Assembly: GCA_902574225.1 (NCBI GenBank)
Contig: CACGMO010000001.1
Location: 1-64,000 of the forward strand
DNA: 64,000 nucleotides
Reading direction: 5' to 3'
From: an uncultured Alphaproteobacteria bacterium
GTDB lineage: Bacteria > Pseudomonadota > Alphaproteobacteria > Rhodobacterales > Rhodobacteraceae
In this document: positions 1-64,000 of the stretch, piece after piece
Numbering within the stretch: the stretch's first letter is position 1
How the letters are laid out: each line of letters begins with the position of its first letter
Position numbers and translations under genes: made by a program
The notes under the pieces: generated by a model
What the model was told of the DNA's origin: nothing
Databases searched by the model: none
Seen by the model: only the letters and a program-made list of their open reading frames with translations

Positions 1-480
1 TTTATTTGCAGCAAAAAATGTAAAAGAATTTAAATTAGCATCATTTGCCATTTTTGAAATAAGTTGTACCGTTTTAAAATCTGTTGTGATTTTTTCAATA
101 GGGGAACCTCTGTAAAGAGAGATGATCTGGCAGTCTGGCAATATAATTTTGATCCGAGTTTCAAAATCACTTAGGGCTTCAGGAACTTCTTTTGAAAGTG
201 AAGCATAGGTAGCTAATGAAATCTTAACTGGCTCGACCTTCTTAATTTGATTAAAGAAATGCTTTGATTTCATCACAAATAACTCTTCCGGTGACATCGA
301 GATGTTTCCCTCCTCATCAAGTGGAGGTTCGAAGGGTAAATAATTTCCATAAATCAGGTCATAAAGCTTCGCAATATTGTCTTCAGGACAGTTATTCTGT
401 CTGCTATGGCTATCACCAAAAATAGAAAAAGGTAAAAGAAATATCGTAAAAAGAACAAAGATTCTAAATAAAATGATCAT
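1..480 (-). CDS. Exported protein of unknown function, C-terminus cut by window edge
   Basis: An open frame of exactly 160 codons runs from ATG at 480 to the left edge with no stop, so the gene is incomplete here. The first ~22 residues (MIILFRIFVLFTIFLLPFS..., then GDSHS) look like a signal peptide with cleavage near Gly/Asp. The mature part is hydrophilic, has two cysteines in the visible portion (one just after the signal, one near residue 123), and shows no motif I recognise. It lies on the same strand as the MFS gene at 539-1786, 58 bp upstream, and could share its transcript. Being a real gene is supported by the clean frame and signal peptide; function is unknown. Confidence 0.7.
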   Translation of the reverse strand, partial: MIILFRIFVLFTIFLLPFSIFGDSHSRQNNCPEDNIAKLYDLIYGNYLPFEPPLDEEGNISMSPEELFVMKSKHFFNQIKKVEPVKISLATYASLSKEVPEALSDFETRIKIILPDCQIISLYRGSPIEKITTDFKTVQLISKMANDANLNSFTFFAANK

Positions 481-538
481 TATATTTTTCCATTACTCAA
501 GTTTAACTCAAATCCAATGCAAAATTTACGCCATCCCT

Positions 539-1786
539 TCATATTTTTCGTACTTTAGAGTAATCTGCAATCCACAGACAAATTAGGGAGATTAAGGCAA
601 AGAGTACTAAGGGAGTAGCTGTTAAATTAACAGCCTCCCAGCCTAACTGCGAGGAGTTCACATTGCAATTCATAAGCCAACCCGAGGTTACCGATGATAG
701 AGCGACAAAACCAAAAACAAAAAAATCATTTATCCCCTGGACCCTTCCTCTTTCGGACGGGTAATGGTTTTTCGTTAACAGGCTTGTTGACCCAATGAAG
801 CTAAAATTCCAGCCGATACCGACTAATATTAATGAAATGTAGAAATTTGAGATATCTACACCCTGACAAGCAATAAGGACAGCAAGCAAGAATAAAACCA
901 ATCCGGTAGATACTATTGACTTTTCCCCATATTTTTCTATCAATTTACCTGTTACGAAGGAGGGAGCAAACATTGCTAGCGCATGGGCTGAAACAACATT
1001 GGCAGCTTGGTTAGCACCAAATCCACATCCCACTATCGCGATAGGTGAAGAAGTCATAATTAGGTTCATTACGCCATAAGCAATCATTGAACAGATTATC
1101 GAGACAAAGATCACAGGGCTTTTAAAAATAGTCAAAAGCGGTCTGTTCAAGTTTGTAAGGTTTGACTTATCTTTATCATTTATTTTACTGCCAGATGATT
1201 TTGATGGGGGAATAGGTTTGACATAAGACAATATGAAAGGACCCAAGCAGTTTAGGATTACTATAGCTAAATAAGAATATAGAAATGGTACAGAATTATT
1301 TAGACTAAAAGATATTTTTACTATAAACGGACCTAAAATGGCTGCAATTAAGCCGCCTGAAAGAACAGTTGAGATAGCTCGTGCTTTGAACCGGTCTTCA
1401 CAATCGTCTGTAGCTGTAAACCTATAAAATGCCTGGGAGGCCATATACGCACCTGAAATAAAAGAGCCCAATAAAAAAAGCTCGAATGATCTAAGAAATA
1501 TGCCGAAAAGAGAAGTCAATGATCCAATTAACCCCGCTAGATTCCCAACAATCAATCCAAGCCTTCTTGTTGTTGATTGCATTAGATTAGATAGAATCGG
1601 AGAGCTTACCATTGAACCCACTATTAAAAGGGATATAGGTAAGGTCGCGTAGCAAACATTGCTAGCAAGAGATTGTCCCACAAGACCTCCCAAGATAATA
1701 TACATAGGCATTTGGGAGCCTAAAATAGCTTGTGCCGTAGCCAATGCTAAAATATTTCTTTGGTTTTCTACCTTCAATTTATACAA
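539..1786 (-). CDS. Major facilitator superfamily (MFS) transporter
   Basis: 415 residues with about twelve hydrophobic segments, the usual MFS length and pattern. Between segments 2 and 3 lies a basic loop (TTRRLGLIVGN), the position of the MFS signature motif A. A hydrophilic central loop (PPSKSSGSKINDKDKS, about 200-215) separates the two six-helix halves. It is an inner-membrane secondary transporter, probably an exporter of the DHA/YfkF-like type, but the substrate cannot be read from sequence. It starts 2 bp after the stop of the ogt-like gene, so it is the last gene of a MORN protein-ogt-MFS operon. Confidence 0.85.
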   Translation of the reverse strand: MYKLKVENQRNILALATAQAILGSQMPMYIILGGLVGQSLASNVCYATLPISLLIVGSMVSSPILSNLMQSTTRRLGLIVGNLAGLIGSLTSLFGIFLRSFELFLLGSFISGAYMASQAFYRFTATDDCEDRFKARAISTVLSGGLIAAILGPFIVKISFSLNNSVPFLYSYLAIVILNCLGPFILSYVKPIPPSKSSGSKINDKDKSNLTNLNRPLLTIFKSPVIFVSIICSMIAYGVMNLIMTSSPIAIVGCGFGANQAANVVSAHALAMFAPSFVTGKLIEKYGEKSIVSTGLVLFLLAVLIACQGVDISNFYISLILVGIGWNFSFIGSTSLLTKNHYPSERGRVQGINDFFVFGFVALSSVTSGWLMNCNVNSSQLGWEAVNLTATPLVLFALISLICLWIADYSKVRKI

Positions 1787-1788
1787 AT

Positions 1789-2103
1789 TTATTTGAAACT
1801 ATTTCTTTCGTTTAAAAGTAGCTTTCGTTTGGTTTCAATTCCTCCGGCGCCACTGTAACCCCCTAAAGACCCATCAGATCTTATTACTCTATGGCAGGGT
1901 ATTGGTCCAGGATAAGGATTTTTGCCACAGGCATTTGCTACCGCTCTGGCAGATTTGGGTTTGCCAAGTATATTTGCTAATTCTGAGTATGTTATAGTCT
2001 TTCCAGGCCTTATTTTTGCAATCTCTTTCCAGACAGCAAGTTGAAATTTAGTCCCATAACACTTTCTTTCGTTAATTACTTTGTTGAATTTTTTTTCTTG
2101 CAT
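1789..2103 (-). CDS. ogt: Methylated-DNA--[protein]-cysteine S-methyltransferase, single-domain
   Basis: 104 residues corresponding only to the C-terminal catalytic/DNA-binding domain of the O6-alkylguanine-DNA alkyltransferase family. The active-site IPCHRVI is intact with acceptor Cys70; GTKFQLAVW (18-26) and SARAVANACGKNP (51-63, recognition-helix region with Arg) are the conserved lead-in. Full-length Ogt/Ada-C proteins are about 160-180 residues, so the N-terminal RNase-H-like domain is missing. The size matches alkyltransferase-like (ATL) proteins, but those replace Cys by Trp, whereas here Cys is kept. It removes alkyl groups from guanine by suicide transfer. Its ATG lies directly at the end of the MORN-protein gene (stop begins 2104), implying translational coupling. 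Confidence 0.88.
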   Translation of the reverse strand: MQEKKFNKVINERKCYGTKFQLAVWKEIAKIRPGKTITYSELANILGKPKSARAVANACGKNPYPGPIPCHRVIRSDGSLGGYSGAGGIETKRKLLLNERNSFK

Positions 2104-2703
2104 TTAATATAACTCAGCGCCTGTAAGAACGCCCATCGCCCAAGTTTCCTTTTTTATTAGATCACCTGATTTATCAAATATCTCCAAAATTCCATCTCTA
2201 ACCCCATTTTTTTGGTATCCGCTTTCAATCAATTCTCCTGATTCAAGATAGAATTTCCAAATCCCTTCTAGATTGTTATCTTTATATTCCTCTTCTGTCC
2301 GAATATTGCCGCTTCGATAGTAAAACTTCCAAACCCCTGATTGAACGCCATCCGCATATACTTCCTGTGATCGCATGTTTCCATTATTAAAAAAAGTTAA
2401 CCAATTCCCATTCTTTTTACCTTTTATATAGAAACCTTTTGCTCGCAGTTTACCGTTTTCATGAAAATATTCCCAAGCTTCTTCTTTTAAGCCGTTTAAT
2501 AGCGTTCCGGTATTTTCTACATAACCATTATTCCAAAACGTTTTAACTGGTCCACTTGCGGGGTCCTTATTCTTTTTAAAGTAATAGACGCGATTTTCTC
2601 TCAAAAGATCATTCAATGATATAAAGTTCTCCAACGGGCCTAAGTTTATTGAAAATAAAAAAGTCGCAAAAGCGAAGACAAAACGAAAATGTTTCATAAT
2701 CAA
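2104..2703 (-). CDS. Secreted MORN-repeat (YwqK-type) protein
   Basis: 199 residues. An N-terminal hydrophobic stretch (about 5-22) resembles a signal peptide. From about residue 50 onward there are five to six imperfect 22-23-residue repeats with the core G-x-W-x-x-Y/F-x-x-x-G-x-L/I (for example EAWEYFHENGKLRAKG, GVWKFYYRSGNIRTEE, GIWKFYLESGELIESG), typical of MORN / 'toxin-antitoxin YwqK family' proteins. The fold is a beta-meander usually used for lipid or protein contact. The YwqK 'antitoxin' name should not be read as function here, since no toxin gene is adjacent. First gene of the operon with ogt and the MFS transporter. ATG at 2703 or 2697 are both possible. Confidence 0.75.
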   Translation of the reverse strand: MIMKHFRFVFAFATFLFSINLGPLENFISLNDLLRENRVYYFKKNKDPASGPVKTFWNNGYVENTGTLLNGLKEEAWEYFHENGKLRAKGFYIKGKKNGNWLTFFNNGNMRSQEVYADGVQSGVWKFYYRSGNIRTEEEYKDNNLEGIWKFYLESGELIESGYQKNGVRDGILEIFDKSGDLIKKETWAMGVLTGAELY

Positions 2704-2765
2704 TATTTATTTAACATTAGTAATCACACAATATTTCTTCAAAATATCATAAGTTTAGAGATCAT

Positions 2766-3950
2766 TCAGCGCATTTCAACATTTAATGACTTGAGCCCAT
2801 GAAAGTGATAAATATCTGCATACTCAGGCTTTTGAAGTATCTTAATATGTCTTTTTTTATCAAACAGGTTTTTAAGGGCCAAATTTATTTCTAAGCGCGC
2901 TAAAGGGGCTCCAAGACAAAAGTGTGCCCCTGCACCGAAAGAATTGTGAGTTTTAGGATGTCTATTGGGTATGAATTCAGAGGGCTTATCCCATCGACTT
3001 TCATCTAGACCAGATGCACCAATAACCAAGCTAATTTTTTCTCCATGAGCAATGTCAACATCATCAATAGTTATATTTTCGTATGCAAACCTTGTAAATA
3101 TATGAAGTGGTGGATCATATCTTAGAATTTCTTCTACAATACTATGCCATTCTTTCTCTTTTAAAAAACGACAATTAACTTTGTTAAGAAGTATTGCTTT
3201 TATACCATTACCTATAGTATGAACTGTCGCTTCATGTCCTGCATTTAATAATAAAATGCAAGTCGAAACTAACTCATCAAAATTTAGCTTTTGATTATCT
3301 TCTTCAGCGTTTATCAAATGAGTGATTAAATCATCTCCTGGCTTAAGGCGACGCTCAGCTACGTATTTTTTAATATATTCAAAGAATTCTTTCGAGGATT
3401 GATTTGCTAAGTCTTTGCCCTCTTCTGAAATGTTTGCTTGGTATACAGCAACCATTGAATTAGACCATTTTAACAATTGATCTGACATTTCTTCTGGTAT
3501 TCCTAAAAGACGAGCAATAGTAATTACGGGGACTTGTTTTGCATAGCTTTCTATTAAATCTGTTTCATTCTCATTAATATTATCCAATAATTGAGTACAA
3601 AGTGTGTGAATATCCTTAGATATTTTTTGTATATTTTTTGTGGTGAATGCGCGTAATACCAACCCTCGTAATCGAGTGTGTCTTTCCCCTTCCAATTCAA
3701 GCATTGAGTTCTTCTCAATTCTATAAAAATCAATAAGATTTTTCTCATCAGGTTGTTTAAAGTCTGGCGGTAACTCTCTACCAAATCTCTTGTCTTTAAA
3801 AATTTTATTTATGGTGTCGTAGGTAAAAAATGCTTTCTGATTGTAATTTTTCCAGAAACAAACACCACCTCTTTTCAAGATACGGCGATAGAAAGCATAG
3901 GGGTTTTGAACAAAATTTTTTTCGGCTGGTGGTTGATCAACCATTATCAT
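2766..3950 (-). CDS. Cytochrome P450
   Basis: 394 residues from the ATG at 3950. A TTG six codons further up (3968) is also open, but AAAGG lies between the two and favours the ATG. P450 hallmarks are all present: I-helix oxygen-activation motif AGHEAT, K-helix ExxR in EEILRYDPP, and the heme loop FGAGAHFCLG with the thiolate ligand at Cys345, followed by APLARLE. Length fits soluble class I bacterial CYPs, which need a ferredoxin and ferredoxin reductase; neither is nearby. The substrate is unknown. Divergently transcribed from the M20 amidohydrolase gene across a ~95-bp shared promoter region. Confidence 0.93.
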   Translation of the reverse strand: MIMVDQPPAEKNFVQNPYAFYRRILKRGGVCFWKNYNQKAFFTYDTINKIFKDKRFGRELPPDFKQPDEKNLIDFYRIEKNSMLELEGERHTRLRGLVLRAFTTKNIQKISKDIHTLCTQLLDNINENETDLIESYAKQVPVITIARLLGIPEEMSDQLLKWSNSMVAVYQANISEEGKDLANQSSKEFFEYIKKYVAERRLKPGDDLITHLINAEEDNQKLNFDELVSTCILLLNAGHEATVHTIGNGIKAILLNKVNCRFLKEKEWHSIVEEILRYDPPLHIFTRFAYENITIDDVDIAHGEKISLVIGASGLDESRWDKPSEFIPNRHPKTHNSFGAGAHFCLGAPLARLEINLALKNLFDKKRHIKILQKPEYADIYHFHGLKSLNVEMR

Positions 3951-4045
3951 TGTAATGTCGCCTTTCAAAAGCCCTTTCCAAATATAGCAAGCATGATACT
4001 ATATGTTTTAGTCGATTTAAGCTCATAAAAAAACTAAAGGTTACT

Positions 4046-5206
4046 TTGCCTGTAATAAATAGAATATCAGATTACTTTGACGATATGCAAGGATGGAGAC
4101 ATAAAATGCACTCCTATCCAGAACTAGGATTTGAGTGTTTTGAGACAGCAAAGTTTGTAAAATCTAAACTGGAAGAATTTGGCGTAGATGAAATTCATTC
4201 TGGAATAGCACAAACAGGGATTGTTGCAATAATTAATGGTAAATCTAACGGCAAAACAATTGGCCTTAGAGCAGATATGGATGCATTGCCATTAACAGAA
4301 ATGACTAATAAAAAATATAAATCCAAAAGAACTGGAATAATGCACGCTTGTGGACATGACGGACACACCACCATGCTTTTAGGAGCTGCTAAATACTTAT
4401 GCGAGACGAGGAGTTTTGCGGGTAATGTTGCCCTTATTTTCCAACCTGCAGAGGAAGGAGGAGGAGGAGCAAAAGTCATGTGTGACGAAGGCATAATGGA
4501 GAAGTTTCAGATCGATGAGGTTTATGGGATCCATAACGATCCTGGGTCTCCTTTAGGTGTTTTTAAGACTTGTATAGGTCCAAACATGGCAGCAGCAGAT
4601 GATTTTACGATTAAAATTTATGGTCAAGGTGGTCATGCAGCGGAGCCTGATGAAACAATTGATCCACTCATTACCGGGGCACAGCTTGTACAAGCTATAC
4701 AAACTATTTCATCCAGAAACTTATCCGCTTTAGAAAAAGTCGTGATTTCTATCACACAGTTTCATGCTGGAACGACCCATAATATTATTCCCAACGATGC
4801 ATTCATCAATGGAACTGTTCGAACTCTTTCTAAAGATGCGCAATTCCTGATTGTAAAAAGGCTAAAAGAATTATGTAAGGGTTACAGCAGAGGTTTTGGA
4901 GGGAAAATAAAGTTGGACTACAATTATGGTTATCCTCCTACAGTAAATCACCAAAGAGAAACAAAATTTGCAGCTGAAGTGGCTAAAGAGATAGTGGGTG
5001 TACAAAACGTTGACATAAACGCTGAACCAATAATGGCGTCTGAGGATTTTTCATATATGATAGAGAAGCGTCCAGGGTGTTATTTCCATGTAGGGCAGGG
5101 CGTTGGAGCAGCTGTTCACAATCCGAAATATGATTTTAATGATGAACTATTACCGATAGGAGCAAGCTTTTTTGTGAAATTGGTTGAGAAGGCAAACCCT
5201 TTTTGA
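4046..5206 (+). CDS. M20D amidohydrolase (hippurate hydrolase / N-acyl amino acid hydrolase type)
   Basis: 386 residues. Metal-binding motifs of the M20D family are clear: LRADMDALP (about 74-82), HACGHDGH (about 98-105) and QPAEEGGGGA with the catalytic Glu pair. The lid/dimerisation domain follows (GQGGHAAEPDETIDP) and a last metal ligand sits near HVGQG in the C-terminal part. The enzyme is a cytosolic dinuclear-metal hydrolase that removes acyl groups from amino acids; the exact substrate (hippurate, IAA-amino acid, N-acetyl amino acid) is not determinable. Start is TTG at 4046, preceded by AAAGG at 4036-4040. Confidence 0.92.
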   Translation: MPVINRISDYFDDMQGWRHKMHSYPELGFECFETAKFVKSKLEEFGVDEIHSGIAQTGIVAIINGKSNGKTIGLRADMDALPLTEMTNKKYKSKRTGIMHACGHDGHTTMLLGAAKYLCETRSFAGNVALIFQPAEEGGGGAKVMCDEGIMEKFQIDEVYGIHNDPGSPLGVFKTCIGPNMAAADDFTIKIYGQGGHAAEPDETIDPLITGAQLVQAIQTISSRNLSALEKVVISITQFHAGTTHNIIPNDAFINGTVRTLSKDAQFLIVKRLKELCKGYSRGFGGKIKLDYNYGYPPTVNHQRETKFAAEVAKEIVGVQNVDINAEPIMASEDFSYMIEKRPGCYFHVGQGVGAAVHNPKYDFNDELLPIGASFFVKLVEKANPF

Positions 5207-5231
5207 ACAGTTTGCACTAGACGTCGGAGCT

Positions 5232-5777
5232 CTAGAAAGAGGATCCAGGACTTTTTAAAAATTCAATTTCCGAGGCTGTCGATGTTCTTCCTAAGATAGC
5301 GTTTCTATGTGGAAACCTACCAAATCTGGCAATTATATTTTTGTGTTTTAACGCATATTTGTAGACTTTAGCAGAAGTGTGCGCCCGAAATAATGGCATA
5401 GACATCTCTTGAATTTTTAAATTTTCACTATGCATTAATGGTATTAAAATAAAGTGTGCTTTTTTTCTATTTTGTTGGCTGATATCAAAGGTATTTAAAC
5501 AATTTAAACAGGTGTTCAGTGCGAGAGTGTCGCCTGAAAAGGACCTAGGTGTTCCTCTGAAGACATTTCTAGTAAATTGGTCAGTTAATATGATAAGTGC
5601 TAGCGAGCTATCTAAAGATTTTGTCCAATAATTATAATATCCAAGCACCGCTTCTTCTATATGATCACCAAAATTGTTTTTAATTTGGTTGTCAAAAGCC
5701 TTATCTTTTTTAAACCAATCTTTTGAATTACAGTCTTCGAACCAAAAATTTAAAATTCTGTTTATTTCTTTTTTCAT
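5232..5777 (-). CDS. DUF924 family protein
   Basis: 181 residues from ATG at 5777 (MKKEINRILNFWFED). An open extension of 18 codons to 5831 exists but is unlike the family and is not preferred. The family signature is visible: LNFWFED...WF at the N-terminus, LALIILTDQFTRNVFRGTPRSF in the middle, FILIPLMHSE, and the C-terminal ARFGRFPHRNAILGR-S/T-TASEIEFL. DUF924 proteins are all-helical, TPR-like and cytosolic, of unknown biochemical role. Last gene of the cytochrome b561-DUF952-DUF924 set on this strand. Confidence 0.85.
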   Translation of the reverse strand: MKKEINRILNFWFEDCNSKDWFKKDKAFDNQIKNNFGDHIEEAVLGYYNYWTKSLDSSLALIILTDQFTRNVFRGTPRSFSGDTLALNTCLNCLNTFDISQQNRKKAHFILIPLMHSENLKIQEMSMPLFRAHTSAKVYKYALKHKNIIARFGRFPHRNAILGRTSTASEIEFLKSPGSSF

Positions 5778-5841
5778 ATTTTTATGGGAAAAATAAAAGT
5801 AATTTCCCTTGGTAATTTTTACTCTTCTCAATTTAAGGATG

Positions 5842-6186
5842 CTAATTATTTAACACCTGCTTAGGAATAATATGCTTTCCTTCATCGTCCATGAAAATTC
5901 TGTATACTTGGGAAACCATATTTAATGGCAGTGGACTGTATAAGTGCGGGAACATCTGATTATTTCTACTTATCTCCCAAACCAGTTCTATATCATCTGT
6001 GTTTACTTCCAGCAAATACAAAGGGCTTTTCGACCTGAAATGTTTTTTTAAGGTTTCTTCCAATTGTTCTGAAGTAGAAAAGTGAATAAAGCCATCGCTT
6101 CGATCGGTTTTTGATCCTAGAAAAAAATCTTCGTTTTTTACACGCCCCCAGTCATCCTCTTCACATACTTTAAAAACCTTACCCAT
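5842..6186 (-). CDS. DUF952 family protein
   Basis: 114 residues starting MGKVFKVCEEDDWG at ATG 6186, 7 bp after the cytochrome b561 stop. The longer frame to 6240 would overlap that gene and adds an atypical leader. DUF952 features are present: K-hydrophobic-start, SDGFIHFSTSEQLEETL, YLLEVNTDDIELVWE and FPHLYSPLPLNMV. The family is related in fold to RNA 2'-phosphotransferase/ADP-ribosyltransferase-like proteins (established family knowledge, not shown here). Function is unknown. Likely co-transcribed with its neighbours. Confidence 0.85.
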   Translation of the reverse strand: MGKVFKVCEEDDWGRVKNEDFFLGSKTDRSDGFIHFSTSEQLEETLKKHFRSKSPLYLLEVNTDDIELVWEISRNNQMFPHLYSPLPLNMVSQVYRIFMDDEGKHIIPKQVLNN

Positions 6187-6193
6187 TGCTCTT

Positions 6194-6697
6194 TTATTTG
6201 ACCTTTTCCTTAAAAAAGGGAACCATAGAGCTCCACACAAAATCGTGTTGGGTTCGATGATATATTGCCGCCAAGATGTGAATGGAAATCAACCATAATA
6301 TTGTGGAGAAAAGCAGTTCATGGACCCAAATTATTGTTTCAATCAAAAGGCCATCTGTATAATCCAGCCAGTAAAGGGTCCCAATTCCCAAGCCGGAGAT
6401 TGCAATTCCAGTGAGAACAAAATACATCGACGAATGGACAAATTTTGCTGCTATAAGTTGTATTTTTAATGTTTCTGAAGGAAGCGCAGTCTTGTATCTT
6501 CTTTTCATGTAAATGAACCGAAACATTATAAATAACAAAAAAGCTACCGCAAAAAACATTTCTGATATGAGAAGCCCAAAATCATCTAATTGTTCCTTGT
6601 TTTCAATCTGCTTGAATACCCCATACCCGAATAAAAGAACGAAAAACCAATGTAAAGATTTCCCTAATAAACTGTGCTGCACTCTTTCTTGTCTCAT
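6194..6697 (-). CDS. Cytochrome b561 family membrane protein
   Basis: 167 residues with four hydrophobic segments (about 13-26, 43-62, 84-107, 127-150). Histidines lie where the CybB-type b561 family carries its two b hemes: HSLLGKSLHW near residue 16, KFVHSSMY, IWVHELLF, and IHILAAIYH near the end. It probably passes electrons between the quinone pool and a periplasmic acceptor, as described for CybB as a superoxide:quinone oxidoreductase. First gene of the b561-DUF952-DUF924 operon. Upstream, 6698-7118 is non-coding apart from the duplicated tail described separately. Confidence 0.85.
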   Translation of the reverse strand: MRQERVQHSLLGKSLHWFFVLLFGYGVFKQIENKEQLDDFGLLISEMFFAVAFLLFIMFRFIYMKRRYKTALPSETLKIQLIAAKFVHSSMYFVLTGIAISGLGIGTLYWLDYTDGLLIETIIWVHELLFSTILWLISIHILAAIYHRTQHDFVWSSMVPFFKEKVK

Positions 6698-6764
6698 TTT
6701 ATTTATAATTCACGATTAACAATATTTAATTGTAAAATGTTGATTTAATTGTATTTTTACTCAC

Positions 6765-7118
6765 TCCAACTCAATAATTTACTACTTGCAACCTATTGTT
6801 TTTGTTGCCTTTTAAAAAAAGTTTGTAACTACTTTGTCATTTTAAAGCTAGTATAAGTATAGTAAATTATTCACTTGCACCAAGCTTACGCCTTTTTGTA
6901 CCTCTTTTTTAAACTGCCGAAGTACTATATCAAAGAAATGTTTGTCTAACAAAACGATAAACTTTATCACGCCACTTTTTTTAATAATCGATATAAAGTA
7001 TTTCTACTAATATTTAGATGTTTAGCCACTTAGTGGCAGATTTGTATTTCAAGAAAAGTTTTTAATTCATTTAGTTTATAGTCACTAATTTTCTTAGAGT
7101 TTAGTTTTCAACTTACAG
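6765..7118. repeat. Duplicated intergenic tail, copy A
   Basis: This gap between the b561 gene and the first TPR-sulfotransferase gene aligns by eye over its whole length with 9198-9533, the equivalent position after the second TPR-sulfotransferase gene. Shared islands include the run around 6795-6815 (TTGCCTTTTAAAAAA), GCTTACGCCTT near 6890, AATAATCGATATA near 6985, and the last ~30 bases before each stop. Both alignments end at the same relative place (AACTCAATAAATT-like sequence), which marks one edge of the duplicated unit. It holds a helix-turn-helix remnant and no intact gene. Confidence 0.75.
6967..7061 (-). pseudogene. Frameshifted helix-turn-helix remnant (resolvase C-terminal type), copy A
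   Basis: Reading the minus strand, codons at 7061-7032 give KLFLKYKSAT; after a one-base deletion relative to copy B, codons at 7029-6967 give VAKHLNISRNTLYRLLKKVA and a TGA stop. Joined, this is a classic HTH of the Hin/Tn3-resolvase C-terminal type (L-x-x-x-GKS-x-x-x-VAK-x-L-x-IS-x-x-TLYRLL). No start codon or catalytic domain is present. It lies directly downstream of the TPR-sulfotransferase gene. I infer a decayed fragment of a recombinase or regulator that was copied with that gene. Confidence 0.5.
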
Positions 7119-9068
7119 TCATAATAAAATATCGAATGCTCCATTTAAGAATGGTTGATAGTTTTTCCATTGTTGTGAGCTCCCCTGGTAAAGTTTTTCT
7201 CTAACTTGAAGGTTAGAAGCTGTTAATACTCTTCTTTTATTATTTTCTGGTGAAAGACATTTTTTATCCCAATTCAAGTCAAGATGATCAATAAGCTGCC
7301 GAGTTTCATCTTCCTGATCTTTGGTTAGAGCCTCATAATCAAGATTGTAAATTCTTTTGTTTAGTATTTTTGTCCAAAACTTCATAAGATCCACATAAAG
7401 GTTATGATAACTAACGACGTCATCAAGGTCATAACAGTATCCCTGATTTTTTGAGGCAAAATATTGTTTATAATTTGCCCAACACACCGCTGCAGGGTTT
7501 CTTTTAACATGTATAATTTTAGCCTCAGGAAAAGCCGCTGCAAGCAGCCCTATGTAACGGAAGTTTTGGGGCATTTTATCGGTTACAACCCCTTTTCTAA
7601 AAGAATGTTTTTTTAGTTTTTCTAGATATTTATGCCGAAAATCAAGCAAAACTTCGCGATCTACTTTAGAAAAACCATTGGCAATAACAGAACCAAACTG
7701 AGCTGCATAAGGTAGCTCTCCTGCACCTGTAACTAGCGAATGGGACGAGATTATTTGCTCAACTATAGTTGTTCCCGAGCGCGGCATACCGATAATAAAA
7801 ATTGGCGTCAAATTCTTTGAAAATTGTTCAGATTCTAGTGAATACTGTTCTATCCACTGGTAGGCGGATTTAATTTGTCTGAAAAGTTCTAAATCTTGTT
7901 TTATATTGTAGTTCAAAAGCTTTTTACGAAGCGCGTTACCCTCTTTATAGTGCGTGAAAGCTTTTTCAAAATCACCTAAGTCATCATATGCCTTGGCTAA
8001 GCCAAAGTTGATGTGGCAACGCTTCTCATCCGATATATTTTTGTCAAAGTATAGTTCTAGCATTTTTGAATACTGTGCATCATTTGAGTCAAATTTTTTT
8101 ATTGATGCAAGCATTCTATGGGCTTCGGCATAATCAGGCTTCAACGCTATTGCTTTATTATAACTTTCTTTGGCTTCGTTTATTCTTCCCAGTTCTTTGT
8201 GCATGTTGCCCAAGTTGCTGTGGGCTTCAGCATATTCAGGCTTTAACTCTATCGCTTTGTTATAACTTGTTTCCGCTTCCTCCCATCTTCCCAATCCTTT
8301 GAGTGTCGCACCCAAGTTGCCGTGGGCTTCGGCATAGTCAGGCTTTAAGGTAATTGCTTGCCTAATGCTTGCCTCAGCTTCGTCTAATTTTCTCAGTCCT
8401 TTAAGTGTAGCGCCTAAGTTATTATGGGCTTCAGCATAGTTAGGACTTAACGCTATTACTTTGTTATAACTTGCTTTAGCTTCTTCTAATATTCCCAATT
8501 CTTTATGTATATTGCCCAGGTTATAATGGGCTTCTGCAAAATTAGGGTTCAACGCTATCGCTTTGTTATAGCTTGTTTTGGCTCTCTCTAATCTTCCCAA
8601 TTCTTGTTGCGTGACGCCCAAGTTGTAGTGGGCTTCAGCATAGTCAGGCTTCAATGCTATCGCTTTGTTATAACTTGCTTTAGCTTCGTCTAAACCTCCA
8701 AGTTCTTTTAGTATGTTGCCCAAATTGCTATGGGCTTCAGCATAGCCAGGATTCAATGCTATTGCTTTCCTATAGCTTGCTTCAGCTTCTTCTAATCTTC
8801 CGAGTTCTTGTAGTGTGACACCCAAGTTACTGTGGGTTTCAGCGTCTTGGGGAGATAATGTAACTGCTGTCCGATTAGCATCTACGGCTTCAGACTTTTT
8901 ACCTGTCGACTTTAATACTGCACCTAATGCTTTCCAGCCAAAGGGATGCCGAGGAAAATCTCTAGTGAGGGATACAGCCAGTTTTTCAGCGTCATCTAAC
9001 CGTCCGCTTTGATAGAGCTCTAAAAGACTAATGATTTGTTGATGAGATGGGTGTTCACTATTAACCAT
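7119..9068 (-). CDS. TPR-repeat sulfotransferase, copy A
   Basis: 649 residues. Residues ~41-312 hold eight consecutive 34-residue tetratricopeptide repeats (AEAHxNLG...LGxLxEAxxSYxKAIxLxPxY), plus one more after a break (GLAKAYDDLGDFEKAF). The C-terminal half is a sulfotransferase: PAPS 5'-phosphosulfate loop GMPRSGTT at 427-434, and a 3'-phosphate-binding segment in AKIIHVKRNPAAVCWANYKQYF. This architecture occurs in marine alphaproteobacteria and cyanobacteria and resembles protein-tyrosine sulfotransferases; the acceptor is unknown, likely a protein or surface glycan bound by the TPRs. The neighbour at 9534-11339 is a tandem paralogue with two fewer repeats. RBS-like GAGAAAG lies before the ATG. 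Confidence 0.88.
   Translation of the reverse strand: MVNSEHPSHQQIISLLELYQSGRLDDAEKLAVSLTRDFPRHPFGWKALGAVLKSTGKKSEAVDANRTAVTLSPQDAETHSNLGVTLQELGRLEEAEASYRKAIALNPGYAEAHSNLGNILKELGGLDEAKASYNKAIALKPDYAEAHYNLGVTQQELGRLERAKTSYNKAIALNPNFAEAHYNLGNIHKELGILEEAKASYNKVIALSPNYAEAHNNLGATLKGLRKLDEAEASIRQAITLKPDYAEAHGNLGATLKGLGRWEEAETSYNKAIELKPEYAEAHSNLGNMHKELGRINEAKESYNKAIALKPDYAEAHRMLASIKKFDSNDAQYSKMLELYFDKNISDEKRCHINFGLAKAYDDLGDFEKAFTHYKEGNALRKKLLNYNIKQDLELFRQIKSAYQWIEQYSLESEQFSKNLTPIFIIGMPRSGTTIVEQIISSHSLVTGAGELPYAAQFGSVIANGFSKVDREVLLDFRHKYLEKLKKHSFRKGVVTDKMPQNFRYIGLLAAAFPEAKIIHVKRNPAAVCWANYKQYFASKNQGYCYDLDDVVSYHNLYVDLMKFWTKILNKRIYNLDYEALTKDQEDETRQLIDHLDLNWDKKCLSPENNKRRVLTASNLQVREKLYQGSSQQWKNYQPFLNGAFDILL
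8133..8948 (-). repeat. 102-bp coding repeats (eight TPR units)
   Basis: The DNA of the TPR array keeps visible 102-bp periodicity: phrases such as TGGGCTTCAGCATA, GGCTTCAACGCTAT and TTGTTATAACTTG recur once per unit. The nucleotide-level similarity is stronger than in copy B, suggesting more recent unit duplication or gene conversion in copy A. The repeats are coding, in frame throughout, and are not a CRISPR. Confidence 0.8.
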
Positions 9069-9197
9069 AAATTTATCTTTCTCTTTGAAGAATAAACTAA
9101 AAAATCAAGTGTAATCAATAGTCTTTAATTGAGTTTGTCACTGTAAAGATCACGTAAAGCAATGATTTTTATACATTTTTTAAACCATATTATTTCC

Positions 9198-9533
9198 ACT
9201 CAATAAATTACTGCTTGTAACATATTAATTTTATTGCCTTTTAAAAAAGTTGGTCACTACTTTGTCACTTTAAAGCCTAGCATAAGTGCAGCAAATTATT
9301 GAGTTACACCATGCTTACGCCTTATTATACCTCTTTTTTTTTAAGTGTCGCTTTACAATATCAAAACGTTTGTCACACAAAACGGCAAACTGTGTCACGC
9401 CATTGTTTCTAATAATCGATATACAGAATTTTTACTAATATTGATATGCTTAGCCACCTTAGTAGAAGATTTGTACTCAAAGAAAAGTTTGTTTATTTGT
9501 AGTCACCGATCTTCTTGAAGTTTGGTTTTCAAC
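9198..9533. repeat. Duplicated intergenic tail, copy B
   Basis: Paralogous to 6765-7118 (see there). Together with 9069-9197, which only appears to hold the promoter of copy A, this accounts for the 465-bp gap between the two TPR-sulfotransferase genes. Short GTGAC/GTCAC words recur (for example around 9254-9270 and 9372-9397). No intact gene is present; a helix-turn-helix remnant lies at 9395-9502. Confidence 0.75.
9395..9502 (-). pseudogene. Helix-turn-helix remnant (resolvase C-terminal type), copy B
   Basis: Thirty-five uninterrupted codons between an in-frame TGA (9505-9503) and TGA at 9397-9395. The peptide includes KLFFEYKSSTKVAKHINIS followed by KNSVYRLLETMA, a full helix-turn-helix like the DNA-binding tail of serine recombinases. 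There is no ATG/GTG/TTG at the front, so it is probably not translated and is best seen as a remnant. Copy A at 6967-7061 is the same sequence with a frameshift. Confidence 0.5.
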
Positions 9534-11339
9534 TTATGGTGATGGGAAAACATCAAATGCTCCATTTAAAAATGGTTGATAGTTTTGCCACTGTTGAGAG
9601 CTGCCCTGGTATAGTTTTTCTCTAACTTGAAGGTTGGACGCTGTTGCTACTCTACGCTTGTTATTTTGTGGAGAGAGACATTTTCGATCCCAATCCAAGT
9701 CAAGATGATTAATAAGCTGGCGCGTTTCATCCTCCTGATTGATTGTTAAAGATTCATAATCAAGATCGTAAATTCTATTTTTTAGAGTGTCTGTCCAAAA
9801 CTTCATAAGATTTACATATAGTTTATGATAACTCACGACGTCATCAAGAGCATAACAGTATCCTAGATTTTTTGAGACAAAATACTGCTTATAATTTGCC
9901 CAACATACTGCCGCTGGGTTTCGTTTAACATGTATAAACTTAGCCTCAGGAAAAACTGCTGCAAGTAGCCCTATGTAACGGAAGTTTTGGGGCATTTTGT
10001 CTGTAATAAGAAATTTACTAGAAGAGTGTTTCTTAAGTTTTTCCAGATAATTATTTCGAAAATTAAGTAAAACTTCACGATCTACTTTAGATAAGCCCTT
10101 TGCAATAGCTGATCCAAACTGAGCCGCATAGGGTAACTCTCCTGCACCTGTAACTTGCGAATGGGACGAAATTATTTGTTCAACTATAGTTGTTCCGGAA
10201 CGCGGCATACCTACAATAAAAATCGGCGTCAAATCCTTCGGAAATTTTTCAGATTCTAGTGAATACTGTTCTATCTGCTGGTAGGCGGATTTAATTTGTC
10301 TGAAAAGTTCTTCATCTTGATTGATATCGTAGTTCAATAGCTTTTTACGTAGCGCATTACCCTCTTCGTAATGAATGAAAGCTTTTTCATAATCACCTAA
10401 GTCATCATATGCCTTTGCTAAGCCAAAGTTAATATGGCATCGTTGTTCATCAGAAATATTGTTATCGAGATATAGCTCAAGCATTTTTGAATACTGTTCA
10501 TCCTGAGCATCAAATTTTTTCATTGATGCAAGCATCCTATGGGCTTCAGCATAGTCAGGCTTCAAGGCTAATGCTTTGATGTAGCAGGCTGTAGCTTCGT
10601 CCAATTTCCCTAATTCTTGAAGTATCAAGCCCAAGTTATTTTGGGCTAAAGGGTTATCAGGATTCAAAGAGATCGCTTTCTTAAAGCAAGCTTTGGCAGC
10701 TTCCACCTTACTTAGTTTCTTTAGTGTGTTACCTAAATTATTATAAGCTGCAGAAGAGTTAGGTTCAAGCGCTATAGCTTTATTTAAAATTACTTCGGCT
10801 TCTTCTAATCTCCCCAGTTCCTCAAGTGTAGCACCCAAATTATTATGAGCGTTAGGGTAAAGAGGCTTCATTGCTATTGCGTGTCTAAATCTTAGTTCAG
10901 CTGCATTTAGTCTACCTAGTTCTTTGAGCGTGATGCCTAGGTTATTGTGTGCTTCAACAAAGTTAGGGTTCAAATCTATTGCTTGTTTGAAACTCTTCTC
11001 AGCTAAATCTAATTTACCCATTCTTCTGAGAATAAACCCTAAGCTATTATGGTTTTCAGCATCTTTAGGAGATAACGCAACGGCTTTTTCATTAGCAAAA
11101 AGCGCATCTGAAATCCTACCTTTTTGCGCTAACACGGCGCCTAGAGCCTTCCAACCTATCATAAAAGAAGGAAATTGTTGCGTCATTAACGCTGCTTGTT
11201 TCTCGGCTTCCTTATATCGTCCTTTTCGGTAATGCTCTATTAATCTTTTAATTCTCTCTTTAGAGGGCATTCCATTGTTAGTTTTTCTATTATTTTTGGA
11301 TATATTGCTCAATAAACTAGCTTTCAGCCCTATTCCCAC
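9534..11339 (-). CDS. TPR-repeat sulfotransferase, copy B
   Basis: 601 residues from GTG at 11339, which overlaps the end of guaA by 10 bp. An ATG at 11270 (residue 24) aligns better with the start of copy A, so the true start is uncertain. Six consecutive TPRs (about 58-265) precede the sulfotransferase domain, with the PAPS loop GMPRSGTT at 377-384 and the 3'-phosphate segment AKFIHVKRNPAAVCWANYKQYF. From about residue 266 to the end it is nearly identical to copy A apart from scattered substitutions, while the repeat number differs by two. Likely role: sulfation of a TPR-bound acceptor; acceptor unknown. Confidence 0.87.
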   Translation of the reverse strand: MGIGLKASLLSNISKNNRKTNNGMPSKERIKRLIEHYRKGRYKEAEKQAALMTQQFPSFMIGWKALGAVLAQKGRISDALFANEKAVALSPKDAENHNSLGFILRRMGKLDLAEKSFKQAIDLNPNFVEAHNNLGITLKELGRLNAAELRFRHAIAMKPLYPNAHNNLGATLEELGRLEEAEVILNKAIALEPNSSAAYNNLGNTLKKLSKVEAAKACFKKAISLNPDNPLAQNNLGLILQELGKLDEATACYIKALALKPDYAEAHRMLASMKKFDAQDEQYSKMLELYLDNNISDEQRCHINFGLAKAYDDLGDYEKAFIHYEEGNALRKKLLNYDINQDEELFRQIKSAYQQIEQYSLESEKFPKDLTPIFIVGMPRSGTTIVEQIISSHSQVTGAGELPYAAQFGSAIAKGLSKVDREVLLNFRNNYLEKLKKHSSSKFLITDKMPQNFRYIGLLAAVFPEAKFIHVKRNPAAVCWANYKQYFVSKNLGYCYALDDVVSYHKLYVNLMKFWTDTLKNRIYDLDYESLTINQEDETRQLINHLDLDWDRKCLSPQNNKRRVATASNLQVREKLYQGSSQQWQNYQPFLNGAFDVFPSP

Positions 11340-12871
11340 TCAATTGTTCCGGGGGGTTTAGATGTGATATCAAACAACACTCTATTTATTCCTTTTACTT
11401 CGTTGATAATTCTATTGCTTGTTTCTGAAAGAAATTCTCTTTTGAAGTAAGAGAAGTCAGCGGTCATCCCGTCGGTACTACTTACTGCTCTTAGGACACA
11501 GCTATACTCGTGTGTCCGAGCGTCACCCATCACGCCCACGCTTTTAACTGGCAGTAAGATTACTAATGCTTGCCATACATTATTGTATAATTTATGCCTT
11601 CTTAATTGTTCAAGGAAAATATTGTCTGCCTCTCTCAGGAGGCTCAGTTTTTTTTCAGTTATTTCACCAGGGCATCTTATAGCTAAACCTGGTCCAGGAA
11701 ACGGGTGCCTGTCTAGAAACGTTTTATCGAGATTTAACTCAGAACCAATTTTCCTTACCTCATCCTTAAAAAGTGTTTTTAATGGTTCTACTAACTTTAG
11801 ATTCATTTTTTTTGGTAACCCACCGACGTTATGATGACTCTTGATAGTTGCTGCTGATTTTCCATGCACCGACGTCGACTCAATTACATCAGGATAGAGA
11901 GTTCCTTGTGCCAGAAAGCTTATATTTCTTAGCTTTTTAGCCTCTCTTTCAAAGACATTTATAAATAGCTTTCCTATAATTTTTCTCTTCTTTTCAGGAT
12001 TGCTCACACCTTTAAGATTCTGTAAAAAAAGATTTTTTGCCTTTACTACTTTTAATTTTATTTTGAAATGCTTTTTGAAAAGAAACTCTATTTGATTAGC
12101 CTCGTGCTTTCGAAGAAGCCCATTATCGACAAAAATACATGTTAGACTGTTTTTGATTGCCCTATGCAATAGAAGAGCTGTGACTGTGCTATCCACACCA
12201 CCAGACAGGCCACAAATTACCCTTTCGTCTCCTATTTCGTTTTTAAGTTTTTCGATTAAACTTTCCGTTATCTTGACGGGAGTCCAGTTTCTATTTATGT
12301 TGGCGATGTTTACGAAGTTTTCTAAAAACTTTTTTCCGTTTACTGTGTGAAATACTTCGGGATGAAACTGGACACCAAAAACCCTCCTAGCAGCATCTCC
12401 AATTATTGAAAATGAAGAAGTAGCCGAGCTTGCTAGTTCTACAAATCCTTCTGGTAATTCGGTTACTGCATCACCATGACTCATCCAAACTTCTTCTATG
12501 TTATTTTTGAATAAATCTTTCAAAAAAAGAGACTGATTTTTGCTATTTCTACGGATCATTGTTTTTCCAAACTCTCTCTTTTCTGACTTTGATATTTTAC
12601 CGCCTAACAGTTTGCAGATAAGCTGGTGCCCATAGCAAATGCCTAATATTGGGATGTTTAAGTCAAAAATTCGTTTTGATATTGTAGGGCTTTTCTTTAC
12701 TCTTGTAGAATCTGGGCCTCCAGACAAAATAAGAGCTTTTGCCTCACTGATTGATTTATTGTGTAGAATATCTGCATCCCAAGGAATAATTTCGCAATAA
12801 ACGCTAAGCTCTCTTATACGCCTTGCAATAAGTTGAGTTACTTGACTTCCAAAATCAATAATTAGGATCAT
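11330..12871 (-). CDS. guaA: GMP synthase (glutamine-hydrolysing)
   Basis: 513 residues, normal for GuaA. Converts XMP to GMP with ATP and glutamine, the last step of de novo GMP synthesis. The class I amidotransferase domain occupies ~1-190 with nucleophile Cys79 in GICYGHQL and the His/Glu pair in FHPEV. The ATP pyrophosphatase domain has the P-loop GLSGGVDST (about 220-228). The dimerisation domain ends in the conserved FDITSKPPGTIEWE. Divergent from the MttB-family gene; its stop overlaps the upstream candidate start of TPR-sulfotransferase copy B. Confidence 0.97.
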   Translation of the reverse strand: MILIIDFGSQVTQLIARRIRELSVYCEIIPWDADILHNKSISEAKALILSGGPDSTRVKKSPTISKRIFDLNIPILGICYGHQLICKLLGGKISKSEKREFGKTMIRRNSKNQSLFLKDLFKNNIEEVWMSHGDAVTELPEGFVELASSATSSFSIIGDAARRVFGVQFHPEVFHTVNGKKFLENFVNIANINRNWTPVKITESLIEKLKNEIGDERVICGLSGGVDSTVTALLLHRAIKNSLTCIFVDNGLLRKHEANQIEFLFKKHFKIKLKVVKAKNLFLQNLKGVSNPEKKRKIIGKLFINVFEREAKKLRNISFLAQGTLYPDVIESTSVHGKSAATIKSHHNVGGLPKKMNLKLVEPLKTLFKDEVRKIGSELNLDKTFLDRHPFPGPGLAIRCPGEITEKKLSLLREADNIFLEQLRRHKLYNNVWQALVILLPVKSVGVMGDARTHEYSCVLRAVSSTDGMTADFSYFKREFLSETSNRIINEVKGINRVLFDITSKPPGTIEWE

Positions 12872-12943
12872 GACGAATTATAGGCTTTTTAATCTATAAA
12901 ATTGGTGTTATTTGCTACAAACATTAGGTAACATAATACATGG

Positions 12944-14512
12944 TTGCAAACAAAACATATTTCTGATTGGTTTTTTATATTGAATAGAATAAAAAGAGGT
13001 TCGGGTGGAAGAGCTGCTAGACGTGAAGCTAGAACCACTCAACAAATAGAGTTTTCCAAATATATTGAGAGAAAAATTCCGAATTTCGATATACTCAGTG
13101 AAGAGGCTTTGGAAGTAATTGAAAATAGTGCTGAAGAAGTTCTAGCAGAAATTGGGGTTAAATTCCCTGATAACGCGGCTGCATTAAAATTATGGAAAGA
13201 AGCTGGAGCCGATATAAAAGGAGATTTGGTGAAAATCCCTAAAGGTCTAGCGCGCAAGCTTTGTTCTACCGCACCGGCTACTTTCACTCAGCATGCAAGA
13301 TCCAAGATAAAGAATGTTGAAATAGGAGGAAAGAATTTGGTGTGTGCGCCTGTGTATGGCCCACCCTTTATTAGAGATCTTGAGGGTGGTAGGCGCTATG
13401 CTGAAATAGCTGATTTTGAGAAGCTCGTAAAATTAGCGTATATGTCAAAATGGGTTCATCACTCGGGAGGAACTCTTTGTGAGCCAACAGATATTCCAGT
13501 AAATAAAAGACATTTAGACATGCTTTTTGCGCATATGACACTTTCAGACAAGCCATATATGGGTTCCGTGACTGCGCCTGAAAGGGCGGAAGACTCCGTT
13601 GAAATGAGTGAGATTATTTTTGGTAAAAAATTTGTTAGCGAAAACACCGTCATGACATCATTGATAAATCTTAATTCTCCACTGGTATTAGATGCAACAA
13701 TGATGGGTGCCCTGGAAGTATACGCTAAAGCGAACCAAGCATGTATTATCTCCCCTTTTATAGTTGGAGGTGCGATGGCACCTGTGACAGTGGCAGGGAC
13801 ATTATCACAAGTGTTGGCGGAAGTCTTAGCAGGAGTGGCTTATAGTCAATTAGTAAGAGAGGGTACTCCTGTAATTTTTGGCACTTTCGTTACATCTATC
13901 GACATGAATTCGGGTGCGCCCACATTTGGGACACCGGAGTCATCAAAAGTCTTGTATGGAGCAGGACAATTGGCAAGACGGTTAAAAATTCCCTACAGGT
14001 CAGGAGGAGGACTTTGTGGCTCAAAAATTACAGACGCTCAGGCAGCATATGAAACATCTAATAGCCTTCACGCCGGGTTAATGGGTGGCGTTAACTTTAT
14101 GTTGCATTCATGTGGTTGGTTAGAAGGTGGATTAGTTGCAAGTGTAGAAAAATTTATAATGGATGCTGACCAACTAGGGATATTAAACTCTTTGTCAAAA
14201 GGTATTGACTTTGAAGAAAGAGACTTAGCGTTTGAGGCAATTAAAGATGTTGGCGCAGGAGGCCACTTTTTAGGATGTGATCATACGCAAAAAAATTTCA
14301 AATCAGCTTTTTGGCGTTCAGATATTATGAATTACAAGCCATTCGAAACATGGCAAGAAGAAGGTGAAAAAGATTTAACGTTTGAAGCTAACAAAAAAGC
14401 TCAACAGCTTTTGAAAAATTATGAGGCCCCTGAACTTGAGTTATCGAAAATGGAAGAGCTTAAAGAATATGTTCTAAAAAAGAAAAGCTCTATGCCAGAT
14501 GCTTTTGTTTAG
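12944..14512 (+). CDS. Trimethylamine methyltransferase (MttB) family protein, non-pyrrolysine
   Basis: 522 residues. The N-terminal GGRAARREAR followed by IPNFDILSEEALEVIENSAEEVLAEIG is the standard opening of alphaproteobacterial MttB-family proteins. Glycine-rich barrel segments (GGAMAPVTVAGTLSQVLAEVLAG, RSGGGLCGSKITDAQAAYET) follow. The frame is uninterrupted with no internal TAG, so it belongs to the pyrrolysine-lacking branch, whose characterised members demethylate quaternary amines such as glycine betaine using a corrinoid protein. No corrinoid protein or reactivase gene is in the window. The start is uncertain: TTG at 12944 is given, but TTG at 12980 (MNRIKRGSGGRAARR) fits the family well. 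It ends directly against tpiA, convergent. Confidence 0.85.
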   Translation: MQTKHISDWFFILNRIKRGSGGRAARREARTTQQIEFSKYIERKIPNFDILSEEALEVIENSAEEVLAEIGVKFPDNAAALKLWKEAGADIKGDLVKIPKGLARKLCSTAPATFTQHARSKIKNVEIGGKNLVCAPVYGPPFIRDLEGGRRYAEIADFEKLVKLAYMSKWVHHSGGTLCEPTDIPVNKRHLDMLFAHMTLSDKPYMGSVTAPERAEDSVEMSEIIFGKKFVSENTVMTSLINLNSPLVLDATMMGALEVYAKANQACIISPFIVGGAMAPVTVAGTLSQVLAEVLAGVAYSQLVREGTPVIFGTFVTSIDMNSGAPTFGTPESSKVLYGAGQLARRLKIPYRSGGGLCGSKITDAQAAYETSNSLHAGLMGGVNFMLHSCGWLEGGLVASVEKFIMDADQLGILNSLSKGIDFEERDLAFEAIKDVGAGGHFLGCDHTQKNFKSAFWRSDIMNYKPFETWQEEGEKDLTFEANKKAQQLLKNYEAPELELSKMEELKEYVLKKKSSMPDAFV

Positions 14513-15232
14513 TTAACAGTTACAAATTGCATTAAAATCGTGCTTTTTTAGCGAGGCTCCACCTACGAGCAAGCCTCCAACATTGTCTATTGAAATTATT
14601 TGACTACAGTTTTCTGAATTAGCTGATCCTCCATATAAAATGGGGATATCAGTATTAAAATGTTGGTTAAGTTTTGTTTTGATGTACAGGTGAGTTTCTT
14701 TTATTTCATTCTCATCAGGTATCAATCCAGTTCCTATTGCCCATACAGGTTCATACGCAACTATAACTTGTTCGTTAGGTTCAATCTTGGCTAGCGATCC
14801 AGTGATCTGACTATCAAGTACTTGTAATGTTTTGTTGGCTTCCTTTTCTAACAGTGTTTCGCCAATACAGACTATAGGGGTAAGTTTACTCTTAATTGCC
14901 ACCTTAGCTTTCTTAAGGATCACATCATCAGTTTCGTTAAATAAAGTTCGACGTTCAGAGTGTCCTATCAGGACGTGTGACACGCTTTTCTCTTGCAGCA
15001 TTGATGCTGATATTTCTCCTGTAAAGGCGCCTCTCTCTTCTTCACTACAATTTTGAGCACCAATTTTTATAAAATTAGGTAAAAGTGTTTTTGCTGAATC
15101 TATAAGCGTAAATGGTGGGCAAATGATTATATCGTTGCGTTTTGCGCGAGTTAATTGCGAGAACTCTTTCATGAGTTCTTCAGATCCATTCATTTTCCAA
15201 TTAGCTGCTATAATTTTGTTATTATTTTTCAT
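14513..15232 (-). CDS. tpiA: Triosephosphate isomerase
   Basis: 239 residues, a slightly short but complete TIM barrel. Interconverts dihydroxyacetone phosphate and glyceraldehyde 3-phosphate. Catalytic residues are visible: Lys13 in ANWKMNG, electrophile His91 in GHSERR, and base Glu161 in AYEPVWAIGTG; phosphate loop YGGSANSEN and GGLLVGGASL close the barrel. It begins 13 bp after the sufA-like gene, so it appears to be the third gene of a sufT-sufA-tpiA unit. Confidence 0.97.
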   Translation of the reverse strand: MKNNNKIIAANWKMNGSEELMKEFSQLTRAKRNDIIICPPFTLIDSAKTLLPNFIKIGAQNCSEEERGAFTGEISASMLQEKSVSHVLIGHSERRTLFNETDDVILKKAKVAIKSKLTPIVCIGETLLEKEANKTLQVLDSQITGSLAKIEPNEQVIVAYEPVWAIGTGLIPDENEIKETHLYIKTKLNQHFNTDIPILYGGSANSENCSQIISIDNVGGLLVGGASLKKHDFNAICNC

Positions 15233-15245
15233 TATCTAATTATAT

Positions 15246-15581
15246 TCAGCTGACATCAAACTTTATAGACTCTCCACACCCACATGTTTCTGAAACGTTA
15301 GGATTAATAAATTTAAATCCTGATTCTAATAGCCCACTTTCATAATCTATTTGGGTTCCAAATAGAAACATTTGAGCTGTCGGCGCTATTACAACCTTAG
15401 CGCCATCTACTTCAACTATCTCATCAGCTTCGGAGATTTCATTTACATACTCCATTGTATATTCCATCCCGGCGCAGCCTCCTTTTTTGAGACCTATTCG
15501 CAATGCTTTCCCAGCACCATCCTCCATTATCTTTCTAATATGGTTTGCTGCTGATTTACTTATGCTAAGAAAGTTACTCAT
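15246..15581 (-). CDS. A-type iron-sulfur carrier (SufA/IscA/ErpA family)
   Basis: 111 residues with the three conserved cysteines of the HesB/IscA family: GGCAGM (residue ~37) and the C-terminal CGCGES. These bind and hand on Fe-S clusters to target apoproteins. Directly downstream of the SufT-like gene (7 bp gap), so its most likely role is as the SufA of this organism's SUF pathway, although the suf operon itself is 32 kb away at 47-55 kb. Confidence 0.92.
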   Translation of the reverse strand: MSNFLSISKSAANHIRKIMEDGAGKALRIGLKKGGCAGMEYTMEYVNEISEADEIVEVDGAKVVIAPTAQMFLFGTQIDYESGLLESGFKFINPNVSETCGCGESIKFDVS

Positions 15582-15588
15582 TTAAAAA

Positions 15589-15966
15589 TTACATAAACCC
15601 TAGTTCTAATCTAGCCTCATCGGACATCATTTCCATTCCCCACTGTGGCTCCCAGACTATCTCTACATGCACAGACTTAAGCCCTTCTATTGCCTTGACG
15701 GCATCAGATACCCATCCTGGCATTTCACCAGCAACTGGACAGCCAGGTGCTGTCAATGACATTAAAATCTTGGCGTCATTATCTTCGCTTATCTCTATTG
15801 TGTATATTAAACCTAAATCGTAAATATTTACTGGAATCTCGGGATCATACACTGTTTTGCAAGCTTCGACTATCTTTCCATAAAGAGGATGCTCGGTAGT
15901 TGATGGCTTTAATATTTGCCCCTCATCTTTATATTCTGGTTCGACACTGTTACTATTATATGACAT
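15589..15966 (-). CDS. sufT: SufT-like (MIP18/DUF59 family) Fe-S assembly protein
   Basis: 125 residues. The MIP18/DUF59 core is clear: VYDPEIPVNIYDLGLIYTIEI, LTAPGCPVAGEMPGWV with the single conserved cysteine, and VHVEIVWEPQWGMEMMSDEARLELGF, the SUF-associated C-terminus. SufT assists maturation of Fe-S proteins. In related genomes sufT and sufA usually follow sufS; here the sufT-sufA pair sits alone ahead of tpiA. Divergent from tgt. Confidence 0.9.
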   Translation of the reverse strand: MSYNSNSVEPEYKDEGQILKPSTTEHPLYGKIVEACKTVYDPEIPVNIYDLGLIYTIEISEDNDAKILMSLTAPGCPVAGEMPGWVSDAVKAIEGLKSVHVEIVWEPQWGMEMMSDEARLELGFM

Positions 15967-16035
15967 TGTTGCTCAGCCTATTTTTCTAATATTAATATAT
16001 TTACAAGCTTACAGAAATTCAAGAGGAATTAAATT

Positions 16036-17133
16036 ATGAATCTAAATCACTTTTCAGTTTCTCATGTTGAAGGAAAGGCTAGAGCTGGACTATTAAAAAC
16101 TGCTAGGGGCTATATTGAAACTCCTGTTTTCATGCCGGTTGGAACTGCTGCAACTGTGAAGGCAATGCTTCCCGAAACGCTTGAAAAAATCGGAGCTCAA
16201 ATTCTTCTATGCAACACCTATCACCTCATGCTTAGGCCCGGAGAAAAAGTAATCAACCAGTTAGGAGGTTTGAATAAATTTATGAATTGGTCAGGCCCAA
16301 TTCTCACTGATAGTGGAGGTTTCCAAGTAATGAGCCTTTCAAAGCTCAGGGTACTAGATGAGATGGGAGTGACCTTTAGATCTCATGTAGATGGCAAGAA
16401 GTTTTTACTAACTCCAGAAGCTTCAATAATGATCCAGGAAACGTTAAAGAGCACTATCATTATGGCCTTTGATGAGTGTACTCCGTTCCCTGTAGAAAAA
16501 GAAGTCGCAGAAAAAAGTATGAAATTGTCGTCAAGATGGGCTGAGAGGTCTAAATCCTCATTTAAAGGGTCCAATGGCTCCGTACTATTTGGAATTCAAC
16601 AAGGGGGAATGTTTAAAGATCTAAGGGAAGAAAGTTCACGTTTTCTTAATGATATTGGTTTTGACGGTTATGCTATAGGGGGTCTTGCCGTTGGAGAGCC
16701 TCAAAAAAAGATGTTTGAGGTCTTAGATTATTCTACAGACTTTTTTCCTAAAGACAGGCCTAGATACTTGATGGGTGTTGGTAAGCCTAGTGATATTGTT
16801 GGAGCCGTATTAAGAGGAGTAGATATGTTTGACTGTGTAATTCCGACAAGATCAGGCAGAAATGGTCAAGCTTTTGTTAAAAATGGAACTATTAATTTAA
16901 AGAATGCGCAATATCAATTGGATAATAGTCCAATTGATGAATCTTGTTTTTGTTATTGTTGCTCTAATTATTCTAGGGGATATCTCAGTCATCTGGTTCG
17001 ATCCAATGAGATTTTAGCATCTATGCTACTAACGCATCATAATTTATACTACTATATGGGTCTGATGAAAAACATAAGAGAGCACATAAAACGTGGTGAG
17101 TTTACTGCTTTTGCTAAAAAATTTTTCAAATGA
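16036..17133 (+). CDS. tgt: tRNA-guanine transglycosylase
   Basis: 365 residues. Exchanges guanine-34 for preQ1 in GUN-anticodon tRNAs (queuosine pathway). Evidence: CNTYHLMLRPG, catalytic Asp92 in LTDSGGFQVMS, FDECTPFP, GIQQGG, GYAIGGLAVGE, YLMGVGKP, and the second Asp in DCVIPTRSGRNG. The structural zinc site is ESCFCYCC...H in the C-terminal part (~304-325). RBS AGAGGA lies ten bases before the ATG. No queA or other queuosine gene is in the window. Confidence 0.96.
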   Translation: MNLNHFSVSHVEGKARAGLLKTARGYIETPVFMPVGTAATVKAMLPETLEKIGAQILLCNTYHLMLRPGEKVINQLGGLNKFMNWSGPILTDSGGFQVMSLSKLRVLDEMGVTFRSHVDGKKFLLTPEASIMIQETLKSTIIMAFDECTPFPVEKEVAEKSMKLSSRWAERSKSSFKGSNGSVLFGIQQGGMFKDLREESSRFLNDIGFDGYAIGGLAVGEPQKKMFEVLDYSTDFFPKDRPRYLMGVGKPSDIVGAVLRGVDMFDCVIPTRSGRNGQAFVKNGTINLKNAQYQLDNSPIDESCFCYCCSNYSRGYLSHLVRSNEILASMLLTHHNLYYYMGLMKNIREHIKRGEFTAFAKKFFK

Positions 17134-17177
17134 TAGTTTAGAAAAAAATAAAACCGTTATATTTCTAATGCACTAAG

Positions 17178-17207
17178 CTTGAATTTCTTTGTTTTAACAT
17201 CATATAT
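17178..17207 (+). promoter_or_regulatory. Possible RpoH-type (heat-shock) promoter of lon
   Basis: CTTGAA at 17178-17183 and CATATAT at 17201-17207 resemble the alphaproteobacterial sigma-32 elements (CTTG ... CYTATNT). The gap from CTTG is 19 bases, a little longer than the usual 17-18. Position, ~25 bp ahead of the lon start codon, and the known heat-shock control of lon support it; this is inference. Confidence 0.35.
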
Positions 17208-17233
17208 AGTTGAGTGAAAGATCGGAGGATATC

Positions 17234-19633
17234 ATGAGCGCTGTAAAATCACCTATTCCTGTTTTACCCCTAAGAGACATCGTTGTTTTCCCAAACATGA
17301 TAGTCCGACTTTTCGTTGGGCGAGAAAAATCGGTCTTTGCCCTAGAAGAAGTAATGAAAACAGAGCAACAGATACTCCTTGTTGCGCAAAAAGATGCAGG
17401 AAATGATAATCCTGGAGAAGACAATATTTTTAAAGTAGGCGTAATAGCCAACGTCCTGCAGGTTTTAAAATTACCTGATGGAGCGGTGAAAATTTTGATA
17501 GAGGGCAAACATCGTGTTAAGATATCGAAATTTTTAAGTGACAATAAATTTCTCGAAGCATTTTGTGAAGAAGTTGTCGATAGAAATTTTGAGGGTGATG
17601 AGATTGAAGCATTAAGGAGAACCGTTTCAACGGAATTTGATCGGTACTCAAAGCTTAATAAAAATATAACGGAAGAAGCCTTAGAAGCTATTAGAAAAGC
17701 TTCAGATCCTGTAATGCTGTCAGATTCAATTGCAGGACACCTTAATTTAACTGTTGAAAAAAAACAGGAGCTTCTAGAAATTTCTGACGTACAGAAGAGG
17801 CTCGAGAAAATACTTGAAGTTATTCAAGGTGAGTTGAGTGTTTTACGTGTAGAAAAAAAGATAAAAACAAGGGTTAAAAACCAGATGGAGAAAACCCAGC
17901 GCGAGTACTATCTCAACGAGCAAATGAAAGCCATCCAAAAAGAGTTAGGAGATGGTCCTGAAGGGCAAGATGAAATTGCAGAGATCCAGGGTAAGATAGA
18001 TAAAACAAAACTTAGCAAAGAAGCAAAGGAAAAAGCGGTTGCTGAGTTGAAAAAATTGAAATCAATGTCTCCGATGTCAGCTGAATCAGCGGTTGTTAGA
18101 AATTATTTAGATTGGCTTTTGACTATTCCCTGGAGAAAAAAATCTAGAATAAAATCAGATCTAAATCATGCTCAAGAAATTTTGGATAATGACCATTTTG
18201 GTCTTAAGAAAGTCAAGGAAAGAATTATTGAATACTTAGCTGTCCAACATCGAAGTAAAAAGCTAAAAGGACCAATATTGTGTCTTGTCGGCCCTCCCGG
18301 CGTCGGCAAAACTTCTTTAGGAAAGTCGGTAGCAAAGGCAACGAATAGGGAATTTATCAGAATCTCATTAGGCGGAGTTAGAGATGAGAGTGAAATAAGA
18401 GGTCATAGACGGACTTACATAGGATCGATGCCTGGAAAAATCATTCAAAGTATGAAAAAAGCCAAGACATCTAACCCACTGATATTATTGGATGAAATAG
18501 ATAAAATGGGATATGATTTTAGAGGCGACCCTGCTAGCGCAATGCTCGAAGTATTGGATCCTGAGCAAAACTCTACTTTCTCGGATCACTATTTGGAAGT
18601 TGAGTATGACTTGTCAGATGTGATGTTTATTACAACAGCTAATACCTTCAATATGCCCAGACCACTTCTTGACAGGATGGAAGTCATTCAGCTTTCTGGG
18701 TATACTGAGGATGAAAAGGCCGAGATAGCCAAAAGACATCTTATTAAAAAGCAAGTCGATAATCATGGCTTAGACGAAAACGAATTTGTACTCAAGGATA
18801 AAGGTCTTTATGAAATAATTCGCCATTACACAAGAGAAGCAGGTGTAAGAAATCTTGAGAGAGAGATTTCTAAATTATGCAGAAAAGTTTTAACACATAT
18901 CATTAAGAACAAGAAAAAGTCCGTAAAAGTTGATGAAAAGAACATAAGCGATCTTCTTGGGATTAAGAAGTTCAAATATGGCTTAGCCGAAGAACAAAAT
19001 CAAATAGGCGTCGCAACCGGTCTAGCGTGGACCGAAGTTGGTGGTGATCTTCTTTCAATTGAGGCAATAAAGTTACCTGGAAAAGGTAGGATGAAATCTA
19101 CCGGAAAGCTAGGTGAAGTTATGAAAGAAAGTATTGATGCTGCTTCAAGCTTTGTGCGCTCTAGGTCACCATCATTTGGCATTATTCCAACTTTGTTTGA
19201 CAAGTACGATATACATGTGCATGTTCCGGAAGGAGCTACACCTAAAGATGGCCCATCAGCTGGTATCGCGATGGTCACCTCAATAGTAAGTATGCTTTCA
19301 GAGACACCAATAAGAAAGGATGTCGCTATGACTGGAGAGGTCACTCTTCGAGGAAATGTGTTGCCAATTGGAGGTTTGAAAGAAAAACTCCTTGCAGCAT
19401 TACGTGGGGGAATAAAGACCGTCATCATTCCAAAAGAAAACGCAAAGGATTTGGCAGATATCCCTGACAACGTTAAAAACGAGCTAGAAATTATTCCAGT
19501 GACAACCGTGGAAGAGGTTTTGAGAGTCGCCCTTACAGAAAAGTTGCAAAGTATAGATTGGGATTTTTCTGATTATGAAAATAGCGACAATCTTAAAAGT
19601 AAAAAGTCAAGTGAAGTTGAGCTACCCAACTAA
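17234..19633 (+). CDS. lon: ATP-dependent Lon protease
   Basis: 799 residues from ATG 17234, which has GGAGG at 17224-17228. An upstream in-frame TTG at 17210 lacks a ribosome site and is rejected. LonA architecture: N-terminal substrate domain (IPVLPLRDIVVFP), coiled linker, AAA+ module with Walker A GPPGVGKTS and Walker B ILLDEIDK, then the C-terminal protease with the Ser-Lys dyad Ser675 (PKDGPSAG) and Lys718 (GGLKEK). Degrades misfolded and regulatory proteins in the cytoplasm. A likely heat-shock promoter lies just upstream. Confidence 0.97.
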   Translation: MSAVKSPIPVLPLRDIVVFPNMIVRLFVGREKSVFALEEVMKTEQQILLVAQKDAGNDNPGEDNIFKVGVIANVLQVLKLPDGAVKILIEGKHRVKISKFLSDNKFLEAFCEEVVDRNFEGDEIEALRRTVSTEFDRYSKLNKNITEEALEAIRKASDPVMLSDSIAGHLNLTVEKKQELLEISDVQKRLEKILEVIQGELSVLRVEKKIKTRVKNQMEKTQREYYLNEQMKAIQKELGDGPEGQDEIAEIQGKIDKTKLSKEAKEKAVAELKKLKSMSPMSAESAVVRNYLDWLLTIPWRKKSRIKSDLNHAQEILDNDHFGLKKVKERIIEYLAVQHRSKKLKGPILCLVGPPGVGKTSLGKSVAKATNREFIRISLGGVRDESEIRGHRRTYIGSMPGKIIQSMKKAKTSNPLILLDEIDKMGYDFRGDPASAMLEVLDPEQNSTFSDHYLEVEYDLSDVMFITTANTFNMPRPLLDRMEVIQLSGYTEDEKAEIAKRHLIKKQVDNHGLDENEFVLKDKGLYEIIRHYTREAGVRNLEREISKLCRKVLTHIIKNKKKSVKVDEKNISDLLGIKKFKYGLAEEQNQIGVATGLAWTEVGGDLLSIEAIKLPGKGRMKSTGKLGEVMKESIDAASSFVRSRSPSFGIIPTLFDKYDIHVHVPEGATPKDGPSAGIAMVTSIVSMLSETPIRKDVAMTGEVTLRGNVLPIGGLKEKLLAALRGGIKTVIIPKENAKDLADIPDNVKNELEIIPVTTVEEVLRVALTEKLQSIDWDFSDYENSDNLKSKKSSEVELPN

Positions 19634-19699
19634 ATTGATTTATTCTTACGCGAATTATTTCTTGAGTTTGAGATCGAAAGAGGCTAATCAAATATTAAT

Positions 19700-19775
<76 letters not shown>

Positions 19776-19798
19776 ACTGTGGACTTGTGTTCATTTGC

Positions 19799-19875
19799 GC
19801 GGTTGTAGCTCAGCTGGTTAGAGTGCCGGCCTGTCACGCCGGAGGTCGCGGGTTCGAGCCCCGTCAACCGCGCCA
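19799..19875 (+). tRNA. tRNA-Asp (anticodon GTC)
   Basis: 77 nt cloverleaf. Acceptor GCGGTTG pairs with CAACCGC; anticodon stem CCGGC/GCCGG with loop CTGTCAC (anticodon GTC); T arm GCGGGTTCGAGCCCCGT; discriminator G and encoded CCA. Lies 23 bp after tRNA-Val, probably one transcript, and its 3' end is only 14 bp before the start of the panB-like gene. Confidence 0.97.
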
Positions 19876-19889
19876 CTTAGGTACGAGAA

Positions 19890-20756
19890 TTGGTTAAGAA
19901 AAAAGATAAGCTCACTATTCAAGATCTTAAGAAAAAGAAGGCTGAAAACGAACGCTTGGCTATGGTTGCAGTTGGAGAATTTTTATCTGCTCAATGGGCA
20001 GAAGCGGCTGGTATTGATATAATTGGCGTTGGTGATAGCTTGGGGATGACACTCTATGGTCATGAGAATACTCTTTCAGTTACGGTTGATCAGATGATAC
20101 AACACTGCAGGGCTGTCAGAAAAGGTGCACCGAATACATTTTGTATTTTAGCTATGCCCTATGGCTCTTATTCTACAAAAAGTATGGCAATTAAAAATGC
20201 TTCAAAGATGATGAAAGAGAGTGGTGCTGATGCGATCAAATTACAGTGCGGGAAAGATAGAGTTGATATTATCAGCGCAGTATCTTCGGCAGGCATTCCT
20301 GTTATGAGTCATGTTGGATTATTGCCTCATTTAGTTCACGTATATGGTGGTTTCAAGATGCAGGGCAAAAATGCTGAAGATGCGGTTAAAATTATCGAAG
20401 ATGCAATTGCTATAGAGAATGCTGGTGCGGTAGGAATAGAGATTGAAGCGGTCCCGGCAGAGGTAGCCCATGAAGTTGATAGAGCTGTATCTATATTTAC
20501 GTTTTCAATTGGTGGTGGTGCCGCGGGAAACTGCCAATTATTAAATGGCTATGACCTGATAGGAGGATTTAATACATTCAAGCCAAAATTTGCTAAGCGT
20601 TTTGGAAATGTTGCCGATGTGGCTGAAAACGCCTTCAGAGAGTTTGTTAGTTCAGTAAAAGCTAATACTTTTCCAGATACAGAACATAGCTACAGTATGT
20701 CTCAAAGTGAAATTATTAAATTAAAACAATATCTTAAAAGCAAAAGAAAAAGCTAG
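19890..20756 (+). CDS. PanB-family (ketopantoate hydroxymethyltransferase-like) protein with altered metal site
   Basis: 288 residues aligning end to end with PanB: GVGDSLGMTLYGHENTLSVT, HVGLLPH, YGGFKMQGK, AVPAEVA, and GDTEHSY-like C-terminus (PDTEHSYSM). Of the three Mg ligands known in E. coli PanB (Asp45, Asp84, Glu114), the first is kept (Asp49), but the others read Ala88 (ILAMPYGSY) and Gln119 (IKLQCG). The IGIGAG motif is changed to IGGGAAGNC. It may therefore be a paralogue with a different reaction in the PEP mutase/isocitrate lyase superfamily rather than the pantothenate enzyme; no panC is nearby. TTG start at 19890, 14 bp after tRNA-Asp. Confidence 0.8.
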   Translation: MVKKKDKLTIQDLKKKKAENERLAMVAVGEFLSAQWAEAAGIDIIGVGDSLGMTLYGHENTLSVTVDQMIQHCRAVRKGAPNTFCILAMPYGSYSTKSMAIKNASKMMKESGADAIKLQCGKDRVDIISAVSSAGIPVMSHVGLLPHLVHVYGGFKMQGKNAEDAVKIIEDAIAIENAGAVGIEIEAVPAEVAHEVDRAVSIFTFSIGGGAAGNCQLLNGYDLIGGFNTFKPKFAKRFGNVADVAENAFREFVSSVKANTFPDTEHSYSMSQSEIIKLKQYLKSKRKS

Positions 20757-21292
20757 AAACTCAAATTTACTGTTTCGAAAGATAAACCTAGATAATCAAA
20801 ATAAATTAAAAGGCTATTATAGCTCAAAGATATTGTTATATCATTTACAAGTGGATGACAAAAAATTGTGTCTTTTCCTAACATTTCAGCATCTAGAAAG
20901 ATATTTATATCCTTTTTTTTGTTGTTTACGACGCTTAACGGGGTTACAGCACCTGGAAACACTCCAAGCTCCTCAAAAAGCCTTTCTTTACTCCCAAAAG
21001 AAAGCCTCGATGATCTTATTCTTTCAGTTAATCGCGTTAGATCAATCAAGCTATCTTCGTGAGCGATAACCAAATAATTTTTTTTCTTTTTGTCTCGTAG
21101 GAATAAGTTCTTAGTATGAAACCCATGCATATTATTTCTATACTTCTTTGCATCATTCACAGTAAATAAAGGTGGATGTTCAAAAATCTTAAATTCAATT
21201 TTTAAGTCTTTAAGTAAGTTATATAAAGATTTAGGTGATGTTGGCAGTGCGTAGGCGTAATTTGATGATGCATCCATATCTAACAAAAACAA
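20753..21292 (-). CDS. YbaK/ProX-type aminoacyl-tRNA deacylase (prolyl-tRNA editing)
   Basis: 179 residues. Family signature of the free-standing prolyl-tRNA editing proteins (PrdX/ProXp): EHPPLFTVNDA, TKNLFLRDKKKKNYLVIAHED, SFGSKERLFEELGVFPGAVTPLSVVN, HPLVND. These hydrolyse mischarged Ala-tRNA(Pro) in trans. The invariant Lys of the active site (TKNLFL) is present. Its stop overlaps the panB-like stop by four bases (shared CTAG), tail to tail. Two in-frame start ATGs (residues 1 and 6) are possible. Confidence 0.87.
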   Translation of the reverse strand: MFLLDMDASSNYAYALPTSPKSLYNLLKDLKIEFKIFEHPPLFTVNDAKKYRNNMHGFHTKNLFLRDKKKKNYLVIAHEDSLIDLTRLTERIRSSRLSFGSKERLFEELGVFPGAVTPLSVVNNKKKDINIFLDAEMLGKDTIFCHPLVNDITISLSYNSLLIYFDYLGLSFETVNLSF

Positions 21293-21337
21293 ATTTTAAA
21301 ATAATGATCTTCTATAGGGAAGAAAATTTTCTATATA

Positions 21338-21661
21338 CTAGCCACTTGATACTCTATCCTTAGCAGCTTGTAGACATTCATTCATCTTCGCTCTAATGAC
21401 TTGTTCATCAACTATCCCTTCAAGGTCAGCTTTTAGTTTTCTGAACACATCTTCATCTCCAGCTTCTTGAATATCTGACTTAACAACATCTTTGATATAT
21501 TGCTGGGTTTTATCTTCGTCTAAGCCTTTAAGTTCAGCAGCCCAAGCCCCTAACAGCTTATTTCTCAATGCTTCGATTTTAAATGTTATATTTTGCTCAT
21601 GTGCGAATTTATTCTCGAAACCATCTTTTCTTTCATCAAATGTGGACACGGTATCCTCCAA
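21338..21661 (-). CDS. DUF1476 protein, ATP synthase zeta-subunit inhibitor
   Basis: 107 residues. The opening STFDERKDGFENKFAHEQN, then FKIEALRNKLLGAWAAELKGL and AGDEDVFRKLKADLEG, are diagnostic of DUF1476. This is the alphaproteobacterial F1-ATPase zeta inhibitor, whose N-terminal segment inserts into F1 and blocks ATP hydrolysis (family knowledge). It is a strong taxonomic marker for Alphaproteobacteria. The gene stands alone, not in an atp operon. Confidence 0.92.
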   Translation of the reverse strand: MEDTVSTFDERKDGFENKFAHEQNITFKIEALRNKLLGAWAAELKGLDEDKTQQYIKDVVKSDIQEAGDEDVFRKLKADLEGIVDEQVIRAKMNECLQAAKDRVSSG

Positions 21662-21719
21662 GTGTTTCTACAACAATGTAGTTAGTTTAAAAAGGATTTC
21701 AACAGCTGGTTTTTATATT

Positions 21720-22328
21720 TTAAATAAAATTTATTAACTTTATTCCTTTTTCAATCATCGTTTTCCTTGCAAGTTTTTCAGAATTTTTGAGATTAATAGC
21801 TTTGGTTAAATCTTGAAAAACAAACACGTCAAAGCCTAGATTTATTCCATCTAACGCAGAATAAAAAACACAATAATCAAAAGCTAACCCACATAAGTAA
21901 AGCCTCTTTATTTTTTTTTTAACCAAATATCCTTCTAATCCAGTGGTTGTAGTTTTGTCATTTTCAAAAAAAGCGGAGTAACTATCAATTTTTGGATTGC
22001 ATCCCTTTCTAAGAATAAGATTGGAGTTATTAGTATTTAAATTTTTATGGAAATTTGCTCCTATTGAACCTTGAATGCAGTGATCAGGCCATAGAATTTG
22101 AGAGCCATAGTCCATTTCTATGTTTGAGTAAACCTCGGCGCTATTATTTGATGCAAATGAGCTATGTTCCTCGGGATGCCAATCTTGAGTTAAAATTATA
22201 GTATCAAATCTTTCTTGAGCATCGTTTATAGGTCCTACAAGCTTTTCACCATCTTTAACTGCCAGTGCTCCACCATGACAAAAGTCGTTTTGCATATCTA
22301 TGATTATTAAAGCAGAACTCATTTTCAT
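21720..22328 (-). CDS. pncA: Nicotinamidase
   Basis: 202 residues of the isochorismatase-fold nicotinamidase family. Converts nicotinamide to nicotinate for NAD salvage. Catalytic triad Asp11 (DMQNDF), Lys108 (LRKG) and Cys153 (AFDYCV) all present; metal site Asp49-His51-His55 in DWHPEEH, plus LWPDHCIQGSIGA. Followed upstream by the IalB-like gene 13 bp away. Co-location with a sirtuin (which releases nicotinamide from NAD) 600 bp away makes a recycling link plausible, but that is inference. Confidence 0.94.
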   Translation of the reverse strand: MKMSSALIIIDMQNDFCHGGALAVKDGEKLVGPINDAQERFDTIILTQDWHPEEHSSFASNNSAEVYSNIEMDYGSQILWPDHCIQGSIGANFHKNLNTNNSNLILRKGCNPKIDSYSAFFENDKTTTTGLEGYLVKKKIKRLYLCGLAFDYCVFYSALDGINLGFDVFVFQDLTKAINLKNSEKLARKTMIEKGIKLINFI

Positions 22329-22341
22329 TTAGTATAGGATT

Positions 22342-22878
22342 TTAGTTGCAAGATGAAAGAAGATAATTAAATGATTTTGTGAATCCCATCAAGCTAAATT
22401 GATCTACTAGCATAGAGCCATCTATGCCTTGTAATTCAATTGTTAAGCTATTCCCACCAAGGAGCAATGTTATATCCTCTTTCATAAAGCGATTTATTAT
22501 AGCATGCTTACTTCTAGAGTTTTCATTAGAACTCAAAGCGATTAGCCCAAACACCTTTCTGTTATCAATATTCATAGAGCCAGAAATATTGATTTTCAAT
22601 GGGTAGTCAGAGAAATATGACATTGAATAGTCTGTATTATTTTTATTTTTGGACAAATATATGAATGAATTTTGCCTATTTTTGCCTAAAACCTCTCTTG
22701 AGTTAAAATATGAGGCTGTTTTTTTTGCTTTTGAGGCTAAAAAGCATTCATTAGATGAAGAAGAGTAAACAGTCCAATCACGATACTTTTTTTTGACAAA
22801 GAAGTCTTGCCCAACAGCGTTTTGCACAAAGAAATAGGTAAATAAGCCTAAAATTATTGGAAAGAATTTAAGTTTCAT
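22342..22878 (-). CDS. Invasion-associated locus B (IalB)-like periplasmic protein
   Basis: 178 residues with a signal peptide (1-23, ending VGQ). Pattern fits alphaproteobacterial IalB-family proteins: YRDWTVYSSSSNECFLASKAK, a beta-rich middle with SYFSDYPLKINIS, and the C-terminal SMLVDQFSLMGFTKSFNYLLSSC. The two conserved cysteines (first strand and C-terminus) may form a disulphide. Role is unclear outside Bartonella; in free-living relatives it is a common envelope protein. AAAGGAT precedes the ATG. Divergent from the sirtuin gene across 49 bp. Confidence 0.75.
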   Translation of the reverse strand: MKLKFFPIILGLFTYFFVQNAVGQDFFVKKKYRDWTVYSSSSNECFLASKAKKTASYFNSREVLGKNRQNSFIYLSKNKNNTDYSMSYFSDYPLKINISGSMNIDNRKVFGLIALSSNENSRSKHAIINRFMKEDITLLLGGNSLTIELQGIDGSMLVDQFSLMGFTKSFNYLLSSCN

Positions 22879-22927
22879 AATATCCTTTTATGCAAATAAA
22901 TTGTAATTTTATACTAAAATAAAGAAA

Positions 22928-23698
22928 ATGGGAACTCTATATATAACAGGAGCAGGTGTAAGTTCTGATAGTGGCATTCCTACTTTTCGTGGTGCTGATG
23001 GATTTTGGACTATAGGTAGTGAAAACTATACACCCCAGGAAATGGCAACGAGATATATGTATTTACATAATCCCGAACAGTTTCTTTTATGGTATTTCAA
23101 ACGGTTTGCAAAATATAGAAATGCAGAACCAAATGATGTTCATCGATGGCTCGCAAATAAGAATTTGATTACACAAAACATTGATGGGCTGGACGGAAAA
23201 GCTGGTAATATGAGTTATATTCCGGTACACGGCCGTCTCGATAAAGTTACCGTTTTTTCAGAGGAGGGTGAAGAATCTTTGATAATTGATGCTCCTTGGG
23301 AGAAAATTTCTCGTCTTGGGTTCACACATGATAATGACCCAAAGGCTGATGACTCTTTGATTAAAACACTGCTAGAGTATTTCAAAATAGAAAAAGACAA
23401 ACAACAAAAATATCATCCTACTCTGGGTTATTCGCTAAAACCGTTCGTACTTTTGTTTGATGAAATTTATACAGATTTATACAGGATAGGTGAGGCTCAA
23501 CAAAGGATGATTAAAGCAGACAAAATGGTTTTTATGGGAACTTCCTTTAGCGTAAACATAACAGCAATAGCACTTAGAATAGCGGCGTCCAACTCAATAG
23601 ATATTGAAATAATAGACCCAAATCCAATCGATATTGGCTATAAACATGCTGCCTATTTTGAAATGTCAGCGTTAGAATACGTTGAAAGTTTTTTATAA
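22928..23698 (+). CDS. Sir2-family protein lacking the zinc site
   Basis: 256 residues. NAD-binding sirtuin motifs are excellent: GAGVSSDSGIPTFRG (8-22), TQNIDGLD (82-89), catalytic His101 in PVHGR, and MGTSFSVN for the second nucleotide segment. However the protein contains no cysteine at all, so the usual Cys4 zinc module between His101 and the GTS motif is absent and replaced by an acidic insert (about 108-160). Such proteins may act as NAD hydrolases, ADP-ribosyl transferases or deacylases without zinc; activity cannot be assigned. Its last 46 bp overlap the end of msrQ on the other strand. Confidence 0.82.
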   Translation: MGTLYITGAGVSSDSGIPTFRGADGFWTIGSENYTPQEMATRYMYLHNPEQFLLWYFKRFAKYRNAEPNDVHRWLANKNLITQNIDGLDGKAGNMSYIPVHGRLDKVTVFSEEGEESLIIDAPWEKISRLGFTHDNDPKADDSLIKTLLEYFKIEKDKQQKYHPTLGYSLKPFVLLFDEIYTDLYRIGEAQQRMIKADKMVFMGTSFSVNITAIALRIAASNSIDIEIIDPNPIDIGYKHAAYFEMSALEYVESFL

Positions 23699-24282
23699 AG
23701 CTTAGTGCTTTTTATCTTCAGAATGAGAATAAAAGTTGTTATGCCTGTGTAAAAATATAACTCTACCGTCCAGGTTTTGGACATCAAAATGAAATGAAAA
23801 ATTGATAATATTATTGCTATATAGACAAAGCTGTGGATCTTATTCCATGTCTTAATATTTAATTTACGAAGTGCAAAATTATTCGACGTGAGCGCTAAGG
23901 GTATCAAGGTTATAAAAGCAAAAAAGCCTGCAATTATATAATATCTTTTTTGTAGGTCAGATAACAATATGTCTATTGAGAGACCAATATCGAGGAAAAA
24001 ATATACACAAATGTGGGAAACGATATAATAAAATGCAACCAATCCAATGCAACGTCTATACCTCACTAAATTAATCTTCGCGTATTTAAAAAGTGGTGAA
24101 ATTGAAAGAGTTGCTAGTAAAAATATAAGCCCAAGTTCTCCGTATTTATGCTCTAAAGACCGCAGAGGGTCGGGACCTAGTTGATCAACTGTTCCCCAAT
24201 AGAAATAAAGGGGTATTGGGGTAAGTAAAATACAATATAGCAATGAAATGGGTAGAGACCTAAATAAACTGCTGGACGCCAT
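23653..24282 (-). CDS. msrQ: MsrQ heme-binding membrane subunit of the MsrPQ methionine sulfoxide reductase
   Basis: 209 residues, about five to six hydrophobic segments, ferric-reductase-like. Conserved elements: GPDPLRSLEHKYGE at the first loop, RRCIGLVAFYYIVSHICVYF (heme His), TSNNFALRKLNIKTWNKIHSFVYIA (second heme His). Passes electrons from the quinone pool to MsrP in the periplasm to repair oxidised methionines. Starts 4 bp after msrP. The C-terminal codons overlap the convergent sirtuin gene by 46 bp. Confidence 0.93.
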   Translation of the reverse strand: MASSSLFRSLPISLLYCILLTPIPLYFYWGTVDQLGPDPLRSLEHKYGELGLIFLLATLSISPLFKYAKINLVRYRRCIGLVAFYYIVSHICVYFFLDIGLSIDILLSDLQKRYYIIAGFFAFITLIPLALTSNNFALRKLNIKTWNKIHSFVYIAIILSIFHFILMSKTWTVELYFYTGITTFILILKIKSTKLYKKLSTYSNADISK

Positions 24283-24286
24283 TATT

Positions 24287-25186
24287 CTAGTAGTATTTTT
24301 TCAGATCCATACCTTTATAAAGATCTCCAACTTCTTCAATATATCCATTAAACAGCTCAGTTTTTCTTCTTTTGCCGAAGAGGCCTTCACCTATTACTCT
24401 TTCGGTTGCTTGCGACCATCGAGGATGATCAACATTTGGGTTTACATTAGAATAGAAGCCATATTCTCTGGGATTTTCTGAACTCCATGTAGTGTAGGGT
24501 TGCTCTTCCATAAATGAAATTTTAGTAATAGATTTTATTGACTTAAAGCCATACTTCCATGGTACCACGAGCCGGAACGGCGCTCCATTTTGGTTTGGTA
24601 ACTCTTTGCCATATAAACCAGTAGCAATAAAAGTAAGTGGATGCAATGCTTCATCCATAGTTAAGCCTTCACGATATGGCCAATCTAAAGTTGCACGCTT
24701 TTGCCCTCTCATTTCTGTAGGTCTATAAACAGTCTCAAAGGCCACGAATTTAGCGTTATTATTTACTTCGAGTTCATTAATAAGGTCACGCAAAGGGAAC
24801 CCTATCCAAGGTATAACCATTGACCAGCCTTCTACGCAACGCAATCTATATATTCTTTCCTGTATCGCTTTTCCTTTAAGAATTTCCGCTAAATCATATT
24901 TTTTCTTATTCTGAGCAACTCCCTCAAATGTAATTTCCCAAGGATCAGTTGTTAAACTGTGCGCGTATTTTGCAGGATCAGTTTTTGATGTGCCAAATTC
25001 ATAAAAATTGTTATAATTTGTTATCTCGTCAATGGTATTTGGCTTTGCACTAGTGGAATATTTTTGTTTCGCTGTTGTAGGGCTAGCAACTAAAGCTAGT
25101 GAGGTAAGTCCAAGTGCTTCGACGAATTTTCGACGATTTAAGTAAAGATTCTGAGGCGTAACGTCGCTATATTTTAAAACCTTCAA
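24287..25186 (-). CDS. msrP: MsrP, molybdopterin-dependent protein-methionine-sulfoxide reductase
   Basis: 299 residues. Tat-type leader: NRRKFVEALGLTSLALVAS (17-35). Molybdenum ligand Cys117 in YRLRCVEGWSM; further YedY motifs IPWIGFPLRDL, ATGLYGKELPNQNGAPFRLVVPWKYGFKSIK and NPREYGFYSNVNPNVDHPRWSQA. Periplasmic reductase repairing methionine sulfoxide, with MsrQ downstream as its electron donor. An inverted repeat AACTAC/GTAGTT lies ~25 bp upstream of the ATG. Confidence 0.95.
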   Translation of the reverse strand: MKVLKYSDVTPQNLYLNRRKFVEALGLTSLALVASPTTAKQKYSTSAKPNTIDEITNYNNFYEFGTSKTDPAKYAHSLTTDPWEITFEGVAQNKKKYDLAEILKGKAIQERIYRLRCVEGWSMVIPWIGFPLRDLINELEVNNNAKFVAFETVYRPTEMRGQKRATLDWPYREGLTMDEALHPLTFIATGLYGKELPNQNGAPFRLVVPWKYGFKSIKSITKISFMEEQPYTTWSSENPREYGFYSNVNPNVDHPRWSQATERVIGEGLFGKRRKTELFNGYIEEVGDLYKGMDLKKYY

Positions 25187-25209
25187 AATATTGATCCTAT
25201 GATATTGAC

Positions 25210-25231
25210 AACTACTACTTTCATGGTAGTT
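25210..25231. promoter_or_regulatory. Inverted repeat between msrP and the gene at 25269
   Basis: AACTAC (25210-25215) and GTAGTT (25226-25231) are exact reverse complements separated by 10 bp, centred in the divergent promoter region. Possible operator for an unknown regulator; six-base arms are short enough to be chance. Confidence 0.3.
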
Positions 25232-25268
25232 CTATTCACATAGAAGGCAATAGTTATTCAAATTTTTA

Positions 25269-26093
25269 ATGACAAGCTTTTATCAATTTCTCATTTGGTT
25301 TTTTACTATCGTTAGCTTAATCGCGTTAATGTACGGTGTTTTAAGTGCTGATATAACATTTATTGGGTTGTTTATTTGTACGCTTACTATTTCAGTTATT
25401 TTCTACAGGCTGAACGAAACCTCACCTACGAATGTTACTCAAGAGGCACAAGTAAAAGATTTTGCTTTGGATGGTATTGATAACGATAACATTGAGATAT
25501 CTGAAGCTATTGAAATTTTAAAACAAGAACAAACAAAACTACTGTCTATTTACAAAAAAGATGTTTACTCAAATCATGATCTATCAAGCATGTTGGACAT
25601 AAAGAGAAACATTGTATCTGATTTTGTTTCATCGCTGTCGTTGAATTTTGAAATGGTTTCTAAGCAAGAGTTAAAAGACATTATTTTGAAATTAATGAAT
25701 GACTTAATCGAGAAAAATTCATATCATTTGTTTGAGCCCTCTTTCTTTCCTCAAGAAGACTCTAGCTATGTTAATTGGGTAAAACGATCGTTGATCCTTT
25801 TAGGCTGGAAAATTGGAAGAGGGGAGGACAGGGCAAAAAAATTATTCGATCTTTTCGAAAAAAATGGAATTATCGCTGGGGTTCTCGTTTTTTCCCACAC
25901 CAAAAAGGCAAATATAGATCTGAAGCAGTATGAGCAATATGTTCAAAATGGTGAAATTGATTTTTTGGTTATGATAACCCAAGATTTTAAAGACAGTAAC
26001 AAAGCGCAATTATCGGAGAGTATTGTTATCATTAATCATCATGACTTGCCTAAATTACATCTTATGCTAAAAAGTTTACCAACCATCAAATAA
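25269..26093 (+). CDS. Membrane-anchored protein of unknown function
   Basis: 274 residues. Two hydrophobic segments at the N-terminus (about 5-24 and 29-46) anchor it, followed by an acidic linker and a helical middle (about 75-150). The C-terminal 100 residues form an alpha/beta-looking domain with SSYVNWVKRSLILLGWKIG, KLFDLFEKNGIIAGVLVFSH and GEIDFLVMITQDF, somewhat like a nuclease- or receiver-type fold, but no catalytic motif is certain. Not recognised. Followed by a 75-residue ORF and ccmF on the same strand. Confidence 0.75.
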   Translation: MTSFYQFLIWFFTIVSLIALMYGVLSADITFIGLFICTLTISVIFYRLNETSPTNVTQEAQVKDFALDGIDNDNIEISEAIEILKQEQTKLLSIYKKDVYSNHDLSSMLDIKRNIVSDFVSSLSLNFEMVSKQELKDIILKLMNDLIEKNSYHLFEPSFFPQEDSSYVNWVKRSLILLGWKIGRGEDRAKKLFDLFEKNGIIAGVLVFSHTKKANIDLKQYEQYVQNGEIDFLVMITQDFKDSNKAQLSESIVIINHHDLPKLHLMLKSLPTIK

Positions 26094-26138
26094 TTGGTCT
26101 GATCCTTGCAATAAGAAAAAGAATAAAAGGAAAATGAC

Positions 26139-26366
26139 ATGTTAGATGAAGAATTGAATGAAACTGCGGTAAAAGCAAAAGCTATTACTGAGATTGTAGA
26201 AATAGCCTTGAACAATTTAATAAAGGTTGACCTTTCTCGCGAAGAGGCTTTGGCAGGCATCCTCAGTCAGATAGCGATTCAGGTTGACAAAAAAGATCTA
26301 GAGTTTGCGTTAGATTTAAATAAAAAGTACCGCAAATCTTTTTTAGAAAACATAAAAAATAAATAA
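26139..26366 (+). CDS. Small helical protein of unknown function
   Basis: 75 residues, predicted entirely helical and cytosolic (LNETAVKAKAITEIVEIALNN, EEALAGILSQIAIQVDKKDLEFAL). AAAAGGAAA lies six bases before the ATG, a good ribosome site, which supports it as a real gene. Located 45 bp after the membrane-anchored unknown and 50 bp before ccmF, same strand. No family recognised. Confidence 0.65.
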   Translation: MLDEELNETAVKAKAITEIVEIALNNLIKVDLSREEALAGILSQIAIQVDKKDLEFALDLNKKYRKSFLENIKNK

Positions 26367-26400
26367 AAAGAATTAGGTTGCTTTTTTACAAATAAGCCTT

Positions 26401-26416
26401 AATTGATGTATCAATT
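26401..26416. promoter_or_regulatory. 16-bp palindrome abutting the ccmF start codon
   Basis: AATTGATGTATCAATT: seven-base arms AATTGAT/ATCAATT around a two-base centre, ending directly at the ccmF ATG (26417) where a Shine-Dalgarno would be expected but is not visible. Could be an operator or an RNA hairpin masking the start. Confidence 0.35.
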
Positions 26417-28351
26417 ATGGTCAGTGAATTAGGGCATTTTCTGTTAATATCTGCGTTCTGTCTCAATCTTGGTTTGATAGCTAACAGTATCTCAACTAGA
26501 TCGGTCCTGGCAGAATATACGAGGTTTTTTAATAGACTCGAAAGTCTACTTTTCACTTTTTTAGCAATATCTTTTTTATTGTTGATTGTAAGCTTCATCA
26601 ACTCTGACTTCTCGGTAAAGCTGGTTGCGAATAATTCACACGCGCTAAAGCCCATTTTGTATAAAGTTGCAGGAGCTTGGGGCAACCATGAAGGTTCTAT
26701 GTTATTATGGGTGCTTATTCTTTCCGTATATTTATTTTTATTTCAGGCTGGCTCAAGTGATTATCCAAAGGCCTTAGTTAGAAACGTAATTCTTGTTCAA
26801 TTATCGACAACAGCTCTTTTTTTATTTTATCTTATAGTTTTATCAAATCCATTCGAGAGACTTGAATTTCCGCCTTTGAACGGGCAAGATCTCAATCCAA
26901 TTTTACAAGATGTGCTTCTCGTAGCACACCCCCCAATTTTGTACCTTGGATATTTAGGCCTTTCAATTCCCTTCTCTATAGCGGTAGGATTTTTATTAAC
27001 GAATGACCATAAGATAAATATCGTCAGTCTAATAAGATTTTGGTCTTTAGTTCCTTTTGTTTTCTTAACACTTGGAATATTATTAGGCAGTATTTGGGCT
27101 TATTATGAGCTGGGCTGGGGAGGTTGGTGGTTCTGGGACCCAGTTGAAAATGTCTCTTTGCTTCCTTGGTTGATAAACCTTGCTCTAATTCACAGCAATT
27201 TAATCCTTGAAAGGAGAAACTCTTTATTAAACTGGACAATTCTATTGTCGATCATGGGATTTTCTTTTTCGATGATTGGGACCTTTATGGTTCGATCTGG
27301 ATTAATAACCTCTGTTCACGCTTTTGCAAATGATCCCTCAAGGGGATTATTTATACTGTTGATAATATCTTTAGCAATTACCTCAAGTTTGTTAATTTAC
27401 ATAACAAAAAGATCCAATCATATAAATATTATGAAGCTTAACTTCGCTTCCAAAGAGCTTTGGATTATAGTGCAGAATTTAACGTTGTTAGTTATAGCAA
27501 CAATTGTCTTTTTAGGCACTATTTGGCCTTTCATAATTGAGGCAATTTTCGACGAACAAGTGTCAGTCGGTGAACCTTTTTATGAGGTCTCGCTCACACC
27601 CTTTGTTGTAATTTTTGCCTTCATGCTGCCTATCGCCAGCAAAATTCGGTGGAAGGGTAAAAATTTTAGTAATATCAGAACAATAATAGGCCTTTTCTTT
27701 ATTTCTATAGCCCTATCAGCTAGCGTATTCATATGGAAAGATTTTAAACTTTTGACATTTATCGGACTTTTCCTGTCTTCATGGGTTTGTTTTGGTAGTA
27801 TTTTGGATTTTACCTCTTATTTTAAATCGCAACTTAACTACATCGACGGTTTAAAGCGCTCACTTATATTAAATTCGAGGTTGATCGGGCGGACTTCTGC
27901 TCACTTTGGCTTCGGATTACTTATTTTTGGAGTCACAGCGGTTACAAGTTGGGAAATAGAGGATATTCGAAATGTTCAAGTAGGGGAGAGTTATTATCTC
28001 AAATCATACAAAATAGTATTCAAAGATATTGATTATTCAGTAGAAAAAAACTTTAAGAAAGTCTCAGGTTCATTTGAAGTGTTAAATAATAATAAGCTTG
28101 TTGGTACATTATTACCAGAAAAACGACTTTACCCTTCACGTAACGAAGTAACAACTGAAGCATCTATAAAGCCGACGCTTTATAATGATTTTTATATGGT
28201 TCTTGGAAATAAAATAGATGAAAACGCGTGGGTGGTAAGAACTTACATTAAACCCTTCATATCTTTCATTTGGGTTGGTGTAATATTAATTGCTTTAGGT
28301 GGACTTGTTAGCCTACTATCTTTTACTTCGTATAAAAAATTCAAAGCATGA
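26417..28351 (+). CDS. ccmF: Cytochrome c heme lyase subunit CcmF
   Basis: 644 residues, multi-spanning. The periplasmic WWD heme-handling motif is intact: WGGWWFWDPVENVSLLPWL (about 232-250). Other family blocks: GAWGNHEGSMLLWVLILS, PILQDVLLVAHPPILYLGY and MIGTFMVRSGLITSVHAFANDP. Together with CcmH it attaches heme to apocytochrome c in system I maturation. ccmE and ccmI are not adjacent; ccmH follows 12 bp later. Confidence 0.96.
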   Translation: MVSELGHFLLISAFCLNLGLIANSISTRSVLAEYTRFFNRLESLLFTFLAISFLLLIVSFINSDFSVKLVANNSHALKPILYKVAGAWGNHEGSMLLWVLILSVYLFLFQAGSSDYPKALVRNVILVQLSTTALFLFYLIVLSNPFERLEFPPLNGQDLNPILQDVLLVAHPPILYLGYLGLSIPFSIAVGFLLTNDHKINIVSLIRFWSLVPFVFLTLGILLGSIWAYYELGWGGWWFWDPVENVSLLPWLINLALIHSNLILERRNSLLNWTILLSIMGFSFSMIGTFMVRSGLITSVHAFANDPSRGLFILLIISLAITSSLLIYITKRSNHINIMKLNFASKELWIIVQNLTLLVIATIVFLGTIWPFIIEAIFDEQVSVGEPFYEVSLTPFVVIFAFMLPIASKIRWKGKNFSNIRTIIGLFFISIALSASVFIWKDFKLLTFIGLFLSSWVCFGSILDFTSYFKSQLNYIDGLKRSLILNSRLIGRTSAHFGFGLLIFGVTAVTSWEIEDIRNVQVGESYYLKSYKIVFKDIDYSVEKNFKKVSGSFEVLNNNKLVGTLLPEKRLYPSRNEVTTEASIKPTLYNDFYMVLGNKIDENAWVVRTYIKPFISFIWVGVILIALGGLVSLLSFTSYKKFKA

Positions 28352-28363
28352 AGCTATAAATTG

Positions 28364-28759
28364 ATGCGTTTTACTATATTTTTTTTATTTTTTTTTTTGG
28401 CCTCAAAAGCTTTTGCTGTTGAGCCATCTGAAATTTTAAATGATACAGAATTAGAGAATAGAGCTAGAAATTTGAGTTTGAACATTCGTTGTCTAGTATG
28501 TCAAAATGAAAACATAGATAGCTCTGAATCAGAGTTTGCTAAAGATCTTCGCCTTTTTATTCGGGAGCAATTAACTGATGGTCGTACTGATGACGAGATT
28601 GAGAAATTTTTAGTATCAAAATACGGCACTTACATTCTATTTAAGCCTGAGTTTAGAAGCTACAATATTTTTTTATATCTCTTTGGTCCATTTATTTTTA
28701 TATTAGGTTTTATTATGATTTTATTTGTTTTTTTTAAAAATTCGAAAAAAGGCAAATAA
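28364..28759 (+). CDS. ccmH: Cytochrome c maturation protein CcmH (CycL)
   Basis: 131 residues from ATG 28364; the frame also has TTG one codon earlier. Signal peptide 1-18 (ends AFA), the redox motif RCLVCQN that reduces apocytochrome cysteines, the three-helix segment AKDLRLFIREQLTDGRTDDEIEKFLVSKYG, and a C-terminal membrane anchor. Acts in the periplasm with CcmF. Confidence 0.94.
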   Translation: MRFTIFFLFFFLASKAFAVEPSEILNDTELENRARNLSLNIRCLVCQNENIDSSESEFAKDLRLFIREQLTDGRTDDEIEKFLVSKYGTYILFKPEFRSYNIFLYLFGPFIFILGFIMILFVFFKNSKKGK

Positions 28760-28763
28760 GCCT

Positions 28764-29063
28764 GTGATCAACAAAAAAAGTAAAATTTTTAAAGGCGATA
28801 TTTATTGTGACCAAAAAGGTTTGATTTTCGAGGCTTATAACATACAAAATATTGATTCAACCTCATGTAGGGTTATATTCTTCGATTGGCTTACTTCTCT
28901 GGATCAACGCGTTAATCAAGTTAAAGCTATTTCTGACTTGTTGAAAGCTTACTCATCGCGTTTTCCTAACCATCCCATGACAGAATTATTAATGGAAGGA
29001 CAAAAAAAACATTTGGAAACAGGCCGGAGAAGAAGAGTTAAAAACTCAAAAAGAGCTATTTAA
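28764..29063 (+). CDS. Small hypothetical protein after ccmH
   Basis: 99 residues if GTG at 28764, four bases after the ccmH stop, is the start; the frame is open back to TTG 28725 inside ccmH. Basic at both ends, with a conserved-looking core FKGDIYCDQKGLIFEAYN, CRVIFFDWLTSL and RFPNHPMTELLMEGQK. Soluble. No family named. Its end overlaps yaaA by eight bases, convergent. Position suggests co-transcription with ccmFH. Confidence 0.65.
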   Translation: MINKKSKIFKGDIYCDQKGLIFEAYNIQNIDSTSCRVIFFDWLTSLDQRVNQVKAISDLLKAYSSRFPNHPMTELLMEGQKKHLETGRRRRVKNSKRAI

Positions 29064-29817
29064 TAAAAACTGGCCGCGATAAGGTGCTGAGTTTTTTGCA
29101 GTACGCATAACCGTCTTCTGAAAATTCATTAACTTTTATATACTCCTTAATTTTGTTCTTAATTACATAATTTGCCATCATTCCTCTTGCCCTTTTTGAT
29201 AGCATACCAACTGTTTTCAATTCTCCGTTTTTCTCTGTCTTAAATGTTGGGGTAACTAACTTGCAACCTAGTTTGTTGAAATTAAGCGCCTTTGAATACT
29301 CTTCTGAAGCAAGATTAAGTATCCCATTTTTGTTTTTCTCTATCCTCTTTTTTATTAATTCAAACAGCGGGTCCATCCAAAATTCATAAAGTGACTTATA
29401 TCCATTGAAGTCAATTTTTGTTCCCATCTCAAATCGATAGGGTTGAATTCCATCAAGAGGCTTTAGCATTCCGTATAGTCCAGAAATAATTAATAAATTC
29501 TGCTGGGCAAAAAGCAAATCATCTTTTGTAAAGTTTTCAGCTTTCAGGCCAACATAAGTATCTCCTTTAAAAGTATAAATTGCTTGTGTTGTTGTATTTG
29601 AACTTGGTCTATTTTGAAATTTCTGAAATCGATCAAAGTTAAGCTGAGCTAAAGAGGAACTGATTTTCATTTTATCAATTAAATCTTTCTCACTTAATGA
29701 TTTGGCATAATCTACTAGTTCATTAAGTTTATCAGGAAATTCACTTCTTGTTGTCTCAACTCCAAGGCTATTATTAGTTGGAGTAAGCTTTTTTGCAGGT
29801 GAAATAATTATTGTCAT
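29056..29817 (-). CDS. yaaA: Peroxide stress protein YaaA (DUF328/UPF0246)
   Basis: 253 residues from ATG 29817 (MTIIISPAKKL, the family start); the frame opens four codons earlier. Motifs: ISPAKKL, FKGDTYVGLKAENF, ISGLYGMLKPLDGIQPYRFEMG, NLASEEYSKA, KRARGMMANYVI. In E. coli YaaA lowers free iron during peroxide stress and binds DNA. Located 13 bp after mnmA, same operon. Confidence 0.94.
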   Translation of the reverse strand: MTIIISPAKKLTPTNNSLGVETTRSEFPDKLNELVDYAKSLSEKDLIDKMKISSSLAQLNFDRFQKFQNRPSSNTTTQAIYTFKGDTYVGLKAENFTKDDLLFAQQNLLIISGLYGMLKPLDGIQPYRFEMGTKIDFNGYKSLYEFWMDPLFELIKKRIEKNKNGILNLASEEYSKALNFNKLGCKLVTPTFKTEKNGELKTVGMLSKRARGMMANYVIKNKIKEYIKVNEFSEDGYAYCKKLSTLSRPVFIK

Positions 29818-29830
29818 ATCAAAAACCAAT

Positions 29831-30955
29831 TCATTTCGTTATCCATCCTCCTCCCAAGATTCGTATTTTTTTTGCACAATAAAAAACGCAAGCCTGACCA
29901 GGTGATATACCCTCTTCCTTATTAAAAAGGGTTACCAACGCTCTTTTATTTGGTAAAGGGCTAACGTCCGCCATTGTTGGTGTTCTTTGATATCGAGTTT
30001 TTACGAGAACATTTTTTGTTGATCCAATAAGTTCATCAAAAGAGGTGTCATCTAGCCAATTGACATCATCAATATAAAATTTTGCTTGCCGGAGTGCTTC
30101 TCTAGGGCCGATAGTTATAGTATTTGTATTGGCGCAAATGTCCAAGACAAACATTGGTTCTGACGCTTGAACACCTATACCCTTTCTTTGCCCAACAGTA
30201 TATTTAATTATTCCTTCGTGGGTACCAACAACGTATCCATCCAAATTAATTATGTCCCCTGGAATTGAGGCGTTTGGTCTCAGTTTTTTGATTGCCTCAG
30301 AGTAAGATCCGTCTGGAACAAAGCATATATCTTGACTTTCACTTTTCTCAGCGACCTTTAAGTTATATTTTCTGGCAAGATCTCGTGTCTCAGATTTTGA
30401 TTTTACAGAGCCTAGTGGAAATCTTAAAAACTTTAATTCCTCAGGAGTAACTGTAAACAAAAAATAGCTTTGATCTTTTTCTGGATTGCTAGCTGTATGA
30501 AGTTGAACAGTGTTTTCTACTTGAACTCGTTTAACATAATGCCCTGTCGCTAAGCAGTCCGCATTTAATTCTTTTGCCTTTGCAATTAAATCCTTAAACT
30601 TTATTCTTTCGTTGCATCGAATGCAGGGAATGGGTGTTGTCCCACCCGAATAGCTACTTATAAAATCTTCTATTACCTTTTGTCGGAATTCTTTTTCAAA
30701 ATTGACCACGTAATGCGGGATACCAATTTCTGCCGCCGCTTTTTTTGCATCCATAATGTCTGTGCCTGCACAACAAGTTTTGCTGTTTTTATTTATTTTC
30801 TTATAATCAAACAATTTCATGGTCAGACCTATTACATTAAAGCCTTTTCCTTTTAAAACCGCGGCCGCTACCGAACTATCTACGCCGCCTGACATTGCGA
30901 CTACCACTCTAGTGTCTTCTGGTCTTTTATTTATTCCTAATTCATTCATAGTCAT
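29831..30955 (-). CDS. mnmA: tRNA-specific 2-thiouridylase MnmA
   Basis: 374 residues. Makes the s2U34 modification of Lys, Glu and Gln tRNAs. PP-loop SGGVDSS at 22-28; catalytic Cys111 in [11 protein letters not shown]; partner cysteine in [23 protein letters not shown] and the C-terminal beta-barrel. Sulfur would come from a cysteine desulfurase via a relay. Divergent from ligA. Confidence 0.96.
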
Positions 30956-31009
30956 GTCTCTAACCTAGATAAGATTGTTGATCAATCAAATAAAATTATT
31001 ACTGTCTTC

Positions 31010-31027
31010 GAAACTACTTGAAACTAC
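31010..31027. promoter_or_regulatory. Direct repeat in the mnmA-ligA divergent region
   Basis: GAAACTAC occurs twice, at 31010-31017 and 31020-31027, spaced by one DNA turn (10 bp). This is the geometry of a transcription-factor site on one helix face. It is 55 bp before ligA. No regulator is known to me. Confidence 0.3.
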
Positions 31028-31081
31028 GGTTGAAGTGTATAAAAAAAAGTAATCTAAAAGTACATTTTTATAGGGTTTTAG

Positions 31082-33178
31082 TTGCTAACAAAATCTAAAG
31101 CAATATCCAGGCTCCAAGAGCTATCAGAGATAATAACTAAATCAAGAGAGGCGTATTTTAACCTCAATCAATCGAATATCACAGACCAGGAGTACGATCA
31201 GAACATTTCTGAATTCCAGAAACTGCTATCGATATACCCAGAATTAGAGGATCAATATAACATTTTAGATCAAGTAGGAGTGAGCCCAAACTCAAGGTTT
31301 AAAAAGGTTAAGCATCTTACACCAATGTACTCTCTTTCCAACGCGTTTAATAATGAGGATGTCTTTAATTTCCTTAAACAAATAAGATCATTTCTAGATT
31401 TATCGGAAACCGAGAATATTGATTTAGTATTTGAACCAAAGATTGATGGTCTATCCTTATCATTGATCTATAAAAATGGTACTTTATTTCAAGCTTTGAC
31501 AAGAGGTGATGGCCACATTGGCGAGGATGTTACAGAAAATGCTCGGCTGATACCAGATGTGCCAATATCGATACCGATAAAAACCGATACGCTTGAAATA
31601 AGAGGAGAAGTTTACTTCCCCAATTCAACCTTCATTGAATTAAATGAAGAGCTTGAAAAGACGGGCAGCAAGACGTTTTCTAACCCAAGAAATGCAGCAT
31701 CAGGTACACTGAGGCAGTTTAAATCTAACAAGAATAGAAACAAAAACTTATGCTTTTTTGCATACTCTGTTGGAAATGCCACAAACCAATTGGCCGATAA
31801 TCAGGCAATGTTACTGAAAGTTTTTAATGATATAGGGTTTAAAACAAACGATATTTCTAAAGTTTTTACCAGTGTAGAAGATCTCTTGCAGTATTACGAA
31901 AAAGTTTTCTCTATGAGAACAGAACTCGATTACGACATTGACGGCATAGTATATAAGGTGAACAATTTTAGCTTGCAACAGAGGCTTGGTTTTAGATCTT
32001 CATCACCTCGATGGGCTATTGCACACAAGTTTCCAGCTGAGCTGTCCATTACAATTATTGAAGATATTGAAATTCAAATAGGTAGAACAGGAACCTTGTC
32101 ACCAGTAGCAAAGTTGAAGCCTGTAAATATAGGTGGCGTTATAGTCTCCAGCGCAACGTTACACAATAGAGATTTTATTATGGGTTTAGATAATAAAGGT
32201 AATAAAATTAGGGATGGTGCTGATATTAGAAAAGGTGATTGGGTTACAATTTATAGGGCAGGAGATGTAATTCCGAAAATCAAAGATGTAGATATTTCTA
32301 AAAGAGACTTAACATCTAAATCATTTGTTTTCCCCGACTCCTGCCCCTCCTGTGGAGCTAAAGTTAAAATAGACAAAATGGACTCGGCAATAAGGTGTTA
32401 TAATTTTCAGAACTGTGATGCTCAGGTGATTGCAGGTTTGAAGCATTTTGTTTCTAAAAAAGCTTTTAATATTGATGGTCTTGGAGGAAGAATTATCGAA
32501 GAGTTTTATCAAAAAAACCTAATCCAACAACCCGCCGATTTTTTTCGATTAGAATCAAAGTCAAAACATGGATCAAACTTGATTGAATTTCTTGGAAAAG
32601 GTTGGGGTGAAAAGTCCCTAAAAAATCTATTTCATTCAATTGAGAAAGCTAAATTTATAAAGCTCGACCGGTTTCTATTTTCTCTGGGTATTCGTCATAT
32701 TGGAGAAAATGCATCGCAAATTTTAGCCGGTTATTTTGGATCATGGGACGATTTCTATAACGCTCTTAAAACTGGCATTATAAAAAATGACAGGCAATTT
32801 CTTTTTGAAATTGAGGGAATTGGGCAGCTAATGGTTACTTCTCTAATTGGGTTCTTTTCAGATATTAAAGAGAGAGAAAAACTAGAGGATTTGTTAAATT
32901 ATGTTAAAATAGAAAACTTCATTAAGCTAAGTAAAGTTGATACGGCAATTACTGATAAAAAACTGGTTCTAACAGGTACATTTAATGCATTTTCGAGAGC
33001 GGAGTTAAAGTCCATTTGCGAGAGGGCTGGGGCAAAGGTTTTAACATCTGTATCAAACAATGTAGATTTCTTGGTAGTCGGTCAAGCTCCAGGTTCAAAA
33101 GTCAAAAAAGCGGATGAATTAGGCATAAAGCAAATTAATGAGGAAGATTTTAAAGTTTTAATTGATTATAATCTATGA
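31082..33178 (+). CDS. ligA: NAD-dependent DNA ligase LigA
   Basis: 698 residues. Adenylation Lys120 in EPKIDG; TRGDGHIGEDVTEN; OB fold; zinc finger CPSCG...C...C (~428-450); helix-hairpin-helix repeats (FNIDGLGGRIIEEF, LGIRHIGENASQIL) and a C-terminal BRCT domain (~620-698). Seals nicks in replication and repair. TTG start at 31082 after TAGGG. Ends in a four-base overlap with recG. Confidence 0.97.
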   Translation: MLTKSKAISRLQELSEIITKSREAYFNLNQSNITDQEYDQNISEFQKLLSIYPELEDQYNILDQVGVSPNSRFKKVKHLTPMYSLSNAFNNEDVFNFLKQIRSFLDLSETENIDLVFEPKIDGLSLSLIYKNGTLFQALTRGDGHIGEDVTENARLIPDVPISIPIKTDTLEIRGEVYFPNSTFIELNEELEKTGSKTFSNPRNAASGTLRQFKSNKNRNKNLCFFAYSVGNATNQLADNQAMLLKVFNDIGFKTNDISKVFTSVEDLLQYYEKVFSMRTELDYDIDGIVYKVNNFSLQQRLGFRSSSPRWAIAHKFPAELSITIIEDIEIQIGRTGTLSPVAKLKPVNIGGVIVSSATLHNRDFIMGLDNKGNKIRDGADIRKGDWVTIYRAGDVIPKIKDVDISKRDLTSKSFVFPDSCPSCGAKVKIDKMDSAIRCYNFQNCDAQVIAGLKHFVSKKAFNIDGLGGRIIEEFYQKNLIQQPADFFRLESKSKHGSNLIEFLGKGWGEKSLKNLFHSIEKAKFIKLDRFLFSLGIRHIGENASQILAGYFGSWDDFYNALKTGIIKNDRQFLFEIEGIGQLMVTSLIGFFSDIKEREKLEDLLNYVKIENFIKLSKVDTAITDKKLVLTGTFNAFSRAELKSICERAGAKVLTSVSNNVDFLVVGQAPGSKVKKADELGIKQINEEDFKVLIDYNL

Positions 33179-35196
33179 AGGATCTTCTAAAAAGTGTGGG
33201 TCAAGAGTATTTATTGAAAAATGTTTCTACTATTAAAGGTATCGGTCCTAAGTCTTCCAAAACACTTTCACAAGCGTCCATAGAGTCCGTATTAGACCTT
33301 CTTCTTCTTTTACCTAGAAAATATAAAAGAAGAGACCGTTGGTTTAAAGTGGATAAAAGGTTGCTTCCTCGAACTGTTACAATAGAAGTTTTAATAAAAA
33401 AGCATATTTACCCTAAAAACAGACGATCACCCCTCCGAATATCAGCAGAAACATACGGTAACCCTCTAATAATTATATTATTTTCTTTTAACAAGGCTCA
33501 GCTGAAAAATTATTATCCACCTGGTAAAAATGTAGTGATTTCTGGGGACCTAACACTCGATGGAAGTACGCTGACTATGATACACCCCGATTATTCCGTC
33601 AAACCAGATCAAATCTTTAAAATCCCTCAAATTGAGCCCATCTATCCTTCTGTTTATGGCTTCGGAAATAAATTGTTGCAGAAAACAGTTGGTAATGTAA
33701 TCAATGATTTTAACTTAATTGCGGAATGGTACCCTAAAAAGTTTATTCAAGTAAAAAACTGGCCCAGTTTTTTAGAAGCGTTAAAACTAATCCATATGCC
33801 TAAGGATAATAAAGACCTATCCTTTATTATGAAAGCTAGAGAAAGGCTTATTTTTGATGAATTTTATGCTTATCATCTAAAATTAGATAAATTTCGACGT
33901 ACTGCTAAGAAAAAAGAAGGTTTCAAAGTACATGGGGATAAAGCCCTTATTAAAAAATTAATTAATAATCTTTCTTTCCAGCTTACTAGAGGCCAGCTAA
34001 ATGCGCTTCACGAAATTTTAGATGACATTGAAGCAGAGCCTAAAATGAATCGTTTGCTGCAAGGCGATGTTGGTAGTGGCAAAACTATTGTTGTCCTTCT
34101 TGCTGCAATATTTGTAGTTTCGGGAGGGCATCAAGTTGCAATTATGGCTCCTACAGAGGTACTCGCAATGCAACATGTGGAATCACTGAGAGACGTCTTG
34201 AGAACACAAGTGATAACTAAATTGAATGTTACTGTTTTAACTGGATCAGACAATCGAAGTGAAAGGGAGAAGAAGTTGCTTTTGATTGCTTGTGGCAAAG
34301 CAAAAATCGTTATAGGCACACATGCTCTTTTCCAAAGAAATGTACGTTTCTATAATCTTCGCTTGGCTGTAATTGATGAGCAACATAAGTTTGGAGTAAT
34401 GCAAAGATTTAGATTGGAAAAAAAAGGCAATGTTAACTCAATTATAATGAGTGCAACCCCTATACCCAGATCTTTAGCTTTGACAGTATTTAGTGATCGT
34501 GATTTGACTACAATCAAGGAGAAACCAAAAAACAGGCTGAGTATCGAAACGCTTGCCATATCTATAAAAAAAATTAGAAAGCTATTGAATAAATTGGCCG
34601 AGCAGATGTCTGAAGGTCAGCAAGTTTATTGGGTGTGTCCGTTAATAGAAGAGATCGAAAATAACCATCTCTCTAATTCAAATGATAGATTCGTGTATTT
34701 GAGAAATGAATTTAGCCAGTTTACGGTTGGCCTAATTCATGGACAAATGCCTAGTGAGGATAAGGAAAGTGAACTAAAAAAATTTAACGAAAGAAAAATT
34801 GATATTTTAGTATCAACCACTGTTATTGAAGTCGGAATAGATAATCCAAACGCCACAGCAATTGTGATTGAAAATGCAAATAGATTTGGTCTTTCACAGT
34901 TACATCAACTTAGAGGTAGAGTTGGTAGGGGGAATAAAAAATCATATTGCTTTCTCTTATATGATGGAAATCTTTCAGATCAAGCTATACAGAGGTTAAA
35001 AATAATGAGAGAGACGCAGGATGGGTTTGAGATTGCTGAAAAAGATATGTCTCTCAGAGGCTCTGGAGATTTGCTAGGAACGATGCAGTCGGGCCATAAA
35101 ATATTTAAGTTGTCTGAAGTGACGGAAGAGCCCGCGCTATTCTTGGAGGCGTACAAACTAGCGCAAGATACTAAAACTGCAGTACCAAAGCGATAA
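33175..35196 (+). CDS. recG: ATP-dependent DNA helicase RecG
   Basis: 673 residues. Wedge/OB domain at the N-terminus (LPRKYKRRDRW), Walker A GDVGSGKTIV, DEQH box (IDEQHKFGV), SATPIPRSL, and the family motif QLHQLRGRVGRG in helicase domain 2; C-terminal LRGSGDLLGTMQSG. Remodels stalled forks. Translationally coupled to ligA (ATGA overlap). Confidence 0.97.
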   Translation: MKDLLKSVGQEYLLKNVSTIKGIGPKSSKTLSQASIESVLDLLLLLPRKYKRRDRWFKVDKRLLPRTVTIEVLIKKHIYPKNRRSPLRISAETYGNPLIIILFSFNKAQLKNYYPPGKNVVISGDLTLDGSTLTMIHPDYSVKPDQIFKIPQIEPIYPSVYGFGNKLLQKTVGNVINDFNLIAEWYPKKFIQVKNWPSFLEALKLIHMPKDNKDLSFIMKARERLIFDEFYAYHLKLDKFRRTAKKKEGFKVHGDKALIKKLINNLSFQLTRGQLNALHEILDDIEAEPKMNRLLQGDVGSGKTIVVLLAAIFVVSGGHQVAIMAPTEVLAMQHVESLRDVLRTQVITKLNVTVLTGSDNRSEREKKLLLIACGKAKIVIGTHALFQRNVRFYNLRLAVIDEQHKFGVMQRFRLEKKGNVNSIIMSATPIPRSLALTVFSDRDLTTIKEKPKNRLSIETLAISIKKIRKLLNKLAEQMSEGQQVYWVCPLIEEIENNHLSNSNDRFVYLRNEFSQFTVGLIHGQMPSEDKESELKKFNERKIDILVSTTVIEVGIDNPNATAIVIENANRFGLSQLHQLRGRVGRGNKKSYCFLLYDGNLSDQAIQRLKIMRETQDGFEIAEKDMSLRGSGDLLGTMQSGHKIFKLSEVTEEPALFLEAYKLAQDTKTAVPKR

Positions 35197-35219
35197 AAAA
35201 ATTATTTTGTTTACATTTT

Positions 35220-35245
35220 GTTCTTTACATGTTCCTAATATGTTC
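35220..35245 (+). promoter_or_regulatory. Two overlapping LexA (SOS) boxes
   Basis: Three GTTC half-sites at 35220-35223, 35231-35234 and 35242-35245, each separated by exactly seven bases, giving two overlapping GTTC-N7-GTTC sites. This direct repeat is the established LexA-binding site of Alphaproteobacteria. It lies 25 bp upstream of the micro-ORF start and overlaps its candidate promoter. Confidence 0.8.
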
Positions 35246-35251
35246 TATATT
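35224..35251 (+). promoter_or_regulatory. Candidate sigma-70 promoter of the SOS micro-ORF
   Basis: TTTACA at 35224-35229 (inside the first LexA spacer) and TATATT at 35246-35251 (just after the last half-site), spacer 16 bp. LexA bound to the boxes would cover the space between -35 and -10. The predicted start near 35258 gives a leader of about a dozen bases that still holds the ribosome site. An alternative -35 (TTTACA at 35210) exists. Confidence 0.55.
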
Positions 35252-35269
35252 ATATTGAAGGAGTCAATA

Positions 35270-35386
35270 ATGAAAAATAAAATACTTTTTCTAATGTCAG
35301 AAAAAAGTCTTATAGCAGACATTATAAATTTAATTATTATTGGAATGTCGCTTTTTTTATATGGACTAGTTACTTTTTGTTTTTAA
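35270..35386 (+). CDS. SOS-box-controlled 38-residue membrane peptide
   Basis: ATG at 35270 has AAGGAG at 35258-35263, spacing six, the best ribosome site in this neighbourhood. Thirty-eight codons to TAA at 35386. Residues 1-13 (MKNKILFLMSEKS) are polar/basic; about 14-38 form one hydrophobic helix (LIADIINLIIIGMSLFLYGL...) that runs to the C-terminus. Two LexA boxes sit on its promoter. SOS-induced single-helix peptides are known: SidA of Caulobacter (29 residues, blocks division) and TisB of E. coli; no sequence match to either is claimed. Inferred role: DNA-damage checkpoint or toxin at the inner membrane. The last 21 bp overlap the end of the convergent NifU-like gene. Confidence 0.72.
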   Translation: MKNKILFLMSEKSLIADIINLIIIGMSLFLYGLVTFCF

Positions 35387-35803
35387 GCCGGAAACTTCTT
35401 GCAATGCTTCAATTGAAGCGTCAAGAATAAGAAGAACCGAGTCATGCCTATATGGAACTTTTTGAGCAGGCTCGAAGTACTTGTATCTAGTAAATGGTTC
35501 CTCTATTAAAAAGGTTCCTGTTTCCAGGAATATTTTTAAGTTTTTTCTTAGTTCCGTTATTACGCCAATATCTGTGCCAATCGCATGGGTTACGAAAATA
35601 CAAGCTGATGCCTGACCAAGGGCACATGCTTTTATATCAAGTCCAACCTCCCTAATCTTTGACTTCGATATATTTAAGTCCATAGTAATGCTAGAACCAC
35701 ATATCGCAGTTCTCTTTGTAACAGTAACGTCTGGATGCATTAACCTAGTTGTGACGGGAATAGTAGAGGCAAGTTCTAAAATATTATTTGTGTATAAATC
35801 CAT
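35366..35803 (-). CDS. NifU/IscU-like iron-sulfur scaffold protein
   Basis: 145 residues from ATG 35803 (MDLYTNNILELAS); the frame opens 21 codons earlier but that part is unlike the family and would overlap hisI. Conserved scaffold residues: CGSSITMDL with the first Cys, KACALGQASACIF with the second and third, then a C-terminal ARHDSVLL-like segment (PYRHDSVLLILDA). It differs from IscU in lacking LPPVK. Likely holds nascent Fe-S clusters; in related genomes it lies beside hisI as here. Confidence 0.82.
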   Translation of the reverse strand: MDLYTNNILELASTIPVTTRLMHPDVTVTKRTAICGSSITMDLNISKSKIREVGLDIKACALGQASACIFVTHAIGTDIGVITELRKNLKIFLETGTFLIEEPFTRYKYFEPAQKVPYRHDSVLLILDASIEALQEVSGLKTKSN

Positions 35804-35842
35804 GTGTGTTAAATATCCCCTATACTGACAAAGGACTATAAA

Positions 35843-36181
35843 GTGAATGAAATAAAATTTAAACAAAAAATAGATAATTTAAAGTTTAATGATAGAGGCT
35901 TAATTCCGTGCGTAGCACAAGATTACGAAAGTAGGCAGGTTCTAATGCTTGCTTGGGGATCTAAAGACACATTATTTCAGAGTTTTTCGAGTGGGCTTGC
36001 AACCTATTGGTCGAGGTCCAGAGGTGAGGTTTGGATCAAGGGAAAAACATCTGGTAACATTCAAGAAATAAAAAAAATGCACATTGATTGCGATAGAGAT
36101 ACCGTCCTGTTTGAAGTTAAGCAAATTGGCCCCGCCTGTCATACTGGGTCTAAATCATGTTTCTTTACAGAACTTTTCTAG
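35843..36181 (+). CDS. hisI: Phosphoribosyl-AMP cyclohydrolase
   Basis: 112 residues, typical monofunctional HisI. Third step of histidine synthesis. Motifs: VLMLAWGSKDTLFQSF, ATYWSRSRGEVWIKGKTSGN, HIDCDRDTVLF (Mg/Zn ligands) and ACHTGSKSCFF (Zn Cys/His). GTG start after AAGGA. Its stop overlaps the trmFO stop by four bases (shared CTAG). Confidence 0.95.
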   Translation: MNEIKFKQKIDNLKFNDRGLIPCVAQDYESRQVLMLAWGSKDTLFQSFSSGLATYWSRSRGEVWIKGKTSGNIQEIKKMHIDCDRDTVLFEVKQIGPACHTGSKSCFFTELF

Positions 36182-37530
36182 GGAGTATTTTGAGACTTTA
36201 ACCAACTGTGAAAACTCGATTTTGCAATTGATGTATAGGCTGCATATCTTTCTCGTCTGTTTCTCTTGCCTTTAAAATCTTTCACAGTAGATTTGAAAAG
36301 GCCAAAGTTTACATTCATCGGCTGAAAGTCATTATTTTGTGCAATTAGATGATGGGCAAGGGCTCCCAAAGCAGTATCAGCAGGAGGTAATTTTACTTCT
36401 TCACCCAGAATTTTTGCTCCAACCATTCGTCCCACCAGCAAGCCAATGGCAGCGCTCTCTACATACCCTTCGACACCAGTGATTTGTCCTGCAAGACTAA
36501 TATCAGGGTATGATTTTAGTTGGAAGTATTTATCTAAAATATCTGGTGAATTCAAAAAAGTATTTTTATGTATTCCGCCCAACCGTGCAAATCTAGCTTC
36601 CTGCAGGCCATTAATTGACCGCAAAATTTCTGCTTGCCTAGAATGCTTGATTTTTGTTTGGAATCCTACAATATTGAATAAAGTGCCTTCCTTATTTTCT
36701 TTTCTAAGTTGAACCACAGCATATGGTTTCACATCACTGTTTGGATTGGTGAGTCCTACTGGTTTCATCGGTCCAAATCTAAGCGTATCCTTTCCTCTTG
36801 ATGCCATTACCTCGATTGGTAAACAACCGGAAAAAAATGGTACATCTGCTTCCCAATCATTAAAGTCGGCTTTATCACTTTCAGAGATTTTAGAAACAAA
36901 CTCATAATATTCATCTTTTGTCATAGGACAGTTAAGGTAAGCTTCCCTCTCTTCAATGCTATCTCCTTTATCATACCTAGATTGAAACCATGTACTCTCA
37001 TAATCAATAGAGTCCGCGTAAACGGTAGGTGCTATAGCATCATAAAAATATAAATTTTTTGATCCAGTAATTTTTATTAGAGATTGTGCTAGCTTATTTG
37101 ACGTAAGAGGACCAGATGCAATTATTACGTGGTCTTCTGCTAATTGTTTTAAGTCTGTAATCTCTTTTTGTATAATGTTTATAAAAGAATTTTTTTTTAT
37201 TAACTCAGTTATTTCTGACGAAAATTTCATTCGATCAACTGCCATTGCACTTCCCGCTGGTATGCGTGCCTTGTCACCCGTTGAAATAATAAGTCCATTT
37301 GCAGCTCTCATCTCCCAATGTAATTGTCCTACAGCATTATTGGTGTGGTCATCTGATCTAAACGAGTTTGAGCAAACTAGCTCTGCTAACAAAGAAGTCT
37401 TATGGGCGGGAGTTTTTTTATTGGGCCTCATTTCGTATAAATTTGATGATATACCCATTCGACCTAGCTGCCACGCGGCTTCACTTCCAGCGAGTCCACC
37501 TCCAACTATAGCGACTTTTTTCTCTGACAT
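36178..37530 (-). CDS. trmFO: Methylenetetrahydrofolate--tRNA (uracil-5-)-methyltransferase TrmFO
   Basis: 450 residues. FAD-binding VAIVGGGLAGSEAAWQLGR at the N-terminus, then LVCSNSFRSDD, ASGPLTS, YFDAIAP-type motif (FYDAIAPTVY), FFSGCLPIE, PYAVVQLR, GQITGVEGYVESAA. Makes m5U54 in tRNA with folate as methyl donor. Starts at the base next to the gyrA stop (37531), so the two genes are one transcript. Confidence 0.96.
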   Translation of the reverse strand: MSEKKVAIVGGGLAGSEAAWQLGRMGISSNLYEMRPNKKTPAHKTSLLAELVCSNSFRSDDHTNNAVGQLHWEMRAANGLIISTGDKARIPAGSAMAVDRMKFSSEITELIKKNSFINIIQKEITDLKQLAEDHVIIASGPLTSNKLAQSLIKITGSKNLYFYDAIAPTVYADSIDYESTWFQSRYDKGDSIEEREAYLNCPMTKDEYYEFVSKISESDKADFNDWEADVPFFSGCLPIEVMASRGKDTLRFGPMKPVGLTNPNSDVKPYAVVQLRKENKEGTLFNIVGFQTKIKHSRQAEILRSINGLQEARFARLGGIHKNTFLNSPDILDKYFQLKSYPDISLAGQITGVEGYVESAAIGLLVGRMVGAKILGEEVKLPPADTALGALAHHLIAQNNDFQPMNVNFGLFKSTVKDFKGKRNRRERYAAYTSIAKSSFHSWLKSQNTP

Positions 37531-40239
37531 TTAATCTGAGTCTTCGGTTGTATCCGCAATCCAAGCAACAGATACGACGTTTTCATCTCCCTTGGTATCA
37601 AAGACTTTTACACCAGATGCGCTTCTCGACTGCCTTGATATTTCAGATACAGAGCAACGGATACTTTGGCCTGTAGACGTAACTAGCATTATTTGATCAT
37701 CATCTTCTACAGTAAAGGAGGCTATGATGCTATCTTGTCGTCTTTCAAGATTAGCAGATGTGATTCCTTGACCGCCACGCCCCGATCTTCTATACTCGTG
37801 GGCCGAAGATCTTTTGCCGAAGCCTTGAGACGTTATTGTTAATATCCATTCCTCCAAGGCACCCAACTCAACATATCTCTCTTGACTTAAAACTAATGTG
37901 GAGTCTTCTCCATTTTCAATTCCGTTATCTTCACCCGTAATTGCTCTTCTCATTTTGAAATATGCTAATCGTTCCTCTGTACTGACCTCTACGTGTTTTA
38001 ATACAGCCATAGATATGACGGTGTCATTTTTCTTTAAAGTTATTCCTTTAACTCCAATGGAATCACGACCTTTAAAAATTCTAACATCTTCAGTATTAAA
38101 ACGAATAGCTTTTCCTTTTGCAGTAGTAAGCAGTACATCATTATCATTTTTGCAAATCTGTGCACCAACAAGTGTTGTGTTTTCAGGTAATTTCATAGCA
38201 ATTTTTCCATTTGCTTTTACATTTGTGAAGTCTGATAACGCATTTTTTCGAACGTTACCTGTAGAGGTTGCAAAAAATATTTGAAGGTCTTTCCAAGTTT
38301 CCTCTTCTGCTTCAACTGGCAATATAGTTGTAATTCTCGAAGATGAATTTATTGGTAGTAGGTTTACAATAGCTTTACCTTTCGAGCTTCTGCCACTTTG
38401 TGGTAGCCGCCAAGTCTTAAGCTTGTACACAAAACCATCTGATGAAAAGAATAATAGAGGTGTATGTGTATTCGTAACGAATAGATTAGTTACCACGTCA
38501 GCTTCCTTTGTATTCATGCCTTGGGTACCCTTGCCACCACGTTTTTGCTCTCTGTATTCAGATAATGCTGTTCTTTTAATGTACCCTTCTCTTGTAACTG
38601 TAACGACCATTTCTTCTTTCTCGATAAGGTCTTCATCCTCAAAATCTCCCTCAAATTCCTGGATTTCTGATCTTCTAGGGATAGCGTAGCTTTCTTTGAC
38701 TTCCTTAAGTTCTTCAGAAATTATTTTTCTTATTCGTTCTCTAGATTTTAAAATAACGAGGCAAACTCTTATCTTGTCTGCTAAGTCTTCTAGCTCACTG
38801 CCTATTTCAGTCGCTCCTAGTGCTGTTAATCGCTGAAGGCGCAACTCGAGTATTGCTTTTGCCTGTTGTTCAGACAACAAATAAGTTCCATCTTCGTTAA
38901 TTTTGTGCAGAGGATCATCAATAAGTTCTAAATATTGGCTTAACTCTTTTACTCTCCACTTTGTATTCATAAGAGTTTCTTTTGCTTTGGATGGATTTTC
39001 GGAACTCCTAATTATAGCAATAACTTCATCAACATTCGTAACTGCAACGGCTAAACCACAAAGGAGGTGGCTTCTTTCTCTGGCTTTCTCAAGTTCAAAA
39101 ATGGTTCGTCTTGCAACCACTTCCTCTCGAAATTCAATGAACTTATTCAAAAAACTCTTTAAGTTGAGGAGACTTGGTTTCCCTTTATCTAAGGCTAAAA
39201 GATTGAAGCCAAAACTCGTTTGCATCTGTGAAAAACGATATAGTTGGTTTAAAACCACTTCCACGGTGGCATCCCTTTTTAAGTCAATAACAACCCTTAC
39301 ACCAAGTCTATCCGACTCATCCTGAACATGTGATATTCCCTCGATCTTTTTTTCCCTTGCGAGCTCTGCTATTTTCTCGACCAGGGAGGATTTATTTACC
39401 TGATATGGAATTTCAGTTATCACTATTGATAACCTATCTTTTTTGTGTTCTTCTAACGAATGTTTTGCTCTTATAATTATTGAACCCTTACCGGATAAAT
39501 ATGCTTGTCTAGAACCAGATTGACCTAAAATGATACCACCAGTAGGAAAGTCGGGAGCAGGTAACAATTTCATCAAATCCTCAATTTCTATTTGAGGATC
39601 TTCTATTATCGCTAATGAAGCATCAATCACTTCTCCAATGTTATGGGGAGGAATATTTGTTGCCATTCCCACGGCGATACCCCCAGCACCATTTACTAAT
39701 AAATTTGGAAATCTTGCTGGTAAAACATTAGGCTCAATATCTTTTCCATCATAATTGTCTTGGAAATCAACAGTATCCTTTTCAATATCGTCAAGCAAAG
39801 CTGCTGTAGGGTTCGCCATTCGAACCTCTGTATACCTCATCGCGGCAGCGGAATCTCCGTCAATTGATCCAAAGTTTCCTTGCCCATCTAGTAACACTAA
39901 AGACATTGAAAAATCTTGAGCCATTCTGACTAAAGCATCATAGATAGCCTGATCTCCATGAGGATGATATTTACCCATTACATCGCCTACAGGTCGAGCA
40001 GATTTTCTATATGGTCGGTCGAATGTATTATTTGTCTCATGCATCGAGTATAGAATTCGTCTATGAACGGGTTTTAAGCCATCTCTGAGATCTGGAATAG
40101 CTCTGCTAACAATTACGCTCATTGCGTAGTCTAGGTAAGCGGATTTCATCTCTGATTCTAGCGAAACTTGCGAAACACTATTATCTATTAATATTTTATC
40201 ACCCTCTGAGTGCTCTTCGTTACTATCGTTATCTGTCAA
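37531..40239 (-). CDS. gyrA: DNA gyrase subunit A
   Basis: 902 residues. Catalytic Tyr136 in AAMRYTEVRM; winged-helix and tower domains; GyrA box QKRGGKG (~559) and six-bladed C-terminal pinwheel. The quinolone region reads HPHGDQAIYD, so the equivalent of E. coli Ser83 is Gln97, while Asp87 is kept. Introduces negative supercoils with GyrB, which is not in the window. Followed by trmFO without a gap; ssb lies 29 bp upstream. Confidence 0.97.
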   Translation of the reverse strand: MTDNDSNEEHSEGDKILIDNSVSQVSLESEMKSAYLDYAMSVIVSRAIPDLRDGLKPVHRRILYSMHETNNTFDRPYRKSARPVGDVMGKYHPHGDQAIYDALVRMAQDFSMSLVLLDGQGNFGSIDGDSAAAMRYTEVRMANPTAALLDDIEKDTVDFQDNYDGKDIEPNVLPARFPNLLVNGAGGIAVGMATNIPPHNIGEVIDASLAIIEDPQIEIEDLMKLLPAPDFPTGGIILGQSGSRQAYLSGKGSIIIRAKHSLEEHKKDRLSIVITEIPYQVNKSSLVEKIAELAREKKIEGISHVQDESDRLGVRVVIDLKRDATVEVVLNQLYRFSQMQTSFGFNLLALDKGKPSLLNLKSFLNKFIEFREEVVARRTIFELEKARERSHLLCGLAVAVTNVDEVIAIIRSSENPSKAKETLMNTKWRVKELSQYLELIDDPLHKINEDGTYLLSEQQAKAILELRLQRLTALGATEIGSELEDLADKIRVCLVILKSRERIRKIISEELKEVKESYAIPRRSEIQEFEGDFEDEDLIEKEEMVVTVTREGYIKRTALSEYREQKRGGKGTQGMNTKEADVVTNLFVTNTHTPLLFFSSDGFVYKLKTWRLPQSGRSSKGKAIVNLLPINSSSRITTILPVEAEEETWKDLQIFFATSTGNVRKNALSDFTNVKANGKIAMKLPENTTLVGAQICKNDNDVLLTTAKGKAIRFNTEDVRIFKGRDSIGVKGITLKKNDTVISMAVLKHVEVSTEERLAYFKMRRAITGEDNGIENGEDSTLVLSQERYVELGALEEWILTITSQGFGKRSSAHEYRRSGRGGQGITSANLERRQDSIIASFTVEDDDQIMLVTSTGQSIRCSVSEISRQSRSASGVKVFDTKGDENVVSVAWIADTTEDSD

Positions 40240-40268
40240 AAGTAAGCATTCCTGAAAAAATGGTGAAA

Positions 40269-40745
40269 CTAAAATGGGATCTCATCGTCTAAGTCATCTG
40301 GACCCAGACTATCCTGATTAGGCCCACCTGATCCAATTGATTGATACGGCTGCGTTTCATTTTGTTGATTCGAAATATTAGTGATATCATCAGGCCTCCC
40401 ACCCAGCATCGTTAGCTCACCTCTAAAATTCTTTAGCACTACTTCTGTTGTGTATCTATCATTACCTGCTTGATCCTGCCATTTTCTTGTTTCCAACTGT
40501 CCCTCAATATAAACTTGCGAGCCTTTTCTTAGATATTGCTCGGCTATCTCGGCAAGACGTTCGTTAAAAATTGCTATATTGTGCCAGCTGGTGCGCTCCT
40601 GTCTCTCTCCGGTGCTTGAGTCTTTCCACGTTTCACTCGTAGCTAAGGAAAAATTACACACCTTTCCTCCAGATGGAAATTCTCTCATTTCCGGATCTTT
40701 TCCTAATCTTCCGATAAGAAGTACCTTATTTAAACTTCCAGCCAT
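40269..40745 (-). CDS. ssb: Single-stranded DNA-binding protein
   Basis: 158 residues. OB fold [61 protein letters not shown]; Gln/Asn/Gly-rich linker; acidic tip DDLDDEIPF that binds repair proteins. Divergent from uvrA, a common arrangement; the 128-bp region between them has no perfect GTTC-N7-GTTC site. Confidence 0.97.
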
Positions 40746-40873
40746 GACAAAACCCTCGCTCTCTTAATCTAACATCGAAGTATATAATTTTCAACAAAGT
40801 ATCAAGGTGAATATTAAAAAGTACTTTAAATATTTACCATTTGCTTTAATTGATTATAAGGAGGTTATGTTCG

Positions 40874-43714
40874 TTGGATTCTATCTCACATATTAAAGTT
40901 CGTTCTGCAAAGGAACATAATTTAAAATCCATAGATGTTGATATACCAAGAGATAAGTTGGTTGTACTAACTGGTTTGTCGGGATCTGGAAAGTCTTCGC
41001 TGGCATTTGATACAATATATGCTGAAGGTCAGCGTCGTTATGTGGAAAGCCTTTCGGCTTATGCACGACAGTTTTTAAACATGATGCAAAAACCAGATGT
41101 GGAAAGTATATCCGGATTATCACCAGCCATTTCTATTGAGCAGAAAACCACAAGTAAGAATCCCCGCTCTACTGTTGGGACAGTTACTGAAATTTATGAT
41201 TATCTAAGATTACTCTTTGCCAGAGTTGGTGTGCCCTACAGTCCTGCCACCGGAAAACCTATAAAAGCCCAACAAATATCCGATATGGTAGACATAATGT
41301 TGAAACTTAAATCGGGACTAAAAATATATATTTATGCTCCCTTAGTAAAAGATCGAAAAGGAGAATTTAAAAAAGAAATTAATGAGGTAATTAAAAAAGG
41401 TTTTCAGAGGGTCAGGATCAATGGAGATCTTTATGACATTGATGAGATACCGATATTAGACAAAAAATATCGTTATGACATAGATGTACTTGTCGATCGT
41501 TTGATTGCAAGTTCTGGAGATGGGATCGGCGAGAGGCTTGCCGATAGTTTAAGAACCGCTTTAGATATTTCTGAAGGTATAGTTGTTGTTGATGTTTTTG
41601 ATGAAGATCAACAACAAGACTCTCTTTTATTTTCTGAAAAATTTGCGTGTCCTGTTTCTGGTTTTAGTTTAGGCGAAATCGAACCTAGACTATTCTCTTT
41701 TAATGCGCCCACTGGCGCATGTGAGGCGTGCGATGGTCTTGGTCGCCAAGACCAGTTTGATGAAAGCTTAATAGTTATAGACGGTAAACTATCCGTATAT
41801 GATGGAGCCATTATTCCTTGGGCAAGGAGTTCCAATCCATATTATAGACAAACGGTTGAGGCTTTATCAGAACACTATAATTTTAATCCCAATGCTCCTT
41901 GGAAGGACCTTGATGAAAAAATTAAAAAAATTCTGCTATACGGTAATGAAGGAGAGAAAATCAACTTTAGATTTGATGATGGAGGGCGAGTTTATAATAC
42001 TAAAAAATCATTTGAAGGAGTAATTTCCAACCTGAAGCGTAGATTTGATGAAACTGTTGAACCTTGGTTATTAGAAGAGTTTAAACGATATAGAAGTGAT
42101 AAACCTTGCTCGAAATGTAACGGTTACAGGCTAAGGCAAGAGGCTCTCTGCGTGAGGGTAGCGGAGCAAAACATCGGAGAGTGTTGCGATAAGTCGATTA
42201 AGCAGTTGCTTGCATGGATAGAAACACTGAGAAAAACTCTTTCTAAGTCTCAATTGCAAATTGGCAGCGCTATTATAAAAGAGATTTCCAGCAGGCTAAC
42301 TTTTTTAGATAATGTTGGTTTAGAATATTTAACTTTAAGTCGAGCCTCAGGTACATTGTCCGGGGGTGAAAGTCAGCGGATAAGACTTGCGAGTCAAATA
42401 GGTTCTGGCTTAACTGGTGTACTTTATGTTTTAGACGAGCCTTCAATTGGATTACACCAGAGAGATAATAGAAGGCTCATCAAAACGCTCAAAGATTTAA
42501 AAGCACAAGGAAATTCAGTTTTAGTGGTTGAGCATGATGAAGAAGCAATAAGAGAGGCGGATCATGTTATTGATCTTGGTCCTGGCGCGGGAATTCAGGG
42601 TGGATATATAGTTGCAGAAGGAACTCCTCAGGATGTTATTCAAAGTGAGAAGTCGCTTACTGGGCTTTATCTTTCTGGAAAAAAGAGCATACCTGTGCCG
42701 GCAAAGAGAAGAATTAATTATAAATCTGAGGTAAAATTATTAGGAGCAAATGGCAATAATCTCAAAAATGTAAATATTTCCTTCCCAACAGAACTATTTA
42801 TATGCATAACAGGCGTTTCAGGTGGAGGCAAGTCGACTTTAATAATAGAAACTCTCTTCAAAGCGGCAGCCTCGAAGCTTAATGGCTCTAGACAAACTCC
42901 TGCAAGGTTTGAAAAAATTGAAGGTTTAGAGAATTTTGAGAAGGTTATAGATATAGATCAATCTCCAATAGGAAGAACTCCAAGATCTAATCCTGCTACT
43001 TACACAGGTGCTTTTACGCATATAAGGGATTGGTTTACGGGCTTGCCAGAGTCAAAAGCTAGAGGGTATATGCCTGGACGTTTTTCATTTAACGTTAAAG
43101 GTGGGCGTTGCGAGGCTTGTCAAGGTGATGGGCTAATTAAGATAGAGATGCATTTTCTTGCCGATGTTTATGTGGAATGCGACCAATGTCTTGGTAAGAG
43201 ATATAATAGAGAAACGCTTGAAATAAAATTCAAGGATAAAAACATTTCAGATGTTTTAGAAATGACAGTAAGCGAAGCTGAAGATTTTTTCAAAGCAGTG
43301 CCTTCGATAAGAGAAAAAATGTCAACTCTTAAAAGAGTTGGCCTAGGTTATATTAAAGTTGGTCAACAGGCTACAACTTTGTCAGGAGGAGAAGCTCAGA
43401 GAGTAAAGCTTGCAAAAGAACTCGCAAGGAGAAGCTCGGGATCCACTTTGTATATATTAGACGAGCCTACAACTGGGTTGCACTTTCATGATATTAAAAA
43501 ACTACTTGAAATCCTGCATGAGCTTGTGGAGAAAGGTAACACAGTTATTGTTATTGAACACAATTTGGATGTGATCAAAACAGCTGACTATGTAATTGAT
43601 ATTGGACCAGAAGGCGGAGATAAAGGTGGTGAAGTAGTGTGTCATGGTACACCTGAATATATAGCGACTGTGAAAGAAAGTTTTACAGGAGCATTTTTAA
43701 GTCCTATTGTTTGA
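40874..43714 (+). CDS. uvrA: Excinuclease ABC subunit A
   Basis: 946 residues from TTG 40874, chosen because AAGGAGG (40858-40864) lies nine bases ahead; the frame extends to TTG 40850, which has no ribosome site. Two ABC ATPase modules (Walker [10 protein letters not shown] and GVSGGGKST; signatures LSGGESQR and LSGGEAQR), zinc fingers CEACDGLGR...CSKCNGYRL and CEACQGDG...CDQCLGKRY. Recognises bulky lesions in nucleotide excision repair. Confidence 0.97.
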
Positions 43715-43754
43715 AAGTCGCCTAATAAAGAGCTTAAGAAAGAAGGAAGATATA

Positions 43755-44246
43755 ATGCGAGTAGGATTGTACCCAGGTACTTTTGACCCATTAACACTTG
43801 GACACATAGATATAATAAGCAGGGCTTCAACACTCGTTGATAAGTTAGTAATAGGAGTGGCTATAAATAATGATAAGAATCCTTTGTTTTCTTTGGAAGA
43901 AAGAGTGCAGCTTGTAGAGAAAGAAATAGCTAATCTAAAGTCATTGAAAGTGGATATTGTGGTGCATCCCTTTAAAAATTTACTGATAGAGTGCGCAAAA
44001 GACGTAGGTGCCTCAATTTTGATAAGAGGTTTACGGGCTGTATCAGATTTTGAGTATGAGTTCCAGATGGTTGGAATGAATAGAGTTTTAGACAATAAAA
44101 TAGAGACAGTTTTCTTGATGGCAGATGCAGGTTGTCAAGCAATTGCATCTAGATTGGTAAAAGAAATCGCTAAGCTAGGAGGTAACATAGATAAATTTGT
44201 AACTGACGACATTGCGCTTGCAATTAATAGTAAATTTAAAAACTAA
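43755..44246 (+). CDS. coaD: Phosphopantetheine adenylyltransferase
   Basis: 163 residues from ATG 43755 with AAGGAAG upstream. Fourth step of CoA synthesis. Motifs: LYPGTFDPLTLGH with the TxGH nucleotide loop, LIRGLRAVSDFEYEFQMVGMNR, and ASRLVKEIAKLGG. First gene of coaD-ppi-ppi. Confidence 0.96.
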   Translation: MRVGLYPGTFDPLTLGHIDIISRASTLVDKLVIGVAINNDKNPLFSLEERVQLVEKEIANLKSLKVDIVVHPFKNLLIECAKDVGASILIRGLRAVSDFEYEFQMVGMNRVLDNKIETVFLMADAGCQAIASRLVKEIAKLGGNIDKFVTDDIALAINSKFKN

Positions 44247-44260
44247 AAAAAGGATTAAAG

Positions 44261-44791
44261 ATGGCATTAAAGAAAAAAAAGGCAACAAAAAAAGGTGCCA
44301 AAAAAAATTTAGTGTTAGAGACGAATAAAGGAAATATTACTATAGAACTATTAAATGCTCTTGCTCCAAATCATTGCAAGAGAATATTACAGCTATCAAA
44401 AGATAAATTTTTTGATGATGTTGTGTTTCACAGAGTGATTGATGGCTTTATGGCTCAAACAGGTGACGGACAGTTTGGTTCTTTGAAAAAGGGCTTTCAA
44501 AGTGATCGTGTCGGAATGGGTGGTTCAGACTTACCTGATCTAGAAGCCGAATTCACTTCTGAGCCGTTTGTGAGGGGCATTGTGGGTATGGCTCGATCAC
44601 AAAACCCAAATTCTGCAAATAGCCAGTTTTTTATTATGCTTGAAGATGGTATGCATTTAAACAACCAATATACGGTCTGGGGAAAAGTTTTGAAAGGTAT
44701 GGACGTAGTAGATAAAATAAAAAAAGGTGATCAATCGGATAATGGAAAAGTTGATGAACCAGATTTCATAAAGACAATTAAAAATGTTTAG
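44261..44791 (+). CDS. Cytoplasmic peptidyl-prolyl cis-trans isomerase (cyclophilin)
   Basis: 176 residues, no signal peptide. A Lys-rich N-terminal tail (MALKKKKATKKGAKKN) precedes the cyclophilin core: VVFHRVIDGFMAQTGD (catalytic Arg/Phe/Met), GIVGMARSQNPNSANSQFFIML, LNNQYTVWGKVLKGMDVVDKI. Speeds X-Pro isomerisation in folding. The basic tail is unusual and may bind nucleic acid. Overlaps the secreted paralogue by eight bases. Confidence 0.94.
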   Translation: MALKKKKATKKGAKKNLVLETNKGNITIELLNALAPNHCKRILQLSKDKFFDDVVFHRVIDGFMAQTGDGQFGSLKKGFQSDRVGMGGSDLPDLEAEFTSEPFVRGIVGMARSQNPNSANSQFFIMLEDGMHLNNQYTVWGKVLKGMDVVDKIKKGDQSDNGKVDEPDFIKTIKNV

Positions 44792-45368
44792 AAATCTTTT
44801 TTCTAACAAAATTTTTGTAAGTATATTTTTTTGTATACTTATCTGTCGGTGTGCTTTTGCAGAAAATAACCTTGTAATCGAATTAGGAGGTGAAATTAGT
44901 GGAAAAATTGAAATAACACTGCTGCCGGATTTGGCTCCCTTGCATGTCGAAAGAATAAAAACTTTGGTTAATTTAGGCGCATACGATGGCGTCGTGTTTC
45001 ATAGAGTAATTGAAGGTTTTATGGCCCAGACAGGTGACGTGAAGTTTGGCAAAATGCAAGCATTTAACCCAGAGCTAGTTGGTAGAGGAAGCTCTTCATT
45101 GCCTGACTTGCCATCTGAATTTTCTGATACGGCCTTTATCAAAGGTACTGTTGGCATGGCTCGATCTAGTAATCCGGATTCTGCTAATAGTCAATTTTTT
45201 ATAATGTTCCAGCCTGCCCCTCATTTAGATAATAATTACACAGTTTTCGGCACCGTTAGTTCTGGAATGGATGTTTTATCAAAAATTAAGAAAGGTGATT
45301 TGAAAAGAAATGGTTCTGTCGACAATCCGGACTTTATGAAAAAAGTTTATCTTGAAAAACAAGATTAG
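44784..45368 (+). CDS. Periplasmic peptidyl-prolyl cis-trans isomerase (cyclophilin)
   Basis: 194 residues. Signal peptide about 1-26 (FVSIFFCILICRCAFA). Same core as its neighbour (VVFHRVIEGFMAQTGD, GTVGMARSSNPDSANSQFFIMF, LDNNYTVFGTVSSGMDVL), so a tandem duplication with one copy exported for periplasmic folding. Ends in a four-base overlap with tyrS. Confidence 0.94.
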   Translation: MFRNLFSNKIFVSIFFCILICRCAFAENNLVIELGGEISGKIEITLLPDLAPLHVERIKTLVNLGAYDGVVFHRVIEGFMAQTGDVKFGKMQAFNPELVGRGSSSLPDLPSEFSDTAFIKGTVGMARSSNPDSANSQFFIMFQPAPHLDNNYTVFGTVSSGMDVLSKIKKGDLKRNGSVDNPDFMKKVYLEKQD

Positions 45369-46606
45369 AAAATGACGATGTTGAAATGTTTCTTTTTCCC
45401 TATTGAAAGTTTCTGAGGATCGGAAAAACTAATTTTCTCAAACTTTTCAGTAATGTCTTTTACCATTTTTCCTTCTAGCTTCACTGCGTTTTCATTCACT
45501 AATCGCTTCGCTTCTTTTCCAGACCTTACCATTCCTGAAAGTGTCATTAGTTGAGTGATAGAAATTCGTTCAGGACAATCTTTAGCATTGATTTCGATTG
45601 TCGGTAGTTGAGAAGATCCAATATTTTCACTAAATACTGCTTTTGATGTTTCAAATGCTTCAACGGCCTTTATTTTTCCATGGCATAGTGTGGTAACCTC
45701 ATTTGCTAAAACTATTTTCGCTTCATTTAGGCGATGACCCTTTCTAGAAGTCAGTTCTTTAATTTTGTCAATCGAAAATTCAGTAAAAAGAAGAAGGAAT
45801 TTCTCTATATCATCATCATCACAATTCCGCCAAAACTGCCAAAATTCATAAGGAGAGAGGTTTTCTTCGTTTAGCCAGACAGCGCCATTTGAGGATTTTC
45901 CCATCTTTTGACCGGAAGAGTTTGTTAACAATGGTGAAGTCAAGCCAAAAAGTTTATTGCTGTTCATACGCCTAGTTAACTCGATGCCATTGACTATATT
46001 TCCCCATTGATCAGATCCGCCCATTTGAAGAATGCACTGATAGTCGTGGTTAAGTCTGTAAAAGTCGTAGCCTTGTAATATCATGTAATTAAATTCTAGA
46101 AAACTTAAAGGATCATTTTTTTGCAGTCTGCTTTTAACTGACTCGAAGCTAAGCATTCTGTTAATTGAAAAATGCTTCCCAGTGTCTCTCAGAAAATCCA
46201 AGTAGTTTAGCTTGCTTAACCACTCATCATTATTCAGCATAATTGCACCGTGGTAATCAGACGAAAAATTTAGGTATTTGGAAAATATCGATTTGAGGCT
46301 AAGTAAATTAGCATTTATTGTTTCGTCGGTTATCAATGGTCTCTCTGTTTTTCTAAAGGAAGGGTCTCCTATTTTTGTTGTGCCGCCTCCTAACAAAGTA
46401 ATCACTCTATGACCATCTTTCTGAAACCATCTTAACATCATTATATTCATAAGATGGCCTACATGAAGGGAGGAAGCAGTAGCATCGTACCCAATGTAAC
46501 AGGTTACTTTTGAAGTACTCAATAAGTTATCGAGGCCCATTAAATCAGTGCAGTCATTAATAAAGCCACGGTTTTTTAAAGTATTCAGAATATTACTTTT
46601 TAACAT
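45365..46606 (-). CDS. tyrS: Tyrosyl-tRNA synthetase
   Basis: 413 residues, TyrRS of the long bacterial type. HIGH box as HVGH (48-51), tyrosine pocket GYDFYRL...QMGGSDQWGN, KMSKS loop as KMGKS, and a C-terminal S4 RNA-binding domain (TQLMTLSGMVRSGKEAKRLV). Charges tRNA-Tyr. Confidence 0.96.
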   Translation of the reverse strand: MLKSNILNTLKNRGFINDCTDLMGLDNLLSTSKVTCYIGYDATASSLHVGHLMNIMMLRWFQKDGHRVITLLGGGTTKIGDPSFRKTERPLITDETINANLLSLKSIFSKYLNFSSDYHGAIMLNNDEWLSKLNYLDFLRDTGKHFSINRMLSFESVKSRLQKNDPLSFLEFNYMILQGYDFYRLNHDYQCILQMGGSDQWGNIVNGIELTRRMNSNKLFGLTSPLLTNSSGQKMGKSSNGAVWLNEENLSPYEFWQFWRNCDDDDIEKFLLLFTEFSIDKIKELTSRKGHRLNEAKIVLANEVTTLCHGKIKAVEAFETSKAVFSENIGSSQLPTIEINAKDCPERISITQLMTLSGMVRSGKEAKRLVNENAVKLEGKMVKDITEKFEKISFSDPQKLSIGKKKHFNIVIF

Positions 46607-46620
46607 TAAACCACAATAAT

Positions 46621-47262
46621 TTATAAATCTAACCTAGTAGCAAGATACTCATTAACTGCTTTTGTCATTTCTTCTTCAAAGTTTGTAAAAAAATGGTCAG
46701 CACCTTCAACCTCTTTGTGACAAACTTTGATCCCTTTTTGAAGCTTTAGTCTATCTGATAAATTCTTTATATCAGATGGAGGTACAAGGCGATCTAAACT
46801 ACCATTTATAATCAACCCTGATGAGGGGCAGGGAGCTAAGAAGCTAAAGTCATAAGTATTAGCGGGAGGTGATACTGATATAAAACCACTAATTTCCGGT
46901 CTTCTCATCAATAGCTGCATACCTATCCAAGAGCCAAAAGAAAAACCAACTACCCAGCAACCGCTTGAATTTGGTGAGTTTGCTTGCAGAAAATCTAGAG
47001 CTGACGCTGCATCAGCCAATTCTCCTAACCCTTCATCAAATTCTCCTTCGCTCTTGCCGACACCTCTAAAATTGAACCTTAAACATGAAAACCCAAGATT
47101 AAGGAAACAGTAGTGAAGATTGTAAACAACTCTGTTATTCATAGTGCCGCCAAACTTTGGATGCGGATGTAATATTATAGCTACAGGAGCATTTGTATTT
47201 TTTTGCGGGTGGAATCTACCTTCGAGCCTACCGCTCGGACCAGATATGTTTACTTCGGGCAT
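46621..47262 (-). CDS. Alpha/beta hydrolase (COG2945 type)
   Basis: 213 residues from ATG 47262 (MPEVNISGPSGRLEGRF) with AAAGGAAC upstream; the frame also opens nine codons earlier. Nucleophile Ser108 in GFSFGS, oxyanion segment HPHPKFGGTMNNRVV, FRGVGKSEGEFDEG, acid in NGSLDRLVPP and His in GADHFF. Cytosolic esterase/hydrolase of unknown substrate. Divergent from iscR, as seen in Rhodobacterales suf loci. Confidence 0.88.
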   Translation of the reverse strand: MPEVNISGPSGRLEGRFHPQKNTNAPVAIILHPHPKFGGTMNNRVVYNLHYCFLNLGFSCLRFNFRGVGKSEGEFDEGLGELADAASALDFLQANSPNSSGCWVVGFSFGSWIGMQLLMRRPEISGFISVSPPANTYDFSFLAPCPSSGLIINGSLDRLVPPSDIKNLSDRLKLQKGIKVCHKEVEGADHFFTNFEEEMTKAVNEYLATRLDL

Positions 47263-47302
47263 TGAAGTTCCTTTATCAATCAATGTCATACAGTTACTAA
47301 TT

Positions 47303-47322
47303 GCTTGACCTCTAAGTCAAGC
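47303..47322. promoter_or_regulatory. IscR-type palindromic operator before iscR
   Basis: Perfect seven-base inverted repeat GCTTGAC (47303-47309) and GTCAAGC (47316-47322) around CTCTAA, resembling Fe-S-cluster IscR operators with a TTGAC...GTCAA core. TATAAT at 47332-47337 lies just downstream and the iscR ATG 40 bp further. Likely autoregulatory site for the whole suf operon, possibly shared with the divergent hydrolase gene. Confidence 0.6.
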
Positions 47323-47362
47323 TATTTTAAATATAATTTATCTTTTATTTGTAATTTTAAGC

Positions 47363-47815
47363 ATGAGACTAAGCACTAAAGGTAAATACGCCCTTATAGC
47401 GATGGCATATATTGCTAGGAAAGACTTCAAGGAAAATGTTTCCGTGTCTGAGATTTCCAATGAAACCGGAATTTCACAAACTTACCTCGAACAACTTTTT
47501 ATGAAATTGCGTAAGGCAAGGTTAGTGAAAGCTGTAAGAGGGGCGTCAGGCGGATTTAGCTTGAATTCACATCCCAAGAATATAAGGATCCATGACATTA
47601 TGGAAGCTGTTGATGAAAATTTCGCTGCAATTTCTGTTTCCGATAAAATTGAAACAAATATTTTACCAAAACCTTTTGAGCTAGTTCTAACTGAAAAGTT
47701 TTGGGAACAGTTTTCATCCCAAGTTTACCTATTTTTACATAATATCTCACTAGAAGACGTTGCCTCTGACTCTATGGAGCCATGTCAAGCAGTATCAAGT
47801 TTTGCACAAGCTTAA
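47363..47815 (+). CDS. iscR: Rrf2-family Fe-S regulator, IscR-type with a single cysteine
   Basis: 150 residues. Winged HTH (about 1-70: RLSTKGKYALIAMAYIA, ISNETGISQTYLEQLFMKLR, VRGASGGFSL). The three-cysteine cluster site of E. coli IscR (Cys92/98/104) is absent; the only cysteine is Cys141 near the C-terminus. Rhodobacter sphaeroides IscR is known to bind its cluster with one cysteine, and this fits that type. Probably represses the suf operon when clusters are plentiful. Stop and next start overlap (TAATG). Confidence 0.9.
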   Translation: MRLSTKGKYALIAMAYIARKDFKENVSVSEISNETGISQTYLEQLFMKLRKARLVKAVRGASGGFSLNSHPKNIRIHDIMEAVDENFAAISVSDKIETNILPKPFELVLTEKFWEQFSSQVYLFLHNISLEDVASDSMEPCQAVSSFAQA

Positions 47816-48885
47816 TGACGCTTCTACAAAATGGCAGACGTTACTTTGATTGGAATGCAAGTGCCTTATTGTGCGAAAATTCCCGAAAAAGCCTAATTTC
47901 AAATCTGGATTTGATAGGTAATGCGAGCTCAGTTCACTATGAAGGAAGAGAGGCGCGAAATATTATTGAACGTGCAAGAGATGATGTGATGGACCTTCTA
48001 GGTCTCAATAGCGGTACAATAATTTTTACATCTGGCGCATCGGAGTCTGCGGCGCTATTTTTACATAATAAAAGATTGGAATGTTCAGCTATTGAACACG
48101 ATTGTGTAAAAAGGTGGTGTGATGTGTCTATACCGTTAAAGAAAAATGGCCTAGTTTCTCTAAACACCTCTGAAAAAAACCAGGCTTTGCAAATTGCTAA
48201 CTCTGAGACCGGTATATTACAAAATGTTCCCAAAGACATAGCGTGCACTGATGCAGTTCAAGCTATTGGAAAAATAGATTTTAAATTTAACGATATCCAG
48301 CCTCAAGCATTTTTCTTGGCTTCGCACAAAGTTTGTGGGCCAAAAGGAGTAGGGGTACTTTTCATAAAACATGAGGATTTAATTGAATCTACAATTTTAG
48401 GTGGAAACCAAGAATTTGGATTAAGAGCAGGGACCGAAAATTTTATGCTTATTGCTGCATTTTCTGAAGCCTTAGCCTACTCTATAAAACTTGTTAAAGA
48501 TGGTGTTTGGCAAGAAATTGAGATTTTACGAGATATGTTAGAGAATGGAGTAAGAGAGATCTCAAAACACTCTATAATAGTGGGCGAGAAAGAAAAGAGA
48601 CTACCAAATACATCCTGCATTATAACCCCTGGTTGGAAAGGCGAAAGCCAAGTAATTGCTTTAGACCTTGAAGGTTTCAGTGTTTCATCGGGCACAGCAT
48701 GTTCGTCTGGAAAATTAAGTGAAATAAGTCTATTAAAGGAGATGAAATATAGTGAAGATCTTGCAAGCTGTTCAATTAGGGTATCATTGGGACCAAATAC
48801 AAAAAAAAGTGATATTGAAGCCTTTATTTTCTCATGGAAACTATTATATTCAAGACATAAAAATTCAGGGAATCTACATAAATGA
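47815..48885 (+). CDS. Cysteine desulfurase, NifS/IscS-like, first gene after iscR
   Basis: 356 residues from ATG 47815. PLP Lys172 in [10 protein letters not shown] and sulfur-carrying Cys296 in SSGTACSSG on the long mobile loop, so class I (NifS/IscS) rather than SufS class II. FDWNASA at the start and [14 protein letters not shown] match the family. Donates sulfur as persulfide. A separate class II SufS sits at the operon end, so the operon has two desulfurases. Overlaps sufB by four bases. Confidence 0.92.
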
Positions 48886-50402
48886 CAGATAATTATGAGG
48901 TACGGGACGTAATTGATAGGGAAACTCTTTCAACAGTAAAATCCGTTGGGGATACGTATAAATATGGGTTCTCAACAGATATAGAGACGGAGTATGCTCC
49001 TTTAGGATTGAATGAAGATATTGTTAAGCTTATATCAAAAAAGAATAATGAACCTATGTGGATGCTCGATTGGAGACTAAAGGCATTTAATAGGTGGAAG
49101 AAACTTAAACAGCCCGATTGGGCGCTGTTAAAAATTCCTGAAATCGACTTTCAAGATCAGTATTATTATGCTCGGCCTGCCAATATGAAAGAAAAGCCAA
49201 AAAGCTTAGATGAAGTAGATCCAAAACTTCTTGAAACCTACTCAAAGCTAGGAATTCCGTTAACCGAGCAAAAGAAACTCGCTGGTGTAATTGAAGAAAA
49301 ACATGAAGATAAGTCGGAAAATCGCAAGGTTGCGGTTGATGCGGTTTTTGATAGTGTTTCGGTTGGGACAACCTTTAAAGAAGAGTTAAAATCTGCCGGG
49401 GTTATATTTTGTTCAATATCAGAAGCCATAAAGGAATATCCTGACTTAGTTAAGAAATACCTAGGATCTGTTGTGCCAATATCAGATAACTTTTTTGCTT
49501 GCCTCAATGCTGCTGTTTTTTCTGATGGATCATTTGTGTACATTCCTAAAGGAGTGAGATGTCCTATGGAGTTGTCGACCTACTTTAGAATAAACGCTGA
49601 AAACACTGGACAATTCGAGCGCACTTTGATTATAGCAGATGATAACTCCTACGTAAGTTATTTGGAAGGGTGTACTGCGCCACAAAGGGATGAGAGCCAG
49701 TTGCATGCTGCCGTTGTAGAGCTAGTGATCCTTGACGATGCGGAAATTAAATATTCTACAGTACAAAATTGGTTTCCAGGCGATGAGAACGGGGTTGGTG
49801 GTATTTACAACTTTGTTACTAAACGTGCTGATTGTAGGGGCAGAAATTCCAAAGTCATGTGGACACAGGTAGAGACAGGATCTGCAATAACCTGGAAATA
49901 TCCGTCTTGCGTTTTAAAAGGTGATAACTCGTCTGGTGAGTTCTACTCAATAGCTATCACCAATAACATGCAACAGGCCGATACCGGCACTAAGATGATA
50001 CATCTTGGAAAAAACACAAATAGTAGAATTGTATCTAAGGGAATTAGTGCTGGAAAAGCTCAAAATACCTATAGAGGGCTAGTACAAATTGGGGGTAGAT
50101 CACAAAACTCAAGAAATTTTACCCAATGTGATAGTCTACTCATCGGCAATAAATGTGGAGCGCATACTGTTCCCTATATTGAGGTAAATAATAGTAGTGC
50201 GAGAGCGGAACATGAAGCTACAACGTCAAAGGTAGACGAAGATCAGCTCTTTTATTGTATGCAAAGGGGAATTGGAGAAGAAGACGCTGTCGCATTGATC
50301 GTGAATGGGTTTTGTAAGGAGGTATTACAAGCACTCCCAATGGAGTTTGCAATGGAGGCACAAAAATTAGTTGCAATCTCTTTAGAGGGTTCCGTTGGCT
50401 AA
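48882..50402 (+). CDS. sufB: Fe-S cluster assembly protein SufB
   Basis: 506 residues. Scaffold of the SufBC2D complex. [92 protein letters not shown] and the C-terminal [23 protein letters not shown] with the cysteine used for sulfur transfer. Confidence 0.97.
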
Positions 50403-51168
50403 TATGTTAAACATCGATGATTTAAAAGTTTCTTTGGAAGAAGAAGAAAAACAGATTATTAAGGGTTTATCACTTTCCATTAAACCAGGCGAAGTGCATG
50501 CTATAATGGGACCGAATGGGTCCGGGAAATCGACACTATCTAGTGTTCTGGCAGGGAAAGATGGATACATTGTTGATAGTGGTACTGTTAATTTCGAAGG
50601 AAGTGATTTGTTGGAGGCAGAGGTAGAGGAACGAGCGGCGCTTGGAATTTTTATGGCATTTCAATATCCAATAGAAATACCTGGAGTTGGTAATATGAAT
50701 TTTCTCAGAACTGCTTTAAATTCACAAAGAAAAACAAGAGGTCAAGAGGAACTTAATGCAGCGGACTTTTTGAAGCTTGTACGTGGCATCGCAAAAGATT
50801 TGGAAATTAGTGACGAAATGATGAAACGCCCGATCAATGTTGGGGCATCGGGAGGAGAAAAAAAACGCAATGAAATATTACAAATGTGTTTACTCGAGCC
50901 CAGATTTGTAATCCTCGATGAAACAGATAGCGGGTTGGACGTAGATGCTATGAAGTTAGTCTCTAAAGGAGTAAATAATTTTTCATCATCCTCCCGTTCG
51001 TTTCTGGTTATCACCCATTATCAAAGACTTCTGAATTATATAGTTCCTGATTTTGTTCACATCATGGTAGATGGAAGAATAGTAAAAACTGGTGACAAAA
51101 CTCTCGCTCTTCATGTTGAGGAGACAGGATATAAAGATTTCTTACAATTAGGTAAGGGAAAACATTGA
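50395..51168 (+). CDS. sufC: Fe-S assembly ATPase SufC
   Basis: 257 residues from TTG 50395, five bases after GAGGG; ATG 50404 just past the sufB stop is the alternative. Walker [10 protein letters not shown], signature [14 protein letters not shown], Walker [13 protein letters not shown]. Powers the SufBC2D scaffold. Overlaps sufD by four bases. Confidence 0.96.
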
Positions 51169-52385
51169 TCCATGCAAATATAAGTAGTTGGTATAATTCT
51201 TTAAGCCAAGAATTAGAACGTAGTAGTGCAAGTATTGAGAAAGTAAATCGTAGATCAGAATATTGGAGAAAGAGTAACTTGGATATAGTTGCCAATCTTG
51301 ATCAAAAAATTTCTGAGACGGACCTAATTAATTTGAAAGGAACCCATCTGTATGAACCTGAACTGATTATTAATGGTGATATCATGGAATTAGCTAGTGA
51401 CAAAAGCTATAAAATTTCGAGCATTATGGACGAAATTGCTGATGAAGATTCCTTCACAAAAAACTATTTTGGTAAGCTTGAAGAAAAGTCTCAAAAACTT
51501 GTTTCCAGACCTTTGGCCAGAGATAATAGTCTCAATCCCAAAGTTGGTTATGCTCTCAGTTTGTCAGAGAGTTCTAAAAAACCGCTTGTAATACATAATA
51601 AAACTAATAAGTGTGCACGCAATTGCTTCCAAAGAAACCTAATAATTGTTAAAAAAGGCGTAGAAGCTACCATTATAGAAACAGGAAATAATCTCTCTGT
51701 TTTCAATTCAGTAACCGAAATTTATTTAGATGAAAATGCTAAGTTAAATTACCTAGATTTAACTGGAGAAAATAATATTTTTCCTAAAATTTCTCATAAA
51801 TTTTGTGATATGGCTGAAAAATCAGCTTTTAATCACTTTGGACTAAGATTAAATACTAAGTCGACAAGAAATGAGATTGAATTGCATCTTAATGGGCCAG
51901 GTATCAATACTTCAATCGCGAATGTCAGTCTAATAAATAAAAAACATCATTTTAGCGACGAAAACGTGTTAATAAATCATAATGCTTATGAATGTAAAAG
52001 TAGGCAAGTTTTTAAATCAGTGCTAGAAAATGATTGCACTTCAATAGTTCGAGGTAAAATCTATGTTGCGCCGGAAGCACAAAAGACCGACGGCTATCAA
52101 TCTAGTAGATCTCTTTTGCTTAACGAAAGCTCTAAGTTTTTATGTAAGCCAGAACTCGAGATTTATGCCGATGATGTAATTTGCTCTCATGGATCGACGT
52201 CCAGTTCCCTAGATAGACAAAGCCTTTTTTATTTACTGAGTAGAGGTGTACATAGGAATAAAGCTAAAGAAATGCTAATAACTGCGTTTATTTCGGAAGC
52301 CTTAGATGAGATTGAAGATGAAGGCATTAGATCAGAGCTGAGTAACTATATTGATGATTGGACCTCAAGCTTTTTTCATGAATAA
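51165..52385 (+). CDS. sufD: Fe-S cluster assembly protein SufD
   Basis: 406 residues. Divergent N-terminal half, but the right-handed beta-helix and C-terminus are typical: SIVRGKIYVAPEAQKTDGYQSSRSLLL, ADDVICSHGSTSSSLDRQSLFYLLSRG. Partner of SufB and SufC; recruits iron. TTG start overlapping the sufC stop. Confidence 0.94.
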   Translation: MIHANISSWYNSLSQELERSSASIEKVNRRSEYWRKSNLDIVANLDQKISETDLINLKGTHLYEPELIINGDIMELASDKSYKISSIMDEIADEDSFTKNYFGKLEEKSQKLVSRPLARDNSLNPKVGYALSLSESSKKPLVIHNKTNKCARNCFQRNLIIVKKGVEATIIETGNNLSVFNSVTEIYLDENAKLNYLDLTGENNIFPKISHKFCDMAEKSAFNHFGLRLNTKSTRNEIELHLNGPGINTSIANVSLINKKHHFSDENVLINHNAYECKSRQVFKSVLENDCTSIVRGKIYVAPEAQKTDGYQSSRSLLLNESSKFLCKPELEIYADDVICSHGSTSSSLDRQSLFYLLSRGVHRNKAKEMLITAFISEALDEIEDEGIRSELSNYIDDWTSSFFHE

Positions 52386-52953
52386 ACAGTTAAAAATTAA
52401 TAAAGGTTTCTTTACAGCTATAATCTCAGCATTCAGTGACCTTGATGCTTCTATTGATCAGCAATTTAAACTACGCGATAAAGAAAGCCAATTGCTACCC
52501 CTTCTGTATTTTACTTGCTTAATGTTGCTACTGTCACAATTAATAGAAGTCACCAGTCAAGTTCAAGACGATCCTTACCTATCTGTTATAACAGCTGTGG
52601 TTGTCTCCTACCTTTTTTTTCTTCCTATATTCATGTATCTCTTGGGCTTTATTCTTCACTTGATATTGAAAATGTTTGGATCTGTTTGCTCGAGTTTTCA
52701 AACTAGATTAGCTTTATTTTGGTCTCTTTCTGTTTCAACTTTAGTAATACTAGTTGCTAGCATTGCAAAAATATTCACAACTGGAGCTATAGAGCTTGTG
52801 CTTGTCATTCTATCAGAGCTAATTATAGTGTATATTTTTTCGCGAATTGTAAGTTTTGTTTCAAATTTTAAGGATAGAAACCTTTTCACTTTGATTATGA
52901 CCAGTTTGTATTTTGTACCCGTTGTTCTTACAAATTTTAGCTCAGGAACTTGA
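52378..52953 (+). CDS. YIP1-family membrane protein, suf operon member 1
   Basis: 191 residues from ATG 52378 (inside the last codons of sufD). Five hydrophobic segments; PLLYFTCLMLLLSQLIEV, YLFFLPIFMYLLGFILHLILKMFGS and TRLALFWSLSVSTLVILVAS fit the YIP1 pattern seen between sufD and sufS in Rhodobacterales. Function unknown; the tight coupling suggests a membrane link for Fe-S assembly. Confidence 0.8.
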   Translation: MNKQLKINKGFFTAIISAFSDLDASIDQQFKLRDKESQLLPLLYFTCLMLLLSQLIEVTSQVQDDPYLSVITAVVVSYLFFLPIFMYLLGFILHLILKMFGSVCSSFQTRLALFWSLSVSTLVILVASIAKIFTTGAIELVLVILSELIIVYIFSRIVSFVSNFKDRNLFTLIMTSLYFVPVVLTNFSSGT

Positions 52954-52959
52954 TAGCTA

Positions 52960-53571
52960 ATGGACTTGAAACATAAACTCAAGATAGCTCTCAGAAGGCC
53001 GACAGATTTGCCAGATGCATTGAGCCAAATAAAATTAAAATTAAGTTCTGTACTAGAGGGCACTGTTTTTATTGCAGCCATAACCTCTCTCTTAAACTCT
53101 TTGTTAGAAAGGCTATTCTTTAAGTCATCTGAGAATGCTTCAAAGTTACTTGAAAATAATTCATTATCGTTCATCTTCAATCCCTTTAGTTTGTTCGCCT
53201 TTGAATTAATTTTTATAATAACTGTGATGGCCTCTATTCTATTTTTTAGCAACTTTTCTAATAAAAAAATAGGTATCGAAGAATTAGGAAAAAATGTCTT
53301 GTTTTTGTTTTTAGTAACATTCGTATTCAAAATTATTCAGGCATTATTTCTATTTATTTCATTTGACTTATATTATATTTGCAGGTTTTTTGAATTAGTG
53401 TGGTTTATATGGGCATTGTCTTCTGTAGTGTCAACACTATATAAATTCAAAAGCGTCCTATTAACAGCATTTCTGGGCGTGATTACTGTATCATTAACCA
53501 TGGGATTTTTATTTATGATATTTGTATCAATTATACAATTTTTTTTAATCGGTGATTTGCCGAATGTTTGA
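52960..53571 (+). CDS. YIP1-like membrane protein, suf operon member 2
   Basis: 203 residues, four to five hydrophobic segments after a 30-residue basic/amphipathic N-terminus (RRPTDLPDALSQIKLKLSS). Similar overall plan to the preceding gene but low sequence similarity. Overlaps the sufS start by eight bases. No function known. Confidence 0.78.
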   Translation: MDLKHKLKIALRRPTDLPDALSQIKLKLSSVLEGTVFIAAITSLLNSLLERLFFKSSENASKLLENNSLSFIFNPFSLFAFELIFIITVMASILFFSNFSNKKIGIEELGKNVLFLFLVTFVFKIIQALFLFISFDLYYICRFFELVWFIWALSSVVSTLYKFKSVLLTAFLGVITVSLTMGFLFMIFVSIIQFFLIGDLPNV

Positions 53572-54784
53572 TGTTCTAGAATTTAGAAAAGAATTTCCAA
53601 TACTTTCTAAGAAAGTAAACGATAAGCCTTTGGTTTACCTAGATAACGGAGCGTCGTCACAAAAACCGATTAAAGTCATAGAAGCTATAAAAAAATGTTA
53701 TGAAAGCGAGTATTCAAATGTTCACAGAGGGTTGCATTACTTATCGAACCTTGCGACAGAAAAATATGAAGCAGTAAGAGACAAGGTTGTTGCTTTCTTA
53801 GGAGCTTCTTTTCAAGAAGAAATTATATTTACATCGGGTTCTACTGAGGCATTAAACCTTGTTTCATACGGGTGGGCTAACCAAAACCTTGTGTCTGGAG
53901 ATGAGATTATCTTATCAACGTTGGAGCATCATGCCAATATCGTTCCCTGGCATTTTTTAAGATCTAGAAAAGGCATCAAGCTTATTTGGGTTGATCCAGA
54001 TGAGAACGGTCAAATATCATTAGATATGATTGAAAAAAAGATTTCTTCAAAAACGAAAATGGTATGCATAACACACATGTCCAATGTTTTTGGCTCCATT
54101 CTTGATGTTAAGAATATTTGTAAAGCACTCAAAGATAGAGGAATTGTGACTGTATTGGATGGTTCTCAAGCTATTGTTCACTTGGAAATCAATGTCGAGG
54201 ATATTGGGTGTGATTTTTATACATTTACAGGCCATAAGCTTTTTGGGCCAACTGGCACTGGCATACTTTACGTTAATAAAAAAAGAATAAGTGAAATGGT
54301 TCCATTTAATGGTGGAGGAGAGATGATAAGAAGTGTCACGAAAGACGATGTGATTTATAATAAATCTCCATTTTTATTTGAGGCTGGCACACCAGGGATT
54401 GCTGAAATAATCGGTCTTGGCGCTGCAATAGACTTTGTTCAAAATCTAGACAGAAAATCAGTTTTAGAGTACGAAAAGTCAATTTCAGATTATACACGAA
54501 CCGAGTTAGAGAAGTTAGATTGGTTGGTTAGACACTGTTTTCATAAGGATAATCTTGCTATATTTTCTTTTTCTATGGAGGGGAGCGCGCATGCTCACGA
54601 TATGGCAACCATTTTAGATGCAAATGGTGTTGCGGTTAGGTCTGGTCACCATTGCGCACAACCTTTAATGGACTTTATTGGAGTGTCTGCTACTTGCAGA
54701 GCAAGTCTCGCTCTTTACAACACCGAACATGAAATTAACACTCTCATTGGATCATTAATGAAATGTAAAAAACTATTCGATTGA
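53564..54784 (+). CDS. sufS: SufS-type class II cysteine desulfurase
   Basis: 406 residues from ATG 53564. PLP Lys225 in TFTGHKLFGPTG; catalytic Cys364 in RSGHHCAQPLM on the short class II loop; YLDNGASSQKP, NVHRGLHYLSN and STLEHHANIVPW are SufS blocks. Supplies sulfur, usually via SufE or SufU; neither is seen here. Ends tail-to-tail with the penicillin-acylase homologue, overlapping 12 bp. Confidence 0.96.
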   Translation: MFDVLEFRKEFPILSKKVNDKPLVYLDNGASSQKPIKVIEAIKKCYESEYSNVHRGLHYLSNLATEKYEAVRDKVVAFLGASFQEEIIFTSGSTEALNLVSYGWANQNLVSGDEIILSTLEHHANIVPWHFLRSRKGIKLIWVDPDENGQISLDMIEKKISSKTKMVCITHMSNVFGSILDVKNICKALKDRGIVTVLDGSQAIVHLEINVEDIGCDFYTFTGHKLFGPTGTGILYVNKKRISEMVPFNGGGEMIRSVTKDDVIYNKSPFLFEAGTPGIAEIIGLGAAIDFVQNLDRKSVLEYEKSISDYTRTELEKLDWLVRHCFHKDNLAIFSFSMEGSAHAHDMATILDANGVAVRSGHHCAQPLMDFIGVSATCRASLALYNTEHEINTLIGSLMKCKKLFD

Positions 54785-57235
54785 CGAAGGATGGATAATA
54801 ATCTCGCCCTTTGCCCCGCCTAGTATTAAATCCCTAACCCCAGACAAGTATATATAATTTCCACTTTTCCAAAGACTTGTTTGATCATCATAATGCCTAG
54901 ATATTAAATGGCCACTTTGACCAGAAGGAATAATAAACATATTTTTAGTTGGTGAAGAGAAGTCAATTATCATTTTGAACGAGCTACCCTTTACTATTTT
55001 ATATCGAGAAAAGTCCCTTAACATTGTTGAATTCAAAGTGTGTTGGCTTCCGGAAATCTCACTCGATATTTCTTGCAAGAACTTTGGGATTAGAACGCCA
55101 TTAACTGAAAAAGAAGGATGGGTTATTCTTCGTTCATCACCCCATCTCCAATTGTTTATATCAGATCCATATACTTCTTTTAATTTTCGAAGACTTTTTG
55201 TGAGTGATTTTTTGGATAATTCTGCACATGTTTCAATTTTATCAGAATGTTTGATATCACACCATGCTCCAGCATTTTTGTAGTTTCTAAGTACTTTTTC
55301 CAAAAATAGTGGGGTGGCTATATTAGCAGATGAAGATTTGAAACTCAGTTCATCTTCGAGAAGCATTTTTATAAAGGTTTCAACCCATGTTGCATAAATA
55401 AGTGGCTCTGGTGAGCCAGCCATCATATTTCCATTCCAATTTGTTAAAAGTTCTAGACTACGGGTTTTGATCTCATTGATGTCATCTGGATCTTTATTAT
55501 CATACTGAAACCAAAGTTCTTTGCCCATGAGTGGTAATAAAGTACGAGCTGGCTCTGAAATAAAATCATTTTGTAGTTCTTTAAAGCTTTCAGCGCTATG
55601 AAACTCTCTTTTGCTAACCATTTTTGTTGCTCTAAGAAGTCTTTGTTCATCACCCCAATTGAAACTCATATGATCTGGGAAAGGGCTTTCTGAAAAGCTA
55701 TTGTTTGTATTGAGAATGAGTCCGTTTTTTAAAGAACCAGCAAAAGGTTTGAGTTCCTCTTTTTTATCTAAGCGCCATTCATTCTCAATCTTCCAGCCAG
55801 GTGTAATTACTTGCCCCTTTGTCTCATTTTCCTTTTTTCTTTTAGGCGAATTCCCAATAAATATAGAATTAACTTCCGTTTCATCAGCAACTACCAAAAT
55901 CAAATTGAAGCTATTGCCTTGTAACATATTATTTTTAAATTCATCTAAGCTTTTTGCAGACATTAAGTTCACGAAAGTTTCAAGGGTCTTATCGTTGTTT
56001 TTAAACCCCGTCCAAGCCAAAGAAATAAGAAAACCATCAGGAACTATAGATTGCATGTCATATAGTTCATGCGGTATTATAATTCGATTTTCAGTTCGCC
56101 TGACTGCAAAACTGATAGTAGCATTGTCTTTTACCTTTATTAACTTTTTCTGACTTGAAAATTGTTTGTACCCCGAAGGTGAAAGATATTGGTTTTTGTT
56201 TGCCGAGTTTATTTTTTCAAAATAAAGATCTTGGTCGTCAATAAATGAAAAAGACGACCCCCATGCTAATTTACTATTTTTTCCAGAAAATATAATTGGT
56301 ATGCCCGGGACTGTTGCCCCTACTACTGAGGTTTCTTTTAGATCAAGGTGGGCAAGCATCCATAGTGTTGGTGAAGATAGAGGAAGAAACAAATTTGTTG
56401 ATAATAGTGATTTTTTTGAGGCCGTTCGGCTACCATCGGCTGCAAACACGTTAGAATAAAATCCAGCATTTGGAGGTGTAAAAAAGCCATTGTAGCTTCC
56501 GTAATTATCTATTTTGACTTTATCATATTGTTGTTCTCTTAAATTTAAGATAACTTCATCAAGTTTTGAACGAAGAAGGCCTGGATCACTAATTAAATGC
56601 TTTATTTTATCATCTTTTGCGCTTGAAAATATTAAAGATGTGAGCTCTATTTCCGTCAAAGCTTTGTTAGACGACATAAACTCAATAAATTTAAATATTG
56701 TCAAACTGTCTACGGGGCTCCAAGGAGTGACCTCTGGAGTTTGGAAAAAAAATTCAGGAGATCCACGACCTAAACCCTGATCTTGTATTTCTTTCAACCG
56801 AAAATTAACTCCTTTGGAATAAGATGATAAAATTTTCTTTAAATCTGGTGATAAATTTTGAAAAATCTGCTTTGCTAGAGTTTGTAGATCCAGAGATTTC
56901 ATAAATGAGTCTAGGAGTACTGTTTCTGGGCCACTAATTTCAGATAGACGACCTTGGGATATTCGTTTAAGGTATGTCATTTGCCAAAGGCGCTCTTGTG
57001 CATGAATATACCCTAAACCAAAAAAAGTTTCTTCATTGCTTTTTCCTGTGATGTGTGGAACTGCGTATAAATCTGTTTTTATAGAGACTTTCGATTGAAT
57101 ATCAGAAGAGAATACGTCCTTTCTATAATTTGGCAGGGATTGATAGCTTAAATAAAAGAAAAATCCTGAGATTAATAGGGAAAATAAGATCAATGCCATG
57201 AAAATATAAGGCACTGTTTTTAATAGTATTTTCAT
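54773..57235 (-). CDS. Penicillin acylase (S45 Ntn-hydrolase) family protein
   Basis: 820 residues. N-terminal hydrophobic segment (about 10-30) anchors or exports it. Alpha-chain motif VPHITGKSNEETFFGLGYIHAQERLWQM; predicted autocleavage/nucleophile Ser261 in FYSNVFAADGSRTAS; beta-chain VVGATVPGIPIIFSGKNSKLAWG, NTNNSF, WRWGDERRITHPSF, PSGQSGH. Periplasmic amidase, possibly acyl-homoserine lactone or amino acid amide hydrolysis; substrate unknown. Confidence 0.92.
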   Translation of the reverse strand: MKILLKTVPYIFMALILFSLLISGFFFYLSYQSLPNYRKDVFSSDIQSKVSIKTDLYAVPHITGKSNEETFFGLGYIHAQERLWQMTYLKRISQGRLSEISGPETVLLDSFMKSLDLQTLAKQIFQNLSPDLKKILSSYSKGVNFRLKEIQDQGLGRGSPEFFFQTPEVTPWSPVDSLTIFKFIEFMSSNKALTEIELTSLIFSSAKDDKIKHLISDPGLLRSKLDEVILNLREQQYDKVKIDNYGSYNGFFTPPNAGFYSNVFAADGSRTASKKSLLSTNLFLPLSSPTLWMLAHLDLKETSVVGATVPGIPIIFSGKNSKLAWGSSFSFIDDQDLYFEKINSANKNQYLSPSGYKQFSSQKKLIKVKDNATISFAVRRTENRIIIPHELYDMQSIVPDGFLISLAWTGFKNNDKTLETFVNLMSAKSLDEFKNNMLQGNSFNLILVVADETEVNSIFIGNSPKRKKENETKGQVITPGWKIENEWRLDKKEELKPFAGSLKNGLILNTNNSFSESPFPDHMSFNWGDEQRLLRATKMVSKREFHSAESFKELQNDFISEPARTLLPLMGKELWFQYDNKDPDDINEIKTRSLELLTNWNGNMMAGSPEPLIYATWVETFIKMLLEDELSFKSSSANIATPLFLEKVLRNYKNAGAWCDIKHSDKIETCAELSKKSLTKSLRKLKEVYGSDINNWRWGDERRITHPSFSVNGVLIPKFLQEISSEISGSQHTLNSTMLRDFSRYKIVKGSSFKMIIDFSSPTKNMFIIPSGQSGHLISRHYDDQTSLWKSGNYIYLSGVRDLILGGAKGEIIIHPSSIE

Positions 57236-57305
57236 TATATCAACTTTTTTAAAAAACCAGATTATATTATACTAATACGATTGTTCAATTATTTAGGATT
57301 AAGTT

Positions 57306-58172
57306 ATGAAAAAAATTACCTTTATTGGATTAGGCGTAATGGGCTTCCCAATGGCAGGGCATCTTTCAAAGGAGGGTTACAATGTGACTGTTTACAATAG
57401 ATCAGAAGAAAAATCAAAATTGTGGATTAAAAACAATATTGGAACTTATTCTACTTCAATAAAAGAAGCAGTTTCAGAAAGCGATATCGTCTTTAGTTGT
57501 GTTGGTAATGATACGGATTTGAGAGAAATAACTTTAGGAACAGATAAAGCCTTTTCTTCTATGAAACCTGATAGCGTGTTTATTGATCACACTACGACAT
57601 CCTCTGACATTGCTGTTGAACTTTCCAAAAAAGCTAAAGAATTCAATATTCATTTTTTAGATGCTCCTGTCTCAGGAGGAGAAGTTGGTGCTGTAAAAGG
57701 AGAGTTAACCGTGATGATTGGCGGTGAAAGTTCAATTTTTGAAAAAATAAAATCAATAATTGCAGCCTATGCAAAAAATATTACTTTAATTGGAGGTCCT
57801 GGCAAGGGACAAATAGCAAAAATGGTTAATCAAATTTGTATTGCAGGACTTATACAAGCCCTTTCAGAAGCAATCTCATTTTCTGAAAAAAGCGGGTTGG
57901 ATACTAAGAAAGTTTTAGACGCTATTTCGCAAGGCGCAGCTGGTAGTTGGCAACTCAGTAACAGAGGTGAGACAATGGTTGATCGTAAATTTGATTTTGG
58001 TTTCGCTGTAAAATTGATGAGAAAAGATCTTGGTATATGTCTTGACCACGCTGGCAATAATAATATCTCGTTACCAATAACCTCAATAGTCAACCAATTC
58101 TATGCAGAGATTCAAAGAAATGGGGGCTCAAAATTTGATACTTCTAGTCTTTTAACGAGGTTTGATAACTGA
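57306..58172 (+). CDS. 3-hydroxyisobutyrate dehydrogenase-family NAD(P)-dependent reductase
   Basis: 288 residues. Rossmann start IGLGVMGFPMAGHLSKEG, VYNRSEEKS; substrate motif DAPVSGGEVGAVKGELTVMIGG; catalytic Lys in GKGQIAKMVNQ. Could be 3-hydroxyisobutyrate dehydrogenase or a glyoxylate/succinic semialdehyde reductase, which share these motifs. Convergent with the SYLF gene, five bases apart. Confidence 0.9.
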   Translation: MKKITFIGLGVMGFPMAGHLSKEGYNVTVYNRSEEKSKLWIKNNIGTYSTSIKEAVSESDIVFSCVGNDTDLREITLGTDKAFSSMKPDSVFIDHTTTSSDIAVELSKKAKEFNIHFLDAPVSGGEVGAVKGELTVMIGGESSIFEKIKSIIAAYAKNITLIGGPGKGQIAKMVNQICIAGLIQALSEAISFSEKSGLDTKKVLDAISQGAAGSWQLSNRGETMVDRKFDFGFAVKLMRKDLGICLDHAGNNNISLPITSIVNQFYAEIQRNGGSKFDTSSLLTRFDN

Positions 58173-58177
58173 ATAGG

Positions 58178-58747
58178 CTACCTAATTAATCTCGAATACT
58201 TCGCACCAACTAACGAAGTCCCCGCTAAGAGACCTTTTTGATCAAAAACTACAGCATAGACAGGTTTAGAAATTGTTTTTGAGCTAACACCTATTGAATA
58301 GCCTTTATCTCTAAAGACCACTTCAGCATCAGCTCCCAGCTCCCAGCCATCTTTAACTCTGAATTTTTGTAATGCTTCTTCTGTCATAAAAAAAATAATA
58401 TTTGAATATTGCTGAGCTCCTATCTGTAATCCATAGGAAGCAGATGCCAATGAATAATAATCAACTGGTGCTTCATTAATTCTTAATACTCCTTCCCCAT
58501 ATGCTCCGCCTAAAATAAGACCCGCTTTAGTAATTCTTGGAATAATAAGAGTTGCTGGAGCATTTTTGTATATGCTTACGGTGTCCGGATCAATTTCGAA
58601 TAAATTTTGTAAAACTAGCTCTGCATCTCTGTTGATCACGCTGCCACTATTAATCTGGTCTACATTCTGACATGTTAAGAGAAGAAAAGAAATTATGGTT
58701 AAAAAAATACAATTTTCTATTTTCTTAATTAGTAAAATTAACCACAT
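58178..58747 (-). CDS. SYLF/YSC84-domain lipoprotein-like protein
   Basis: 189 residues from ATG 58747, two bases after the hemB stop. Signal with possible lipobox LLTC (T at -1 is atypical). SYLF features: ATLIIPRITKAGLILGGAYGEGVL, YYSLASASYGLQIGAQQYSNIIFFMTEEAL, GADAEVVF. The domain binds lipids. Co-transcribed with hemB. Confidence 0.85.
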   Translation of the reverse strand: MWLILLIKKIENCIFLTIISFLLLTCQNVDQINSGSVINRDAELVLQNLFEIDPDTVSIYKNAPATLIIPRITKAGLILGGAYGEGVLRINEAPVDYYSLASASYGLQIGAQQYSNIIFFMTEEALQKFRVKDGWELGADAEVVFRDKGYSIGVSSKTISKPVYAVVFDQKGLLAGTSLVGAKYSRLIR

Positions 58748-58749
58748 TT

Positions 58750-59751
58750 TCAACCACCACTACTCTTATCTAGTATATCTGCAGCTTCAGGTGCAAAATA
58801 TGTTAATATACCATCGCATCCAGCTCTTTTAAAGCAAGTAAGGCTTTCGATTATTGTAATATCTTTATCGAGCCAATTATTCTCAATCGCTCCTCTTATC
58901 ATTGAGTATTCTCCTGAAACTTGGTAAGCAAAAGTTGGAAAGCTAAACTTTCGTTTTACTTCTGAAATAATATCAAGATAAGGCATTCCGGGCTTTACCA
59001 TAACCATATCAGCCCCTTCATTTATATCCTCTCCAACTTCCCTAATCGCTTCTTGAATGTTAGGAGGATCAATTTGATAAGTTTTTTTATCACCTTTTAG
59101 TAATCCTTGTGCTCCAACTGCTTCTCTAAATGGCCCGTAATAAGCTGACGCAAATTTTGCTGCATATGACATAATTAGCGTATTCTTGAAACCCTTTTCT
59201 TCAAGGGCAACTCTTATTTTTTTAATTCTGCCGTCCATCATATCAGATGGACCAAGTATATCCGCTCCAGCTTCAGCTTGAACCAATGCCTGTCTTTCTA
59301 GCGCTACCAAGGTTTCATCATTCATTATTTTCCCATCTACTAGAAGACCATCATGACCATCAATGTTATAGGGATCGAGCGCGACATCGAGCATCACAAT
59401 CAGTTCAGGAAATTTTTTTTTCAATTGCCTCGTAGCAAAATTTACTAAGTTTTCTGGATTCCAAGCTTCCTCACAATCAGAGGATTTTTTATTTGAAGGT
59501 GTTAGTGGGAATAAAGCTACTGCCAATATTCCTGAACTAATTAACTTCTCTACGTATGGAATAAGTGTGTCTAATGAGTACCTATTTACCCCTGGCATAG
59601 AAGGAATATTTTCAATAATCTTTGTACCTTCTCTCAAGAATATAGGGCAAATCAAATCAGACTTACTTAGGATCGTTTCTCTAACTAAGGCCCTTACTCC
59701 ACTATTCTGCCTTAATCTTCTTCCCCTTCTGTTGGGAAAGCTACTAAACAT
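58750..59751 (-). CDS. hemB: Delta-aminolevulinic acid dehydratase
   Basis: 333 residues. Forms porphobilinogen in heme synthesis. RRLRQN, DVALDPYNIDGHDG, SPSDMMDGR-like GPSDMMDGR, catalytic lysines in SYAAKFAS and VMVKPGMPYLD, YQVSGEYSMI, and ILTYFAPEAADIL. The metal loop reads SSDCEEAWNPENLV, lacking the three-Cys zinc site, so Mg-type. Confidence 0.96.
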   Translation of the reverse strand: MFSSFPNRRGRRLRQNSGVRALVRETILSKSDLICPIFLREGTKIIENIPSMPGVNRYSLDTLIPYVEKLISSGILAVALFPLTPSNKKSSDCEEAWNPENLVNFATRQLKKKFPELIVMLDVALDPYNIDGHDGLLVDGKIMNDETLVALERQALVQAEAGADILGPSDMMDGRIKKIRVALEEKGFKNTLIMSYAAKFASAYYGPFREAVGAQGLLKGDKKTYQIDPPNIQEAIREVGEDINEGADMVMVKPGMPYLDIISEVKRKFSFPTFAYQVSGEYSMIRGAIENNWLDKDITIIESLTCFKRAGCDGILTYFAPEAADILDKSSGG

Positions 59752-59838
59752 CGTAATTATCCTAACTGTTTATAAAAATAATATTTTATTCTAGTTTTTA
59801 TTCATTTAATCAGCAATAACTTTGTTAGAGAAATTTGC

Positions 59839-62800
59839 ATGAAAAAAAACTTTACAGAATATTATAACAAGGAATTTAGAGCTTTTGCTTTGTCAAAGAT
59901 ATTTGAAAGCTCTCATAAAACGACTCATGTACATGTACTTAGTCGTGAAGGAGACCTGAAACAGTTTTCGGATATGCTTAAATTTTTTAATGATAAAGTT
60001 GAAGTAATTGTTTATCCAGCATGGGACTGCTTGCCTTATAGTAATATTTCTCCTAGGAAAGAGATAATATCTAAAAGGTATAGTGCTCTAAGAGCATTAG
60101 AAGGAGTTGGTAAATCTCATAAAATTTTTTTGTTATCAGTTGACAGTGTTATTCAGAAAATTGTTCCTATTAAAGAAATCCTTAAAAAGAGTTTTTCTCT
60201 TAAGATTAACCAAAAAGTAATTTTGTCCAATCTAATTGAATGGCTTGAAAAAACGGGTTATTCGAGGCAAATAAATGTATATTCAATAGGCGAATATGCT
60301 CTAAGAGGTGGTATATTAGATATTTTCGTTCCTGAAATAAAATATCCTATCAGACTAGATTTTTTCGGTACCAAATTAGAAAAAATAAGAACCTTTGATC
60401 CATCAAGTCAAAGGTCAAATGGGTCTATAAAAGAAGTGAACATATTTCCTATATCTGAAATAATATTAGATGAAGAAGTTATAAATATATTTAGGCAGAA
60501 TTATCGAAGAACTATTGGGACGGTTAAGACTGACGATAGAGTTTATAACTCAATCTCAGAAAAAATATTGATTGAAGGAATAGAGCACTGGTTACCTTTA
60601 TTTAATACAAAACTTGTGCCTATATTTTCATTTATAAAACAAGCTTCTCTTTCATATGATAGTGATCTGCAAGTAATGATTGAGAATAAATGGGAGCAGA
60701 TTGTAGAGAGTAGAAGCTTTGATTTAAAGACTGTCTCTAAAAATCCAAATAAACTTTCTTTATTGGAGGCCTCCTCGCATTATTTGTCACCGTTAGAATT
60801 TACTAAAGCTATAAGTATTTATGATATTAAGAAAATTGATCAGCTTTTTACGAATAAAATAAAAACAACATATTCTACTGCAAAAGATTTTGCAGTAGAA
60901 CGAAATAAGGAAGACATTTCTCTATTTAACGAAGTAGCCAAGTACTTGAGGCAGAGAGTAAAAAAGCACCCAATCATCTTGTCTGGTCACTCTGAGGGAT
61001 CAATAAAAAGGCTTATTAATGTCTTGAAAGAAAATGACTTAAATGTTGTGAGAAAAATAGAAAACATTAACCAGATACATGATGCTCCTAGGCAACTCTA
61101 TTATGCAGTATCACGCTTAGATGTAGGGTTTTCAACTCCCTCATTTGAGATTATAACCGAAAAATCAATTTTTGGAGGCAACCTGAGAAGTAACAAGGCA
61201 GCAAAGCTCCGTAATCTAAGTGCTGTTTTTGAGGATCTAAATTCATTAAGTATAGAAGATCTAGTTGTTCACATAGACTATGGAATTGGAATGTTTATGG
61301 GGCTTAAGAGTTTTGAAATAAACGGAGTAAACAATGATTTTCTTCAAATTGATTATGCAGGCTCTGATAAAATATTTCTGCCTGTAGAAAATATAGAACT
61401 TATATCGCCATTAGGTTTTTCTGATGCGAAGCTAGATAGACTCGGTTCTGCGAATTGGCAGATGAGAAAAGCAACAGTCAAAAATAAAATCAAGTTGATA
61501 GCTGAGAAGCTGATTAAGGTTGCTGCGGAAAGAAAACTTATAAGTACAAAAAAGATTAATCTGCAACAAGATCTTTTCCAAGACTTTTGTGATCGGTTTC
61601 CTTATGAAGAAACTCCTGATCAGATGCAAGCAATAAATGACGTTATCAAAGATTTGTCTACTGGAAACCCTATGGACAGGCTGATTTGTGGCGATGTGGG
61701 TTTTGGAAAAACGGAGGTTGCAATAAGAGCAGCTTTTATAATGGTAACGGAGAATAGACAAGTTGTCTTAGCAGCGCCTACAACGCTTCTAGCAAAACAG
61801 CATGCCGAAATCTTTAAAAAACGTTTTGATGGTTACCCCATTAAAATAAAAATGCTTTCTCGATTAACTAAGCCAACAGAGATAGATCAAATTAAAGACG
61901 ATCTCTCCATTGGCGATGTCAATATACTGATCGGAACACATAGTGTTATTAATAAAAGTCTAAAGTTTAATGATCTCAGTTTGATAATTGTAGATGAGGA
62001 GCAAAGCTTTGGTGTCGATCAAAAAGAGCAGCTGAAATCCATATTTCCCAACGTTCATGTGTTAACTTTATCGGCCACACCTATACCGAGGACCTTACAA
62101 ATGGCTTTTTCAGGAATTAGAGACCTTTCATTGATTAATACACCTCCAAAAAATAGAATGCCTATTGAAACAAATGTTATTGAGTTTGATCAAGGCACCA
62201 TAAGATCTGCTATAATTCGCGAGATCAATAGAGATGGGCAAGTATTTTTTGTCGTCCCAAGAATAAAAGACATTCGTGCAATAGAAGAATTTCTTAATAA
62301 TTTTTTGCCTGAAGTTAAATATATGGTCGCCACCGGTAAAACCAGCAATAAAGAATTAGAAAAAACTATTTCAGCTTTTTACTATGGAGAGTTAGATCTT
62401 CTTGTTTCGACAAATATTGTTGGGAGTGGTCTTGATGTACAAAGAGCGAACACAATTATCATATATAGAGCAGAGTTATTCGGTTTAAGTCAATTGTATC
62501 AAATAAGAGGAAGAGTTGGTCGTTCTAATAAAAGAGCCTTTGCATATTTGATTACTAAAGAAAACACGTTGCTAACAGAAACTGCCAGGAAACGGCTCGA
62601 TTTAATAAAAGATTTAAATTCACTAGTATCTGGTTTTACCCTATCTTCTCAAGATCTTGAAATGAGGGGGTCTGGAAATATTTTAGGGGAAGAACAAACT
62701 GGACAAGCTAATGAGATAGGGGTCTCGCTATATCAGGAAATGTTACAGAAAACTATTAATTCTTTAAAGTTGAATAAAAATGATCGCGATTATTACAATC

Positions 62801-63279
62801 TTGAAGAAAATTGGTCTCCTGTGATAAGAATTCCTGTTACTGCAAGGATTCCTGAAAACTATATAAAGGATTCAGCTTTAAGATTGAGTTTCTACCGCAG
62901 ACTCTCAAATTTTGAAAGCCAACTGCAATTGGAGTCTTTACTTGCAGAATTGATAGATCGATTTGGAAAAATTCCTAAGGATGTTATTAACTTAGCAAAC
63001 ATTCTAAAAATAAAAGAAAAGTGTAAGTTGCTTGAAATAGAGTCCTTAGAAGTTGGAACTAAAGGTATAACTTTTAAATTCAGAGAAGGAAAAGTTGAAA
63101 ATATCTCTGGTTTATTAGCTTTTATAGAATCAGACAAAGGCAACATAAAACCTTCTAATGACAAATTATTCATTAAAATGAATAAAGGAAACTTATTAAA
63201 ATTATCTTTTAATGTCTTGAAAAATATGGAGAAATTTCTGAAAAAAGAAGCGCCTTCGAAAGAAGGCGCTAGTTATTGA
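59839..63279 (+). CDS. mfd: Transcription-repair coupling factor Mfd
   Basis: 1146 residues, full length. UvrB-like N-terminal module (PAWDCLPYSNISPRKEIISKR), RNA polymerase interaction domain, translocase with Walker A GDVGFGKTEV, DEEQSFGV, SATPIPRTLQM and QLYQIRGRVGRS, then the TRG motif and C-terminal D7. Removes stalled polymerase and recruits UvrA. The last ten codons encode a hairpin that serves the opposite strand (see terminator). Confidence 0.97.
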   Translation: MKKNFTEYYNKEFRAFALSKIFESSHKTTHVHVLSREGDLKQFSDMLKFFNDKVEVIVYPAWDCLPYSNISPRKEIISKRYSALRALEGVGKSHKIFLLSVDSVIQKIVPIKEILKKSFSLKINQKVILSNLIEWLEKTGYSRQINVYSIGEYALRGGILDIFVPEIKYPIRLDFFGTKLEKIRTFDPSSQRSNGSIKEVNIFPISEIILDEEVINIFRQNYRRTIGTVKTDDRVYNSISEKILIEGIEHWLPLFNTKLVPIFSFIKQASLSYDSDLQVMIENKWEQIVESRSFDLKTVSKNPNKLSLLEASSHYLSPLEFTKAISIYDIKKIDQLFTNKIKTTYSTAKDFAVERNKEDISLFNEVAKYLRQRVKKHPIILSGHSEGSIKRLINVLKENDLNVVRKIENINQIHDAPRQLYYAVSRLDVGFSTPSFEIITEKSIFGGNLRSNKAAKLRNLSAVFEDLNSLSIEDLVVHIDYGIGMFMGLKSFEINGVNNDFLQIDYAGSDKIFLPVENIELISPLGFSDAKLDRLGSANWQMRKATVKNKIKLIAEKLIKVAAERKLISTKKINLQQDLFQDFCDRFPYEETPDQMQAINDVIKDLSTGNPMDRLICGDVGFGKTEVAIRAAFIMVTENRQVVLAAPTTLLAKQHAEIFKKRFDGYPIKIKMLSRLTKPTEIDQIKDDLSIGDVNILIGTHSVINKSLKFNDLSLIIVDEEQSFGVDQKEQLKSIFPNVHVLTLSATPIPRTLQMAFSGIRDLSLINTPPKNRMPIETNVIEFDQGTIRSAIIREINRDGQVFFVVPRIKDIRAIEEFLNNFLPEVKYMVATGKTSNKELEKTISAFYYGELDLLVSTNIVGSGLDVQRANTIIIYRAELFGLSQLYQIRGRVGRSNKRAFAYLITKENTLLTETARKRLDLIKDLNSLVSGFTLSSQDLEMRGSGNILGEEQTGQANEIGVSLYQEMLQKTINSLKLNKNDRDYYNLEENWSPVIRIPVTARIPENYIKDSALRLSFYRRLSNFESQLQLESLLAELIDRFGKIPKDVINLANILKIKEKCKLLEIESLEVGTKGITFKFREGKVENISGLLAFIESDKGNIKPSNDKLFIKMNKGNLLKLSFNVLKNMEKFLKKEAPSKEGASY
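63241..63270 (-). terminator. Intrinsic terminator of the DUF502 gene, inside mfd
   Basis: On the minus strand: nine-base stem AGCGCCTTC/GAAGGCGCT (63270-63262 and 63257-63249), four-base loop, then TCTTTTTT (63248-63241). This is a textbook rho-independent terminator for transcripts coming from the DUF502 gene, and it is entirely within the last codons of mfd. On the plus strand the same hairpin lacks a U-tract. Confidence 0.75.
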
Positions 63280-63358
63280 GGCAGGTTTCATACAGGCAAG
63301 AAACCTATCGAGCAGTTTTGTTAGTGTACTAAAAAGACAAAAAAAATCCAACTTTTTT

Positions 63359-63979
63359 TTACTTTTTCTCCGGCATAACTAGTCCTGCTGAAATTATAAG
63401 TTTAGCCGCGTCTTCAACTGTCATATCCAGCATAATTATGTCATCTTTGGGTACAAATAACATAAAGCCAGATGTTGGGTTTGGCGTAGTTGGTAAAAAA
63501 ACTGTAACAAGAGAGCCTCGATTAATTTTTTGCTTAATTTCACCATATGTTTCCGTTGAGATAAAAGCTACCGCCCATACGCCTTTTCTAGGGTATTCAA
63601 CAAGGCATGGCTGCTTAAAATTTGTACCATCAGGTTTGAAAACAGCTTGGATTATTTGTTTAATTGAGTTATATACCGTCCTCACAATGGGTGTTCTTAA
63701 AAGAATCTTTTCTCCTAAATTGATGGCTTGTCTTCCTATTAACCCTGATGCTAGTGATCCAATAAAAGTAGTTACAATTAAAAATAAAATTACACCCAGC
63801 CCAGGAATATAAATTTCAAACAAGTCTAAGGGATTATATTTTGGTGGAATAATAGGAATTATGACTTTGTCGATAAAGGCTATAACACTCCAAACCAGGT
63901 AAACTGTAAGAACGATAGGTATTAGAACAACTAATCCAGTTAGAAAATCCCGTCGTAATTTTTGAAAAAGTTTTCCCAT
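63359..63979 (-). CDS. DUF502 family membrane protein
   Basis: 206 residues. Two hydrophobic segments (about 11-35 and 60-82); LRRDFLTGLVVLIPIVLTVYLVW, LLRTPIVRTVYNSIKQIIQAVF, LVEYPRKGVWAVAFIS, VFLPTTPNPTSGFMLFVPKDDI are diagnostic of DUF502. Inner-membrane protein of unknown role, commonly next to mfd/recG. Terminates via the hairpin inside mfd. Confidence 0.9.
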   Translation of the reverse strand: MGKLFQKLRRDFLTGLVVLIPIVLTVYLVWSVIAFIDKVIIPIIPPKYNPLDLFEIYIPGLGVILFLIVTTFIGSLASGLIGRQAINLGEKILLRTPIVRTVYNSIKQIIQAVFKPDGTNFKQPCLVEYPRKGVWAVAFISTETYGEIKQKINRGSLVTVFLPTTPNPTSGFMLFVPKDDIIMLDMTVEDAAKLIISAGLVMPEKK

Positions 63980-64000
63980 ATTTAAGCCCTCCGTTTATTT

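Follow-up and report, generated by a model that had tools for sequence, protein, structure and literature searches.

A PanB-like variant of Alphaproteobacteria with two replaced metal-site residues and a possible role outside pantothenate synthesis

The closest described relative of the protein considered here is ketopantoate hydroxymethyltransferase, PanB. In the Escherichia coli enzyme we take Asp45, Asp84 and Glu114 to be the metal-site triad, residues reportedly described as metal ligands by von Delft et al. in 2003, and Glu181 to be the catalytic base, with Lys112 and His136 as its catalytic partners. According to two papers, PanB enolises 2-oxo acids with the help of a metal (PMC7770189) and is capable of aldolase activity that does not depend on folate; in the latter work Val214, Ile202 and Ile212 of E. 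coli PanB were mutated in aldolase engineering to alter the substrate scope (PMC7610986). A further paper gives SPO0102, the panB of Ruegeria pomeroyi, as a vitamin B5 gene (PMC10041152).

We analysed a stretch of 64,000 nucleotides (the window) from an uncultured member of the Rhodobacteraceae (GenBank assembly GCA_902574225.1, contig CACGMO010000001.1). One of its open reading frames (Table 1) encodes a PanB homologue that scores 289.3 bits with the PF02548 profile and 264.8 bits with the TIGR00222 panB equivalog profile (cut-off 207.55), also exceeds the cut-off of NF001452, and recovers E. coli PanB (1m3u) in phmmer at E 1.6e-50. The preliminary description of this DNA had claimed that the equivalents of Asp84 and Glu114 are replaced by Ala88 and Gln119, those of Asp45 and His136 being retained as Asp49 and His141. 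Both claims are borne out by the phmmer alignment to 1m3u, which further pairs Ser50 with Ser46, Lys117 with Lys112 and Glu186 with Glu181, and the four other solved PanBs from that search give the same pairing; of the presumed triad, only the Asp45 equivalent is present. An alteration of the IGIGAG loop, also pointed out earlier, is real in the window (SIGGGAAGNC) but not diagnostic of the variant group, as IGIGAG..DGQ is retained in subclade II variants (see below) and an IGAG loop is found in one genus mate (L025). Five differences absent from the preliminary description emerge from our comparison: Val179 to Glu184, Gln142 to His147, Gly/Ala135 to Ser140, Val214 to Asn/Leu219 and Phe87 to Tyr91.

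Table 1. Coordinates of the variant gene, its key codons and other features mentioned in the text
Feature	Sequence	Position	Strand	Remark
Variant PanB-like gene	window	19890..20756	+	TTG start, 288 aa ORF
Glu30 codon	window	19977..19979	+	acid ending strand 1; E/D in 32/32 thinned variants; canonical T/S/H/D
Asp49 codon	window	20034..20036	+	E. coli Asp45, kept; presumed metal ligand
Ala88 codon GCT	window	20151..20153	+	E. coli Asp84, replaced; A/S/C clade-wide
Lys117 codon	window	20238..20240	+	E. coli Lys112, kept
Gln119 codon CAG	window	20244..20246	+	E. coli Glu114, replaced; Gln in 32/32 thinned variants
His141 codon	window	20310..20312	+	E. coli His136, kept
Glu184 codon GAG	window	20439..20441	+	E. 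coli Val179; new clade-fixed acid, strand 6, two residues before Glu186
Glu186 codon	window	20445..20447	+	E. coli Glu181, kept; presumed catalytic base
Asn219 codon	window	20544..20546	+	E. coli Val214, substrate-pocket position
tRNA-Val	window	19700-19775		directly upstream of the variant gene
tRNA-Asp	window	19799-19875		directly upstream of the variant gene
MttB-family gene	window	12944-14512		736 bits to PF06253; TIGR02369 equivalog 266, cut-off 525
Tight Rieske orthologue	window genome, C9	1308-2369		
Another Rieske-type oxygenase	L118	4684-5835		118 bits to GbcA, cut-off 670
DUF6166 (PF19663)	L080	6855-7172		no function assigned
Divergent PF02548 homologue	L053	953-1801		
Divergent PF02548 homologue	L054	4415-5236		
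Divergent PF02548 homologue	L055	4073-5131		
Divergent PF02548 homologue	L056	4117-5010		
Very long-branched PF02548 homologue	L052 (G030)	5183-6091		site N88, H117, E119; full-length to PanB profile; 147.8 bits to NF001452, cut-off 272

We searched for homologues among 61 genomes (the window genome and its relatives) and in samples of 394 genomes from the family, 385 from the class and 398 from the phylum. The class search returned 16 places in 14 genomes at 474.7-520.4 bits, all variant by residue, the next match below them being a canonical PanB (G537) at 303.7 bits; in the phylum sample E 1e-90 was passed only by the window genome and one other (G440), both of them Alphaproteobacteria. Residues were counted over 32 thinned variant and 37 canonical rows, the same rows as in a 69-row tree from which the window copy (L001), the divergent homologues L052-L056 and nine near-identical genus rows, these last with the same key residues, had been left out. 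Position 88 is Ala, Ser or Cys in all 32 variants and Asp in all 37 canonical rows, and position 119 is Gln in every variant and Glu in every canonical row; thus the fixation within a clade that the preliminary description had put forward as a check was found, with Ser and Cys joining Ala at the former position. Ser against Gly/Ala at position 140, His against Gln at 147 and Glu against Val at 184 separate the two sets of rows with no overlap, and position 219, Val in 37/37 canonical rows, is Asn in 17/17 rows of one variant group (subclade I) and Leu in 12/12 of another (subclade II) and in three of three intermediate rows. Tyr91 is also found in one of the 37 canonical rows. Lys117, Glu186 and the Asp45-Ser46 pair are kept in all 32 variants, and His141 in 31 (Gln in L067).

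The variants represent nine family codes and one plasmid. On the 69-row tree a 100/100 branch separates them from all other rows, the bootstrap being not fully settled (correlation 0.975). In a second tree the divergent PF02548 group was added, L052 was omitted for its very long branch and the other rows were thinned to 56. Here the canonical rows remain one side of a 100/100 branch, and the two variant subclades do not form one side, grouping jointly in 8% of bootstrap trees, so that a single origin of the variant is not secure.

The gene neighbourhoods of 28 variant loci (13 of subclade I, 12 of subclade II and three intermediate) differ by subclade. In subclade I a Rieske oxygenase gene lies directly downstream in 7/13 loci, with an ATGA stop/start overlap between the two genes in six of these seven; its product is DdmC-like, with Rieske and VanA_C domains, and its best solved match is dicamba O-demethylase. 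The same subclade carries a divergent MarR regulator (6/13), a DmdA/GcvT-like folate-type protein (5/13) and PhyH (2/13); the DmdA-like protein that was scanned (L074) reaches 363.6 bits to DmdA, under the cut-off of 410. The partners of subclade II are GntR (11/12), a fatty-acid-hydroxylase/sterol-desaturase-like protein (10/12), DUF6166 (9/12), PhyH (8/12) and the TRAP component DctP (8/12), and the intermediate loci (L078, L134, L136) have partial partner sets or none. Because the contig is short in some cases (L123, L135), truncation is among the causes of missing neighbours. The hydroxylase-like neighbour passes the Pfam FA_hydroxylase model in L133 and fails it in L079, and PhyH matches MysH (E 1.2e-10) only slightly more strongly than it does ectoine hydroxylase (E 2.2e-9), for which reason we claim no substrate for it. 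The DctP of L133 finds as its best match a 'ketoacid-binding protein' (7ug8, E 2.1e-36) and as its second 2hzk, labelled a sorbitol/mannitol binding protein; this locus, of 30% GC, comes from a 1.3 Mb genome that also holds a canonical PanB copy and whose profile appears SAR11-like.

None of these partners adjoins the gene in the window, which stands alone after two tRNAs, and a tight orthologue of the DmdA-like protein was not found in the window genome (best match 283 bits; the best in the genus, in G001, reaches 358 bits). The tRNA-Val/tRNA-Asp pair precedes the variant gene in all eight genus loci scanned. The MttB-family gene of the window is separated from the variant gene by unrelated genes, and homologues occur near variant PanB in L122 and L124; it makes a weak candidate partner, with a homologue start within 7.1 kb in 4/28 loci.

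A tight orthologue of the Rieske protein is present in nine genomes of the family sample and the subclade I variant in eight, both occurring together in eight, the window genome among them (Fisher p 6.7e-16, with genomes treated as independent; adjacency of the two genes makes the association trivial in part). More is learned from two genomes of the window genus (G000 and G008), in which variant and Rieske genes are on separate contigs. In the window genome the Rieske orthologue is on another contig than the variant, its product being 77% identical to the Rieske protein whose gene overlaps the variant in G220. Within the 22 genomes of the genus, which are incomplete, there is no clear association (both genes in eight, variant only in seven, Rieske only in two, neither in five). 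Among 17 further variant genomes (13 from the class, four from the family) only G720 has the tight Rieske, at 699.9 bits, and it was not found in the subclade I genomes G476 (68% complete), G477, G596 and G766, which rules it out as a universal partner; the next best match among 54 genomes, in the canonical PanB genome G787, is at 226 bits. Another Rieske-type oxygenase gene (L118) lies about 2.3 kb from the tight Rieske orthologue of the window genome.

Taken together, we consider it reasonably likely that the variant is a neofunctionalised alphaproteobacterial family of PanB paralogues, a (retro-)aldolase or C1 transferase that has changed its metal use and takes an oxygenase-linked organic acid as substrate, and that its new role is probably catabolic. 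A changed reaction or metal use, as the preliminary description had suggested, is the likeliest reading of the clade-fixed residues, purifying selection, pocket changes and non-pantothenate context. The family would have split from ketopantoate hydroxymethyltransferase and taken on another role, in which the enzyme may still make or stabilise an enolate and form or break the C-C bond of a one-carbon (hydroxymethyl) unit, the putative C1 partner being formaldehyde or folate. Its substrate would be an acid different from that of PanB, probably a 2-oxo or 2-hydroxy acid, most plausibly made by an oxygenase: the Rieske protein in subclade I, and PhyH and/or the fatty-acid-hydroxylase-like protein in subclade II. 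The PanB-like enzyme would then remove the CH2OH through retro-aldol transfer, a direction suggested by gene context, and a metal, if any, might be held by Asp45 and the substrate, possibly with Glu184 or Glu30. PanB's enolisation and folate-independent aldolase activity mean that the family has the needed reactivity, and a step that releases C1 from an oxygenase-made organic acid would suit both the DmdA-like neighbour of folate type and the keto acid-type transporter. A more specific version, which we put forward tentatively and regard as improbable, is that a methyl branch on a small organic acid is hydroxylated by the oxygenase, after which the PanB-like enzyme, its site rebuilt or free of metal, moves the CH2OH to folate as a one-carbon unit. 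If true, Alphaproteobacteria, including the low-GC, 1.3 Mb SAR11-like genome, would possess an oxidative route of C-demethylation, and a new enzyme family would lie hidden inside 'PanB'.

An AlphaFold2 model of the window protein (pLDDT 82.9, pTM 0.84; low-confidence at residues 51-60 and 227-238) retrieved PanBs in all of the top 28 rows of Foldseek and the top six of VIA, with Z 36.1 to 3vav and an alignment of 250 residues with 1m3u at 1.8 A. Predicted strand 6 spans residues 182-186, which would point Glu184 and Glu186 in one direction; Glu184 is predicted to face the barrel interior, where it might re-position a metal or alter the charge. The preliminary description had regarded other acidic residues in the metal site as evidence against its proposal, and Glu184 is indeed a clade-fixed new acid with a predicted inward orientation; since it is also found in the divergent PF02548 group, which has no Asp45/Lys112 motif, it is not necessarily a metal ligand. 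Glu30 is a weak candidate for a replacement ligand because 10/37 canonical rows carry Asp there. The loss of two metal-site carboxylates and the fixation of a new acid would also suit a metal-independent lyase, tautomerase or decarboxylase, in which folate/C1 chemistry has been lost and Glu184/Glu186 together with Lys117/His141 perform acid-base chemistry on an oxygenase product, and the divergent group, which retains still fewer of the metal-site residues, is an example of this fold dispensing with the site altogether. However, we hold such a reaction to be unlikely: the invariance of Asp45-Ser46 suggests that something, perhaps a metal, is still bound, and the folate-type DmdA-like neighbours fit C1 chemistry.

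The pantothenate pathway provides a second line of evidence. A panC search gave no match in the window genome (88% complete) or in any of the 22 genomes of its genus (58-91% complete), the same search being positive in 21 of 61 genomes overall; a classical prototroph is therefore unlikely, even as the variant PanB is present in 15 of the 22, all confirmed by residue. The window genome has one PF02548 match only, with no canonical panB elsewhere at its 88% completeness. Thus, of the earlier caveat that this might be the only panB of a pantothenate prototroph, the first half holds and the second is improbable. A PF02548 search of 25 genomes, one of which (G537) proved canonical, left 24 variant genomes. 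Half of these have a second full-length copy, canonical at positions 88, 119, 147, 184 and 219 in 12/12 cases (panC being present alongside canonical PanB in G025), and the other 12 have no full-length canonical copy, the short fragments in G702 possibly representing one. Two single-contig, 98% complete genomes of subclade II (G593 and G788) hold the variant copy only. Such variant-only genomes are the most serious outstanding objection to a role other than that of PanB in subclade II: the variant could still be a ketopantoate hydroxymethyltransferase whose metal site tolerates the replacements, with Mg held by Asp45 and the substrate, or by Glu184, and which supplies ketopantoate for pantothenate or another use. 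Its passing of both profile cut-offs, the retention of Asp45, Ser46, Lys112, His136 and Glu181 and its standing as sole PF02548 gene in the window genome and several subclade II genomes agree with this. Nevertheless, we judge retained PanB activity to be distinctly unlikely in view of the lack of a panC match in all 22 genus genomes, the canonical copy alongside the variant in 12/24 genomes, the pocket Val214 changed in 32/32 variants and conserved neighbours that are oxygenases, transporters and regulators.

Compared pairwise with six genus members, the window gene gives dN/dS values of 0.062-0.082 (synonymous sites are saturated for a seventh, L083), and the gene is under purifying selection. 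With the clade-wide residue fixation this rules out simple degradation, in agreement with the earlier view that conserved flanks mark a gene not simply degraded. A non-enzymatic or regulatory pseudo-enzyme, or a relic decaying after the window genus lost pantothenate synthesis, would account for the undetected panC and the two missing metal-site residues but is very unlikely given this selection, the catalytic Glu kept in 32/32 variants and the same changes in larger genomes that retain canonical PanB. No relative was found in one scan of viral contigs for a phage origin.

We found no publication on the variant family in the open-licence PMC literature, which is not proof of its absence; the titles and abstract starts of the PanB paralogue literature offered no paper on it, and the accessible part of a paper on PanB side activity (PMC4814558) held nothing on it. 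Nor did this literature give a lead to homarine, mycosporine-like amino acids or a published panB/PhyH/TRAP/sterol-desaturase cluster. As both variants scanned by profile (from the window and Methylobacterium nodulans) lie above the PanB equivalog cut-off, and the plasmid copy of M. nodulans is annotated panB, pipelines will label the family PanB. Such mislabelling can make vitamin B5 auxotrophs resemble partial prototrophs, as in the marine genus of the window with its undetected panC. If its function is confirmed, the variant would offer a natural experiment in rebuilding a class II aldolase-like site that has lost metal carboxylates, as well as an entry point to an oxygenase-linked pathway in Alphaproteobacteria.

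In relation to known systems, the variant shares with PanB (TIGR00222, PF02548; 1m3u, 3vav, 1o68) the fold, 34-36% identity and Asp45, Ser46, Lys112, His136 and Glu181, and differs from it in Asp84 to Ala/Ser/Cys, Glu114 to Gln, Val179 to Glu, Gln142 to His and Val214 to Asn/Leu, in its frequent linkage to oxygenase genes and in a genus where panC was not found. The PEP mutase/isocitrate lyase superfamily (2-methylisocitrate lyase, phosphonopyruvate hydrolase, oxaloacetate decarboxylase), whose members follow the PanBs among the VIA matches, has the same TIM-barrel at Z 16-18 but only 12-19% identity, and the sequence profiles below E 0.001 are PanB entries only. A divergent PF02548 group of the same class (L053-L056, L154-L156) is represented by three examined copies in G035 and probably by several in G244 and G358. 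Like the variant, it carries His141, Glu184 and Glu186; unlike the variant, it is without the GDS loop motif and Lys117 (E. coli Lys112), its four scanned members fall far below the TIGR00222 cut-off, and its seven rows form a 100/100 group of their own.
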